Made by a program: the position numbers and the translations under genes. The notes beneath the pieces were generated by a model. It had not been told where the DNA came from and did not search any database. It saw only the letters and a program-made list of their open reading frames with translations. 64,000 bases of DNA, taken from NCBI GenBank assembly GCA_026770025.1, contig JAMXDE010000023.1, forward strand, positions 558,001 through 622,000, read 5' to 3'. The stretch's first letter is position 1. The number at the start of each line of letters is the position of its first letter. The DNA comes from Craspedostauros australis. Taxonomy: Eukaryota; Bacillariophyta; Bacillariophyceae; Mastogloiales; Achnanthaceae. Below, piece by piece: positions 1 through 64,000 of this stretch.

Positions 1-267
1 ATTGTTGAATCGTACAGCTTTCAGAATAACATGTACACAATCAAGCTGAATGGCTGGGGTGCGAAGTTGTATGCCGTGGCGGAGACGTTCGACAGGGTCG
101 AAAGCTCCATGCGCGACCGTGACGGAGCGTTCGGAATGAACTGGCTCGTGCGTATCTTCTTCTCGTCCTCGTTGCCAGACAAACCAGCCGAATCTACAAG
201 GAGCCGCAGCAACAGCCTCGTGAGCGCCGTCAGCATGAGGAGTCAGAGCGCTCGCAGCACTTCGTAA
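1..267 (+). CDS. 3' end of an unidentified gene cut by the left edge
   Basis: Frame 1 is open from base 1 to a TAA at 265-267, giving 88 codons without a start that must be the true one. The translation looks protein-like: it contains MYTIKLNGWGAKLYAV, then FDRVESSMRDRDGAFGMNW and a short hydrophobic stretch (WLVRIFFSSSL), and ends in a Ser/Arg-rich tail, a common sort of cytosolic C-terminus. Base composition is GC-richer than the DNA just downstream, where coding character stops at the TAA. I do not recognise the family. The opposite strand is also open over much of this stretch, so the strand is a judgement based on the better-looking protein. Most of the gene would lie outside the window. 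Confidence 0.4.
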   Translation: MVESYSFQNNMYTIKLNGWGAKLYAVAETFDRVESSMRDRDGAFGMNWLVRIFFSSSLPDKPAESTRSRSNSLVSAVSMRSQSARSTS

Positions 268-3200
268 GGACGTGTAACAAACCATCCAAAAAAGAGAACA
301 CCGTAACATTCCGTTGAAGGACGCATTACAAATAGGTAGAACTGTGGTACGGGATAGTTAGTTGTCTCATCTGCTGATGGTAGTGTAACTGAGTAGGAGT
401 CGACTTGTTTCAACCAAACCGGATAGCAAAGATAATACCTGATCTCTAAGAAAGGAGCTGTTAGCATGAACATCTTTGCGATGTGATAATGTGGTGGAAC
501 AAGTGGCACAAGCCGCTGCGTCGAATCATTCAATAATGACAATGATTAGGAAATCTCCCACCCACGTCAAAGATGGACGTAGATGGGAGAACGTTGAGTA
601 AAGCACAGTGAGAATGAAAAACATGAGAAGGCATTGTTGCTACTATTCTTCGCGCACAATCATGAGAGAGGATAGAAAATATTCACAACAAGAAACCCGT
701 GAAATGGAAATGGACCAGAGCAGCAAGTGCTTTAACTCAAACATGGAAGGAATGCCCGAAATTCAGAAAATTCGCAGGTTCAGCACGAGTGGATAGGAAG
801 AAACGGGAAGAAACTTCAGAAAACAGGGTTGCCTCAATAATCTGATTTGAGAATCAAGCCCTGCGATTGCAGACGAATGCAATACTTTTCATCGGAATAT
901 CAGAAACTCACAGCAATGAAGAGCAATAAAACACGACGAATATGACACATCGATCCCATGTTCCTGTTACTACGATCCATCCTACAATACCGCAGAGTGA
1001 GGATATCAAGCATGAAAAAGTGTTGCACATAAGAAGACCACCGAAACCTCCATCTGTTACCAGAATGCCAATTCGAGCTTGGTTTCCCACAACGAGATGC
1101 ATCGACTTCAAGAAGACAAAGATCGACAGACAACCATATGCAAAATGCGATGGGTACATGCGCCACGCTCCTAAGACAACCAATCAACTGTTAACAACAA
1201 CAGATCCAATCATCCTGACTACTTGAAAAGGAACCAACAACGGGCAATCCATATCGTCACGCCGGTTTAGTGCCGGTGAACCATAGTCGACTGGGCATTG
1301 CAGTCAGTAGCATTGGCCCACGCAGCAGGCAAGTCTCCACTCTTCCATCAGCACTCATTCCAAACAAGAAGATTTCTAATTTTGCTCCTGCCAGTGATGA
1401 GAACGACCCTTTCAAAATCTTCAAAACGTTTGCGCGGTGAATCGTTATTTTGAACCAGTATGTGAATCCTATCCTTGTGGAGGGCTTTATGCTCGATTTT
1501 CTGAGACGAATTCACTCGTATTGCAAGCATCAACTAGCGACGCTATCTTCTCCATTGGCGATTGGGCCACTATCGCTGCCAATGTTTGAATCTATGCAAG
1601 TTCCACACATATGAAGATGTACTTCATCTCGAACCTGTTAGGATTCCAGCTTGCGCTTGTTTCAACTCAAGAATTCAGTCTTCCAAGATGAGCGGGATTC
1701 CCACGTTGTCGTATTATTGCGTGTATGTTCGATGAACAAGGTCGCACATCAGCAAGAACACCTTCCTGTAAAAGCCAAGATCGCTATTGCAGTAGCACGT
1801 AATCTCTACATGGGACAGAACTCACGTGTGTAGTGGAAATGATCGGCTTCCTCAAGGTGACGTGTTATTCAGTGTGCTTCATCGAGTGGGTGGCTCGTCG
1901 GCAGGGACTGCAAATCACCCATCTATTGCAGGAAGTTCTAGTTCGAGCATGATTATTATATTGAATTTTGAAATGAATCTTACATTCCATTGTGATTTAT
2001 CTAATTGAGGCAACCCAACTTGTGGAGAGAAGCACTCGAATTGTCCGTGTCTTTCTGTATGTGACAATTCATACATTCATATGCCTGCTGTGCCACGTGA
2101 GTCACAAGGCTTCGATGACATTAAAATATTCTTTTTAGTGTGACCGTAATGGAGAAAGGTGAGGATTCTTCAGGCTCTGTTTTTGCGCATAACTGGTATT
2201 TGAAGGCCTCATGAAGTCAAGTTTAGGAGCGCAAGTCCACACGCAGGTTGCCGTGTACGATCAAGTTTGTGGAAGTCGAATGCCCAAGGCTGATCAGCCG
2301 TTGTCAAGACGACAAGGTGGAGGAATCATAGCAAGAGAAGTGATCTGTGCTTGGTGTGTCTTTCCGAATGACTTGGTTCTCCGGATCATGTCGACTTCGA
2401 GTTGTCTCCTCGGACACAAGAAGCAAACGTCGATCTGTTTCGGCCGTAGACGACGTCGCCTCTCTGTTTGAGGCGATGGTGGGTGTCGATGAATGAAGCT
2501 CGATTGATTGTGCATTGGCGTAGTTGCCTTCCACAACACGCGACAAAAGCATGGCCCATGATGTTGACCAGATGTAGGATCGTGCAGGCGGATAACATCA
2601 AGAATCACTGAGGTACATGCATTGAGTCACAATGAAATTCAATTGACGACATGCGAGGTGACAACAACGACAAGGGTACTCAGCAACCAGACCCCATCAA
2701 TCATTCGCTGGTGTCGAAATCTCACCTAGCATGAGTCTTCAATCAAATTACACAAACGAAATTTCTTCGAAGTACACTTCGTGAATGCTCGGTTCTCCTG
2801 GGACAGCCACAACTTTGACGTTGTTTTTTATGAAGAGAATCGCCCTCGAAAAGTCGAAGCGTGCATAGACTACCTAGCAGAAGAGCTGTCGCACGTAGAT
2901 ACGAGTGTCAACACCATGGCAAAGTCAAACAAGATAGCAGAGCAACAAGCACCTAGAAACTAAAAATCATCTGATACAATGGCCATCGGGTACTTGATTT
3001 AAGTTGCTGGCTCGCCGGCATTCTGCGGCGACGACTTTAACATGCGGTAAGCTCAGACAATCCGAACCGAAGGGTTGCTATCATTGTGCACAGATGCACT
3101 CGAAGATTCTTCACAAGTTGTTGGGACCAGGCTCACTCGGAGTGTCCTGACATCAATGAGTCAACACGTGGTAGGACTCTGATCGGAGTGACCCGTCGTG

Positions 3201-4887
3201 TCAATGCAATGATCGAATGCTAATGCCACTCGACAGAGTTTTCTCCAGAAATCCCGGATGCAACTTGGATATCTCGTTGTTGTAGACTCCATTGTCATAA
3301 ACTTCACCTATTGTGTTGGCGTTCTGGGCGTGTATGTGGGATATGGCGTGGATTCGTGCGCAAGAAAAACCGCTTGTCCCTGATGGATATCGATTGCCGC
3401 AAGACAAACAATTTTCTGTGCTAACTCTTCGCATGATTCAATCAAAATCATCACTCTCACGGCTTGATCTTGGGTTTAGTTCTGGATTTTGACGTTGTTC
3501 TATCGCAATAGATGTGAGATCGCCAGAGTGTTCTCGAACAGATCTGAGTGAGCATTGAATGACTCTTGGAGTTTCGTTGCCACGATCGAAAACAACCTCG
3601 TTCTGTTGCACAATTGGGTGTCTGAATTCCATGTGGGCGGTGTTCATAGGGACGATGCAGTGCAATGGTGGATTTTTCTACTAGGTATACGATTGTTGTG
3701 TTGCAAGATCGTACGGTTGTGACTTCTAGAGTCGCAAGATCATGGTGTCAGGATGCTCATCACCTTGATTCTTCTCTGATTTTGGTGATGTTGGTTTGAG
3801 AATGACGTACTTCGAAATATGTGGATGGCGGAAGAAACCGAATTCGAGAAACTGCCGATCTCTTGCTGCTGCTTTACTCTGCCTTTCATCAATGCGCATA
3901 CACGAAGAACAGTATTTTCGTTTGGTCGATGTCACGGTGTCACCTTTCTGGCGACTTTCCGTCAAAGAAGTATTGCACACAAACAGCTTCTATTTTTGTT
4001 TCATCTATCAGGCAATCACCTGTGCCATTGAATTCTACTTTCTGGGAAAATGAAGGAATCCGTTGTTGAAACTCTCGCATTCCAAGCCTGTTGTATGTGG
4101 AATTCCGCTTTTTTTCATGTCCCACACGTTCTGACCAGAACCTTTGATCATGCGTCGAATCACATTGGAGGCATCAAATCTTTTCTTCGATTTTTTATCC
4201 TTTTCTGGTTTGGCTTTCAACGTTGCACCGCAGATCCCTTTTTGTTCTATCATTCATTGACTGTATTGGCCAGGTTATGTTATCTATTTCTTTCTTGCAG
4301 TATGCTGGGAATGCATGCTTTTCCTCTTTTATGTTTCGATTGAACATTGGAGGTGGAAAGTGTGACTTTCCTCTAGTGGCGCGTCGACATTGCACTTATT
4401 TTCGCTCATCTCCTTTGCTTAGTCTCTCATAGGCAGTATGTGGATTCTATTCCACCATAGTTTGGAGCGTTGAGTCATAAGTTTGATAAGGTTTTCCGGA
4501 AAACGATTCTAAACGTTGCACATGCTGATGCTATGGCATGACTTCATGTAGGTGCCAGGTTTCCAAAGCTTCCAGAGATTGTGATTGCATTGAATAAATG
4601 ATACACGCGCATACGCACGACGTTACATTGATGACAAATTTTCGTTGTTTTACATCCATAACATCTAGCACCCTTCTTTCTGTGGTTGTCGTCGTTGCAC
4701 ATGTCATGGTTTGCTTGTTGCGCAAATGACTTCTTGTCGAGACTTCTAATGCTCTGACGCAAACGTGCGCGATTGGCGACATGTGGCTAGGTCTCGTGAG
4801 CAGGTTGTTGCTGATTGTGTTTTCATCGTATTTTATCTTTTTATAATTCTGCATTGGATCTCTTCACCTCTCAGAACGAGGGAATCT
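268..4887. other. 4.6 kb spacer without a recognisable gene
   Basis: All reading frames here are short (about 110 codons or fewer) and none gives a familiar protein or the GC-rich third positions of the neighbouring genes. Composition is more AT-rich than in the coding regions. I found no tRNA, no long tandem repeat and no terminal repeat pair by eye. The right end must hold the 3' untranslated region of the ABC transporter. A lineage-specific noncoding RNA or a decayed element cannot be excluded. Confidence 0.5.
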
Positions 4888-7800
4888 TCATGTGCGTTCT
4901 TCCACTGGTTCCACAGATGACTCATTGTCTTCGCCGATGGCTCCCATGGCGCCGCCGGTTTCTCCATCACCATCTTCATCGTTGTTGGTTTGGGTTTGGC
5001 GGACGATTTCCGAAAAGGTCGTGGTTTCATCAGCAAGGAGGTCCTCAGGCGATGCGAATTCTTCCACCAAGCCGTCCTTCATCACCAGGATCTTGTCGGA
5101 ATCCATGATGGTGTTGATCCTGTGGGCAATCGTCAGCACGGTGCATCCCTTGAATGCTTGGCGGATGGTGCGTTGGATCTCCTTGTCGGTTTCGTAGTCG
5201 ACGCTCGACGTTGCTTCGTCGAGAAGGAGGATTTTGCATTGTTTGAGCAAGGCCCTGCCAAGAACGAGCAGCTGGCGCATGCCGGCGCTCAGATTCTCTC
5301 CGTACTCAGCGACCACGGCATGGAGAAGCCCTGGCATGGCTTCCACGGCATCCTTCATACCGCATTGGTCCAGCGCCGTCCAGATGTCATCGTCAGTGTG
5401 CTGATGGAAAGGATCGATGTTGGAGCGGATGGTGCCGCTGAACAAGACCGGGTTCTGCGGGATGATGCCGATCCTCGATCGCAGCTCCTGCAGACCGATG
5501 CGCAACGTGTCCACGCCATCGATTGAGATTGGCGACACGTAGCTCTCCTTGGTCTCTCCTGCCATGTCCGGTTCCACCAGACGCAGCAGGCAAAGCAGGA
5601 GGGACGACTTGCCGCTTCCGGTTCGTCCAACGACGCCGACGCGCTCACCGCCGTGGATGGTCAGGTTCAATCCCTTGATGACCAGCGGCGTGTCCGATCG
5701 GTACCGCATCTTGAGATTGCTTAGCTGGATCTGGCCATGCTGTGGCCACGATGCGTCCACGGGGGAGCATTGCCCGCCCTTGGCGGCAACGGCAAACACA
5801 GATGGAGGAATCGCGGCGTCGGCATCTCTGCCACCTCCCGACGCTGAAGACGCGCCGGGCCCAGCGTTATCCATGGAGGATTTGAGCAGGAGCTCTTGCG
5901 AGGTGAACGCAGCCTCTTGAGGGATGTGCTCGGAATAGTACAGAACACGCTCGCAGGAGTTCATCGCAGCCTCGAGGGAGGCGAAGGATCGAACACCGAA
6001 GTTGAGCAGCGCTGTGATGCTGATGGCGAACGTGAGCGACAGACCGGCCAGCGAGGCGAAGTTGGAGTCGTCTGTGCGCAGTGCCACATCGGATGCGAGG
6101 AAGGCGGCAGATCCAGCGATCACTGCTCCGATGGATTCCAGCCTCACCCCCAGCCACCTATCAGCCGTTCGGTTGCAATATGTCGCGCGTGTGTTGCTGT
6201 TCACCTTTTGTTCAAATTCGTGAACGAACCTCTCTAGCTGATCGTATGCTCTGATGGTCGTAAGGCCTCCCAAGGTCTCCGAGAACTGGGCGTAGACCGG
6301 GGATCGGGCGATGCTCTCCAACCGCTTCGTTTCGCGTGACACGTTGCGGAAGTAATTCATGAACCTGATGTACATGTAACCAAGGGGGAGGACGAAGATC
6401 CCGAAGAAGGGCGTGACGAACAGAATGGTGCCCAGGCTGACAATCACTTGAAGCCAGCAGAAGAGGACGAAGTCCATGAAGTCAGCGAGCTCAATATCGA
6501 TGGAGTACATGTCCTTGGAGAATCGGGACAGGATACGACCCACGGGTGTTGTGTCGAAGAAGCTCTGCGGAGCCCGGAGGATAGATTGGATGAGGCCTTT
6601 GTGTAGCGATGTGGAGGCGGAGACTCCGAAACGGACCAACACCACGGACCGGATGAAGGTCGTGACGCCCAGCATCACTGCCAGGAGAGCGTACCCAGTG
6701 AGGTAGAACGCCTGCGATCGATCCTCGTAGTCGGAATCGCTGGTCCACAGGGAGACCCAGACGCCCGTTGCCAGCGCGTTGGCAGAACCGATGATGTAAC
6801 CGATGATCACGATCATGAACTTCGCGAATCCACCACCAGCAGCAATGTACTTGAGATAGACGGAAAGAGACACGGCGCCCATGCTTCGTTCCTCTGTTGT
6901 GAGCAAACTGCCGGTCGTTGTCTTCGGCGCAGCGTCGTCCTTGTTCGGGTTTGCTGCTGCTGCTGCTGCTGGTGTTGTCGTTGCCATCTTCTCACTGACT
7001 GGATCATTGCTGGCTGAGGTTGCCTTGGGCGCGGGACCAGAAGATTGGACGTTCTTGACGACGAACTCCTTCGTTTTGAAGGTGGAATGAGAGGCCTTGG
7101 ATGGCGTCGACTTTGCTTTGACATGTTTGGCTGCCTGCGCCTTCTCACTTTCCTCCTGTTGTTTATGTTGCTTGTTGGAAATGTCTTGCAGCAAGCGACG
7201 TACTTCGCCCCCGTCTGACGCCTCCATAGCATCGTAGGTGCCCTGCTCAACAATGCGCCCATGTTTCAGCGCGATGATGTGATCGCACTTTGGCAAGAAT
7301 TGCAATTGGTTGGTGACGAAAAGCCTGGTCTTGCCCTCCATCATGCCCACGATGCAATCTTCAAACACCTTCCGTCCAACTTCAGGGTCCAAGGCAGACA
7401 GCGGGTCGTCCAGGATCACCACCTGCGCGTTTGAATACGCAGCACGAGCGATGCTGACTCGTTGCTTCTGTCCGCCGGAGAGGTTGATTCCCTTCTCACC
7501 GATCTCCACCATGTCGCCACCATCCAACAGCTCGAGATCGTGCGTGAGCTGAGCTACCTTGAGGACTTGTTGGTACTTCTCCTCTTCGTACGGTTGTCCG
7601 AACAGGATGTTATCACGCAAGGTTGCGTTCAAGATCCATGGACTTTGGGCGGCGTACGCGACAGTCCCTGTCAAAGAGATAGAACCAGATTGCAGGATGG
7701 TCTCGTTCAAGATGGCGGAGACCAATGTGCTCTTTCCACTTGCGACACGTCCAACGACAGCGCACAGCCGGCCCTGCGCGACATGAACGGAAATGTCGGA

Positions 7801-9483
7801 GAGGATCGCCTTGGGGTAACGTGCTGGTGGGTTGGAGCTGGCGCCGAGGCTTTCGAGATCTTGACTGGAGGCAACGCTATTGGTGTCTCCGTTGTTGCTG
7901 GAGTCGTCCTTCGTCTCCTGCTCTCCTTTCCCGCTCTGATCTACCAGCGGGGTATTGGGGTCGTTCCAATAGATGCTGGCATGGTCGATGCGGATCTCCG
8001 CCGTAGTATCCGATCGTTCCCTTTTGTGCGTTCCGCTCACGAGCACAGCTGGTCTCGTGTGGGCGGTGCGTTCATCGTCATCTGCATGGCTGCCCTCCTT
8101 CGTGTTGGGATCGCCAGATGCGGGCTTGGCTACTGCATCTGACGGAGACCGAGAGACGGTTTCCGTGTTCTGGATTTCTTTCAATGAAAGGTACGATTGC
8201 AGTCTGCCGCCGCTGACTTTGGCCTGTGCGAGCATGGCCAAGGACATGGGGTAGAACATGAGCGGGAAACGCAGCTGGTCAAACGCTGCCAATGCCGCGA
8301 AGAGCGTGGATGCCTTGATGGGCTCGTCGACCGCAAGTGCCAGGCAGACAAAGGTACAGACTGCGACTAGGCCAGGCAACGCGCTCATGTATGCACGGGA
8401 GAATCCACGGAGGTACGCCACGCGGCCCAAGAATCCAAGCTCGGCCCCTCGGCTCGTTGCGATGTCGTCCTGGACCGGTTGCTCCCACGTGTACATCTTG
8501 ACGCTCTGGATGCCCTGCAGGACTTCGTTGATGGACTTGACACGGACGTCCGTGAACTTGGAAAGGGAACGGTTCAGGCCGAATAGCTTGCCCATGACGA
8601 TGACCTGGACCGGCGCGGTAAAGATCATGACGGCGAGACCGATGAGGCAGGGCCATGAAATTAGAGAGTACAGGATGGCCATGTAACCGACGACCTGCAG
8701 TATTCCATCCCACAGGACGTGCACCTGAGGCACGAACATCTCGATCTTGGCGGCATCGACCTGCATGAGGTTGACGAGCTCGCCGAGGGTTGTCGACTGC
8801 CGTTCGGCGTTGGCCAAACGAAGCGATTTGTTGTACACGGCGATGGAGACCGCCACGCGTGCCTGGTAACCACCGCGGTAGACGCGGTGGAAGTAGGCAT
8901 TCTCCATGACCGCCTTCATCGCCATGACGAAGAGCAGAAGGGCGGAGAGCCAGTATCCGCGATAGCGAACCTCCCACGGGTCATCATCCGTGATGGCGCC
9001 GTGCTCATCCGGGTCCTTCTGGATGTCCTCGATGTAGAGGAGGATCTGGTTGAGCAGGAGCGGGAAGGAGAACTGGAAGAGGGTATTGCAGAGCTTGATG
9101 ATGCCTGCGACCCAGAAGGAACGTCCGAGCATGGTCTTGATGGCGAATGACAGTCTATCGGTGGACGAAGCGTCGCCAGAATCGGACGGCGGTCCCTGCC
9201 ACGCGTCCCAAGCAGCCTGGAACTGCTTGCTGACCGTGCTGCCCTGATCCATGTTCGCCAACGGGAGGAGATCGTCATGTTCCAGCGCGCGGCTCTGGTT
9301 GTCCTCCTCGCTTCTCTTGCTCAGGGCCGCCGCGCGTTCGAAAAGCGGTCGCGTCCAGAGGAAGTACAGACGGGAAAGCAGCCATGCTTTCTCCTCCGGC
9401 GACTCTCGTTCCTCCAGGGGGCGATCCTGCTCCGTTTGCCTGCCAGCGTCGTTGGGTTGCTCCTGAATGGTGCGAGTGCCCAT
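4888..9483 (-). CDS. ABCC-type (MRP-like) ABC transporter
   Basis: A full-length ABC exporter of 1531 residues in one exon, with layout TMD1-NBD1-TMD2-NBD2 and no extra N-terminal TMD0, like short MRPs. TMD1 spans about 115-430. NBD1 has its P-loop near 577 (GRVASGKST), signature near 667 (LSGGQKQRVS) and Walker B ending in DD near 690. NBD2 has its P-loop near 1284 (GRTGSGKSS), signature near 1397 (LSAGMRQ) and Walker B ending in DE near 1420. Asp in place of the catalytic Glu in NBD1 is typical of ABCC proteins, whose first ATP site is degenerate. A Lys/Ala/Thr-rich linker precedes TMD2. ABCC proteins export conjugated organic anions, often at vacuolar or plasma membranes; the substrate here is unknown. 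The start is the ATG at 9483, just before a charged N-terminus. Two oddities: the middle Gly of the NBD1 P-loop is Ala, and the NBD2 signature has Met for Gln. Confidence 0.93.
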   Translation of the reverse strand: MGTRTIQEQPNDAGRQTEQDRPLEERESPEEKAWLLSRLYFLWTRPLFERAAALSKRSEEDNQSRALEHDDLLPLANMDQGSTVSKQFQAAWDAWQGPPSDSGDASSTDRLSFAIKTMLGRSFWVAGIIKLCNTLFQFSFPLLLNQILLYIEDIQKDPDEHGAITDDDPWEVRYRGYWLSALLLFVMAMKAVMENAYFHRVYRGGYQARVAVSIAVYNKSLRLANAERQSTTLGELVNLMQVDAAKIEMFVPQVHVLWDGILQVVGYMAILYSLISWPCLIGLAVMIFTAPVQVIVMGKLFGLNRSLSKFTDVRVKSINEVLQGIQSVKMYTWEQPVQDDIATSRGAELGFLGRVAYLRGFSRAYMSALPGLVAVCTFVCLALAVDEPIKASTLFAALAAFDQLRFPLMFYPMSLAMLAQAKVSGGRLQSYLSLKEIQNTETVSRSPSDAVAKPASGDPNTKEGSHADDDERTAHTRPAVLVSGTHKRERSDTTAEIRIDHASIYWNDPNTPLVDQSGKGEQETKDDSSNNGDTNSVASSQDLESLGASSNPPARYPKAILSDISVHVAQGRLCAVVGRVASGKSTLVSAILNETILQSGSISLTGTVAYAAQSPWILNATLRDNILFGQPYEEEKYQQVLKVAQLTHDLELLDGGDMVEIGEKGINLSGGQKQRVSIARAAYSNAQVVILDDPLSALDPEVGRKVFEDCIVGMMEGKTRLFVTNQLQFLPKCDHIIALKHGRIVEQGTYDAMEASDGGEVRRLLQDISNKQHKQQEESEKAQAAKHVKAKSTPSKASHSTFKTKEFVVKNVQSSGPAPKATSASNDPVSEKMATTTPAAAAAANPNKDDAAPKTTTGSLLTTEERSMGAVSLSVYLKYIAAGGGFAKFMIVIIGYIIGSANALATGVWVSLWTSDSDYEDRSQAFYLTGYALLAVMLGVTTFIRSVVLVRFGVSASTSLHKGLIQSILRAPQSFFDTTPVGRILSRFSKDMYSIDIELADFMDFVLFCWLQVIVSLGTILFVTPFFGIFVLPLGYMYIRFMNYFRNVSRETKRLESIARSPVYAQFSETLGGLTTIRAYDQLERFVHEFEQKVNSNTRATYCNRTADRWLGVRLESIGAVIAGSAAFLASDVALRTDDSNFASLAGLSLTFAISITALLNFGVRSFASLEAAMNSCERVLYYSEHIPQEAAFTSQELLLKSSMDNAGPGASSASGGGRDADAAIPPSVFAVAAKGGQCSPVDASWPQHGQIQLSNLKMRYRSDTPLVIKGLNLTIHGGERVGVVGRTGSGKSSLLLCLLRLVEPDMAGETKESYVSPISIDGVDTLRIGLQELRSRIGIIPQNPVLFSGTIRSNIDPFHQHTDDDIWTALDQCGMKDAVEAMPGLLHAVVAEYGENLSAGMRQLLVLGRALLKQCKILLLDEATSSVDYETDKEIQRTIRQAFKGCTVLTIAHRINTIMDSDKILVMKDGLVEEFASPEDLLADETTTFSEIVRQTQTNNDEDGDGETGGAMGAIGEDNESSVEPVEERT

Positions 9484-10735
9484 GATGTTGCTGTCGGAGC
9501 CGCTGCTGATCTTGGCGCTCGAACGTTATTGTGTCGCTCTGCTCGTGTCGGCACTCGTGCTCGCACCTGTCTTGGTGGATGTCGGGCGAACCGATGAGCC
9601 AGGCAATCTGCGATGATCTGTGAATGGGCCGGATGGCTGGTTGTTGGTGGCGCTGTGTTGGCAATGGTGCTTCGATCGAGTTCCTTGTTGTTGGTGCCGT
9701 GTTTGGCGTCGCGAGTGTGCATGCGCTGCAAAAACAGAACAGCAAATCCGATTTTACGTTCTGTTCCGTCCTCTGCTGAGTTCAGTTTGCGAATCGAAAT
9801 TGTGTGTCGTAGGTAGGGATGATGGTGTGTTGGGGCTCTGTGTTGTTTGTGCGAGGTGGGTGGGGGATGGATGACTCCGTGTGCTGTGTTGGGGGAGAGA
9901 TTGTTGCTGTTGCACGACCGCGCATGGTGTTGATGGGTGTTGCCGCCAACATCAACAAGGGAGAGACGTTCGTCAGTTGTGTTCCTGGAGGCGGTGCGAC
10001 ACGCGAAACATGGGAGGTTGACTGTCCACAGGACAGCAAAGTCCTTCGACGGCATTCAAAGAACAACCGCGAACACAATCGGACTAAACAGAAGTCGCGC
10101 ACTGCGTCATTCGCTGGGGCTCTCGAAATGTCATTGTTTCAAACAACCCGCCACCTTTGTGACTTCTTCGACCAAAACTGTGGACGCTTCGAGCTGATTC
10201 GGTGTATCCGCGTCAGGAGGTGATGAAAACCAAAAATCAAAAGCGAAGACGAACGTGTTCCGTTGCTCCGACCACAACAGTCAAGGGACAATAGGTCGTA
10301 AATAGCTTGAAAGCGTACAAATGATGCTGGTTCTGTGATCCGGTGACCGCGATGTGATACTCGTTGCTATGTATCACTTCGAACTGGATTCGAACTATAT
10401 TGATTTGGCTGCTTACCAGTACCATGCTCTGCAAGTATCGCGCCCTTTGCAAAACAACTTCAATTGTTCAATGAGATGGTGTTTGCACTCATCGGGCGAC
10501 AGGAGGGAAATTGGTTTGCTGTATGGCACTGCTGTATGGTACTGCTGTATGGTACTGTTGTATGGTACTGTTGTATGGTACTGCTGCATGATGAAATCCG
10601 AGTGTGTAAGATTCAGACCGCAGGCACATGCCGTTTCAATGCTCCGACATGAAGCCCCCCTCTCACCTTTGTGTTGCACTCGAATACTCTGCCTCGAGAT
10701 GCAGCACCCACACGTGACAGCTCGCACGTGATACC
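9484..10735. other. Spacer upstream of the ABC transporter
   Basis: This 1.25 kb lies between the start of the ABC transporter and the stop of the next minus-strand gene, so it should hold the transporter promoter and 5' leader and the neighbour's 3' end. An open frame on the minus strand at 9321-10055 overlaps the transporter start in another frame; its Thr/His/Pro-rich translation does not look like a protein. A 13-bp tandem repeat at 10521-10585 is listed separately. Confidence 0.5.
10521..10585 (+). repeat. 13-bp tandem repeat, five units
   Basis: Five head-to-tail copies of GTATGGTACTGYT begin at 10521, 10534, 10547, 10560 and 10573. The first copy has C for T at unit position 7, and copies differ at position 12 (C or T). 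Each unit contains the palindrome GGTACT/GTAC core. It lies 150 bp beyond the stop codon of the DUF1800-DUF1501 gene, so it may be within that gene's 3' untranslated region. Confidence 0.9.
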
Positions 10736-13700
10736 TCACATGTTGAAGAGATCGTCAGCCGTGAACAGCGCGCCAGAATCGAAGCTGCCGCGGTTGGGAA
10801 GGACGGTATCGAGTCCTTCACTCGAATCCACACCCATCCATTCCGCGATGGAATTCCATGGACTCTCGTATGGCAATGTGGGGATCAAGCGCCCACGGCC
10901 GATGTTGTACGGTCCCTCAGGAGTCAAGTCGTCTGGGTATGTTCCACGAATGACACCACCCTTGATGCTGCCGCCCATCATGAAGCCGTTGCTCGCCCAT
11001 CCATGATCAGTGCCTCCACCCGAGTTGGGGGTCAAGGTACGTCCGAAGTCAGAGCCGGTCATGATCACGACATCATCCCACACATTCTGACGCTTCATTT
11101 CAGCCACGAAGGACTCGAGGGCCCCGTTGACATCCTTGAGCTTGGTGTTCACGTTGTTGAACCTGCTCACTGCATGATGATCGTAACCACCGTGCGAAAC
11201 GAAAAGGACTTCGCGTTCGACGCCTCTGTCACCACGCGACTTGATCCATGTCGCGATCGACTCGAAAGAGGCGCTCAAACTGTCATTGTCAAAACCTTCG
11301 ACTTGGTTGCTGTTGTAGATATCCGTCAGAGTCTTTGTGTCGTTGATGCTCTTCACCACCTGCGTCGACCAGACATCACCGTACACGCTGTTGTCTTGTT
11401 CGCTTGCGCTATTCAAGGAGTTGAGCAGGGCATTCATGTCGTCAACCTCGGCATCTCTGTTGAATGGCGCTGGGGACCAGAGCGGAAGCTGTGTCACCGG
11501 ATGATTCTTCTTTGGTGATCCCTTGACCACGCGAGAGTTGCCACCAATCATATTGGCCGAAGTCCTGTATCCAAGATCTCTCAAGGTGTCGAGCATGCGC
11601 CCGCCGACGCCAGACTCGCTGAGCTCCTTCTCGATGTCAAGTCGTTGCACTTCCTCTTGCTGGATGTTGTGTGCAAACAGCAACGTGCGCGTCTTGAGCT
11701 TCCAGTCTTCCTTGGTGACGGGTTCATCTAGAACGCCGATGTTAGCGAAAAACATGGCTTCGTTGCTATTGTACAGCGTCTGCGCAAGTGGGAATGCCTT
11801 GTTGACACCGAAGCGCTCGCACGGTTGATTGCTGGCGTTGATAGTGAGAAGATCAGACTGTGGAAGGGCAGCCGAACCACGGATATCGCTGTACTGCTGG
11901 TACAGATTAGTGGATCCACACTCCGACTTCGGAGCCACCAAGTTGAAGGAGTCCATGCCACCAGAGAACATGAAGTAGATCACTGCCTTGTACGTGTTGG
12001 TCTTTCGAGGAATAGGTGGCTCGGCTAGGCGCGGTTCGCCGGTCATTCGAATGACGTTGTTGGAATGGAACTCTGGGGTGGTGACGATCAGCTGTTGTGC
12101 CAGTCGAATCGCCTTGTCCTTGTCTGTGCCCATGAAGGGGGAAACGGCATCGATGATGCGTTGGCGGTTCACCGATTGCAAACGGCTCGCAGTCAGCAGC
12201 AGCGAAAGCTCATCGATCAGATCCGGCGCTGCAGTTGCGGTGGATGAAAACTGTAGCGACCCGAATGATCTGGATGTATCGCCGATGTTGTTTCGGGACT
12301 CGCATCCCCTCAAGCCGTTTGGCGTCTCCTCACCAAAGCCGTTGAAGCATGCTGCCGACGTGATGCCTGCCAATGAAAAGAAGAGGAGAGACGGTGAAGA
12401 TGATATGGAAAGAAGATATCGGTGAGAAGGGAAGTTGTGATATATGTATATATGACGACAGCCGAAGCCGCAGTGTGGAATACCATCGCATGGCATGCAG
12501 CAAAGCACACATGTTCCAATACAGCACTCTGGTTCCGACTTACCAAACTGAGTCATTCTGAATAGTCCAGTGAGCATCCCAGTAACTGTCGATGCTGAGA
12601 TAGCTTGGGCCTCTGGCGAGTACAGGGATGCATCTGAGACTCGTCCAGGTGGAACGAAATCAGAAAGGAAGAATGAGAACACACTTGGGGCCTCGTAGAT
12701 GCCTTCGCCGATCTTGCCCTCCATGTCTGCGAGGAATGGCCACATGATCGGACTGTCATTTTTGTACGACATGGATCGCAGGACGGCGATCACCTTGAGA
12801 AGCGGCTCGCGAAGTTGACCGTATGCTGGATCAGAGTCCAGCGTTAGCGATCGAAATTCTCTGTCGAGGAAGATGGCTGTGATCATGGCAGCGAGATCGC
12901 CATACTGGCTGGACCCAATTCCATGGTATGAGCCCTTCTTGTATGCATTCGCGACAACGTTGACGAATCGCGGAGACGGGTTGGAGAATCCGAATCGTTG
13001 GAGCATTCGGACCGCCAAGAACGGTGCGTGATTTGGGTGGTAGAAGTAGTGATTCAGAGCGGCATCAGTTTCGTGGTAGGCGTCGCGAGCCTCGGGGTTG
13101 GCGAAGCTCATAAAATGGACTGGGTTGCGAAAGGAGAAGTCATCATTTCCAATGGTGACGGTAGACTGGACGTTCTTAAGGAACAACGTTCTTCCATTGT
13201 CGTCGACTACACGGAAGACTGTTTCCTCGTCGAAGATACCGCAGGTGCTTGATGTTTCCTTCGTGTACACAGCCACTCCGGCTGGAAGATTTCTTGCACA
13301 GCTTCCACGGGACTTGTACACTCCTGTGGGCATAGATGCTGGGTCTGGAGCGGCAACAAAGAGTTTGTCCAGAATACCGTTGCGCGAAACCGAGGAATCC
13401 GTTGCGGAGCTGAAATATGGCTTGAACTGTGTATTGGTATCACAGATACATGACGATCCTATCTTGGTGCATGCTCCGCCCGACCCAGAGCAGTTGTTGG
13501 ATGCCTTGGGGAATGCGCCATCCTTCCAAAACACCTTGAAGAAGTTCTCAGTGTCTGGTCCAAGACCTGGCAAGATGGTCTGTTCGTCTGCTGCATTGGC
13601 CTCTGTCGATGGCAGTGACGGAGTTGTGACGGGGTTGCGGTGGATCATGGTCCCGCCAACGTAACCATCGGAAGGGGGGCATCATGATCACATGATTATG

Positions 13701-16700
13701 AAAACAATGGAATGAAGTGCAACGCCAAGCATAGGTTGCGCAAAGGTGTGAGAGCAGGAAGTTGTTGGCCTGTACATACTCGTGGCCAATCTGCGACCTT
13801 GTCTTGACTCATGATACTCGTGTGTGCACGTACCTGGATTATGAACAATGGCAACATGGCCTTCCACATCAACCTTGGCTTGGATAGCGCAAGAACCTGA
13901 TGTCCACCTGTACGACAGCGGTCGCCGTTCGATAACTATGTTGCTGTCTTTCGCACAAATACCTGCAGTCCTGGGTTGAATAAACGCAAGATCGCATTGC
14001 ACCTTTCCATCATCAGCGCACCTCTGTTCTGCAGTTGCGTACTTCACCCTTTCACCCTGGTAGGCACACTTCATGGTTGCTCTTGGAGTAAGTCCAGAGT
14101 CGAGATCGGATTGATCACAGCAGTTTGATTGTGCCACTTCGGTGAGAGGGTTGGCACAAAGCATGTTTGTCGTCTTCCCTCCCACGTTGACAAAGTTCAC
14201 CACACGTTTGGCGTTGTCATAGAAAGCATACTCAACGCAGGCTGGTCGGATGTACTCATAGTAGATTGGGGTTGGCAATGAATCGACCCTGATGGTGCGA
14301 ATAGTGTCGACATTGAGCTCACTACTGTCTTGGTGATTGGTGTAGTCAAGATTTTCTTGCAGAACGACTTTGCCTGGGTAGGTGCAAGCGCTGCCATCGG
14401 TTGAGCCTGCACAGAGCTTTGAATAGAGTGGGCTGGAGTTGTCAAGACTGAGGCGAATGATTTCTGGATCGTTCTCCCAAGACGCAAGATCCTGCTGGAG
14501 TTCGGGTGTGGCCTTCGATCCCAACAGACGGTATACTGCTCCTTTCCGGAGGAAATGCCGGGGCGGTAGGTCAGAGCAGAGCGGGTGCTGATCGCCAAGG
14601 AAGCCGTTGTACAAGTTTGATTTTGGGAAGATGTCGCGCCATCGACTGTGGTTGTGGGATGCACCAAAGAAGTATGTCGAGTGGTCGGTAGATAGAATGG
14701 AAGTGGCGTTTGATGGGAGGGCCGTGCGGACAGTAGAAAGCAGAAAGGCAGCAAAAGAGAGTGAGAAGATTGAAAAGGACCCAAGCGTCTGGGTGGTAGA
14801 AAGGAGACAGGCGAAATGAAGCCTCGTTCATGTGATGAATGTTTGTTCGCATCCGGCAATTCACAATCCTTCGACAGTCGGTTCTGAATCCATGTAATAC
14901 TTACGCATGGATGACCATTGGATCAATGCTGCGTCCACGCGTTTCGTGGTTGCCGCGTGTTTGCTGACGTCTCAAGCCTGTCCATGCCCTTGCAAATGAT
15001 GTGATGTCGTCGTTGTCGTACGTCTGAATTGGTTCACCCTGAGAATCCAACTTGAAAGTTCCATCCATATTCAGCTCGTTGAGCCCGATGGAAAAGAGCT
15101 GCATGATCTCTCGTGCGAAGTTCTCATCTGGATGCGATGTGCGGCCATAATCTGTTGCAAATTGGAAGCTCGTTGATCCGATCGATGACAACATCTCTCC
15201 CATTCGATCGTGGAAGGCGACTCTCTTCAGGACGTCGCGGTAGCTGCCAAAGGCACCTCGGACGAAGATATCGTAGTAGTCCAAATTGAGCTCCGTGCCG
15301 TGGACATCGCCCAGAAGCTGAGGACTCACCACAAGAATCTGGCTCAAAGCAAAGGCAACTCGTTGCCGGAGCTGATCGGCACTGTTGAGGGCAATGTGTG
15401 CCCAGATGGTCTGTCGCTGTGTGCGGTAGATATGGAAGGGCACAGGGTTGTTGGGGAAGCGATCTCTGTTGAATGATTCGACGAAGTATCCTGATCCCAA
15501 TGATGGATCGTTCGCAACTTCACCGATGGATCCACAGACGACCACGCCATTGCCACTTGGATTGACAGGGACGGATCCGAATTCTTCGCGGAGCCTGTCG
15601 GTTTGGAGGTTTGCTGGAAGCCTTGAGAATGGAATCACATCACCCAGCTTGCCGAGAAGCGGGCGCTGCTTGGGTGCGTCCACGATGTTTGTGTAAAACC
15701 TGGAATTACCATTGGAGTGGTGGCTATTTGGGAACGTGAGTATCGCCAGGTCATTCTCGGCCCACTTCTGGATATTGTATGCGCCGCCGTTGTGTGCAGG
15801 TGCCCAGCTGGTGAGGTCGTATATGTTGAGAGTCAGGCTGTGGACATGCTGCCAGCATTGGCCGTCCATTCCCTTGATGTAGCCGAGGGAGATCTTGTTT
15901 TCATCAGCTTCGTCGCAAGTTTGACTCTCAAACAAGCGGACGTCCTTCAAAAGCGGTGGTTCCTCTGCATTGCCATCAAATCCTGGTTGGAGCAACGTGG
16001 CGAATGCAGCTTCTGTCTCGTCACCGACGTGACGATAATCATTGCCCGAGCAGAAGGTGTCACCTACACGCATCCAGCGAGAGAATCGATTTCTGAACCT
16101 GCCGCATGGTGGTGGCTGGTACTGTTGCAATGTTCCTCTCTTGTCGGTGAAGATCTCGTTATTCAGTGGGAGATTTTCAACGGCATAGACCTGATCACAG
16201 CAGTAGCAACATGTAGTGGATAGTGATGGTGATGGTGATGGCGATTATATGTTGATGAAGTGATTCACAAGTGGAGGAGGGTAGAAATTAACGAATGCAG
16301 CGATGAATAGGTTGATAGATGGGCAAAGCAACCATGGGAGAATAGTGAGAGAGGCGGTGGCGTTCGGAGCGAGCGCATTCATAAGTTCGACGAACAAAGG
16401 CAGCAGCGCACAATGAATGTCCTGCTGCGTTGACTTACATAGCGTCCTTCGATGTCGTACACCCTCTTCAAGAATTCCTTTGTGAGCTTGATAGAAAAGA
16501 CAGGCGGCTCGTCGGCTCTGCAGGCTGTTGGAGCGGTGCTTAACACGCAGTGGTCTTCATTGACGAAGGATCGTGCGACGTTGGGGCACTTCACTTGGTT
16601 GTCCGAAGACAGAGCGACGGCTCCACCACCATCGACCAGCGGATTCTCGCTGGTGTTCTCCAACATCACCAAGTGAGGATCGTAGAGCAAGTACTCTGTC

Positions 16701-18010
16701 ATGCCATTCTTGGTCGTTCGGCCAAACACAGTGGGAGTGATGGCGTTTGGGTTGATCTCGATGGTGTCGCAAGTGGTATCGGCGAGATCCTCTGTGAGGC
16801 GGAACTCGTCATTGGCCTGAAAGGCCTCCCACAGCTCGCTGGTGTAGGTGTTGTCGTCGACGGTTGCAATTCCAGTGAACCCGGGGTCCATAGCAGGGAG
16901 ATCGACCATGTATGCGCGATCGCTATCGCCGCTGCCAGCGAGTGACGCGGAATCAATGTAGACAGGTGGGTTGCCATTTCTGAACTGGCGGCACCTGCTA
17001 TTGTCCTGGCCAGGCTTCTTGACGCGGAACGGCGAGGAAGTACTCTCTTGGTAGAACGTAGCACCCGTTCCGCAAATCACGTATTTTGTATTGAGCTCTG
17101 CGTCGATGGCGGACCCAACATTGATGGTTCCGGTGGAGTCCGAAAATCCGACAAGCTCGATCTTGGAGAGGACCAGTGTGCGTGGCACACCATCAACCTT
17201 TATGAGGTACTCGTCTCCTCCAGCGGATTCAATCGTCAAGGACTTGCCAGCGTCTTGTGAGGTGAAGGCGAAGTTCCTCCAGCGGGATTCCTTGGCGCAT
17301 GGATGCGGACCTGCCTCGCCAGCAATCATGGGCTTCTCGGCCCGTTCATTGGCTCGCTTGCGATAGAACTCGCGATGGGAAGTCGCGGGAAGCTGCATCT
17401 GTCTGATGATCCATTGCTTGAAGCTGCTGAAGGTGTAGGATAAGTCGGAGCTTGTCAAATCAGCTGGCGTCACACCAAATGATGCTTTCTCCAAGAAGCG
17501 GGCGATGAGAGCCTTCTTGCCTTCCTCTCTGCCAGTGCGTGCATATCGGCCGTACGAAGTGAGGACGTAGGCCTCGGAGTCTCCCAGCGGTGGCAGAGTC
17601 ATGCGGCATCCAGTGTTGCCTGCTTCTGGATTGATTCCGGAACAATCGATGGAAAGCTTCCCAGCAGCACGACCAGCGGAGACCTCCCAATCCCTGTTGT
17701 CGTAGCTGCGAGCGATGGGTGCGAAATAGGGATCTTCGGGATCGGTGGACACTGCGGTTACGGTGCACACTCCAGGTTGAAACTTTGTTAACTCGACGCT
17801 CGTCTCGGTAAGCTCAATGGGGGCATCTCGGATGCTCGGGCAGTCGTACGCAGTGAACTGCGCAGCGGTGATGGTCGGGAAAGCGATGACGAGTGTGATT
17901 GCCACCAACGCCATGCGGTGAAGGACACCGCCATATGCGGCGGATGGTTTCGTCATTGGACGGTGGGGATGCTTGGATGTCATGGTGATGTTGCTATTGT
18001 GTATTTTCAT
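10736..18010 (-). CDS. Secreted DUF1800-DUF1501 fusion protein, five exons
   Basis: Reading splice sites gives exons 18010-16439, 16190-14905, 14645-13834, 13602-12544 and 12366-10736, which join in frame to 2119 residues. Donors are GTAAGT or GTACGT. A hydrophobic run at about 33-51, ending TAAQ, suggests a signal peptide, so the product should be secreted or sit in the outer membrane system; several ATGs precede it and the first (18010) is used here. DUF1800 starts near residue 165 (ARFLEKASFG), includes the conserved HPDENFAREIMQLFSIG stretch in exon 2 and ends in exon 4. DUF1501 fills exon 5 from about 1700 (FSGGMDSFNL) to near the end (TGSDFGRT, GGGTDHGW). The biochemical role of both families is unsettled; DUF1501 resembles alkaline-phosphatase-fold sulfatase-like proteins. 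The DUF1800 part is much longer than bacterial relatives, with Cys-containing insertions in exon 3. The exon 3-4 join is the least certain. Confidence 0.85.
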
Positions 18011-21000
18011 GTATTTCTGTGTGTTTCTGTGTAGTTTTTGTGTTTTTTTGTATATTGTTGTGTTTTTTTGCTAGGAAGTGTGTTGCGATACTGTGTATCA
18101 AGGAATCGAGGACCCTGTCCTCACGTAACCAGCATTATTGGTATGATGCAGCCCGTTGAATGGAGTTGAGTGCAGATTGAACGAGTATCGTAAGTATAGC
18201 GAGCGTAGCGTGCAACACATGAGTTTTGCTCTTGATATAGGCGCCTTTGCCAAGATAGGCGGATATTCCACATGGACAGCAGGTGGTGGATTATGCGTGC
18301 AACTCTGGTCACACCACACAGCACATCCCGTCACGCAAGATAACACAGGTTCCAGGAGGTTTCAGCAGGTTGCACCGGGTTGCGTTGTGCCGCTGTGTTC
18401 TTCTCACTTGGTTTGATCTTACCGTTGTCGTGACTTTGAGTTTCCACTCAATTCAACACAATGTTGGTGCCGATGACGTCTCTTCTCCCTCTCTCTCTCT
18501 CTCTGTATGTGTATGTGTGCGCGGGTGCGGGTGTGGGTGTGTGTGGTGTTATTTGTTTGCGGGTGTACGTCGTGTTTTTTGTTGTCTGCAACTGTTGTGA
18601 TTTTGGTGTTCGATACTGAATTGTGAGAAGATTCATTTTGTGAGATCATCCAGGAGAGCATCCTCCTTTCTGCGGTGTCGTATTGACCAGATTGTCACGA
18701 GCGATTCTGCACCATCACAAAGCTTCGCGTGACGCATGTTGATGTTTCCAGGCTATCATCTCGCTCTGCAATCCTACCAGAGTCATCTGAAGACACATGG
18801 AGCCTTTTGGTGGCGAGGGGATCTGGCTTGTTGTTATGGGTAATGCGAGCCACGAGTACGTTAACCCGAACGAATATCTGCGCGTATGATTTCGTAGGTA
18901 TGGTACGTACGAGACCGTACAGGCACACGAACAAACTGGGAGCGATCCTTGGTTATTCAATAAATCCTCGCTGGTCACGCACTGAATGATAGTAAAAGGA
19001 GAACGCGAGTGGTTCGTGTCACATCTTTTGTGGAATGACCTGTCGAGGTTTCACTTCAGAAATGTGTGCCAATTTCTCGCTAATGACGATTCATGACGTC
19101 CTCCACACAGGGAGGTGGTCACCTCACTTCTTGGCAGTGGTACACAGTAAACACAAACAAGAACGACGATGGACTCCTGTATCTCAAGTCCGTATTGAAA
19201 AGAAATGCCTCAAATGGTTCCGCTGCAACCTGTTGTGCTCTACTATACTTGCAATGGTAGCTTCAGCGCGAAACATCACAATAGCATGCGGCCAATTAGT
19301 GGACGAAGTCATCGTTTGTGCTCCATCTTGAGACTCCGACGGAGGGACTTAGTTGCCACACAAATGTGAACAGCATCAGTCTTCAGTTCCTCATGGGAAG
19401 TTTCTCTCACTCTTGGAATAGAACGGTGCCCTTCGTGCATGACATGTTTGAGACTGGATTGGCCTGCGATCCAATACTCTGGTTCGATGAGCGATGCGGC
19501 AGGAGGTTCACTTCCTTGTCATGTACGACTATCATTCCATACCATCGAGTACAACGCTATGCTCGTGTGACACTTGCACTTCGCCACCAAAATCAAAGAC
19601 CATTCGTTCTTGGATCTTCCGATTTTGAAGACACAAAACCGCGAGTGCTGATGTTTGTTCGCAAACAATCGTCGGAACTCGCGGAGTCTTTGTAGCCAGC
19701 GGTGGTGAGAGACCTTGGCATCGGCGGAAGTGGGACTCCAGAGAGCTCGATTGTCTCGGCGCCTACGTATCTTTTGGAGTGTATTGATGTCAGAGGAGGC
19801 ATGGTCTTGTTCGCAGACGTTCAGATGGCGTGGAGCACAACAAGTGGACTCTAGATATGTGTCAGTATTCCACAGAGGGTGGAAGGGCCTACTCCGCGAT
19901 CGTGGCAAATTGTCGATGGGATTGTGCTGCAATTGGAAGCGCGCGCTGATGAAAGAAACGTCAAAGTGGTGGGGGGCAAGATGAAAGGACATTGCAATCG
20001 ACTGATCAGTTGCAAGGCCGCAGTGTTCTGACGATCGCACGATTGAGTGAAGGTATGGCGCCTTGGGGATGCCGTCCGTTGCCTTTCGTTGACATTCACA
20101 ACTGCAATACTATAGAGCTTCATACTCCGAGTCGCTTCCTCGTGCCAAGACTGCTCTTCGAATGATGCGTTGATTTCGCAAGATCGGGGTTCAACCATCC
20201 TCGTTCGGACATTCAATGAGCGGAACCCGAGACTCCATCAAGAAGGAATCTGATTGGGGAGGGAATTTCTCCCTCGTGTGCAGGGAGCATCGAGGATCGC
20301 GCAATCGAAAAGGTCGTCAGATTTCTTGCGGCGCGTAGTTCGACCAGTATGCATAATACCATTGGAAAAGGTAATCCAGTCGAATGCGTAGTGTGTCTGT
20401 GCTCTGCTTCAATTGAGTACGAGCAGAGTGTCCCATTGCTCGAGCTCGTACTGATTATATCGTGTTCCTCTGAGAGTACTCTGAGCAACATATCATCTTC
20501 CTACGTGTATGGTACACTGTAGCACAGCATTTGAGCTTCACTCTCTGTGGAAGACGAAGTCGGGCATACTTTGGGCATCAGAGAAAGTCTCTGTCCTCGG
20601 ATCGTGGGCTTGGCTTCTTCGAGCCGTACATGTACGACCTACAGCCGTGTCCCTGCCCACAGTGGGGAGAATTGCATGGGTTGCTTCGACATCGTCGTTC
20701 TGCTCACTCTTCTGGCATACCGAATGAGAACAAGAGTTGCGTTGGGTCGAATCTGCAGAGCAAGCACGTGTGCATTCCACGCTCCAGTGTTTTTCAATAC
20801 CACGCTCTAACAATACTCAAATACGAAGTGCCTCATGAACGACTTGGCTGCAACATGTTCTTGACGGGATGTGGGGCCAGAACTGGTTGGCTGCAGCGTA
20901 TTCGTACGCATAGAGTGGAGTAGATCGTAGTATGCAGTTTGCGTACCACTAGACTGTGCTCGCACGTATGGGGACCTCGCCAAGATCAGCAGAGACCTCG

Positions 21001-21556
21001 TGGATCGTGCCCAACCGGCATGAAGTTTGGCAGCTTGGCAGCAATTTTGGGCCATCAGGCCATTTCGCGAGTTCTTCCTTTTCATTGGCTGTTGTGTGAA
21101 TTGCGACCAGATGGAAGAGAGTATCCAAAACAACAACAAGGAACAGAGAAAGTCACAAAAAGTGGAACGTGAAGAAAAGAAAGGTCACAAAGATTTTGGT
21201 TGCAGATCTGAATCAAACCAGCGTTGTCGACCACAAGCAGCGGATTTGTACGAGTACCCAGTAGCAGTCGTAACAATACCCACAACGTCTCCGACAGTCA
21301 CAGACACAGGCACAACTGAGTACGAGGCACTGGTCAGAACCATACTGACACGAGAACTGGCACGTGTGCTACTACTACCACAGAGCGAGAGTTGGAGTTC
21401 GCACCAAACATCACACAAACAGAAACGAACATCGCCAACAGCACAAGCGCACACTTCCAGAGTCGTCGCACTTCTGCACAAGCTACCAGCTACGGTATTG
21501 CTCATCACCACACAACCAACAGCAAAGCGCAATCGAAGCAAGGATCTCTGGCGAAC
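18011..21556. other. 3.5 kb divergent intergenic region
   Basis: This lies between two divergently transcribed genes, the DUF1800-DUF1501 gene (minus) and the PARP gene (plus), and should hold both promoters. Next to the minus-strand start, at about 18000-18075, the coding strand is rich in CA and runs of A. Next to the PARP start, roughly 21390-21556, the plus strand is likewise rich in CA, CAA and ACA. A CT/GT microsatellite is at 18481-18548. Open frames in between (for example 20531-20923, plus) give no recognisable protein. Confidence 0.5.
18481..18548 (+). repeat. CT/GT microsatellite
   Basis: A run of CT dinucleotides passes directly into GT-rich sequence (GTATGTGTATGTGTGCGCGGG and further GTG repeats). 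It is about 470 bp upstream of the DUF1800-DUF1501 start. No coding potential. Confidence 0.85.
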
Positions 21557-24500
21557 ATGGCAAGGACGAAGAGGGCGGTAGGCGCGAAGAAGAAGAGCGG
21601 CGCGGCTGCCGTTGCGAAGAAGACCTCGGGCAAGTCCGAAGACGGCAAACCGAAGGCGAAGTTAAGCCCGAAGGCAAGTCCAGCCAACTCCGGCGCAGCC
21701 ATGGTCGCCACCACCACGAAGGCCGAGAAGAAGAAGGCCGACAAGGCAACCCCAACGAAAGCGAAAGAGAAACCCAAAGTCCACGTGATCAAGGATGAGT
21801 ACGAGATGAAGTTCGCCTCGCTGGAGGTGGTGCTGGCAATCGCTTCGATGGATGCAACCGATATGAAGGAAAAGTATCTGGTGGGGCGTTTGCAGGAGGA
21901 TGTTCTCATGGGAGCAGCGGACGAGGCTGAGGTGGGGATCACTTGGTTCGACTACGACGACGACGAGGAAGATGCTGACGACGATGGCAACGCCAACACT
22001 ACAACCACCACTACCACCACCACCAATCCCAACAAGTATTGGGTTGCTGGAAACGACGACGCGGTTGCGGTTGGCTCGTTGGTCTGCTCCATCTCGCATC
22101 TGGCCAAGAGCAGCTACAGCACCACGCACGGCGAGCTCCTCACCATCAGCGAGGAAGCTTACATCTACGCCAACCAAAAGCTCGAGGAACAACTGGAGGA
22201 TGACTACGACGCAGATGCCGATTCGCAGTTCGGAGACGTGGCGGTGGCAAAGCGCGTGAGACTGGCTGCGCGCAAGACTGGCAGTAAGTCGGAGATGGTG
22301 ACTGGCCCTCGTTCTGGTTCCGCTGTAGCCATCGATGACGACGATGATGATGATGATGACGATGACGACCCTATGTCCTCTATCGGTGGCAAACGAAAGC
22401 GGAAGGGCAAGGGCGGCAGCAAGGCGAAGAAGTCGGCGGGAGGTAGCAAGGCCAAGCGCGCAAGAACCATCAGAGGCGTTACTCCACGCCCTTCCTTCAA
22501 GTTGGTGGACAACCCATTCGGCGTCAAGAACGGAAAGATTGCCAAATTTGATGGAGACATCGAGCGATGCAGCAAGGAAGTAGTGCGAGCAGTTGCTGCA
22601 AAGGACACGAAGGCGTTGAAGGCTGCCATTTCATCCGCAGCCACATCCATCACCAGCCTCCACCATATCCAATGCCTTGCCTTCCCCATGACGCCACTCA
22701 TCCAAGCCATTGTCATGGGAGACAAGACGGCGTTGAAGACCTTGCTCAATGCATACAAGGAGGAGCGAGACAGCTTGATCAGGACTCCCCAGCGCCCCAG
22801 CATGCAGCCTTGCGCCTTGCCCACGTTGTCCACCGGAAAAATCACTTCACGCCATGCCAACTACAACAGGCGCGCGATCAATGCATCACGCGGAGGCAGG
22901 GAAGGCAACAACGCGCTGTTGCATGACACACGAGGCAACAGCTACGCCACCTGCTCCCACCGTTCCATCGGCGTGCCTGGTAAATCGCTTCCCACCGAGC
23001 TGATCTCTGTCCTAAGTGATTGCAAGACGCTGACCTTGGCCGAGGACTTCGACGAGATCGCAACCGACATCCTCGATCTGGCCGAGGCAACCTTTTCCAT
23101 GAGATTCCCAGATTGCGATTTTCTGGATCAGGCTCTGAAGGGAGGTCATCGCAACATCGTCAAACGCATCATCGATCAGAAATTTGCCATGCCCCACAAC
23201 ACCAACATGTACAATTTCCTCCACGTCGAATCTTTGCGCGATGTTCCCCACAAGAGTAGCACCGACGACGTCAACTCCAATGCCAATGCCAACGCTAACA
23301 CCAGCACTGGCGATGCGGACGACAAAGAAGGAGAGGACGAAAGCAAGGCCAGCGCCACCAAGACCAAAGCCAAAAACAAGGCCAAGGGCAAAGGCAAGGG
23401 CAAGGGCAAGACCGCGGAGAATGAAAAAACAACCGAAGATGAAGACACAGAAATGGACGCAGACGACGCAAACGCTGGGGCCTCCGCACGTGCCACAGCC
23501 ACAGCCACAACCAGCGGCAATAGCAATGTCAACGGCAACGACGGCAACGGAAATGAAGCGACCAAAACGGATTTAGGGAAAGTGTTCTCGAAGGACTTCC
23601 AGGCACGTTCTGTCATCAAAAAGACCGAAGACGGAACTCGATTTACACCATTGATGACTGCGTGCATCAACCCCAACGCGATCTTCCTCAAGGCCCTTCT
23701 TCATGTTGCTCCAGAACATGCCCAGACCGCCGACAATCAACAGACTGGATTGCTGCACTACGCTGCTTCATGCGAAGGTGATGGTCCACTGCGCTTCCTC
23801 CTGGAGGAGTACAGCCTTCCCAAGGTAGCTATCGACAAGAACAAGGACACCCCCCTGCACTTCGCTGCGCGGTGTTCACGAACGCACAACATCAGGGCTC
23901 TCCTCCAGGATGCCGAAGGTGATCAACGCAAGATTCTCCTGAACGCCAAGAACTCAACAGGTCTGACCCCCATCCACCTCGCCACCTACTCCAGACGCTC
24001 CGCGGCGTTGCAAACAGTGCAAGCCATGCTTGAGGAAGGCGCTGATGCCAACGCACCCAGCACTGCTGCCGCCAATCGCAAATCGCCGATGCACATTGCT
24101 GCGAGTCTGGGCGACCTAGAAATGCTCAAGCTGCTCATCCGCTTCAAGGGCAACCCGGTCAAGGGCGACAAGCTGAAGCGCACCCCGCTCATTCACGCCT
24201 GCATGAACGGCCATGCCCATGTCGTGTCGTACCTTCTGCGGCTGGGGGTCAGCACCGATGCATGCGACTCTAGCAACAACAGCCCCATGCACTACGCTGT
24301 CGCATACGGGTGGGACGACTGCGTTCGGCTTCTCCTGGATGCCGGCGCTGCTCCGGATGCGAAGAATTCCTGGAACACGACACCTCTCTCTGTGGCAGTT
24401 CAGAAGGGCCGTCACGCCGTCGCCAGATTGCTGCTTGAGCTACCTAACGTGGACGTGAACTTCAAGGACGACGAAGGCAAGTCAACGTTCTTCAAGCTGA

Positions 24501-27500
24501 TGGAGGGCTACATGGAGACGCGTATGCGCACCAACGTCGCGCTTAATGTGGATGCCGCCAAGACCAGCAAAGGCAGCAGCAGCAAAACCAAGAAAACCAA
24601 AACTGGTGACAAGAGTGACAGCGATGATAAGAAGGAAGCTGCGGAGGAAGAGGCTGTTCGGAAAGAATTGCCTTGGGCTCTGCGCAAGCTGCTGCAAAAC
24701 AAAGACGTGGATGTGACATCGACCACGTTGGATGGTTTCAACATGCTTCATGTGCTGGCAGCGCAGCCGTTCAAAGTTCCCAACGTCACACCGGCCCGTG
24801 TGCTTGGCTTGGCACGGTTGCTGCTGAAGATGGGCAACTTCGACATGGATGCCAAAGACGAAAGTGGAATGCCTGCCATCTTCCATGCTGTGGAAGCTGA
24901 CAACGGCATCATGATGGGGTTCTTGCTGAAGAATGGCGCCACGATCAGCGCAGACATCAAGGACAGCGAAGGGAAGAACATCGTCCATCACTTACTCGGC
25001 TCTCGCCCCTACCGTTGTCGTGAAGATCTGGAACGAGTCGAGGATGCTGTAGGGAAGGAAACCTTTGCTGCAATGCTCGGCGCATTGGATGCGATGGGTC
25101 GCTCTCCGTTGCACATGGCTGTGCAGTACATGGCGAATTGCAACGTGGCCGACCCTATGTGGGAAAAATCCATGACTTGTGTCAAAGGTGTCCTTACCAA
25201 GCATCCACAACTGGCGACACAGCCCATCGACGAGGTTCCCTTGTTCCATGATCCCGAGTTCTTATGCCCCGTCCTGGCTGAAGTCCAGGCTGACAAACGT
25301 GCGGAGACATCACGCAACACGCGCCATGGCTGGCACCACTCACAGTCGCACTCGCAGTCGCCCCTATTGGTCACAGGCAAAGACATCATCGATGCGTCGA
25401 GGATCCGAAATGTGCTGGAAACATACGACCAGGCTGTCGCCTTTGGCGGGAATGACGTTGGACAAACCTTGCTGCATATCACCTGCTTCGATGAGCGACC
25501 GCAGAGAACCAAGCAAATGATGGAATGGCTTCTTCCGTTGTGCAAGGACCAGGTGAACAGCAAGGCACCGTGCGACGGCTTTCCCTTGACGCCGATGCAG
25601 GTGCTGACACACAGAATGCTGCCTCGAAACGTCGCAAAGCATGTGAACCTTCGAAGACAAATCGCGCAATGTTACGACCACTTCTTCGAGGTGCTGCAAA
25701 TGTTCGTCGATGCAGGATCACATGACATCAACACTGTCCCACGAGACGATGCTGTCGACAACGCGGATGATGACATGGCTGATGTGACGGCAGGCGATGG
25801 CGGCGACGATGGTGGTGGCAGCGGCTCCACCAACGCAGCTGCAAATGCAAATGCAGATGCAGATGATGAAGGCTCAGATGCAAAGAAGGTGGATGATACA
25901 GAGCAAGTCAAGAAGATGGTGCAGCTTGCCACCGAATTCCTCGATTCGAAGAAAGAGGATGTCGGGGTCAGCGTCGTGAAGCACTTTCGTGACATCATGT
26001 CACAAAGACAGAATCGTCTGAAGAGTCGCCGCAAATCTGCGAATGGCAACAGTGCTGGCAGTAGCTCCAGCAACAGCGCGCGGAGGAACAACAACCAGAC
26101 AAACGACACAGAACCGCTGGTGAAGATTCTTGCGAATTGCGAATTCATCCCCAGAAGCGCGTGGCAAAAGCTGCGTGATGACTTTGGTTTGGACCTTTGC
26201 GCCCAGAGCTCCTCGACAGGAGACACAGCGCTGCACATTGCGCTCCGTCGGCAGGACGACCAGCTCGTGACCTACATGACGGACAATTATCTGTCGTTAA
26301 TAACACAAGCGAATTTGGAAGGGGAGTTGCCGATTCACATCGCCGCCAAGAAGGACAACGCGAGGCTGGTCAAGTTGGTGCTGCGGTTCATATCGAAGCA
26401 TGCAGCGACAAGTCAGGCCACCACCGGTTCCGTCAAGGATAGGACAGATGACGATGTGAATGATCTGGTCACCAGAGAAATCAACAGGAAGGATTCCTCA
26501 GGCAGAACGGCATTCCATTTCAGTGTCGAGAAGGCAACAGCACGTCGGGAGGAGGCTCTGGAGCCATGCGAGGCGCTCTTCATGAGAGCTGGTGCGCGGC
26601 TGGATATTGTCGACTCGCGCAACAGAACGCCCTTGCATTACTGCTTTCTCGAACATGCATCTTCGATGGATCATTGGAACTTTCCGCATTGTCTCTCGTC
26701 GACGACTCACGACAGAGTCGATCTCGTCAGCGCTCTCCTGGCGGCCAAAGGTGCCGACAAGAGCGTGTCCATCGCCGACAACCATGGACGCACGCCTCTA
26801 TTGTACGCGGCGGCATACAACTCCACCGTCTCAAGTTTGCTCCTCCTCTCGAAGAAGGCGGATCTCTTCCACCAAGACAACGACTCCAACACCGCTGCCA
26901 ACATCGCGGTCCTCCGCGGGCACGAAAATTACATCATCACCATGCTCAAGAGCCAGGGATCGGACGCGCTGCCGCCGCTGGTTGATGTCACGGATGTGCG
27001 TCGCACAGTCACGATCAAGCCAGGGACGAAAGAGAAGAAGGTAACGGAGGTCAGCAGGCAGATCCAATCCATCGTGTGGCATGCCATCAAATCCCGCTTC
27101 AATGGTTTGGTGTACATTCTGCTGGACACATCCTTCCCGTTGCACACGGCTTGTGTCGACGCATTGAGCAACGAGTCCTTCCAGCTCGTGCGCAAGCTCC
27201 TCACGACCAGTTCGTTGGATGTTGTGCGCCACATCGACATGGCGACGAAGAGGTCTCTTCTGCACGAGGTTTGCCGCGTCAAGAGGTACAGCGACCATCG
27301 ATGGAGCACGACGTTGGCTGAACTTCTGGTCGAAGCAGACGTGAAAGCAACGGGGGTTGATGCTGATGGCAAACTCCCGTTGCATTATGCTATTCTCAAC
27401 CAGCACAAGCCTCTCATCACTTACCTCGTTGCCAACTTCCGCAACGCAGTCAATGTGGCTGACAATGCGGGGAGATTTCCTCTGAGCATCTACATGACAT

Positions 27501-30500
27501 CAATGTTGAACCGTGGGAACAGCGAGAGCATCTTGGCATTGTTCCGAACGCTTGCTCCCACCGAGCACGACCTGACATCGGTGAAGGTTAACAAGGTCGT
27601 CACATCCGTCTTATCCGTCGCCCAGACAAGTCCCAAGAAACCGAGTGTCGCAAACAGTACTGGCGCTGGGGAGAGAGACCACGCCCTGAACGACACCGAC
27701 GACGACGACGACTGCAGTGATGATGACAGTGATCAGGACAGCGACGAAGACAGCCAGGCGAGCACCAATGATAGGAAGGGAAACCTTGGTGGGCATGGCT
27801 ACGGCAAAATCGAATTTGCTCCTGGCCCCAATGTGGCATCAGTTATCAACGAGCTGAAAAAGGCGGAAGCATTGGCAAAGAAACAGAACAGCGAAGCCAT
27901 GGTGCAGGCCGCTTCAGAAGAGGGCGAAAAGCGACAGGAGGTGCGCCACTCGACGTTAATCATCTTGGCGTTGCAGTCTGGCAACTTCGACCTTGCCCAG
28001 TACTTGATTGACAAGGGTGCTCTGATCGATCTCCTCGACTCAAGCGGCATGTCAGCGCTCCACCATGGCGTCTCCAGAGGCTGCCAGAAAACCGTCGAAT
28101 TCCTCGTTCGGAATGGTGCTGACCTCGACCTGGCCGTTGACAACGAGCAAGGTTTGACGCCCTTGATCATGAGCATCGTCAACAATCGTCATGACATCTT
28201 CCATCTGCTGCTGCGCTCCGGCGCAGACGTGGAGAAGCCGTGTCTTGGGAGGGGCATGACCATCATGCACCACGCCTGCCAGCAAAATCGTGCCACACTC
28301 ATGGCCTCAATTCTCGAGGCAGTTGCAAGTCGCGGTGACGACTTGAAGCTGGATTCCAAGTCCAAGACGCTCGAGGGTCATCGTCTTCTGCTGCGATTTT
28401 CCAACGATGTCACCTTGTACCCCGCGAGCATCGCTGACAAAGGCAAAAATGCAGTTCTTGCCGACAAACAGCAGGTGCCTGCGTCAAAAATCGTGGCTGG
28501 ATACGACGTGTCATCGAAGCACCTGGATAGTCTCCTCCATTTTGCCGTCCTGTGGAATGCCCGTGGCGGCTCGTACTCACCCTCGAACGGAGTACGCTGG
28601 GCACAGATCCCGAGGTACAACGACGATGCTTCCCGCAACGAGGCGCGGCGGAGGCTGAAGCATGTCTTTGGTGCAGAGCACATCGCAGTTGGGTTGCACG
28701 ATGAACACCTCACCAAACCTCTGCCGGAAGGGTCCTACGTCATCTTCCAGCGAAGTGGCGACGGCAAGGATTACGCGTCAGCGTTGAAACCATGGTGCGA
28801 GGCAAGGGTTGTGAAATGCTACAAGAACGGAACCTACGACTTGCAAACCTTGCGCGGTCCGCTGGTGACGAACGTCCTTCGTCAGCAGATCAGACCTTGG
28901 AAGGCGACGCCAGGCTTGTGGGCGACCGACGCTTCTGGCGGCACGGGAAGGACAGGGGCGAAGAAGAAGAAGAAAAAGGCGGCGAAGACGAAGCAGAAGT
29001 CCAGGGCCGCCCGGCTGCTGGAAATGAAGGATGGTAGCGGAAGGACGGCTCTCGAGTATGTTGTGGCTCCCGTCAAATTCGGATCTTACGAGAACATGGA
29101 AGCGGCGGAACTCCTTTGCAAGCACGGTGCTGTTGTGAGCGAGGAGATGCTCGCGAAATGCAGGGCGGGCAGTCAGTTCCATGCCAAGCTGGCTGAGCTC
29201 GGCGGCTTAGATGTGCCCATGTCTCCAGCCGAGGGAGGCGGCGATGCCGATGTTGCTACCGACAATGCATCTGGGCCCACTTCGTCACGCACAGCAGCAC
29301 AGTCTGCATCAGTCTCAGACCTGAAACCGATCTCTGATGATGAGCTGGAGGTCGAAGTCCAGAAGGCCCTCGTGGAGATGGAAACGAGCGGGCTTATGAA
29401 GAAGAAGGATGATTTCGCGCCAAAGGTCAACCCTTGCTGCGAACTGAAGGGCCGCCTCATCCGGGTCCTACCCTTCACCGACGAAGACATTCCGGGTGCT
29501 GTGGTTTCGGATACAAGCAGGGCCTTCTTCACGATCACCACCACCAAGGTGGAGCTGCACCACTATGGAATCTCAGAGAACAAGTACTACAAGATGCAAA
29601 TCGTCGAGGACCCCATCAAGAAGCTCTTTGTTCTCCTGACGAACTGGGGGCAAACAGGCGACTACGGTGGACAGAAGCAGGAAACACCGTACGGAGTCCG
29701 GAAGGAGGCGGTGGCTGAGTTCTGCAAGGTCTTCAAGGCCAAGAGCGGCAACACCTTCGACGACTACCTGGCGGGCAAGTTCAAGCCGAAGTTTGGGAAG
29801 TACAAGACGATCAACCTCCTCGGGAGCAACTATGAACAGCCCAAGCTTCCCAGCATCACATCGCTCGTGAAGAAGGCAACCGATAGTGGCACGGAGTCGC
29901 TGTTGAGCTCGGTGATCAGGGACACGCTGGTCACTTTGGCGGATCGCGCGGAAATGAACAGAAGTGCCAACGAGCTTGGGTTGCAACAAGATCAGTGCCC
30001 GTTGGGACGCATCTCCATCCGAATGGTCCTGGCGGCGGCCGAGAAGCTGGACGCCATCGCTGCGGCACTGGACAAGGTCGAAAAACTTGACAAGCCCGAA
30101 CAGCTGAAGGAGAAGCGCGAGGCCATGGATGACGTCGCTCTGTTGTCGGGGGAGTACTACGAGCTCCTGCCAACGAAGGAGGGCGACGACGCGCTGGAAC
30201 CGCTCACAGATGAAACCCTGAAGGAACAGCGCAACGTCATATCGCAGCTCAAGGATCTCGCCGTCTCCACCCAACTGCTCATGCTCGCAAACTCCAATGC
30301 TTCTCTGGTCCACCCGCTCGACTACATCTACAGAGCCTTGAACGCCAGCATACGCCCCATGTCGGTCAAAGAAACCGAAAGGGTTGGAGTGGAACAATAC
30401 TTCCGCAACACCATCAGCTCTGCCGAAGGTCTCGTCGTTAGCCAAGTGTTCGAGATGCGCCGGAACAGCGAATCCAGCAACAGAGAGATGGGGAATCGCA

Positions 30501-31495
30501 GGTTGTTGTGGCACGGCACGAGCAACGCCAACGTGCTGGGGATCATCAGGGAGGGTCTTCGCATCGCGCCATCGACAGCCGAAATCGCCGGCAATGCGTT
30601 TGGTGATGGTGTGTACTTCGCTGACATGGCGCAGAAATCCTTCGGATACTGCCGCGCGCACTTGGACAGCGGCGCGAGGACCATGCCGCGAGCCTACTTC
30701 TTCCTTGCAGATGTTGCGCTGGGAGATCAGGGAGTGGTGACCGAGGCCAATTGGGGTGAAACAAAGATCGATGCAGACAGCGTCTTCGCGTTGGGGCAGG
30801 AAGGTCCGGACGTCACCCATGACACTGTGTTCAAGTCCGGGACGGTCTTCCCGCTGGGCAAGACGTCACCCAATCCCAAGCGCGCCACCACGATCAAGTG
30901 GGTGGAGTTCGATTTTGATGACGACAACTTCCCCAAAGTATCGGAGGCTATTGAGAATGCAAGGTCGTCAAAGGATTCCATATTCCCTGTGAAGATAGGC
31001 GTCGAATATAAAGGTAGAGCGTACACGGCTGTGCTCTCGGACGGTCCTTTCTCCAGCACCGCCAAACTCATCCCCATCATCAAACAAAAGGATCTCGCGA
31101 AAGAGGACGATGATGGCGACGACGACGAGAAGAGCGGCAGCAAGAAAAGAGGGAAGAAGGGAGCTGCCGGCAACGACAAAAAGAGGCGGCGAAAGAACGA
31201 CGACAACGACGGAGACGACGAGGATGCCGATGCCGATAGCAACAACGCGATGGTAGATGGAGAGGACGGAAGCGGCGACGAAGACGATGAGGACGACGAG
31301 GAAGAACTACCAGAGCACCTCACACGGGAAATCAAACTGACCCGGTACGATGGTGGCAACCAGGGATGTGTCCACTACAACGAATACGTGGTGAACGACG
31401 TGAAACGAATCAACCTCCGCTACTTGGTGGAGGTGACTAGCAGACACTGGGTGGAGAAGAACTGGAAGACGGTCCGCACACACAAAACTGGATAG
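21557..31495 (+). CDS. Giant ankyrin-WGR-PARP (poly-ADP-ribose polymerase)
   Basis: A single open frame encodes about 3312 residues from the ATG at 21557 (context GCGAACATGG); the frame is open further upstream but has no ATG there. Order: a histone-H1-like Lys/Ala tail (1-85); an Asp run near 260; ankyrin repeats over roughly 345-2550, broken by a low-complexity Asn/Lys/Ala stretch near 570-675; a Tudor-like segment near 2393-2450; a WGR domain near 2676-2757 (NWGQTGDYGG); a helical PARP regulatory domain near 2770-2915; and the ADP-ribosyltransferase domain to the end. The H-Y-E triad is present as His2986 (LLWHGTSN), Tyr3020 (GDGVYFAD) and Glu3276 (YNEYVV), so poly-ADP-ribosylation is expected. 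WGR and regulatory domains tie it to DNA-damage-sensing PARPs, and basic clusters suggest nuclear location. About 160 extra residues separate Tyr and Glu. Tankyrases lack WGR; C. elegans PME-5 has a comparable ankyrin-WGR combination. It converges on pyruvate kinase. Confidence 0.93.
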   Translation: MARTKRAVGAKKKSGAAAVAKKTSGKSEDGKPKAKLSPKASPANSGAAMVATTTKAEKKKADKATPTKAKEKPKVHVIKDEYEMKFASLEVVLAIASMDATDMKEKYLVGRLQEDVLMGAADEAEVGITWFDYDDDEEDADDDGNANTTTTTTTTTNPNKYWVAGNDDAVAVGSLVCSISHLAKSSYSTTHGELLTISEEAYIYANQKLEEQLEDDYDADADSQFGDVAVAKRVRLAARKTGSKSEMVTGPRSGSAVAIDDDDDDDDDDDDPMSSIGGKRKRKGKGGSKAKKSAGGSKAKRARTIRGVTPRPSFKLVDNPFGVKNGKIAKFDGDIERCSKEVVRAVAAKDTKALKAAISSAATSITSLHHIQCLAFPMTPLIQAIVMGDKTALKTLLNAYKEERDSLIRTPQRPSMQPCALPTLSTGKITSRHANYNRRAINASRGGREGNNALLHDTRGNSYATCSHRSIGVPGKSLPTELISVLSDCKTLTLAEDFDEIATDILDLAEATFSMRFPDCDFLDQALKGGHRNIVKRIIDQKFAMPHNTNMYNFLHVESLRDVPHKSSTDDVNSNANANANTSTGDADDKEGEDESKASATKTKAKNKAKGKGKGKGKTAENEKTTEDEDTEMDADDANAGASARATATATTSGNSNVNGNDGNGNEATKTDLGKVFSKDFQARSVIKKTEDGTRFTPLMTACINPNAIFLKALLHVAPEHAQTADNQQTGLLHYAASCEGDGPLRFLLEEYSLPKVAIDKNKDTPLHFAARCSRTHNIRALLQDAEGDQRKILLNAKNSTGLTPIHLATYSRRSAALQTVQAMLEEGADANAPSTAAANRKSPMHIAASLGDLEMLKLLIRFKGNPVKGDKLKRTPLIHACMNGHAHVVSYLLRLGVSTDACDSSNNSPMHYAVAYGWDDCVRLLLDAGAAPDAKNSWNTTPLSVAVQKGRHAVARLLLELPNVDVNFKDDEGKSTFFKLMEGYMETRMRTNVALNVDAAKTSKGSSSKTKKTKTGDKSDSDDKKEAAEEEAVRKELPWALRKLLQNKDVDVTSTTLDGFNMLHVLAAQPFKVPNVTPARVLGLARLLLKMGNFDMDAKDESGMPAIFHAVEADNGIMMGFLLKNGATISADIKDSEGKNIVHHLLGSRPYRCREDLERVEDAVGKETFAAMLGALDAMGRSPLHMAVQYMANCNVADPMWEKSMTCVKGVLTKHPQLATQPIDEVPLFHDPEFLCPVLAEVQADKRAETSRNTRHGWHHSQSHSQSPLLVTGKDIIDASRIRNVLETYDQAVAFGGNDVGQTLLHITCFDERPQRTKQMMEWLLPLCKDQVNSKAPCDGFPLTPMQVLTHRMLPRNVAKHVNLRRQIAQCYDHFFEVLQMFVDAGSHDINTVPRDDAVDNADDDMADVTAGDGGDDGGGSGSTNAAANANADADDEGSDAKKVDDTEQVKKMVQLATEFLDSKKEDVGVSVVKHFRDIMSQRQNRLKSRRKSANGNSAGSSSSNSARRNNNQTNDTEPLVKILANCEFIPRSAWQKLRDDFGLDLCAQSSSTGDTALHIALRRQDDQLVTYMTDNYLSLITQANLEGELPIHIAAKKDNARLVKLVLRFISKHAATSQATTGSVKDRTDDDVNDLVTREINRKDSSGRTAFHFSVEKATARREEALEPCEALFMRAGARLDIVDSRNRTPLHYCFLEHASSMDHWNFPHCLSSTTHDRVDLVSALLAAKGADKSVSIADNHGRTPLLYAAAYNSTVSSLLLLSKKADLFHQDNDSNTAANIAVLRGHENYIITMLKSQGSDALPPLVDVTDVRRTVTIKPGTKEKKVTEVSRQIQSIVWHAIKSRFNGLVYILLDTSFPLHTACVDALSNESFQLVRKLLTTSSLDVVRHIDMATKRSLLHEVCRVKRYSDHRWSTTLAELLVEADVKATGVDADGKLPLHYAILNQHKPLITYLVANFRNAVNVADNAGRFPLSIYMTSMLNRGNSESILALFRTLAPTEHDLTSVKVNKVVTSVLSVAQTSPKKPSVANSTGAGERDHALNDTDDDDDCSDDDSDQDSDEDSQASTNDRKGNLGGHGYGKIEFAPGPNVASVINELKKAEALAKKQNSEAMVQAASEEGEKRQEVRHSTLIILALQSGNFDLAQYLIDKGALIDLLDSSGMSALHHGVSRGCQKTVEFLVRNGADLDLAVDNEQGLTPLIMSIVNNRHDIFHLLLRSGADVEKPCLGRGMTIMHHACQQNRATLMASILEAVASRGDDLKLDSKSKTLEGHRLLLRFSNDVTLYPASIADKGKNAVLADKQQVPASKIVAGYDVSSKHLDSLLHFAVLWNARGGSYSPSNGVRWAQIPRYNDDASRNEARRRLKHVFGAEHIAVGLHDEHLTKPLPEGSYVIFQRSGDGKDYASALKPWCEARVVKCYKNGTYDLQTLRGPLVTNVLRQQIRPWKATPGLWATDASGGTGRTGAKKKKKKAAKTKQKSRAARLLEMKDGSGRTALEYVVAPVKFGSYENMEAAELLCKHGAVVSEEMLAKCRAGSQFHAKLAELGGLDVPMSPAEGGGDADVATDNASGPTSSRTAAQSASVSDLKPISDDELEVEVQKALVEMETSGLMKKKDDFAPKVNPCCELKGRLIRVLPFTDEDIPGAVVSDTSRAFFTITTTKVELHHYGISENKYYKMQIVEDPIKKLFVLLTNWGQTGDYGGQKQETPYGVRKEAVAEFCKVFKAKSGNTFDDYLAGKFKPKFGKYKTINLLGSNYEQPKLPSITSLVKKATDSGTESLLSSVIRDTLVTLADRAEMNRSANELGLQQDQCPLGRISIRMVLAAAEKLDAIAAALDKVEKLDKPEQLKEKREAMDDVALLSGEYYELLPTKEGDDALEPLTDETLKEQRNVISQLKDLAVSTQLLMLANSNASLVHPLDYIYRALNASIRPMSVKETERVGVEQYFRNTISSAEGLVVSQVFEMRRNSESSNREMGNRRLLWHGTSNANVLGIIREGLRIAPSTAEIAGNAFGDGVYFADMAQKSFGYCRAHLDSGARTMPRAYFFLADVALGDQGVVTEANWGETKIDADSVFALGQEGPDVTHDTVFKSGTVFPLGKTSPNPKRATTIKWVEFDFDDDNFPKVSEAIENARSSKDSIFPVKIGVEYKGRAYTAVLSDGPFSSTAKLIPIIKQKDLAKEDDDGDDDEKSGSKKRGKKGAAGNDKKRRRKNDDNDGDDEDADADSNNAMVDGEDGSGDEDDEDDEEELPEHLTREIKLTRYDGGNQGCVHYNEYVVNDVKRINLRYLVEVTSRHWVEKNWKTVRTHKTG

Positions 31496-31783
31496 TGACG
31501 AGACGAACAGCACCCCTGCCCCAGAATGTAATTTAGAGAATCATGCAATGTTTCATATAATGCAATGGATGATATTACGCTTCACACAGTTCCAATCAAA
31601 ACCAATGATGTCTCCGCGCTTACGCTCGTTGCCTTCTTTCTTGCAAACATGTTGCTTCCATGCTTCTCCATTTCTTCGTTCAGTTGCTCCTTAGTGTCCT
31701 TGCCGCTTTCTCGCTTATTTGGGATTATTTGTGCTCGTGCGCACCACGAGTACTTGCGTACGAGTATTCATCTATGTCTGACT

Positions 31784-34340
31784 TCAACGAAAGTCTGATG
31801 GACAAGTTATGCGCAGCATGTTGGCAACACCTGGACTATTGAATGGCAATCCAGCGGTCACAACGATGGCATCGTTGGCATCATTGACCAAGCCCTTCTT
31901 CAACGCAGCTCGACAAGCATTGCGCATGACCAAGTCCAAGTCATTTGTGGGCAATCCATCTGCTGTCATGCCAGTTTCTTCGTCGTCACCTTCGTTGTCG
32001 TCGTAGTCCACGATCCCATTGAAACCAAACTGCGTGGTGGGCAGATCAGGATACACGCCCCATGCCAAGGTGAGCTGACGAGCCTTTTCGACGAACGGGC
32101 AGATGGCCATGATGGGCGTGGTGGGTCGGAATTTAGATGCCTTCAGCACGGTGGAACCACGCAAACTGAACGTGGCGATGCACTTGGCCTGGATGGATTG
32201 CGAGATTTGGCGTGCTGCGACGATCAAGGCTTCCGTGGGGGTGTCATCCGGGATCTGGTCGAACGAATTCAAGTAATTGCGATAATGCGGATCCCCTTCC
32301 ACGCGGTTGATGATGCGCTGTTGCATCGCGACGGACTCTTCCGGGTACTACGGAAGACACACGAGCAGAAGAAAAGTGCGCATGTGGGTGTGTGCATGTG
32401 TTCATGTGTGCGTCATAGCATGTAGATTGAGGACCCAAGAGAGTATGAATAGGGTGCGTATTTCACGAGTATGACAGTAGGAGATGATCGTACATGCGGT
32501 GTATTTTACGCCATAGGTTTATGATGGAAGGCAACAGTGAACTTGTCGGTGAGTTTGAGATTGCGAGATGGATTAGACCAAACAAGACCACACCATCTCC
32601 AGTTCAATGGATTGGATGTGTAATACATACTGGCATGCAAGAGCCTTCCACGTTGAAATAGGATTGCAACGAATAGCAAGAGAGAGAGAGAGAGAACACC
32701 AGGAAAGTGCCACTATCATGGCCTCAATGAATGAACTTACCTTTCCAGCCGCCGATTCGGCACTAAGCATGATGGCATCTGCACCATCGTATATGGCTGT
32801 CGCGACATCACTGGCCTCAGCACGAGTGGGCGTGGGACTTTCGATCATGGATTCGAGCATCTGGGTGGCGACGACGACCGGGCGTCCCTGCTTACGACAT
32901 TCATCGATGATGGTCTTTTGCAGGATGGGGACGTCTTCAGGCGGGCATTCGACGCCCAGGTCCCCGCGCGCCACCATGATGCCATCGCAGAGGTCGACGA
33001 TGCGTTCGAGGTTGTCGCCCTCGAAACAGGATGGCTTCTCGATCTTGGCCATGACGCTGGGCTGGAATCTCCCGCTGGAGGGTGGGATGCGCTCGTCGAT
33101 GATGGCGCGGATTTCCTCAATATCCTCTGGACGTTGGACGAAGGAAAGGGCCACCCAGTCGACGCCAATTTCGAGCATGTAGTCCAGATCGGAACGATCC
33201 TTGGCGGTGAGGGGCGAGATCTTGAGGATGGAATCCGGCGTGTTGACGCCCTTGCGGTTGCTGATCTTTCCAGGCACGTTGACGATGCATTCCAGGAAAT
33301 CGTCACCTTTGGCGGTGACAGTGAGCTTCACCTTTCCGTCATCCACCATGAGAGTGTGGCCAACCTCGGACGCCTTGATGATTTCTGGGTGAGGCAGCTG
33401 CACGCGGGTGCTGTCGCCCATCGCAGAATCCAGATCAAGGCGAAATGTCTGGCCCTCCTCGAGGTACTCGCCGGTTGGGCTGGAGAATTCTCCGACCTTC
33501 GTGGTGAATGCGCAACGGCAGCGGGTCAATTCATTAATGTGCCATGTATCAATGTATCAATGCGTCAATGTTCAAGTTGGTGAGACGGCCGGTGGTTGAG
33601 TTAGTCGGTGAACGATCGATTGAGAGAATGGAGATGAGTGCGAATGAGTATTGGAGCATGAATGCTGGATGCTGGCTACGTCTCGAAATCGCCGTGCTCT
33701 ATGGGATAACAGATGCTCGAGCGATTCACAAGCAATTCACAAGCAGCCTGTCCGCAAGCCACCAGCCAGACAGGACGAATCTGGACGTGCGGCTGACGAT
33801 ATCGCACGAATGTCGCAACACGCAGACCAGGCATCAGCACAACGCAACATCCATCGACAGGATCATGCTCACCCGCAACTTCGGTCCCTGCAAATCTCCC
33901 AACGCGCAGATGGGATGGGAGTACTTGGCCTCGACGGATCGGATGACATCCAGGAGTTCCTTCTTCTGCTCTTGCGACCCGTGCGAGAAGTTGAGACGGA
34001 AGACGTCGGCACCCGCCAAGAAGAGACGTTCGATCATTTCCAAACTGGAGGACGACGGGCCGAGCGTCACGAGCTGCTTCGTGCTCTTTCGCCATCGCTG
34101 GGCGAGTTTGGGTGGAACGGCGATGGCTGCCTTCGGGTCGATGGGACTTTTGGTTGCCGGTGGGTCGGTGGCGACGTTCAGCTCCAGGGAGAACCGGGCC
34201 TTCCCGACGCCCCCGGTTGCCGCCTCTGCCCCGGATGACCTTGGCGCCAGCGAGGATGGGACGAAGGCGCTGCCGGGCGAGACGATCGCAGCGGAGGCTG
34301 CCATCAGGGCGAACGCGGCGGATGGAACTTGGATCTTCAT
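31784..34340 (-). CDS. Pyruvate kinase, probably plastid-targeted, three exons
   Basis: Exons 34340-33873, 33496-32741 and 32347-31784 join in phase 0 to 595 residues. Introns are 376 and 393 bp with donors GTGAGC and GTAAGT. Exon 1 ends in GDLQGPKLR and exon 2 resumes with VGEF, restoring a conserved pyruvate kinase strand. The active-site helix (MAKIEKP, Lys near 307) and the metal/PEP-binding segment ([10 protein letters not shown], near 327) are intact, and the C-terminal domain ends normally ([12 protein letters not shown]). The enzyme makes pyruvate and ATP from phosphoenolpyruvate and ADP. Residues 1-25 are a hydrophobic signal followed by GSAFVPSS, which matches the bipartite plastid presequence of diatoms with Phe just after the cleavage site, so plastid import is inferred. 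The TGA stop is 31786-31784, under 300 bp from the PARP stop on the other strand. Confidence 0.95.
32679..32695 (+). repeat. GA microsatellite in pyruvate kinase intron 2
   Basis: About eight AG dinucleotides lie inside the second intron of the pyruvate kinase gene, close to its donor. On the transcribed strand this is a CT run, so it is pyrimidine-rich in the pre-mRNA. Confidence 0.85.
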
Positions 34341-34922
34341 GTTTGGTTCAGTGGTTGTACGACTACTAGTCGTAGTGCGAGTCTGGTGATGAGATCTGCA
34401 GAATTATTGTGCGTTCTATTTGCACACAGAGAGGGGGATGCTGTTGTCGATGTCAATCTCAATCCCAATCGCAATGTCGGAGATTCTCTGTTGCAGTTTC
34501 ATGACATGCCGCTGTTTCCACCCATCCTCCACGTCCGCCCCTGATGTCGCCAGGTTGTTTCGATCTCCCGCCACAATTCCAAAAAGATCTCCATTCTGCC
34601 GACAACAAAGACGTGTCACCCAAGGGAATCCACATCAGCGATGTCATCAAAGGATACGAGTGATGGGTGCTGTGACACGTTCGTGCGTGTGTCAACGTCG
34701 CACTCGAATGATTCGACCAACGTTGTTGTGTTGACGGCCAGACGTCAAATGTGTGTCACCCAAACACAATCGTTCGAACGAAACATCCACGAATGAGAAC
34801 CGTGGCGTGCCACGTCTGGCGCTGTGCTGCGTTGCTTCAGGTGCTGTGGGGTGGACACACTCATGAGCAAGTTGAATGGAGGACACTCGACCTCACCATT
34901 CTGGACGATGATATCATCTTTT
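34341..34922. other. Spacer between helicase stop and pyruvate kinase start
   Basis: About 580 bp holding the presumed promoter and leader of pyruvate kinase and the 3' end of the helicase. A near-perfect inverted repeat (TACGACTA, one base, TAGTCGTA) is 18-34 bases upstream of the pyruvate kinase ATG. No gene seen. Confidence 0.5.
34358..34374. promoter_or_regulatory. Inverted repeat upstream of pyruvate kinase ATG
   Basis: The sequence TACGACTA-C-TAGTCGTA is a perfect 8-bp inverted repeat around one base, located 18-34 bases before the start codon. An 11-base piece of it recurs just before the start of the cyclase-PDE gene. It could act as a leader hairpin or a protein-binding palindrome; function is inferred only from position. 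Confidence 0.35.
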
Positions 34923-37900
34923 CTACTTCTTTTTCTTCTTGCCACCTCCCTTGGTCTTCCTCCCATTCTGTGCGCTCTTCAGTTTGGCCTGGAGCGATGC
35001 AGCCGCCTTCGCATTCTTGGGAGGTTCGCGTGGAGCGGGCTTGGCGTTCAGCACGCCATTGATGATCGTTCTGTACCCCTTCCCCGCGCCGACCACCTTT
35101 CGACCATGCGCATTCTGTGACCTCTCAATCTGAGTATCGAGGAATGCCATGTCATCCAGATCGTCAAGGTGGCTGTCATCCTGCGTCGGAGGGTGGGTCG
35201 GTTTACGAGAACCACCGAGCTTCTGACCGCCCTTCTTCTTGTTTTTCTTCTTCTGGCTCTTGGACATTCCCGCTCCAGATCGATCAGCGGATGCGGCAGC
35301 TGCTTGGTTCTGCTGTTCCAATCTCGCGCTTTCGCGTTGTCTGCGTTCTATTGCCAGTTGGGCGAGCAACGAGGCGCCCGTAGCTGTGACAGGCGCGTCC
35401 GGGTCACTCTCTTTCTCATCGCTGCTGCTGCTGCTGCTGCTGCTGTCGTCATCGTCATCGTCATCCAGCGCCAAGGTTGCAAACGCAGACTTCGTTGGCG
35501 TCCCGTCATCATTGTTTTCATGCAGACCAAGCGTGGCATCATTCTGTTGCTCTGCTCGCGTCTGCAAGCCTCCTGATAGCGAATTGATGGAAGAAATGGT
35601 GGCGTTGCTTTCCGCAGCAACTCCTTTTGCTTCCTTGCCGATGACGATGCGTCGATCCACGCCTTCGGTCCCTGAGCTGACATGCGTCAAGCCGAGCTGT
35701 TCGCAAAATTCATGCACGAGACGTCGTTCGTATCCGTTCAGCTCCGAACTCAAGGGCAGGCTGTCACCGGGCTGCGCGGATTCGTTGAAAGCCGAGATCT
35801 TGTCCAGCAAGGCCTTGCGTTTGGATTCTTGCAACTGATTCTTGAGCAGTTCATCTTCCTGCTTTCGCTGTTGCTGCGTCTGCTTCAGATCGTTCTCCTT
35901 GTTTCGCTGCTGATTCTTAGACTGCGCGCTATGCGAGTGCACATGCTTCGGCTGGTTCTTCGTTGCCACCTTGTTTTCTCCTTTAGCGTTGGTATTTGCA
36001 GGACTGTCTGCGTTCTGGTCGGGCCCCTTCATCATCTTCTCGATCTCAGCCTCTGCGTTCTGCATGTCCGCTTCAAAGTCCGCATCGAACGACGATTCCA
36101 CGGCAGCAAGGTACTCGATCGCTGATCGCTGTTGTCCATGCTCCTCAATCCACGCCAACAGACTCGCAATGAACTTGCTCTTGCTCACAGTCTCCGAATC
36201 GCAGACGACAGCCACATGTCGTTTCGCGCGCGTCACTGCCACATTCTGACGACGATCGTCCTTGAGGAAGCCAATGCCGTCGATCCCACCTCTTTCGCTG
36301 CTTCGAACGAGGCTGAGCACCACGGCTTCCCTCTCGCCACCTTGGAATCCATCGACGCTGCGGATCTCCAGCGAGGGGTACTCCGGAAGGAGCATGTTGC
36401 GAAGCAATTCCACCTGACCGTTGTACGGCGTGATGATCGCCACATCGGCTTGCTTCATCCCGAACGACAACAGGCGGCGCACATGGCGATCTACTATCTT
36501 CGCTTCGCCTTCGTTAAATCTGGAGCCGGCATCGTTGGTCGTGTCGTGCATGTCACACCCGGCCGTGTCCACCAGCATCATGGTCGTGCCCAGCAGTTCC
36601 ACATCGTCGCTGTTCAGCTCGTGTTGCATGCGACTCTCGTTATTGCCTTCAGTTTCGCCAGCGTCTGTGCCTGCGTCTTGGGTTTCCTTGATGGAACCCA
36701 GCTGCGACAGCAGCCTCGTCTCGACGCTCGGGTGGGTCGATAGTTCCCCACCATACATCGCCGTGCTGGCCCAGTCCGCGATTTGGCGATGCATGCGGTA
36801 CTGCACCTTGAGCATTCTCGAAATGCGAGGAACCTCCGGTTTCTTGTCATCCCCGTACAGCTCCATCAGGCGTTCGAACAGGGTCTTGGCAAGACCTGCC
36901 TGCGCCTTGTGACTGCGGCTCTTGATGGTTGGCGGCAGCTGACGATGATCTCCGGCCAGGACGACCTTCTTGCCACGCAGCATCGGAATCCAGCATGATG
37001 CTTCCAACGCCTGCGCGGCTTCGTCGATGACGACCAGATCAAATCCACCCTCCACATGATTGAGCATGCGATTCGCGGCACCGACCGTCGTGGCCAGGAC
37101 CACCTGCGCACCTCCGATAAGTTCCCGCACGACCTTCTCCTCTCGCGTTCGGACCTCCTTGCGAAGGGCCTTCATCTCGCGGTACGCCACCCGTTTTTCG
37201 TTGCCGCGACTTTTTGGATTGGAAAGGACTCGGATGTAAGACTTGAGCTCCTTGCGCACATCGTTGACGATCTCGGTGCCGTCGGCCGATTGCACCAGTG
37301 CTTCCAAGCTGTACGACAGGATTGTGGGTTTGATCCTTGCTGGATGCCCCAGACGGACTGCGCGCAAGGATGTGCGCTTGGCATTCTTGCGTTTTTGCGC
37401 GGTACTGGGAGTGGCAGACGCCACAAGGCGCTCAAGGACGTTGTCGACGGCCACGTTGCTGGGTGCCGTGACCAGCACCTTCATGCCACGCACATGCACG
37501 GCATGCCGGATCAGCTCCGCCACCGTGGTCGTCTTGCCCGTTCCCGGTGGACCGTGGATCAAGGATATCCTCTGCTCATCATCCAGCGCAAATTGAATGG
37601 CCTCCACCTGGCTTGCATCGAGGTCGGCATTGAACTTCTGGATCGGCGTGTTACGATTGCGTTCTGCCGGTTGCGACTTCGCTTGGCGTGTGCTGCTGGG
37701 TCGCGGGTTGAAGCACGCCTCGATGACTGGGCCGCAAAGTTCATGATTCGCGCCGTGCCGTTCCAAATCATTCAACCCGTGCATCAATTTGCGATGAACC
37801 TCGACGGAGCTCTTGGGAATCAGCCGCAGCGGAGGGTCGCCCAACTCTGATTCCACATCGTCGTCGTCGTTGTTTCTGCCATCATGGTTGTTGCCGTTCT

Positions 37901-38381
37901 TGCTGTTGCTGTTGCCATTGCTGTTGTTGGAAGATCTCGTCTTTTGACCAAACAGCGCCACAGAAATGGCGGTGTCCGTGACTGCGCTGATGACGCCTCC
38001 CGGTGAGCCCTTGCGATTCTGCTTTGTGCGGATTTCCACTTCATCGCCAACCGTGAAGCGATGCGCGGGCAGCAGCAGCTGCGATGGAGCTGCAGCCGCC
38101 TGGGCCGTGCTGCCATTCGGCGCGCCTTGCGATGCATCCGCAGACGCGTGATGCACGACCAGTTCCACCACGGTGCGCCCGTACAATCCAATCGACACAT
38201 CCGAGGCCTCCAAACTCCCCAGCACGTGAGATGCCACACGCTCCCGATCAGAGCCAGCGGCCGCGGACAGCTGATGGGAGGACTGCGCCACCTCCTTCTC
38301 GAGTGTCTGCTCCGATTCCAGCTCCAATCCCAGCAGCTCTCGCTGCTCTCGCACGAAGTCGCGCACTAGCGCATCCGTCAT
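34923..38381 (-). CDS. SMUBP2/IGHMBP2-like superfamily 1B helicase with R3H domain
   Basis: One exon of 1152 residues from ATG 38381 to TAG 34923. The helicase core has motif I near 277 (GPPGTGKTT), motif II near 452 (IDEAAQ), GDHRQLPP soon after, and the C-terminal motif VAVTRAKRH. A beta-barrel-like region precedes motif I, as in UPF1 and IGHMBP2. After the core there is a long Gln/Lys-rich, probably coiled or disordered linker, then an R3H domain near 865-915 (LNGYERRLVHEFCEQLGL), which binds single-stranded nucleic acid. The C-terminus is Ser/Asp-rich and then very basic, ending in five Lys. The R3H domain after a UPF1-like core points to IGHMBP2 (a ribosome-linked 5'-3' RNA/DNA helicase) rather than UPF1 or Senataxin. 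Unlike the human protein there is no AN1 zinc finger after the R3H domain. A pure CTG stretch near 35420-35445 encodes a Ser run. Confidence 0.93.
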   Translation of the reverse strand: MTDALVRDFVREQRELLGLELESEQTLEKEVAQSSHQLSAAAGSDRERVASHVLGSLEASDVSIGLYGRTVVELVVHHASADASQGAPNGSTAQAAAAPSQLLLPAHRFTVGDEVEIRTKQNRKGSPGGVISAVTDTAISVALFGQKTRSSNNSNGNSNSKNGNNHDGRNNDDDDVESELGDPPLRLIPKSSVEVHRKLMHGLNDLERHGANHELCGPVIEACFNPRPSSTRQAKSQPAERNRNTPIQKFNADLDASQVEAIQFALDDEQRISLIHGPPGTGKTTTVAELIRHAVHVRGMKVLVTAPSNVAVDNVLERLVASATPSTAQKRKNAKRTSLRAVRLGHPARIKPTILSYSLEALVQSADGTEIVNDVRKELKSYIRVLSNPKSRGNEKRVAYREMKALRKEVRTREEKVVRELIGGAQVVLATTVGAANRMLNHVEGGFDLVVIDEAAQALEASCWIPMLRGKKVVLAGDHRQLPPTIKSRSHKAQAGLAKTLFERLMELYGDDKKPEVPRISRMLKVQYRMHRQIADWASTAMYGGELSTHPSVETRLLSQLGSIKETQDAGTDAGETEGNNESRMQHELNSDDVELLGTTMMLVDTAGCDMHDTTNDAGSRFNEGEAKIVDRHVRRLLSFGMKQADVAIITPYNGQVELLRNMLLPEYPSLEIRSVDGFQGGEREAVVLSLVRSSERGGIDGIGFLKDDRRQNVAVTRAKRHVAVVCDSETVSKSKFIASLLAWIEEHGQQRSAIEYLAAVESSFDADFEADMQNAEAEIEKMMKGPDQNADSPANTNAKGENKVATKNQPKHVHSHSAQSKNQQRNKENDLKQTQQQRKQEDELLKNQLQESKRKALLDKISAFNESAQPGDSLPLSSELNGYERRLVHEFCEQLGLTHVSSGTEGVDRRIVIGKEAKGVAAESNATISSINSLSGGLQTRAEQQNDATLGLHENNDDGTPTKSAFATLALDDDDDDDSSSSSSSSDEKESDPDAPVTATGASLLAQLAIERRQRESARLEQQNQAAAASADRSGAGMSKSQKKKNKKKGGQKLGGSRKPTHPPTQDDSHLDDLDDMAFLDTQIERSQNAHGRKVVGAGKGYRTIINGVLNAKPAPREPPKNAKAAASLQAKLKSAQNGRKTKGGGKKKKK

Positions 38382-38856
38382 GCTTCGTCGTCCAATCCGG
38401 ACACTGCAAATGTGTTGTACTGTGTTGTGCTGTGCTGTATGCTCGTGCAGCGGGCTGGTATGCGCCAGCAGTGCACCCGGAATGGAAGGATGCGGAAGTG
38501 TGATAATAGAGCAGAGTATGGATGGCTGCTGGTTGCTTCGATCGATTGGCGAACATCATCAAGTGAGCTCAGCGAGTGCGATCGTGAATGGGTTTGCGTT
38601 TTTGTTGGCTGTTTCGTGGTGTCAAATGGAATCAGACGGGTCTCTAGACTTCATTCTCTAGCCTTGCATTCTTGACACCAGCACAACTCTCTGCTGGCAG
38701 CTCACAAGATGCTCTCTCTCTGTCTCGCACACACACAAGAGAGCATGGATCATCGACAAGTATTGTAATCTCCAGAGACTATGGACTACATAATGTATAA
38801 TGGCCATCCATAATATTATATTATACTCGACCACCTTATCTGTCCATATGCAGACT
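38382..38856. other. Spacer upstream of the helicase
   Basis: About 475 bp. On the coding strand of the helicase the bases just before its ATG are CA-rich (CACAGCACAACACAGTACAACACA). The rest should be promoter sequence and the 3' end of the F-box-like gene. No gene seen. Confidence 0.5.
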
Positions 38857-40443
38857 CTACACAGCATCCCGTTCCACCGTGATGAGCGGCGGTTCAACGG
38901 TCATCGGCCGGATCTGGCCGCACGCCTTCGACACCTCCATCATCCACGCGACGTCAACGTCCAAATAAAACCCGGCATTGCCGAGCCACGAATTGAGAAA
39001 GGGTCCGCTGGATGGCAGGGCCTCCATGAGGTCCAGCTGTGCGAGGTACAGCAGCACGGACAGCTTGGTGCAGAATGCCGCGCCGTTCATGCGCAGCACG
39101 CGCACGTGATCCCTGCCGCGGAAGGACGGACCCAACGGCCCGAACTGATTCATCGTGCCACGGATGTCGTACATGCGCAGCAGATCCACCAACGGCTGGA
39201 GGAATTTACGGATGGGCCCGTGCGCCCCGCTGAACGGCGTGTGAGGCCGCACGAAGGACCTTCCATCGCGTTGCTGTGTGTGGCCCATGCTCGACCCCAG
39301 CTTCAGCCGTTCGATTTGGGATGCGGAGAATGGCATCGTGCGCAGCGTCGTGCTCTGCAGGTACACGAACACTCGGTACACAGTGTTGAGGCTCAGGACC
39401 TGATGCTGGCCGTGCTGCGTCTGCGTCTGCGTCTGTGCTTGGTCATGGTCATGGGATTCATCATCTTCGTGTCCGTTAGCTGTGTCATTCTCATTCGACG
39501 CTCCTGCGTTGGCACAATGTCCTGCCTCGCGGCCGCCAAGGGCGTTGCTGTTGCGGTTGCTGCTGTTGTTATTCAACCCGCACTGCTCCCACAGTTGATT
39601 CGTCCATGCTGCTTCTGTCCGGCTGCCCTCGACAAGACCAGCAACGACGTTGCCCATGAGATAGTTGGCGATCAGGACGTCGCCCCAGAATTGCTCCATC
39701 GACACAGAGAAAGCGTTTGCGGATCGCAATGGCTGGATCAAACCTCTCGGTCTCGTCTTGAATTGGCCGTAATCGTGAAGGGGGTTGGAATCTACCGCCT
39801 TCCGCAAGATGGTGGCATGCAGGCGGTGTGCTTTGCACAGTCGCTTGAACTTCATCCACGTGGCCTCAAAATTGCCTATATTGTCAACCTGCTCTTCTGC
39901 TGCTGCTGCTGATGCGGCGCGAGCAACAATTAGTGTCTTCGGGCCGCTATCGCCTTGATGAGAATCTTGCATTTCGCCATCACCCATTTCGGCTTCAAGG
40001 TCCAGCTTGAGTTCTTGTATCGTTGCCGTGAGTGGGTGAGGTGACGGGACGGCGCTGTACAGGTCCGCAACGCGACTTTTGACCGTGGGAAGCACCCTCC
40101 AATCGAAAGAGTCTGTGTGGTGCTTCATCTCGATGCCGCTGCCGTCCACCAAAGGAACCAGCATGGGACGTCCAAACCCAACCCTGTTGGCTTCATCGTT
40201 GACGACCGTGTAGGCAGGCGTGGCATGGTACCCGTGCTGCACGAGGAAGGCTCGCTTGCGTCGCTTCCCAACTTCATTCGCCACAGCATCCATGAAGGAG
40301 ATCGAGGTTTGCGACATGCCGAGGCATTCCTTCAACGTGAGGAACGAAAACACGAAGTCCCAGCAGTCTGCTGGCAGCAGTCGTTGGTAGGCGTCGCCTT
40401 GGCGGGCCATGCTGTTCGTCGAGGTGGCATCAACAGGAGTCAT
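38857..40443 (-). CDS. F-box-like protein of unknown function
   Basis: The frame from ATG 40443 to TAG 38857 gives 528 residues. The frame is open for another 47 codons upstream, but that part is His/Thr/Gln-rich and non-conserved in appearance, so the internal ATG before MTPVDATS is preferred. Near residues 23-56 is an F-box-like helix pair (LLPADCWDFVFSFLTLKECL), followed by a basic helix. F-box proteins bring targets to SCF ubiquitin ligases, but no LRR, WD40 or kelch repeats follow. The middle has a conserved-looking helical region and then a low-complexity Asn/His/Gln insertion with QTQTQTQ (about 305-350), and the C-terminal 180 residues appear folded, rich in Leu, Phe and Arg. I do not recognise a family for the rest. 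The F-box call is moderate. Confidence 0.75.
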   Translation of the reverse strand: MTPVDATSTNSMARQGDAYQRLLPADCWDFVFSFLTLKECLGMSQTSISFMDAVANEVGKRRKRAFLVQHGYHATPAYTVVNDEANRVGFGRPMLVPLVDGSGIEMKHHTDSFDWRVLPTVKSRVADLYSAVPSPHPLTATIQELKLDLEAEMGDGEMQDSHQGDSGPKTLIVARAASAAAAEEQVDNIGNFEATWMKFKRLCKAHRLHATILRKAVDSNPLHDYGQFKTRPRGLIQPLRSANAFSVSMEQFWGDVLIANYLMGNVVAGLVEGSRTEAAWTNQLWEQCGLNNNSSNRNSNALGGREAGHCANAGASNENDTANGHEDDESHDHDQAQTQTQTQHGQHQVLSLNTVYRVFVYLQSTTLRTMPFSASQIERLKLGSSMGHTQQRDGRSFVRPHTPFSGAHGPIRKFLQPLVDLLRMYDIRGTMNQFGPLGPSFRGRDHVRVLRMNGAAFCTKLSVLLYLAQLDLMEALPSSGPFLNSWLGNAGFYLDVDVAWMMEVSKACGQIRPMTVEPPLITVERDAV

Positions 40444-43400
40444 ATTGATCAGAGAGGCACCAATCCATCGATTGGTCAATGTATGGTGCTGGCACTGGCG
40501 CTGGCACTGACACGATAATGATGCTATCCAAGGGTGTGGAGTATTGTATGTATTGTGTTCTGGGATGGTGGTATGGTTGCGCACCTAACTACAACTACCC
40601 TCCCTGCACGAGACCACTACCGACAGATCGCAACAGAAGCCGCGAATGGGAAGTCCTTCTGTGTGAATCTCGTCGACGGAAAACACATCATGATCGATAC
40701 TGTCATAATTGCAATGATAGAAATTCTACACTAACTTCCAAAGAATAATCGAAGGAATCGATGAAGACCCGAGAAAATGGATACTCTGGAATAGTACGAC
40801 AAGGAATGTATCACAGAACTTGGTTTGGTATCAATCGTGTTTGCGACTCTCCGCGCCATCAAGTATGGAGTGCTGAGAGGAGAGCGAATCGAACCAGGAA
40901 CTTTTCCAGAAGGTTCATTTCGAACCATAATTCCACAGGTACACAGATTGACAACGATGGTGTGTTCGTGATTGTGGAGAATGGACAACGCCTGGCGGTC
41001 TCATTTCTATCTGTTTTGTCTCTCTGGCTTGATGAAGGTGCGACGTTGCGTGGAGTGCTTCGCCGGCCGAAATCTCCGTCTGATCCAGTTTGGTGGTTTG
41101 TTGTGGACTGTTGTGTCGCAACATGGTGACTGGTGTGAAGAAGACAGAGCGACAAGGACAATCCAACTTTGTCTCCAATCTGCTGCGTCAACGTAAATGT
41201 CAACAAACAAGCAAGGACGGCCACGTCGAGTTCGTTTTGTGTTGCTCTTCGTGGCTCCTCCAGTTGCCTTTGCTGTTGTTGTTGCGACTCTTCCACCTTC
41301 CTGGAGGCGATTTCGCCCCGTTCGTCCAGTTGCCCCACGGTCTTGATTGCGATTGGTGTTGACGTGATGCAGATAAAGATTAAACATTGGAGAATTGTCG
41401 CCCAGGTCGACGTGCATCGGCTGAACCCCAACCTCTCACAAAACGGGATCGAGGATGTGCCCACGAGGGTGATTCTGTTCTGGGTTTGCTCTTCGCTGGC
41501 CTCCTGAAGCCGTTTGTGTGCCCGGCGATCCAACCTTCCCCCTCAGCGAACAGAGACAGCAAACCACACAGACGACCATGAACGAGGACGCAAAGGCGCG
41601 ACCACAGAATCATTCCATGGATGCAGGAGGACGGTGCTCTCTAATCGTAGCATCGCAACGATGGAATCTGGCACACGTACGGGTACGGATACGAGCAACG
41701 AGTACGAGTATTGTGTTGGCAAGTGGAGACAAACATGATGCCTGCCCTATCAGTGTGGCATTGAAATGCGAGGCAGAGTCGAAAACGCCTGATGAAGAAT
41801 CGGAACCTCTCTGTGTGCAAGGACATCAGTCAGGACCAAGACTGCATTGGCTCTCTGTGGGCAAATCCATCCATCATCGCTATCGAAGGCATCGAAACAG
41901 AGATTGGCTCGTCACCACAGGCGAGGGTCCGGTGTGGAGCTCCTCGCGCTAAGTGCGACTACCTTTGCTGAATCGCATGCATCCGCGTGGTGTGGTGTGC
42001 AAGTGCCACCGCTTGGCTATGTGAGGGGCTGACGTCAGTGGCGTTCGTCAACGCCCCTTCACAGAGTACCTCACAATGCATGCAGCACCCAAGGGAGCAA
42101 CAGAACCAGAGAGCAGACTTTGTAGTGCATGCCCTTGGAGACTCACGCACCGAAACGCTCATGCATGCCAAGGACACTGGACAGGTGTCCAGGAGGACAA
42201 ATTCAAAGCACAGCCAGGTAAGCACATGAGGGATATTCTCCTGCGATACTTGACCTTTTTTGTGCGCTTTGCCCTTCTGGGAGGCAGAGCAACACGCGCT
42301 TCGAGAAGACTGTATGCATCGATGACCATGTAGTACTTGTGGACTTCTGCGAAGGAGTGTTGATGCCATTTCCCTTCGTGTCCTCCACCGTATTCTCAGC
42401 CATATCCTTGGTGATTCACTAGTACTCGAGAGTGCTGTGTGAACTATTTGTGCCATCTCGCACCACCACCACCAGCAACAATAACAATGACAATAACTGT
42501 AACGACACCGCATTGACGGTATAAACAGGTAACATAACTTGTGTTATCCCCCAAAGTTCATCTCCTGCAATATGTTGTACATGTGATAGATACCTCCGCA
42601 GGGCGGTGGTGCCTTTCGACTGTGTTCCTGCTTTGCTCAATAGTTTCCCCGGTGTGTCAAACGTTCTGAGTACCCGTACGCTCACACTTCGAAAGCTCAA
42701 CATCCGGGTGGTGGCGTTGTCGACCATGGGATCCCTGCAATACCGCGCCGAGAATGATTACATTCGTCCTCGCATGGTGAATCTTACGCCATACAAGCAT
42801 TACTCCACTCTCCAGAAAGAAACACAGAGAGAGAGAGAGAGAGAGGACGCCGCCGATCCATTCGCAATGAGCCATTGACAATATTTGTAGAATTGCCCCG
42901 AAGACCCAATGCTGTCTCGCCAGAAGAGATGTGGGACGGTCGTCACTCATCCATGCTGCGTTGTGAGTGCGCCGTGGAGTACTTGTACCAAAATATATGT
43001 AGCTTGCTGATCCACGAGACTTGTGAGTCATGGACTGCGAAAGGAGTTGGCGATCCCGCAGACTGCGATTGCCAACAGTTCGACCTGGGAACTCGCAGCG
43101 CTCCATGCGCTCGATGGCCCATTACATGGGAGCGCACGTCGGAGCACATTGCCGCGAGCGCAGTTGTCGGCTGTGCTTGGTGGAATCATCAGAGCCTCCA
43201 GGTATACTACTTGGGTAGAATAGACGTAGGTGTCTGCTGTGTTGCTGGTGTGCCTTCAGTTTCCCCTGTGAGATCATCAACCTTTTCTAATCTATGGGCA
43301 CTTCCCCCTTGTTGATTGAAAAAGGCGATGGCTGGGTCCACTGCTATTCATGTCCTCCCTTGCAAGGCTTCGCCTTCTTTGATGCATAGTTATAATCGTG

Positions 43401-43470
43401 GTTGATGTTCGTGGTTATGATGCTCTTGAAGGAACACTCCGTGCCTTTTCGGCGCCTTTTCGCGTCTTGG
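40444..43470. other. 3 kb spacer without a recognisable gene
   Basis: It includes the upstream region of the F-box-like gene and the 3' end of DUF6824 gene A. The longest frame (40859-41533, minus, 224 codons) has Gln/Arg runs and Ser/Thr-rich sequence with no recognisable motif, and is unlikely to be a gene. There is a GA microsatellite at 42826-42845 and a CAC/AAC-rich patch near 42467-42500. Confidence 0.5.
42826..42845 (+). repeat. GA microsatellite
   Basis: A run of about ten GA dinucleotides in the intergenic region. Similar GA runs occur at 32679, 48493 and 48620, so this short repeat type recurs along the window. Confidence 0.85.
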
Positions 43471-45714
43471 CTACGTCTTGTTGCGAGCGCGGGCGGTGTC
43501 ATCTGCTGGGCCTATGCCAGGGTCTCTACCCGTACCTTGTTCAAGTGATCCCCTCCGATCCTGCACTGCGCCTTGTACCATGTGAAAGTTTCCGAACAAG
43601 TTGCTCTCTGGATCGAATGCGCCTCCCGCCGCTTCATCCGCCTCTGTCCCTGTTCGGGTCTGGGCCGACGCCAGTGGATGCTGCGCACTTGGCACTTTCG
43701 AGTGAGACGGCTGTGATCTCCTGTTGGGCTGGGGTAACGAGCCATGAAGGTCGGTGGAGAATGCCATAGGCGTGTTGGGTGCACTCGGATCCGCGGAACC
43801 CGCGCCCGACCCGGACGGATTTCGCGGCGTGCCTGCGTTGTACCCTGCCTCCAGATTCGCCAGCGTGGTAATAGAAGATGACATGGCAGTGTTGCCAACG
43901 GAACATGTTGGCGGGGCACGCATAGCTGCACGCCATTCCTCAGACGCCGTTGCCTGTCCAACATCGAAGACTCCGTCTGCTGCTGCTGTCGCATCTGCTG
44001 TTGCATCGACTGTTGGCGTTGCCAATGAAAACGATGGTATGGCAAGGGAGCCCGCGGTCGCTGCAGCTGCAACCGACGGCACTCTTGCACCTTCAGTCAC
44101 ATGAGATGGTGTGCCTGCTTTCAGCGGTGCACTTCGTGGTGGTACCTGTGGCCCTGTGCTCGTGGGCGGGCGTGGTGGAAACAGCATGGATCCCCTATTC
44201 GACACGGCATGGGGAGGCAATGGCAGTCTATCAGACTGCCAATCTGGCACGTCAGCAAATATGTTTCGGCTGTGACTCCCGCTGCTAGCAATGCCAACTG
44301 TGGCGTTGGTGTCTTCCGCAGAAGCCGTGCCACTCCCTGCATCGCCCGCACGACCACTTGCAACACTGTCGAATGAAGCGGAAAACGACGGCACTGAGGT
44401 GCCTGGCCAACCTGGTCCCTGCTGGATGAACTGGTTGTTACGTAACGCCATGTAGGCATACTGCGCACAGTTGGGATCGAAGTCTGACATCCCTGGGACT
44501 ATTGGTGCGCCGCTGCCCAAGCTCAACACGTTTGTGCTGCCTTGCTGTTGTAATATGCCGCTGAAGGCGCTCGGGCGGTTGGATGTGGCAGCACCTGTAG
44601 CTGGAGCTATACTGGCGGCTTCGGTTCCGAAAGTGATCCCAGCGTGACTCATGCTGGCTGTGTTGGTTGGGACGGTTTGTATTGGAGCGTTGGATTGAAA
44701 CATGAAGCTGCTGTCTGCCATCGAATAAATCCTCGTTGGTTGCCTGAGCTCTGCAGGGTTTGTGTATCGCATCTGTTGTATGGTCCAAGTGGGGTCTGTG
44801 GGGGCCTGGGCTATGATTGCTGTCGTCATTGATTGGTCTTGCCTTGGCACCGAAAGAATTGGATCGGGAAACAGCGACGACGACGACGACATTCTCGGAG
44901 ATACTTGGTCGTTTGCTGTCCCTCCATCACTGGGAATTTCACCTCCGCCCAAACCACCCAGCACAGGCATCGCATCAGCGCGTTGGCTGAGGTGGCGGTC
45001 TCCGGCGTTGACGTTGGAAAGGTTCCCGCCAGTGTAGTTGAAGTTGGCGAATGGTAGCAAGTTCATACTGAGCGCCGATGAAGATGGATCGGCTTCCTGC
45101 AACGCCGCATCTTTGAGCTTCCGAGCCTTGCTTCGGCTCGTCTTCGCGGTGCTGCTGCTCCGTCGCTTCCTCCCAGGCACCCCGAAGCTAGTGCTGATCA
45201 TGCTGCCTGCTCTTGTGCCGACCGTAATGCCAGTCGCTGCTGCCGATGCCCTTCTGGGGCTTTGCGTTTCGTCATTGAAAGCGCCGTCGCTGTCGCCATC
45301 ATCTTCTGCATTGATCCGTGCGGCAGCACTGTTTGCATACGAGTACGCGGCCGTTGATCTATCGGTATGTGACGTCTCCTCTGCGCTGTCGCCTGCTGTC
45401 GCTCTCGCCCTGGCGTGGTCGGTGCTGCTGATCAGATCCCGGATCGCATGCGCAACTTTGTGCCGTTCCTCCTTCTTTGTCAGCTCCACCCATCTGCCAG
45501 GTTTACCCGCCTTCACGAAGCGCACGCCGCCCTGTTTGATCCTCTTAACGACCTCCGCCACGACCCTCGTCTTGGCCGCCTTGGATGATGCTTCGGTGTA
45601 AGTCTGTGCACTTTGCTTGACTATCTCACGAAACCTTTGGTTGCCAGGTGACGCCCAGCGACCCTTGCCTCGCCCGCAGTATATGTCAGTGTCGGATGGT
45701 TGTGGGCAGTCCAT
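43471..45714 (-). CDS. DUF6824-domain protein A
   Basis: The first ATG is at 45714, giving 747 residues; the frame is open 23 codons further upstream but only from a GTG. The DUF6824 domain occupies about residues 7-95: it begins DTDIYCGRGKGRW, continues with a helical Lys/Arg-rich segment (EIVKQSAQTYTEA) and ends in KVAHAIRDLI. This family is common in diatoms and other stramenopiles, and its function is not established; basic helices and Ser/Thr/Gln-rich tails suggest a nuclear DNA-associated or regulatory role, which is inference. After the domain comes a basic cluster (KRRSSSTAKTSRSKARK, near 180-200), a plausible nuclear localisation signal, then about 550 residues of Ala/Ser/Pro/Thr-rich sequence that looks disordered. 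A relative, gene B, is at 59994-61829. Confidence 0.88.
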   Translation of the reverse strand: MDCPQPSDTDIYCGRGKGRWASPGNQRFREIVKQSAQTYTEASSKAAKTRVVAEVVKRIKQGGVRFVKAGKPGRWVELTKKEERHKVAHAIRDLISSTDHARARATAGDSAEETSHTDRSTAAYSYANSAAARINAEDDGDSDGAFNDETQSPRRASAAATGITVGTRAGSMISTSFGVPGRKRRSSSTAKTSRSKARKLKDAALQEADPSSSALSMNLLPFANFNYTGGNLSNVNAGDRHLSQRADAMPVLGGLGGGEIPSDGGTANDQVSPRMSSSSSLFPDPILSVPRQDQSMTTAIIAQAPTDPTWTIQQMRYTNPAELRQPTRIYSMADSSFMFQSNAPIQTVPTNTASMSHAGITFGTEAASIAPATGAATSNRPSAFSGILQQQGSTNVLSLGSGAPIVPGMSDFDPNCAQYAYMALRNNQFIQQGPGWPGTSVPSFSASFDSVASGRAGDAGSGTASAEDTNATVGIASSGSHSRNIFADVPDWQSDRLPLPPHAVSNRGSMLFPPRPPTSTGPQVPPRSAPLKAGTPSHVTEGARVPSVAAAATAGSLAIPSFSLATPTVDATADATAAADGVFDVGQATASEEWRAAMRAPPTCSVGNTAMSSSITTLANLEAGYNAGTPRNPSGSGAGSADPSAPNTPMAFSTDLHGSLPQPNRRSQPSHSKVPSAQHPLASAQTRTGTEADEAAGGAFDPESNLFGNFHMVQGAVQDRRGSLEQGTGRDPGIGPADDTARARNKT

Positions 45715-47871
45715 CCTCTCAGTTTGCAGAACAAGAGGCGACCGAACACGGGAAAGCACGGGTGTGGTGGATTCCAATCGCACTCCAACCAGTGTGAGTG
45801 CCGAAATGATGCGATGCAGCCCTTGACAAACACGGTCGTTTGGTGACTCGTGTGCTGAAAGATTGATTTCGGTTTCGGAGGAACTGTGGAAGAGTTTGAT
45901 TCTGTCCCAATTGGATGTTCGTTCCGTGCGATTGAACGATTATTGCACGACCAAGTGTGCGCCGTCGGGCTGCGATGTTGATGGATGGATGGAAGACAGT
46001 GTTGGTCGTTGTCGATGCGATGTTGTGAGGTGAAGAGAGATGTATTTGTGGTTGCTTGTTTGCTTGCTTGCAGCCGTCTTCGTGTTCCTCTTGCCTTGAG
46101 CCAGAAGGCAGTGTCGCTATGGGTTGAAACCGACTCACTTGGTGTCGATAGCGATGGGTGTGACGTCTGCGTCTGTGTTGTTGTTCTTTTTTTGTTGATG
46201 CTGCGTTGTGCCAAGTAGGAATGGGTAATCGTAGTCGAAGTGTTCGGTGAGTACTGGTGACTGTCTGCGCAAGAGCCCCTGCTGTGTTGTAGTATCCGTT
46301 TGTTTTGTGCCCTCTCAGGGGGATGTTTGTTGATGGGTGGTCTTGGTGGTTGGCCTTCTCCTCGTCAGCGGCTTTGTCTTCTTCGTGTATCCTGATTTGT
46401 TCCAGTCTCTCTCTCTCTGGGGAAGCTCAGGGAGAGAGGATCGGAGGCTTGCGCAGAACTTTGTGAGTGCCTACTGCAGTCTGCATGGGGTATGCGTACG
46501 AGTTATGAATGGAAAGCTGGAGACTGCAACTTTTCAGTCGCTGTTTGTGCTGGTTGTGGTTTGCGTGAGAACAGATCAAGAACGCAGTGGGAGGGGTTAC
46601 TGGAAAGCCAGGAAGAACCGGACCCGCCGAACTGGTCATGGATGAGCCTACAAACACAAACTTGTGCACCGCACCAACGTCGTTGTTCGAGCTAAAGGGT
46701 ACTCGCGCAGAGCAAGGTTGACAAAGAGGAGGGTGCAGAACACACTTCGACAGCTACGACCAAGGCACGTGTGTGGAGATACATATCTCCAGAGAGCGTT
46801 GAGCAGAGCAGAACAGAACAGGGTTCTGCAGAACCAGTGCTTATCCTACTGTACCGTTTTTGAAGCGCAATACCACACGACTGCGATACGTTGCGTGTGG
46901 ACGCTGATGACATGAATCTCTGTGTCGTGTGCGCGTGTTTCGTTTGTGTGACTTTGTTTGAGTTTGTTCGGACACACGCCCACGCGTATTTTGTGCCGTT
47001 TGTTTTTGGAAACTCGCGAAACAGGGGGACAGGAAAGGGAAGCATTCTGCTCATCTTGTTGTCCGCAAAGAAGAGTTCGGCAAACCTGACCTCTTGTGGT
47101 ACTTCTGTGACTTGCTTATGCATCCATACTTAAGCTCCTCCTCACATTCGTGAATTTGACAGAACTCTACTTAGATGCCACGAAGCAGAAAGTTATGACG
47201 AACCATCAAGATGACGACTCATACACCAACCGTGGAGCCGTGGGCTTATCTGTCCCAAACACCAACGTCATCACGACAATTCATACAAAAAGCCCCCCAT
47301 AAAGCCCTAACAAACAACACGGCCGCAACCAACATTAGAAAAGAGGAAGTAGTTCGTGTAAGGCGAAGAAGTGTCAACGTTAAGCCTTCGATTCGACCTC
47401 GAAGGCAAACGAGGTACAATGTACCCTAAAGTGTTTTTTCGTTGTGTACTACGGCGTGCACGATGAGAAATCAATGATGGGGAAGGCGGAAAACACGTGT
47501 GAAGAAGCTCAAAGGTGCGCCGCCACCACATCCTCATCACGATCAGTGTCATTAGGAATAAGTATGGCTATTTAATCGAGATTCCTCTTAACGCACCGAT
47601 GTTTGTTGCGGTGGGGTTTTGTCGCGTGTGACTTTGGTGGAACAGGCCCCTGAGGGAGGAAGACATCTTGTGACAACAGCATGGGGGATACGTATGTACT
47701 CGGACACCGCATCTGAGTATCTGTGCGAATCAAGAATCCTGCATAGGCCCAAACCCTGGGTGGTTCCTCCGTTTCTGCATGCAATCTTCCTTTTCGCATC
47801 AATTATCCTCCTCCTCACAAAATTCTGCGCACAGTGGAACCATTTCCGCTTCTCTGTGCGGATGTCGGAGG

Positions 47872-47893
47872 AAAACAAAACAAAACAAAACAA
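47872..47893 (+). repeat. AAAAC pentanucleotide run
   Basis: Four copies of AAAAC in a row, in intergenic DNA. No other feature is attached. Confidence 0.8.
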
Positions 47894-48492
47894 GGGAACA
47901 TCACATGAAAACAATGTCGACACCAACACAGACATCAACGCGGACGTCAACCAATGGAAACCAATGAAACCAACCCACGCAAACAGCACGAACGTCACAT
48001 TCGTGGGCTGTGACCAGATAGATTAGGTAGATAGATAGATATACTCTCCCTGCCGACGCAAAAAGCAACTACCATACCGCTTCTCTGACGTCTCCACGGC
48101 GCACTTGTTCGTATCCCATTGCGCCGCGGAAGTATGTTACGACAAATGGATGCACTCGTCACGAAATGAGAAATAGTCTAACTGCCAGGCATGTGACTCA
48201 GATGAAAAGAGGCCAACGATCCTCAGCACCTCTGTTTGAATCCATGTCTAGATCGTTCTGCACAATCACCTGGCTGTGCCGTGTGTGTGTGTGTCAGGGG
48301 TTGAGTCATATAATAATACCTCCCACTGTCTCCTGCGAGCTATTATGCATGTCCAACGATGTTGGCATGCGAACGAGTCGGTGGATGCTTGTCTTTCAGA
48401 ATACGAGCTTTCGTCCTCTATTCGTATACAAGTAACACGCACAAGCCGGGCCAATGTGGAGGTCCCAACCTGGATAGTATCCGCATCGTCTG

Positions 48493-48509
48493 GAGAGAGA
48501 GAGAGAGAG
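48493..48509 (+). repeat. GA microsatellite
   Basis: About eight GA dinucleotides; a second run with the same unit is at 48620-48636. Confidence 0.8.
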
Positions 48510-48619
48510 TCGCCGAATGGATTTCGCCGCTGAGCAAGATGCTGACAACGAACCTGGTGCTCTATTCACTGTAGAGCATGATGCAACGAGCAATACATGT
48601 TTAGCTACAAGCAGGGAGT

Positions 48620-48636
48620 GGAGAGAGAGAGAGAGA
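48620..48636 (+). repeat. GA microsatellite
   Basis: About eight GA dinucleotides, 110 bp from the previous run. Confidence 0.8.
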
Positions 48637-50270
48637 TCAAGGTGCCGAATCCCTCTTGCAGATCTGAAGCATGTCGTCAAAGAGTAATCGTAATTGTTGC
48701 GCTCACTCTATCTCTCTAGGTCGTAGAGGCAGACAGAGCACCTGTTTGGCGAACCTGCGAAGTTTGTTGTGTGACTGCATCTACATTCGAACTCTGCACA
48801 TCCGAGGCACGAGCTGCTCGTGTCAAGAGGGTGCCATGGACTCTCCCATCAAACCCGCCGCCGCCATACGAGCATGGAGAGCCGAACCTCCAGCTCGTAC
48901 TCGCACTCGTACTCCCATCGGTACCGGGGTAGCGCAGCCCAGAAAACTCATAACACTCTGTACTGGAATGGCTGATCTCCGCAGACATCCAAAGGATGAC
49001 ACGAACATTCCACGCTGGCACCAACGGCAGATGCGGAAGCACTGGTGGTGGTCGAGAGGATATCTGTTGTGACCAGAGGCATCGTCCTACTCGTTCCAAC
49101 CCAACATACCGGATCGTAGAGTGTGGCAGGGAGAAGATGTCGTTTCAACAACTCGTGCAGGAGTGCGCGTGGAGGTTGTACGAAGGGTGTAATATGTTTG
49201 GAGAGATTTACCTATTGTAGCCACTTCCCCAAGCGTCGTTTCCGAGCAAATCTGCATGGATGGTTTTGTCTCCAGATGTTCTTTTCGTCTGGTGTGTGCT
49301 CCAAGAGCCACTCACTGGTTCGAGTTGCTCGAGCAACATCGTGGAAATGAGGTGGTGTCGTTGTCGTAGGTCGTGCGCGTACGAGTTTCACGCGGACCTA
49401 CCTGTGGAAGTTTTAGAGTCTCTTGGCGACATTGGCGACCCGCTCTCGTAGCGACGTCGTTGTATGGACTCCTCCCTGACCACAGAGTGCGAGTACTGGT
49501 CCGACTCTACTATTACGACACCCTGCATGACAAGGTGACAAGGGTTCCTGTCTGCCGATGCCGTTTTTGTCGGTTCGAACACAAGGCTTTTCTAAAATGC
49601 CGCAATGGCAAAGAAGTTTGCCAATCCAGTTAATCTGCCACGGATCGCTTGATGACGGAAGATGAAATCTCCCTTGATTGTCTTGTACCAACAGCCACAA
49701 GAGTGCGACTCTCATTTCGGCATTGGCACAGCGATCATGCGGCTCGAGCAGAAAGTCTGTGCTATGCTGTGCTGTGCTGATCTGTGCTGATCTTTGCGTG
49801 CGTATGGTACAATCGGGTAGGCATACATGTTGGCCAATGGAAGCGATGCGCGGCGATATCATCGCGGAGAATGGGCCTCGCGACTTCCAAGCACACCCTT
49901 GCCTCTGATCGCATGTGTCATCTGTCCACTTGGCTCAGCCCGAGGCCACGTGGTCGGCCTTCCTTGATCAAGTCCATGCACTTGCACCGATGTGGCGACG
50001 TCGATCACAGGCGACAAGGTGATGACGCCGCGAAGTGGAAAGAAGCAAATGGCATTGGTCCGGCGCAAGCATACACACATGTATGCATGCATACGTACGC
50101 AGAACTCCATTCTTGCGCAGTTGTATGGCACATCGTACCTACGCAAGCGGACGAGGATAGTCCCAGATTGGACCACACGAGTAGATCCGTGAAACGCAGC
50201 CGCCAGGTCAACACGGGAGCAACATGGAATACGCCGAAGGACTCTGTTTCCATTAGCATTCACTCTTGGT

Positions 50271-51524
50271 TTACCACAGCAACTTGCGGATGGCAGCATC
50301 ATATGCCTCCTCCGAGCCCAAATCGCTTCCACCATCCAATTGGTCCAGGAAGCCACGCACTCGGTCCTTGATATCGAAACCCCAATACCCCCAGCCACTC
50401 ATGAAGCGACAGTAGTCGCAGAAGGCTAGTTCAAGGGATGCCTTCAGATGTTCGAGCGTCGGTGGAGGTGCTGCCATGTCGCGACCTCCGTCTCCGTAGC
50501 TACCATCCGAATCTACAATGCCAGACTCCGACAAGTTCGCGCACAATCGTTCATGGTAAAAGGCGACGTACTCGACCTCGTGTTTCGGGGACACTGATGA
50601 GCATAAGAAGTACGCCAGATCTCTCGTGGGCGGACCCTTGCCGCAGTACTGAAAGTCGTACATCGATGCAGTCACGGCAGGTTGGCCATCGTGGCTGCTG
50701 TCCTTTGGTGCGGAGGACGCGGCGCATCCTTGCCTGATCAAGATGTTGGCCCCTTTGGAATCTCCATGGATCAGGCATTGCATCGGATCGCGCTTCATGC
50801 AACCGTCGATTGCTCGAGCGGCACGCTTCAGCCGCCCTTCCCATCCATGCCGTGGCATGGAATCGTGCTCGCTTGGACGCGTTTCGAGATACCAATAACT
50901 TCCAGTCTCATGGAGACTGGCTCGTTTCACCAACGTGTCGATGGATGCTCCTCCCCAACTTGCCGCATGAAAGTTCGCCATCCAGGCAAGGACCGCCTTC
51001 ACCTGCTCCTGATCATCACCGTCGAACCCATCACCCTCCAGATACGTCATCGCGATCATGATCTCCCCATCCGCTGGTCCATGCTGCACAAGGAGGGGGT
51101 ATGGCAAGTCAACTTTGCTTCCTTTGACCAATTGTTCCGCGACTTGATCATAAAAATTGGCCTCGACCTGATAACTGACAGCCTTGCGTTGATCGCCGAA
51201 TGACCGCCGGCTTTGCTTCGGGGGCGTCACGTGCTTGATGATAATACCGCTGTCGCTCTCGCTGCTGCTGTTGTAATCGATGCCATCGAAGCCGTGCTTG
51301 CGACCTATGATCTTCACTCGGTGTATGTACCCCATGCCACCCCACAATCGGCACAGGGTCAACACGTGCAGATCGGAAACAGTTAGCGCATCTGGAGCAT
51401 CGCCCTTGTCATCCCTCTGCGCCACTGTTGACTGCTGCGACCTGCCTTCGCCGTTGCTTTTGCCTTTGTCCTTGGCCGACAGGATGGACTGCACTATTTT
51501 CAATATCTGCCTCTTGTTCTTCAT
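50271..51524 (-). CDS. CHK/aminoglycoside-phosphotransferase-like small-molecule kinase
   Basis: The first ATG is 51524, giving 417 residues to a TAA at 50271. The protein has the kinase-like fold markers of the APH/choline-kinase superfamily: the catalytic loop CLIHGDSKGANIL near 247-259 (Brenner motif HGDxxxxN) and the metal-binding DFQ near 290 (YDFQYCGKGPPTRDLAYFL). The spacing and the PxxDLAYF continuation fit the ecdysteroid-kinase-like (EcKinase/CHK, DUF1679-related) group. Substrates of this group are small molecules such as choline-like alcohols, sugars or steroids; none can be named here. The N-terminal lobe begins near residue 60, with IIIKHV as the likely ATP-binding lysine strand, after a Lys/Ser/Gln-rich tail. 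There is no signal peptide, so it should be cytosolic. It lies about 570 bp downstream of the cyclase-PDE gene on the same strand. Confidence 0.85.
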   Translation of the reverse strand: MKNKRQILKIVQSILSAKDKGKSNGEGRSQQSTVAQRDDKGDAPDALTVSDLHVLTLCRLWGGMGYIHRVKIIGRKHGFDGIDYNSSSESDSGIIIKHVTPPKQSRRSFGDQRKAVSYQVEANFYDQVAEQLVKGSKVDLPYPLLVQHGPADGEIMIAMTYLEGDGFDGDDQEQVKAVLAWMANFHAASWGGASIDTLVKRASLHETGSYWYLETRPSEHDSMPRHGWEGRLKRAARAIDGCMKRDPMQCLIHGDSKGANILIRQGCAASSAPKDSSHDGQPAVTASMYDFQYCGKGPPTRDLAYFLCSSVSPKHEVEYVAFYHERLCANLSESGIVDSDGSYGDGGRDMAAPPPTLEHLKASLELAFCDYCRFMSGWGYWGFDIKDRVRGFLDQLDGGSDLGSEEAYDAAIRKLLW

Positions 51525-52095
51525 CGCAAGATTGAGCTTAGACAATGGGATCGGTTGTTGTGATAGTGCAAGTATTATATTCTATTATAATAGTCTACAT
51601 CCGACTTCTGCGAGTATTGGCAGCCATGACAATGCTGTTGCTGACGCTGTTGTTGCTGTTGTTGTTTGTTGTGGGTGGATCCGTGACGACGAAGACTGTC
51701 GCTGTTGTTTCTGGTGCCCGAAAAGATTGAATCCCAAAGATCTGATGCCAATTGTATTGAATGTTGCCATTTTTACGTGACTTCCAAATCAATCCCGCAT
51801 GATCAGATTCAGCCTACGAAGTCAGATTAGGACATGATCCTCAGCCCTATTCATACAGTGCACCATTCAGGAACCGTACCCGTGATCGCACTGGAGAGTA
51901 GCCTGTGCGGTATGCACCTCGTAATTCAACCAGACCACATCACATACCTACGTACTCCACTTCAGTATCACACAGGTCAGGTATTGTATGATATGATAGT
52001 TCTGATGGCAGAGCATTGCAGCACATGTACGGTACTCCGATTCGTAGCAAGCACGGACAATACTCGTACATTATGTATGGTAGTATATACCTATC
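51525..52095. other. Spacer upstream of the kinase
   Basis: About 570 bp, likely the kinase promoter and the 3' end of the cyclase-PDE gene. AT-rich stretches near 51555-51600 and a GTTGTTGCT-rich patch at 51640-51675. No gene seen. Confidence 0.5.
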
Positions 52096-55000
52096 CTAGG
52101 AGGCGCTGATGATGCTGATGCCCGTGCTACTGGCTGTGTCGGGATCCTCCATCTGCGACGGGAGGCGATCCAGGCTGCGCTGTCCGGAGTGGTAGGCCTT
52201 GACCATCTTCTCCACAATCTTTTCACCCTTGCTCTCCCACTCGCGACGGTTCTCCATAGCGTAGTTCAGGCATTCCGCGCTGGCGACGCCAAACACGTTG
52301 CATTCCTTCAGCTTCTTGGCCAGCGGGATGACATAGTTGTCGTAGAACCACAACTCACCCTTGAACCAACCCACGGATGGGTCCTTCTCTCCACCTCTTC
52401 CATTGCGGAAGGCCGAGTACATCTCGTGGAAGAGGCGCTCATTCCACTTGGTGTAGATATGCCAACTGCAACGTATAGTGTTGATGGGATAAACAGAGCG
52501 TTTGGTTTGGTTTGGTTGGTTGGACATGTGAGCATGTGATAGGCCACGTAAAGTGAGCAACAGCAACAGTAGGCATGGATAGGAGACACGTGGTGAGTGA
52601 CAGGAGTTGGACGGGTGCATCGTACATACGGGTATGATTGGTGGAGTGAATGTGCTTGCACAGCATGGTCACAGAACGAGCATCATTTGCACATGCAAAC
52701 AGAGTATCATCGCATCGTGGTACCGCTTCTCTCGCCCACACACACATCTGGCACACGCATCAATACGGACACACCACCATCGGCATCGACAGCAATAGAA
52801 ACAGCGGCAGCAATATCAATGCCATGGTCAACAATGACGTCATTGTCCGGGCCAGCATTCCAAATTGTCGCACTTACTGTTGCATGGTGTGCGACACATC
52901 AGCCGCCTGAATGATGTGCTCGATCACGATTGTTGCCATGAGGTTGGTGTCATCGTTGCCCTGGTGGAAAGCCTTGTCCCAGCGGTTGTTGCGGAACGAT
53001 TTCAGATCCTTGTCGAAGATGTCCGTTGCGATGACGGAGTTGACAACCAGGCTGCGGAACCGCCGGAACTCGCTGTCGTTGCCGTAGATGCACTTCTGCA
53101 AGTCTCGGTACTCGTCCTTCATCAGCAGTTTCCAGCTCATGTCCACAGAGTTCTGTTCGGCGACGCTCTTCTCCCCGTACTTCAAGGCTGGTTCGGCCTT
53201 CTCCTTGATGAGCTGCATGTTGGAAACTCCGCTGTGGTCGACGTCATGGATGAGCGCAGAGAAGACGATGGCGAACTGCGTCAGCGGATCGGAGGTGATG
53301 CCGTACGTGTAGTTGTGCAGGTTCGACGCTATCTTGCGCATGGACTGCCTACGGTTGTACACGTGCTCCTGTGACACGACGCGCTTGAGCAGCTTGTTCG
53401 CCGACATGGTGACGTGGCTCGCATGCTCAAAGTTGTGGAACGGGTTGTCGTCGTGGTAGAGGCAAGCGATTTCCGTGACGTATTGTTTGAGTTGGAAGGC
53501 AACGGCGTATCCCAGGTCGATGGAGTCTGCATGCCTGCTGGACTTCAGCCCCTTGTGGTTGAACTCGGGCATGACAATGGCTTCCGACACTTCGTAGATG
53601 GGATTGCCGTTGCCAATCTGCGCAGGCGAACGGAATGACCCGCTGCTCTTGCTCTTCGTCTCCTTGCGCCTCGAGACGACCTTGCGAAGCAGTTTGGACA
53701 ATATCTCCACATTCCAATCAATCAAACGCTGGTGCTTGTGATTCTCAACGACTTCCGACAGCTCCTGGAAGTTGCTCTGGGTGCTCTCGCCCCACACCAT
53801 GGAGCGCGACATGTCACGCACGGACATGGCGATGGATCTTTTGCTGAATCCCGACGACCCGAAGGATCCAAGCGAATCCGTGGAGTCACCAAATGGACTG
53901 TCCATGGCGCGGCTCAGGTTGATCCAATACGTTTGAATCTTGCCCTTGCCTTTGGCTTGGACCACCTCGTCACGCGGGCAGATCCAATGGGTCTTGTTAC
54001 CCGCGATCAGCAGCTCGGCCGTCGCCTGCGAGCACTGGATTTTGCCAGCCTTGCCAGTGCTTTCCATCCGAGCGGCCGTGTTGACCGTGTCGCCGAACAG
54101 TTGAAACCGCGACTTTTCACCCCGCAGCACGCCAGCCGTGACTGGTCCGCTGTGCATACCCAATCGCATGGACAGATCGCCGGTATCGGGCCCAAGCTTG
54201 ACTTCCAGGCTCTCCACCAGATCCTGCATCTTGCTCATGCATTCGTAAGCGAACTTTGCCATGATCACTGCGTGGTCCTTCTGAGGATCTGTTCTTGTCC
54301 ATGTCAATATCCGAGTAGACATAGTTCGTATCATACAAAGTATTGGATGCATCAATAAAATAAATGCACGTTACGATGGGATGAGTATCATTCGAGAAGC
54401 AATTGCGTTGTAGAGCATGACGTGATCATCCATTGTGCAAGTATGACCATGGTTGCGTTTGCCATTCCGCACGGTCGAGTATCCCATTGGTTTGGGTGAT
54501 AGTTGTGGTGAAAGCAGAGCGATGAGAGTGTAAAAGAGTGAGAACAGGTGAATGAGGTGCTGGATTAGGTGTTGTTGATGAGATCATAGAAACATCTCTT
54601 GCCCATGCATGTCATGGTGTGATGTGATGTGGCCTTGCTCGTCGAAGATGAGCACACCCAGGCAAGGCAAAGAGGAAAGGAAGACAAATGAATCCATGGA
54701 AAAGCACAACATGCAATAGAGCGAAGCCTTTCGCTGCACTTCGCGACAATGCCTGAATTGATAGCAATCCTTACCCGGTAATCCAGTTACAGCCACGTAG
54801 CAGTCACCGATGGTTTCGACTTTGAACACCTGTTGGTTTGGAGCGGTGCAATTGGAGCGTTGTGTTTGGATTGGTACGATTTGGTGGAAACAAGTTCAAG
54901 AATTGGTTGAGGTGTTGAGTTGAGTTTCGCATTCGATGAGATCAGTTTGAGGGGATATGATGAAATGCAGAAATGCAATACTGCTGTGTTGTTCTCGCCA

Positions 55001-58000
55001 GCCACGTCTTCGGCAAAGCCACAAAGAGACTCTCAAGCAGCATTCACGTCACAAGGCCAACTGCTGGTGGCAGAGCAGAGTAAAGCAGAGCATTCATAGA
55101 AACGCCAATACGACGTCGCAATTTGCAACTCGCGATTCGCAGACCTCAATGTGCACACCAGCAGGTTGCATGGATGCAAGATTTGTGCACTGACCGTTCG
55201 TTTCTTCGCAATCCGATCGAATGCTCCGTAGATGGTCTCCAGCAACGTGAACACCTGGCTTGGTTCCCTCACCGAACTCCACGCCGTGAATCCAGAAATA
55301 TCCGCGAAGAGCACTGTCGTGTACGGGAACAGATCCGCAATTGGCTTGGCATCGCCGGAAGAGGACGAAGACCGGCGGGAAGTCTTGTGCGATTGGCGGC
55401 TGCCTTCGTCCAGGAAGGTCTTCAACCGCCGTTTGGCGGAGACGTTGGCATCGAGGTCGTGGCTCGAGCTGCCGCCGGGGAAGAGACGATCCCGCACAAC
55501 GGCAGGGAAAAGGGATGACACCACGGCTGATGATTGCACCGCCTTTTCCATGACAAGACGCTGCCGTCGCTCCACCAGGACGTCGTACATGATGAACACA
55601 CCCACGGTGAACAGGAAGGTGAACACAACGGCGATGGTGTAAATCAAGGGAAGGTTGGATCTGTACTCGTCGTTCATTGCTTGCGTTGGGTAGACGTGCA
55701 TTGTGTACGGGCAGTACGTCGTGTTGTAGGATATCTTCTGCGAGAACGTTGCATAGTTTGTATTTGGGTTGGATGGGAAGAGCGTGGTTGTTTGGCGATG
55801 GTCGTCGAAGTCATTGTCATGGCGGTCCCCGTATCCCAAGAATCGCAATGCGTTGGTTTCTGAGCTGATCACATATGAGATCCTGGAGAGATCGCCACGA
55901 TTTGCGTCTGTATTTACATTCGCATCCGAATCTCGCCGCTCTCCGCTGCACCTGAAGCTGGTTTCGATCACCAGCACCATCTCGGTTGCCCCGTGCAAGT
56001 CCAAGTTGGATCCAATCAAGTCATTCCAATGCAAAATGGAGAGCAGAGATGCGACAGGCTTGCCTGGCTCCTTCTGTTGCTCCGATGATTCCACTGTAGT
56101 CTCCGTGTCCGTGCTAATGTCTGTGCCTGTGTCCAGCTGTGTCACCCAAGGTATGGACACGGTGACTTCCGGCATTGCCTCCAGAATCGGAACACTGATG
56201 CTGAGCCTGGGCTGCGTGGAGATGGCAGCAGCGTTGCCATTGCTTTTTGTTCTGCCGTTGTTCCCAGCGTTGCCGCTCGTTTCGGTAAGCACAATAGCCT
56301 GGGAGAACAGATCTGTATCATCGAAATGGGTGCGTCCGACGACCACCGATGGACCTTGTTGGATGGATGCTTCCAACTCTTCGGAGTACAATGTATCGGA
56401 TCGGACGTTGTACTGGCACAGGCCGGGAACAGTCGGGATCGTCTGCCACACGGGGTAGTACTGCCCCAGGTTGCCCATCTCGACAATGGGTCTTCCAGTG
56501 TTGCGAGTGTCAACGCCGTCGCGCTGTGGTCGGTTCTGTTCCAAGCGATAGATCGTGGTCGAGATGCCGTCCACAAAAAGGGCCGGTTCGCCGTTGTCGG
56601 GTTGCGCGATCGGTGCCAGCGTGGGCGAGGCTGTCGTCGACGAGAATGGCGGCTTCGTGATGCTATCCTTGGTGGGAACGGCACCGTTGTTGGAACCGGT
56701 CGGTGCTTCGAGCGCAGAAGGTGCCAATGTCGGCCTGTCCTTGTTGACGTCTGGTTCTTTTTGCCCGCCAGACTGCACGCGTCTATTGGTATGTTCAGCG
56801 ACGTGATCGACCGTGTGCTGAACAGGCTCCGTGCGAGCGAAAGGAGCAGTCGTTGCTCTTTCCTGTGCCACCACAGAGCCATGCTCCGCAGCTTCTCGCT
56901 GTTGTTGCTGGTGCTGCATACGTGTTCGGTGCAACTCCCGTATTCTGGATCGATCTCGATCGTGGCTGACGTCGCTCTTGGTTTTTCTGCTTCCACCCTT
57001 TGCGGACGCCGATGTTTCGAACACGTTCTCATCGCCGTCGTTGGCACGCGACGCAATCAGGTCTTGGTTCGCCGTCTTGAAGGCGAAGGTCTGCCATTTG
57101 CTCCTGGTCTCATCCGTGACGATGGGTATCATTGTGAGCAACCGCACGTTGGAGAGGTGCTTGGTGGAAGAGGCATGGATGACGAAGTTTGGCAACGCCA
57201 CGAATGGCCATGACATCGGCGTGGACGATGAGACCTGAACGCCAGCGGGCGATGCTGCCGCCGACGTGTACAGCACGCCGAGTTGCTCCATGGCGTTGAT
57301 CGTCTCTTCCAACTCGGAACGGATGACATGAAACACGGTCTGCGATTCGATCTCGAACGCGCGCAGGAACTGGTCGGTCTCCTCCCTCTGCGTGTTGAAG
57401 TAGACAACGAAGGACACCAGGATCGTGGTGAGACCGAGCAACCCGAACACAATCCAACGCAACCGGCCGATGTTCTGCGTCTCCTCGCGGGCGATGGACG
57501 CGTGCGCGTTGTTCTTGGCGGCGCCATTCTCATCGGACGAGGCTCTGCTCTCGCCGTCCAAGGAGAATTCGTCGCTGTGAAGTCCCGCCAGCCCTTCATC
57601 GCGGAATTGATCCGCATTGGCGGCCTGCCTTCGCTGATGCTGTTGCAGGGCCATCATGTCGCGGCGCTGGTGCGCACGCATGGTGCTGGTTTCAGCGCTG
57701 ACGCCCCCGTCGACCGTCGTGTTGTCGCCGTAGAAGATGTTGGCCAGGTCGAGACTGGCGGAGCCATCGCTGACGCTGAGCGTGCCTTCGTGGCTCTCCC
57801 CGCTGGAGTAGTTGGCCGTGCCCGAGATCGATGAGACCAGCGGGTTCGGTGCGATGGCGCCCGTTTGCATCAGCTCGCGCCGCCGGCCGCTGTTGGAGCG
57901 CTGCGGTGGCCTTGGTTGCTGCTGCTGCGTTCTCTGTCGCTGCAATCGATGCTGATGCAGCAGCTCCTGTTGCTGCTGCTGCTTGTGGTGATGCGACGTG

Positions 58001-58098
58001 CGCTCGATCATGGACGAGAGACTCTCGCTGTTGCGGCTGTGCCGCATGCTGTTGTGCCGCCGCAGTCGCCGGCTGCCGGAGTTGCTGGACGTCGACAT
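52096..58098 (-). CDS. Membrane nucleotide cyclase fused to class I cyclic-nucleotide phosphodiesterase
   Basis: Exons 58098-55195, 54829-54775, 54288-52878 and 52465-52096 join in frame to 1579 residues; exon 2 is only 55 bp and carries the second metal-binding site. A Gln/Arg/Ser-rich cytosolic N-terminus leads to TM1 (about 213-234), a large non-cytosolic region of about 580 residues, then TM2 (about 816-838). The class III cyclase domain (about 925-1105) has both metal Asp residues, Asp933 (FADISGF) and Asp977 (KVETIGD), plus the transition-state Asn1056 and Arg1060. The base-recognition position Glu973 is guanylate-cyclase-like, while the partner position is Gln1049 instead of Cys or Asp. 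The PDE domain (about 1215-1530) has HNFEH (1271-1275) and HDVDH (1334-1338) metal ligands and is intact. The protein should sense an external or lumenal signal and both make and hydrolyse cGMP or cAMP. Receptor cyclase-PDE fusions are known in diatoms and other algae. Confidence 0.93.
52501..52521 (+). repeat. TTTGG repeat in cyclase-PDE intron 3
   Basis: TTTGG units followed by TTGG, just inside the intron next to the acceptor of exon 4. On the transcribed strand this is CCAAA repeats. The same unit recurs before DUF6824 gene B (61876-61908). Confidence 0.75.
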
Positions 58099-59993
58099 GG
58101 TATACTAGTCGTACAAGTGTGTGCGTATATGTGTGTATATGTGCGTATATGTGTGTATATATGCGTATATGAGTTGCCAACAATGGCAATGCACACTCGG
58201 GAGCAGAGCGTTCGTCTGTGGCCACCGTCGCTCTTGGCTTTCCCGCTGCCCTCTCTCCCTCTTGACCTCCAGTTTGTCACTGCTCTGGTTTGGTCTGGAC
58301 TACTCACACACCCTCTCGACAACACCGGTTCCAGCAGCAATGGCAATGATGGCAATGATGGGAACGACGACGATGAGACCTACGGCACTCTGTCGATCGG
58401 GAAGGGACACTCAGCACCTGGCGAAAGACTGGTTGGCCTTTCCAACAAGATTCCTTCGCCGAAGGAGCTGTCTTCCATGTGAGTTCCACCTTGCCTCTCT
58501 GAATCTCTTGTGAATGAAGGACTCCTCCCTTTGGCTTTCTTGCTTGCTCTGTGTGTGACTCTCTCTCTCTCCCTCGGTCCCTGCGATAGATGGCCCGCAC
58601 ACAGCCACAATGACAACGACGTCGATGGTGGAGCTGTTGTTTCGATTCTACGGAGCTTTCTTCTTCTTGGCGGTTGATTCCACGACGCCCATTGGTGCGG
58701 GAAAGGCCGGCGAAGCAAAGAGAGGACCAAGAAAAGCCGGACAAGACACCCCACACAGAGCAGTCACTGTTCGTGTCGCCGCAGGTTGTTGCGGCAACGC
58801 ACGAGCAAAAAACGCGTTGGGCATGGCAAGAAACCTCGATGATACTTGTGACTTTGGCCGACGCAGGCGCCAACAAGACGCTTTGTATCGTGGATGTTTC
58901 CGCGTTACGCGCATCGGAAGTCTTTCGTGTCTTGGAGTCATTGTCCATGTGTCTTGGGGTGTTTCACATTTATATAGGAACAAACAACGATGACCAATGA
59001 TAAAAATAAGGCCGCTTTCACTTCCCGCTCGGACGCTGTTGTCCCCTTTCGTCTCGACTTTTCCATGAACATAGCATGCAACGAGGCTAGGCACAAGTAT
59101 GAACCGCTTTTGGAAACTCCATCCATGAATGAAAACTCGACAACGACGATTCGTGTCGCGTCCTCAAGTTGCAGTGAGCAAAACCTGGCGCAAACAACAT
59201 TTGTTGGAATTGCGAAGAACTCCATTTAGAATCGGTCGTGTCTCCTGGACGGAATGCCTGTGGTATTCTACTCGCAGGTTGTGTCTTGCATGGTACATGG
59301 ACTTATAGTTCATTACGTTGTGTCATGCAACGTCATGCAGACTTCTCCAACACTCGTATCTCAAACCAAATCACACGAAAGCCATGGCAAAGCACGAAAC
59401 CAAACCTGCCATGCAGAATCTGATCTGCGTTGCATGGATGTGGATTTGTTGGGGACGAGTAGGGTCGTTTTCCCTCATCTGTGATGTCTCCCTGCGCTCA
59501 TGATATCGTGTTTCTAGCATCGGATCTCAAATACTCTACATACGAATCTTCTACTGTGTATAATAGATCGTACGTGTTCGTGCTGTATTTGCTTGGGTTT
59601 GGCTCGAGTCCTGTGGGGACCTTGCGTGCGGCATGTAGTCAGTGAGGCAGGGAAATCGGAAGAGATCGCGAGTCAAGCATGTGGACTTCCTTCGCACTCT
59701 CTATAGCACTATATTGTCACCTTGCTGGAGAGCCGCGGAACCGGCCGCATGAAAATGTATGATATGAATACTCTTGCAATAGACAAGACAAGACAAGAGA
59801 AGTGCTACTTACGTATAAGTACGACGGATTGTCGAGACTCTTGAGTGTTGCTGGTAGTACTCGTGCAGATGGGATACGTATCTTGATTGAATCGAATCTT
59901 ATGGTTAAATTGTATTATATTTTACTCTAGTTGAGGGGGATTTGCGTTGAGTACTCGATTCATCTTGGCGTGGTCACTCCTGTCTCAACGAAA
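58099..59993. other. Spacer upstream of the cyclase-PDE gene
   Basis: 1.9 kb that should hold the cyclase-PDE promoter and the 3' end of DUF6824 gene B. Right before the cyclase ATG is a GT/AT alternating repeat (58116-58171). Short repeated ATGGCA units occur near 58338-58360. Small frames (58990-59229, plus, 79 codons) have no support. Confidence 0.5.
58116..58171 (+). repeat. Alternating purine-pyrimidine repeat before the cyclase start
   Basis: Two copies of the 20-bp unit GTGCGTATATGTGTGTATAT followed by a partial third (ATGCGTATATG). The sequence alternates purine and pyrimidine throughout, a pattern able to form Z-DNA or cruciforms. It begins 18 bases upstream of the cyclase-PDE start codon, so it is probably in the leader or core promoter. 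Confidence 0.85.
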
Positions 59994-61829
59994 CTATGGA
60001 TGATCTTCTTCGTCAGTGTCTTCAGTCCTGTTCCAAGCGGCGTTTGCGCCACCTGAATTCGTTCTTGAGATGCTAGTTGTTGCTCCGATAGCAAGATCGC
60101 TCTGCAACAGAGACGATAGATCGAGGGCGTTGCTCCCAACTTCATGGATGGGAAGCATATCCAGTGTGCTGGTTGAATTGCTCTTGGTGTCAAGAAAACC
60201 AGAGGCCATTCCCATTGCATTTACCTTTGTTGATGGTGATTGTGGGGCTTTCTGTGCGGCTCGCATTGGCAATCTTGCCAGAGGTCGGGGCTCGAGTGCT
60301 GCAGACGGTGAACCTACAAACATCAGCGATGTGCTTGCGCTTGCGTTTGCACTCGGCTTGGATTGCCACAAGCCCCCTTGAAGAGCTTGGCCATACTGGT
60401 GCTGTGCCGTGTATGAGTCTTGGGGAACTGTTAGTTGAGACAGATGTGGGCTCACCTGCTGTGACTGTCCCTGATTCAATTGTTGCAGCTGATCGTACGG
60501 ATGATCGTTCTTGCCAATGTCGAGGCTGGCCAGTACCTTGGTCGCAGCAGAGGCAGAGAGCGGTTGCGAGGCGGTCGATCTCGGTTGCGTGCTGATAGCA
60601 TCCGCACCTGCGAGCTTCAGTCCAGGCCTTGTGGTGGAGACGGAATCAATCTTGAAGTAGGTCTTGGGGTTGACTCGATCGATCGACAGTTGGGTGGGTA
60701 TCTTCGTTGCATGGTCTTCCCTTTGTCGCTTCAGTAGCTCGGATTGCTCTGGGATGGTCGACACATTGGGAAGCTCGTGTTTTTGAAGGGTAGGTTGGCG
60801 GTTTGGTGACGGGTGCAACTTGAATGGGGACAGCAAAGTCGGAGATGTTGGCATGGAAGGGGCTCTCGGACCCGAGAATGGACTACCCGCATGTGCAGTC
60901 GCCCTGGTCTCGGTCGCATCCTGGAATGCCCTCGTAGACATGGCTGCCTGTGCTAGTGGCGACATCCCATGAATGATGCTGGTGGAAAGGATCTCGCTTG
61001 GCACCTGCTGGGAGAAGGGGTTTCGTTGATTAGCGGCCATCGAAGCCAAACGCCCGGATTGCTCAGCTTCAGCCACCATCATCGCGGAGAGGGATTCGTG
61101 CTGACCTGTCATCATCGGGAAGATCTGACTTGGTGACTTGTTGGCATGAGCGGATCCTGACGTACTGAGACTCTGATTGATGTGATCTCGCACCTGCTTC
61201 ACTCTTCTCCGCCGTCCTTGATCATCACGATAGCTGCTGCCATCGTCATCGCCGTCCTCACTGCTGCTGCAGCTGCTGCCATTTCCATTGCTGATTCTAC
61301 TGCTAGTGGCAGATGCACTGCTATGACTGCTTTCAGCCCCGAAAGGGGACGATCTACGACGAGCACGCGTGGTGGACTTTTGCGCCTTCGCTGCATGTTT
61401 AGCAAGCTTGGAGATCTGATCTCTGATGGCATGGCCAGTCTTGTCACGCGCGTGGATATCCCCGACGTCGTAGAAGCGCTTAGTGCGCATGTCGAACTTG
61501 AGGAAGAGGATGCCCTTGCCTCTGAATTCATCCACCAGCGAGGACACGAGGATGCTCTTGTCGATCTTTCGAGGTGCATCAATGTATCTCTGGGTGTGTT
61601 GCTTCACGATTGTTTTGTATTTCTTGTTCCCTGTATGCTGCCAGGAGATTCTGCCCCTTCCGCACATGACGTCGATGTCATCTGGCTTGTATCCAGCCGG
61701 CAGGAGTGTCCTCCCCTGCTTCATGAACAGCTGTTTGTTGATCTTGGCACAGGCAGTCGGTGCATCTGCCCCAGTTTGGTTGGCAGCGTCGGCGCAGGCG
61801 CCGATACTCGTGTCAGATTTGATCTCCAT
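59994..61829 (-). CDS. DUF6824-domain protein B
   Basis: The first ATG is 61829, giving 611 residues; an upstream in-frame extension lacks ATG and is His/Gln-rich leader. The DUF6824 domain spans about 50-140: DDIDVMCGRGRISW, then TGNKKYKTIVKQHTQRYIDA, and KTGHAIRDQISKL at the end. Compared with gene A it keeps the CGRG turn, the GN-x-x-(F/Y) helix and the HAIRD ending, while the middle differs strongly, so the two are distant paralogues and not a recent duplicate. A basic Ser/Arg segment (KSTTRARRRSS near 150) could be a nuclear localisation signal. The remaining 450 residues are Ser/Gln/Pro/Thr-rich and look disordered, ending in an acidic tail (TDEEDHP). Function is unknown; a nuclear regulatory role is only inferred. 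Confidence 0.88.
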   Translation of the reverse strand: MEIKSDTSIGACADAANQTGADAPTACAKINKQLFMKQGRTLLPAGYKPDDIDVMCGRGRISWQHTGNKKYKTIVKQHTQRYIDAPRKIDKSILVSSLVDEFRGKGILFLKFDMRTKRFYDVGDIHARDKTGHAIRDQISKLAKHAAKAQKSTTRARRRSSPFGAESSHSSASATSSRISNGNGSSCSSSEDGDDDGSSYRDDQGRRRRVKQVRDHINQSLSTSGSAHANKSPSQIFPMMTGQHESLSAMMVAEAEQSGRLASMAANQRNPFSQQVPSEILSTSIIHGMSPLAQAAMSTRAFQDATETRATAHAGSPFSGPRAPSMPTSPTLLSPFKLHPSPNRQPTLQKHELPNVSTIPEQSELLKRQREDHATKIPTQLSIDRVNPKTYFKIDSVSTTRPGLKLAGADAISTQPRSTASQPLSASAATKVLASLDIGKNDHPYDQLQQLNQGQSQQVSPHLSQLTVPQDSYTAQHQYGQALQGGLWQSKPSANASASTSLMFVGSPSAALEPRPLARLPMRAAQKAPQSPSTKVNAMGMASGFLDTKSNSTSTLDMLPIHEVGSNALDLSSLLQSDLAIGATTSISRTNSGGANAAWNRTEDTDEEDHP

Positions 61830-63596
61830 GGTTGAAGCACAAGACTGAGGTCGGTGGTGGTGTTGGTGTTGGTATGTTTGGTTTGGTTTGGCTTGGCTTG
61901 GTTTGCTTGACCTTTCTCTTGTGGATTCCACTGCGTGTGCTTTATGGCCAAAAGCAGAAGTGGAATCCCCAGTGGTTGTGGGCTGGCACAGTATGGTATG
62001 TGCGATGGTTGTATTACCGCGTTGTTCTGCTGAGCTGTGACACCTTCCGTCGTTCGGTATGTCCTAACAAGGTTTCTGACACGCCTTCGTGCGCTGGTTT
62101 CGTATTGTTTCGGTCTGCTACAGTTCTACTTCCTTTGTTGTGCTTTCTGCGTTCCGCTACGTTCTACTTTGCTTGCTTCTCGGAATGTCCATAGGAGCAG
62201 AACAGTGGGGAGGTTGGGTATCGCTGTGGTATTCCCAGTATGGTTGGCCGCATCTGTCTGCGTTTGGTGCATGTTTTGGGAAGTCGTCGCAGTCCAGCCA
62301 ACAAACTCTGCATCGCTTGTTGTTGAAGCAACTGCAACAGCTTCGATTCAGCGTCCCCGCCATACCACTCCTGAGCCAAATGCCCCATCTGGGGGGTGGC
62401 AGCGAATGACCTTTGGTGCGGCGAATTTGCAGGAGGTTGGCCATTTACGGTGCCAGCACACCACAAAGACTCGCACAAAGAGATCACAGAGAGCGAAAGT
62501 ATCGAAGCTTGTGCTACGATTGCCTACATCCTGGTAGACAAGGTACTGCCGTCCTCCGCAGCGGAGGTGTTTGTGTCGAAGCGAACGGCAATGACCCGAC
62601 TCGGTTGGGGCGAATGAGGCCTCCCCCAACCGAAAAAAGATGGTAGGGGGATGGCGTTGAATGAACATCGCGAACGCATAATTAGACTCGGGGAGAGTGT
62701 CACAGAGAGCTTATTGATACGGAATACTGCGTGGTGCCGACCACCAATACTCCATACGACCCCATTCAGCGAAGTCGTGTAGTATCCTGCGGATTTGAGA
62801 TACTGAAACGTGATATTTTTAGAACATGATTTTTCGTGTTGTCCATTAGGGTTAGATAAATCTAGCTAGCTTCTACGACACAAGTACCTGGCCGACTTGT
62901 CTTCACCGCGGACGAAAATGATGACGTTTTTGACGGTCGATGTCAGACTGCGATGGTATCCAACTGTTTTGATGGTGAAGTTGTGCCAGGTTCGGTGTCG
63001 TGTTGATTCCTCGCGTTGTTGGTGATTTGGCTCGGTTGGACGTTCCTCGCTTGTGTGTGTTGTGTCAAGCAGCACAGCGTTGGTGGCATCCCTGCGCGTC
63101 GGCTGCAACAGCGACACTTGCGAATGCTACACAACATAACATCATGTAATGGAGCACAGCGACTTATCCTATGGTATGCAAACTATAGTATAATATCATT
63201 TTACACCAAGCTTAGTTTGTTAGTACAAAGTCCTGTGTAGCCTGCTTTGCTCCGCTTGGACATGGGATGCCGAGGTCATCTGCTGAGCTGTTGGCATGGT
63301 GCGGAAAGAGACTGATGGCGGCGGTGTTGTTTACCTTGTTGTTTCTCGTGTTGTGATTCGAGTACGTGCAGGTTCATTGATGACAGCTTTCACTGTGCTT
63401 CTTACCTTTTTACTAATCGTATAAATCCAAAATACTGGTTGGAGATCGTCCTCGGACGACTCACAATAAAACACAAGAGCTCCGACCAGGGCATGCATCA
63501 ATGGGCCAATACGTCTTCTGTAGTTACTTGTGCAGTTTGACAGGTTGAGAGTTGTGGTTTACCACCAAGCTTACCACTTACAAACAAACCTTCACC
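61830..63596. other. Spacer at the right end
   Basis: 1.8 kb upstream of DUF6824 gene B. Next to the ATG, on the coding strand, is a CCAAA/CCAACA-rich leader. Open frames at 62037-62537 and 62089-62409 (plus) translate to Phe/Cys/Ser-rich sequence without familiar motifs. No gene seen. Confidence 0.5.
61876..61908 (+). repeat. TTTGG/CTTGG repeat before DUF6824 gene B
   Basis: Imperfect five-base repeats of TTTGG and CTTGG, about 50-80 bases upstream of the ATG. The coding strand reads CCAAA/CCAAG, giving a G-poor, likely unstructured leader. Confidence 0.8.
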
Positions 63597-64000
63597 ATGG
63601 CAAGAGCAATCAACAACAGAACTGTTGCACCCATCATCAAGGAGCTAGTCCAGCTTGACTACTAGGAGATGACCTTCATCACGTCCACCCTTGGGTGCAT
63701 CGACCAAGCCATCCAGCATCCAGATGGCGCAATTGTGGCTTCCTTGACCTTTGCACCAACCCTCACCTAATCAACATTGGAAACATCCAACACATCTTTG
63801 CATACACCAGATCCAATACAATTGACTCCACCACCAACTGGACTGCCGTTGATGCATACATTGAACAGACAAACTATGTGCCTCCAAAGATCAAGACCCC
63901 TGTTACAAACACAGCGGCTTGCACAAGAACCAAGATGGCCATCAAAGACGCAGCAGTGGTGGAGCCCCCAGTGGCAAACAATGAGATAGCCATGATGTCT
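63597..64000 (+). pseudogene. Broken coding stretch, possibly a mobile-element remnant
   Basis: From an ATG in good context (TTCACCATGG at 63591-63600) the frame is stopped by TAG at 63663 and TAA at 63768. Protein-like sequence nevertheless continues, first in the same frame and then, from about 63773, in another frame that stays open to the window end (QHIFAYTRSNTID, then a Thr/Lys/Ala-rich part). Composition changes here to a C/A-rich plus strand unlike the flanking spacer. Two stops and a frame change in 400 bp indicate decay, or less likely an intron. The style resembles the start of a gag-like or transposon frame, but no diagnostic motif (zinc knuckle, protease, polymerase) lies within the window, so this is a weak assignment. 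Confidence 0.35.

Follow-up and report, generated by a model that had tools for sequence, protein, structure and literature searches.

A diatom gene encoding DUF1800 and DUF1501 in a single chain, with a probable cytochrome b5-like heme domain inside DUF1800

Does the Craspedostauros australis locus studied here join DUF1800 and DUF1501, a bacterial gene pair, in a single protein, and what might such a protein do? In the window (the whole 64,000-nucleotide stretch of DNA that was analysed), we modelled one gene of five exons at 10736..17983, on the minus strand like every feature given below, with a product of 2110 aa. Exon 1 (aa 1-515, 16439..17983) has a GTAAGT donor in common with L027, the nearest paralogue in the genome; the joined frame continues through exon 2 (aa 516-943, 14905..16190), exon 3 (aa 944-1214, 13834..14645) and exon 4 (aa 1215-1567, 12544..13602), whose acceptor ATCGACAG was picked because it keeps the phase and agrees with L027. 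Exon 5 (aa 1568-2110 and the stop, 10736..12366) carries the end of DUF1800, a linker and the entire DUF1501 in a single open frame, so that the junction between the two families lies within this exon. The joined frame has no internal stop and the introns, of 248, 259, 231 and 177 nt, are GT..AG in all four cases; the earlier note had read five exons as one polypeptide, and we agree. L027 retains GT..AG at all four introns, with identities of 74-78% in introns and 82-87% in exons, and the four-intron model is predicted from this comparison. Intron 4 (12367-12543) is free of in-frame stops in the window; its residues are absent from the paralogue L019, and exons 4 and 5 of L027 stand in different frames. 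Alternative starts would be an in-frame ATG at 18010, chosen by the earlier note, or Met24, directly ahead of a hydrophobic stretch. Against L027, which is itself without a stop, dN/dS is 0.17 over 2105 codons (0.13-0.24 by region), and as judged from this codon comparison the window gene is intact and under purifying selection. DUF1800 and DUF1501 are fused at the level of the gene.

The Pfam profile search of the joined protein matched both families above their cut-offs, with DUF1800 ahead of DUF1501 as previously proposed. DUF1800 (PF08811) scored 167.3 bits (cut-off 26.1, E 8.3e-49) in two stretches, as compared with one domain of about 420 positions in the bacterial proteins L079 and L110. 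Its N-terminal piece (aa 155-215, 17339..17521), which itself has no Pfam match, was recognised by eye and from a motif table, ARFLEKASFG standing against the bacterial ASRFLGQASFG. The middle (aa 772-940, profile 68-206) lies at 14916..15422, and the C-terminal part (profile 223-417), split by intron 4, was matched at 12068..13090 in the open reading frame that reads through this intron. Two large insertions, of about 550 and 420 residues, thus split the domain: the distance from motif to core is about 618 in the window protein and 57-76 across 11 proteins, and the core gap measures about 470, the median of 48 proteins being 54. The second insertion (aa 944-1360, 13166..14645, limits set by eye) holds intron 3 and is rich in cysteine; the whole product has 38 Cys. 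The earlier note had seen Cys-containing insertions, as is the case, and had missed their size. The exon 3 open reading frame, in the region of insertion 2, had no Pfam match, and neither insertion had a phmmer match among bacterial and IMG/VR open reading frames. At the N-terminus (aa 1-41, 17861..17983, delimited by hydropathy), all of the twelve most hydrophobic 19-residue windows begin at residues 15-27, which makes it likely that the chain starts with a signal or anchor, in keeping with the signal proposed before, and the fused protein probably enters the secretory pathway or is secreted.

Neither the paralogues nor the domain that we recognised in insertion 1 had been mentioned in the earlier note. 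This insertion holds a cytochrome b5-like domain (aa 620-705, 15621..15878) with H648 and H672 as candidate axial histidines, identified from Pfam and PDB profile matches and the invariant His. Exon 2 scored 15.3 bits with Pfam Cyt-b5 (PF00173), under the cut-off of 23.7, and a Pfam search of the full joined product (2110 aa), with E values up to 0.1, did not list the family. The profile nevertheless matches all eight scanned copies weakly at E up to 0.1 (best E 5.6e-5), with scores of 15.3-21.1 bits, below the cut-off, for copies other than the best member. In an alignment of the eight copies, in which most columns vary, two axial-type His are among the 18 invariant columns, and they are spaced by 24 residues in seven rows and by 26 in L019. 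The axial His of bovine b5 are 24 residues apart. When a b5 profile was compared with the PDB, the best E was 2.2e-4, and 57 of the 60 matches listed were b5 or b5-domain proteins; in the bacterial and IMG/VR loci examined it had no match. The HPGG motif is replaced by HNGG in the window protein and in L020-L022 and L027, and by HGGG in L026. At the sequence level, similarity to b5 with two invariant axial-type His is established, and insertion 1 probably holds a heme-bearing domain of this kind.

How does this protein compare with its bacterial counterparts? Of 398 genomes sampled from a single bacterial phylum, 51 yielded relatives of the window protein. Among 53 bacterial and IMG/VR loci, DUF1800 and DUF1501 are adjacent separate open reading frames in 49 and fused in none, a pairing rate that is not unbiased as the loci were chosen from best matches; with this reservation, the two-gene bacterial state assumed by the earlier note is borne out. 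The same families (PF08811, PF07394) thus stand side by side and, as read, in the diatom order in 48 of the 49 pairs, but as two genes in which neither the b5 profile nor the insertions have a match, whereas the diatom has one chain with them. Open frames of about 1100 codons had seemed to offer a fused bacterial source, which we rejected when the 34 genome loci read (spread over 29 of the 51 genomes with matches, and taken from the best matches) proved to have separate open reading frames in every pair. A viral origin is likewise without support: both genes are separate open reading frames in 16 of 19 IMG/VR loci, none of the 19 has a fusion, and a single phage record gave a short match. A twin-arginine pattern is present in 32 of the 34 genome DUF1501 open reading frames, the other two having RRDF and RREW. 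The available part of PMC5122149 likewise describes a Tat motif, and in that of PMC4452313 genomic clusters containing DUF1501 are mentioned together with signal peptides. In the diatom protein, a 25-aa linker (11993..12067) occupies the place that the signal peptide has in most of the bacterial genome DUF1501 proteins read. The portions available of the literature searched name no fused DUF1800-DUF1501 protein and give no activity for either family.

The DUF1501 half (aa 1694-2046, profile 2-338 of 390, 10931..11989) scored 92.3 bits on the joined protein (PF07394, cut-off 27, E 4.5e-26). GG.D, D.H, F.R and DHGW-type motifs are common to the window protein and bacterial members, and across 30 sequences Asp14, His110, Asp281, His283 and His339 are invariant and Asp338 is nearly so, a conserved Asp/His set that fits a candidate metal site. 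A search of the PDB with DUF1501 gave no relative with an E value of 1 or below.

One fused chain and the bacterial pairing together support the functional link between the two families that had been proposed, and a single chain with a heme module makes their physical interaction very likely. On the reading that we favour, to which we would give somewhat less than an even chance, the diatom protein is a heme-bearing, single-chain version of the bacterial pair that works in the secretory pathway by a redox-coupled mechanism. The chain would run from an N-terminal signal or anchor through DUF1800, split by two insertions with the b5-like heme domain in the first, to a C-terminal DUF1501. The short linker would have taken the place of the twin-arginine signal that bacterial DUF1501 proteins usually have, such that both halves would enter the ER on one signal. 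We infer that DUF1501 may be an enzyme with a metal site whose substrate is extracellular or in the wall, that DUF1800 may serve it as partner or scaffold, and that outside the cytosol the b5 heme may hand electrons to the pair or take them from it. Predicted in the same sense are the secretion of the protein, its binding of heme, the redox coupling and the substrate. More tentatively, and with some doubt, the DUF1800-DUF1501 pair at large could be an extracytoplasmic redox-coupled enzyme, of which diatoms fused the genes and built in a b-type heme carrier of their own; by analogy, bacterial relatives may use separate cytochromes in a comparable way. A single-chain protein with a recognisable heme module narrows the chemistry of DUF1800 and DUF1501, and the redox-coupled reading, if true, would offer an initial way into what two widespread, uncharacterised families do chemically. 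The protein would also be an example of a bacterial exported pair rebuilt for the eukaryotic secretory pathway.

A different view, which we consider unlikely, is that the fused protein works outside the cell as a hydrolase-like enzyme, for example on sulfate or phosphate esters in the diatom coat, with the b5-like insertion as a degenerate, heme-free binding or structural module. The loss of HPGG in several copies would agree with this, as would the DH and D.H motifs in DUF1501, which look like metal sites known from the alkaline phosphatase superfamily. The invariance of the two axial-type His in all eight copies, amid mostly variable columns, argues against a degenerate module. Moreover, hhalign of DUF1501 with the phosphoglycerate mutases gave a probability of 0.4%, for one member family of that superfamily and without a positive control (two unrelated family pairs were negative, as expected), and this comparison thus lends no support to membership of the superfamily.

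Rather less probable is a role in maturing or modifying chitin or some other polymer of the wall, a reading suggested by the place of the bacterial pair in operons alongside horizontally acquired chitin synthases. The part of PMC5122149 at hand places DUF1800 and DUF1501 genes in such operons, which hold the same pair, but in bacteria and as separate genes. The diatom genome has 10 PF03142 matches at nine loci, and a GH19 gene is near one Vibrio pair whose source field reads Skeletonema costatum. However, no contig is common to PF03142 and to DUF1800 or DUF1501 matches, so we rejected chitin synthase linkage in the diatom genome, and the other four annotated plasmid neighbourhoods, whose gene tables are incomplete, list no chitin gene. 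A role in biomineralisation or one linked to calcium, in which the family would help to form coccoliths or frustules from within the secretory pathway, appears improbable: the host is a diatom, and in the section available of PMC7563939, which likewise concerns algal DUF1800 proteins, DUF1800 is enriched (two of ten genes) among calcium-raised Emiliania huxleyi genes, yet these are two genes only and bacteria also have the pair. That two separate genes were mis-joined is hardly credible and we rule it out, since, although intron 4 is open and the gene model is drawn from sequence, DUF1800 continues into exon 5, the junction lies in a single frame in L019 (1871 codons), L020 and L021 (1227) and L022 (1187), where one open reading frame holds the C-terminal part of DUF1800 and DUF1501, and the linker is under purifying selection (dN/dS 0.19 against L027, over its 25 codons).

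Some known systems resemble the diatom protein in part. DUF1501 is a partner of the PSCyt-PSD cytochrome genes of Planctomycetes and Verrucomicrobia. In the accessible part of PMC5615132, cytochrome c domains are described as attached to PSD domains and as lying next to unnamed genes of unknown function; DUF1501 is not named in its main text. In those genes as in the diatom, a heme domain is joined to poorly known exported domains, but there it is cytochrome c with PSD and here b5 with DUF1800, and any homology between PSD and DUF1800 would be conjectural. Flavocytochrome b2, sulfite oxidase and Scs7, all among the PDB profile matches, also have b5 attached to another enzyme; their partner domains are different, whereas the diatom b5 lies inside a DUF1800 insertion and apparently in the secretory pathway.

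In the genome, which has the character of a diatom's, nine loci, that of the window included, have DUF1800 followed by DUF1501, and the sole DUF1501 match without DUF1800 is a fragment, counts that rest on searches in which only the best candidates were scored. L025 is damaged in DUF1501 by a frame change and a stop. At the five loci other than L019-L022, the DUF1501 open reading frame includes the tail of DUF1800. Trees were built for each half with bacterial genome rows from one phylum, two gammaproteobacterial plasmid rows and IMG/VR contigs, with Planctomycetota and other phyla outside their scope; L021 (a near copy), L023 (a fragment) and L025 (damaged) were left out, as were L104, L116, L118, L119, L120, L122, L124 and L125 (partial, irregular or duplicate), and for the tree of combined halves L105 and L106 were also dropped and L104 was restored. 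In both half-trees the seven diatom rows form a single clade that divides into two subfamilies in the same way, so the fusion is older than the duplications. The diatom stem is long and without a settled placement, even with both halves combined, and AU tests, for which groups were named after the trees were seen, did not reject moving either half. That both halves came in one transfer from one bacterial group, as the earlier note suggested, is thus conjectural: the diatom clade is firm in both trees, and no single donor lineage emerged. NCBIfam matched none of seven proteins at E up to 0.01. Compared with the PDB, L019 gave nothing beyond two weak TFIIB matches, and it also has a weak match to PSD5 (14.5 bits against a cut-off of 34.2, E 0.047).

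The five exons of the gene (minus strand, 17983-10736) are separated by introns of 248, 259, 231 and 177 nt, all four of the GT-AG type, and once joined they give 2110 codons without an internal stop. Pfam profiles run against the joined protein matched DUF1800 in two stretches (167.3 bits, cut-off 26.1) and, after it, DUF1501 (92.3 bits, cut-off 27). The earlier note was right that these exons encode one DUF1800-then-DUF1501 protein, and its idea of a fusion is sound. Within exon 5, DUF1800 ends, a linker of roughly 25 residues follows and the complete DUF1501 comes next, all in a single frame, so a separate gene starting in this exon, which the earlier note named as a refuting case, would split DUF1800. 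All twelve of the most hydrophobic windows of the joined protein lie at its N-terminus. Against the nearest paralogue, L027, dN/dS is 0.17 over 2105 codons (0.13-0.24 by region, and 0.19 over the 25 codons of the linker); exons are 82-87% identical and introns 74-78%, and L027 retains GT..AG at all four introns. Judged by this selection, the gene is a working single reading frame.

The DUF1800 half has been enlarged by insertions, as had been suggested. In the bacterial relatives an RFL..TFG motif lies 57-76 residues ahead of the DUF1800 core (11 of 48 proteins have the motif) and the gap between the two core pieces has a median of 54 residues (48 proteins). The diatom motif is at residue 162 and the core profiles start at about 780 and 1392, the first ending at about 921 (residues converted from ORF positions), which puts the corresponding distances at about 618 and about 470. 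Insertion 2 is rich in Cys; it had no similarity to ORFs of the bacterial and IMG/VR loci, and exon 3, which forms part of it, had no Pfam match. The longest core gap among the relatives, 409 residues, sits at the place of insertion 2 in a 1111-codon DUF1800 protein of the IMG/VR locus L121 (1524-4856), where similarity to the diatom insertion was not detected.

The first insertion holds a new element that the earlier note had missed, and the most useful one of the finding: a cytochrome b5-like domain. Its Pfam Cyt-b5 match in exon 2 scores 15.3 bits, below the cut-off of 23.7, and is absent from the matches of the joined protein at E up to 0.1. Cyt-b5 matched all eight copies scanned, a set without L021, which nearly duplicates L020, with a best E of 5.6e-5 and, where printed, scores of 15.4-21.1 bits in the other copies. 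When a profile of the eight copies was compared with the PDB (best E 2.2e-4), cytochrome b5 or b5-domain proteins made up 57 of the 60 sequences listed, the remaining three being a putative kinase and two glycosyltransferases. The 18 invariant alignment columns include the histidine of an HxGG motif and another 24 residues on (26 in L019), which by their spacing we take to be the axial pair of cytochrome b5. Conservation of this ligand pair inside a variable domain argues for a heme-carrying domain. Searched with the b5-like profile, each of the nine diatom loci carrying both families shows the domain; in the 53 bacterial and IMG/VR loci, no ORF matched it at E up to 10.

In the 74.8-Mb genome (90 contigs), the best candidates of a profile search place DUF1800 at no fewer than nine sites and DUF1501 at ten or more. 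DUF1501 lies downstream at all nine DUF1800 places, the tenth DUF1501 place (L023) being a fragment. One ORF of 1187-1871 codons unites the C-terminal part of DUF1800 with DUF1501 in L019, L020, L021 and L022; in the window gene, L024, L025, L026 and L027 the exons have common limits near residues 515, 943, 1215 and 1568, and the DUF1501 ORF likewise includes the DUF1800 tail. Because its DUF1501 contains a frame change and a stop, L025 (G000:C11:1476500-1486499) is either a damaged copy (pseudogene) or an assembly error. On contig C36, about 15 kb separates L020 from the very similar L021, a further copy (L022) lies near 346 kb, and the DUF1501-only L023, near 411 kb, comes with similar neighbouring ORFs; L020-L023 look like a recent segmental duplication.

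For comparison, the query matched 51 of 398 sampled genomes of Pseudomonadota, the phylum of locus L042 from a Porticoccaceae bacterium, at E 1e-10, and 34 loci from 29 of these genomes, chosen among the best matches, were read. Both genes occur at 33 of them (the exception, L104, has a contig end about 2 kb away) and at 16 of 19 IMG/VR loci, 49 of 53 overall; no ORF among the 53 holds both halves. The order DUF1800-DUF1501 was counted in 47 of the 49 and the reverse in L075 and L086; the L086 count arises from stop-to-stop frames that overlap and is an artefact, which leaves L075 as the reversed case. A twin-arginine-like pattern marks DUF1501 at 32 of the 34 genome loci, whereas the diatom fusion has the linker in place of this signal. 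The pattern occurs at three of the 19 IMG/VR loci, in at least one of which (L113) it is probably upstream of the true start; DUF1501 lacks it in IMG/VR contigs L107-L109, L111, L112, L114-L117 and L120-L125.

In both half-trees, seven diatom rows group as a single clade (SH-aLRT 99 for DUF1501, 100 for DUF1800), which splits each time into L019, L020 and L022 (98 and 94) and the window gene, L027, L024 and L026 (99 and 96). Since the halves agree in clade and split, the joining predates the growth of the diatom family. The earlier note had proposed that a bacterial two-gene unit was acquired and then joined; the half-trees agree on the diatom side and do not place both halves with one bacterial donor group. 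In AU tests, grouping diatom DUF1501 with L075, L077 and L111 was not rejected (p 0.355), nor was grouping diatom DUF1800 with L105 and L106 (p 0.337). The concatenated tree (53 rows, 761 columns) gives the diatom clade 100/100 on a stem of 1.04, with a backbone around it without resolution. A single transfer of both halves is a plausible hypothesis.

The architecture is odd and well supported; the proposed function is testable and putative. The putative heme domain within DUF1800 suggests that electrons may pass to or from the DUF1800-DUF1501 pair. Across 30 sequences of DUF1501, Asp14, His110, Asp281, His283, Arg327, Asn332 and His339 are invariant and Asp338 nearly so, and these Asp and His residues look like a metal site; comparison with phosphoglycerate mutases only gave no support for placing DUF1501 in the alkaline phosphatase superfamily. 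In bacteria, DUF1501 is a neighbour of cytochrome c genes of the planctomycete type that carry PSD domains. Such cytochrome c-PSD genes, described in PMC5615132, offer a bacterial parallel; the term DUF1501 is absent from the main text of that paper. The DUF1800-DUF1501 pair is also included in chitin synthase operons described in PMC5122149, and DUF1800 is among the coccolithophore genes raised by calcium in the tables of PMC7563939. A Vibrio plasmid (L127), with Skeletonema costatum given as its source, has the pair near a GH19 gene, and in a Sphingomonas plasmid (L130) the pair is surrounded by cytochrome oxidase genes; these are single cases and form no pattern.

The gene content reads most naturally as that of a diatom. 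The genome has 61 chlorophyll-binding matches and a strikingly large silicon-transporter family (PF03842), with 88 matches, 32 of which span at least 480 of 513 positions (28 of these without an in-frame stop). The window itself also contains two DUF6824 ORFs, a 3391-codon ORF with ankyrin repeats and WGR, PARP regulatory and PARP catalytic domains (21320-31492), and one ORF that combines nucleotide cyclase and cyclic-nucleotide phosphodiesterase domains (52877-54370).
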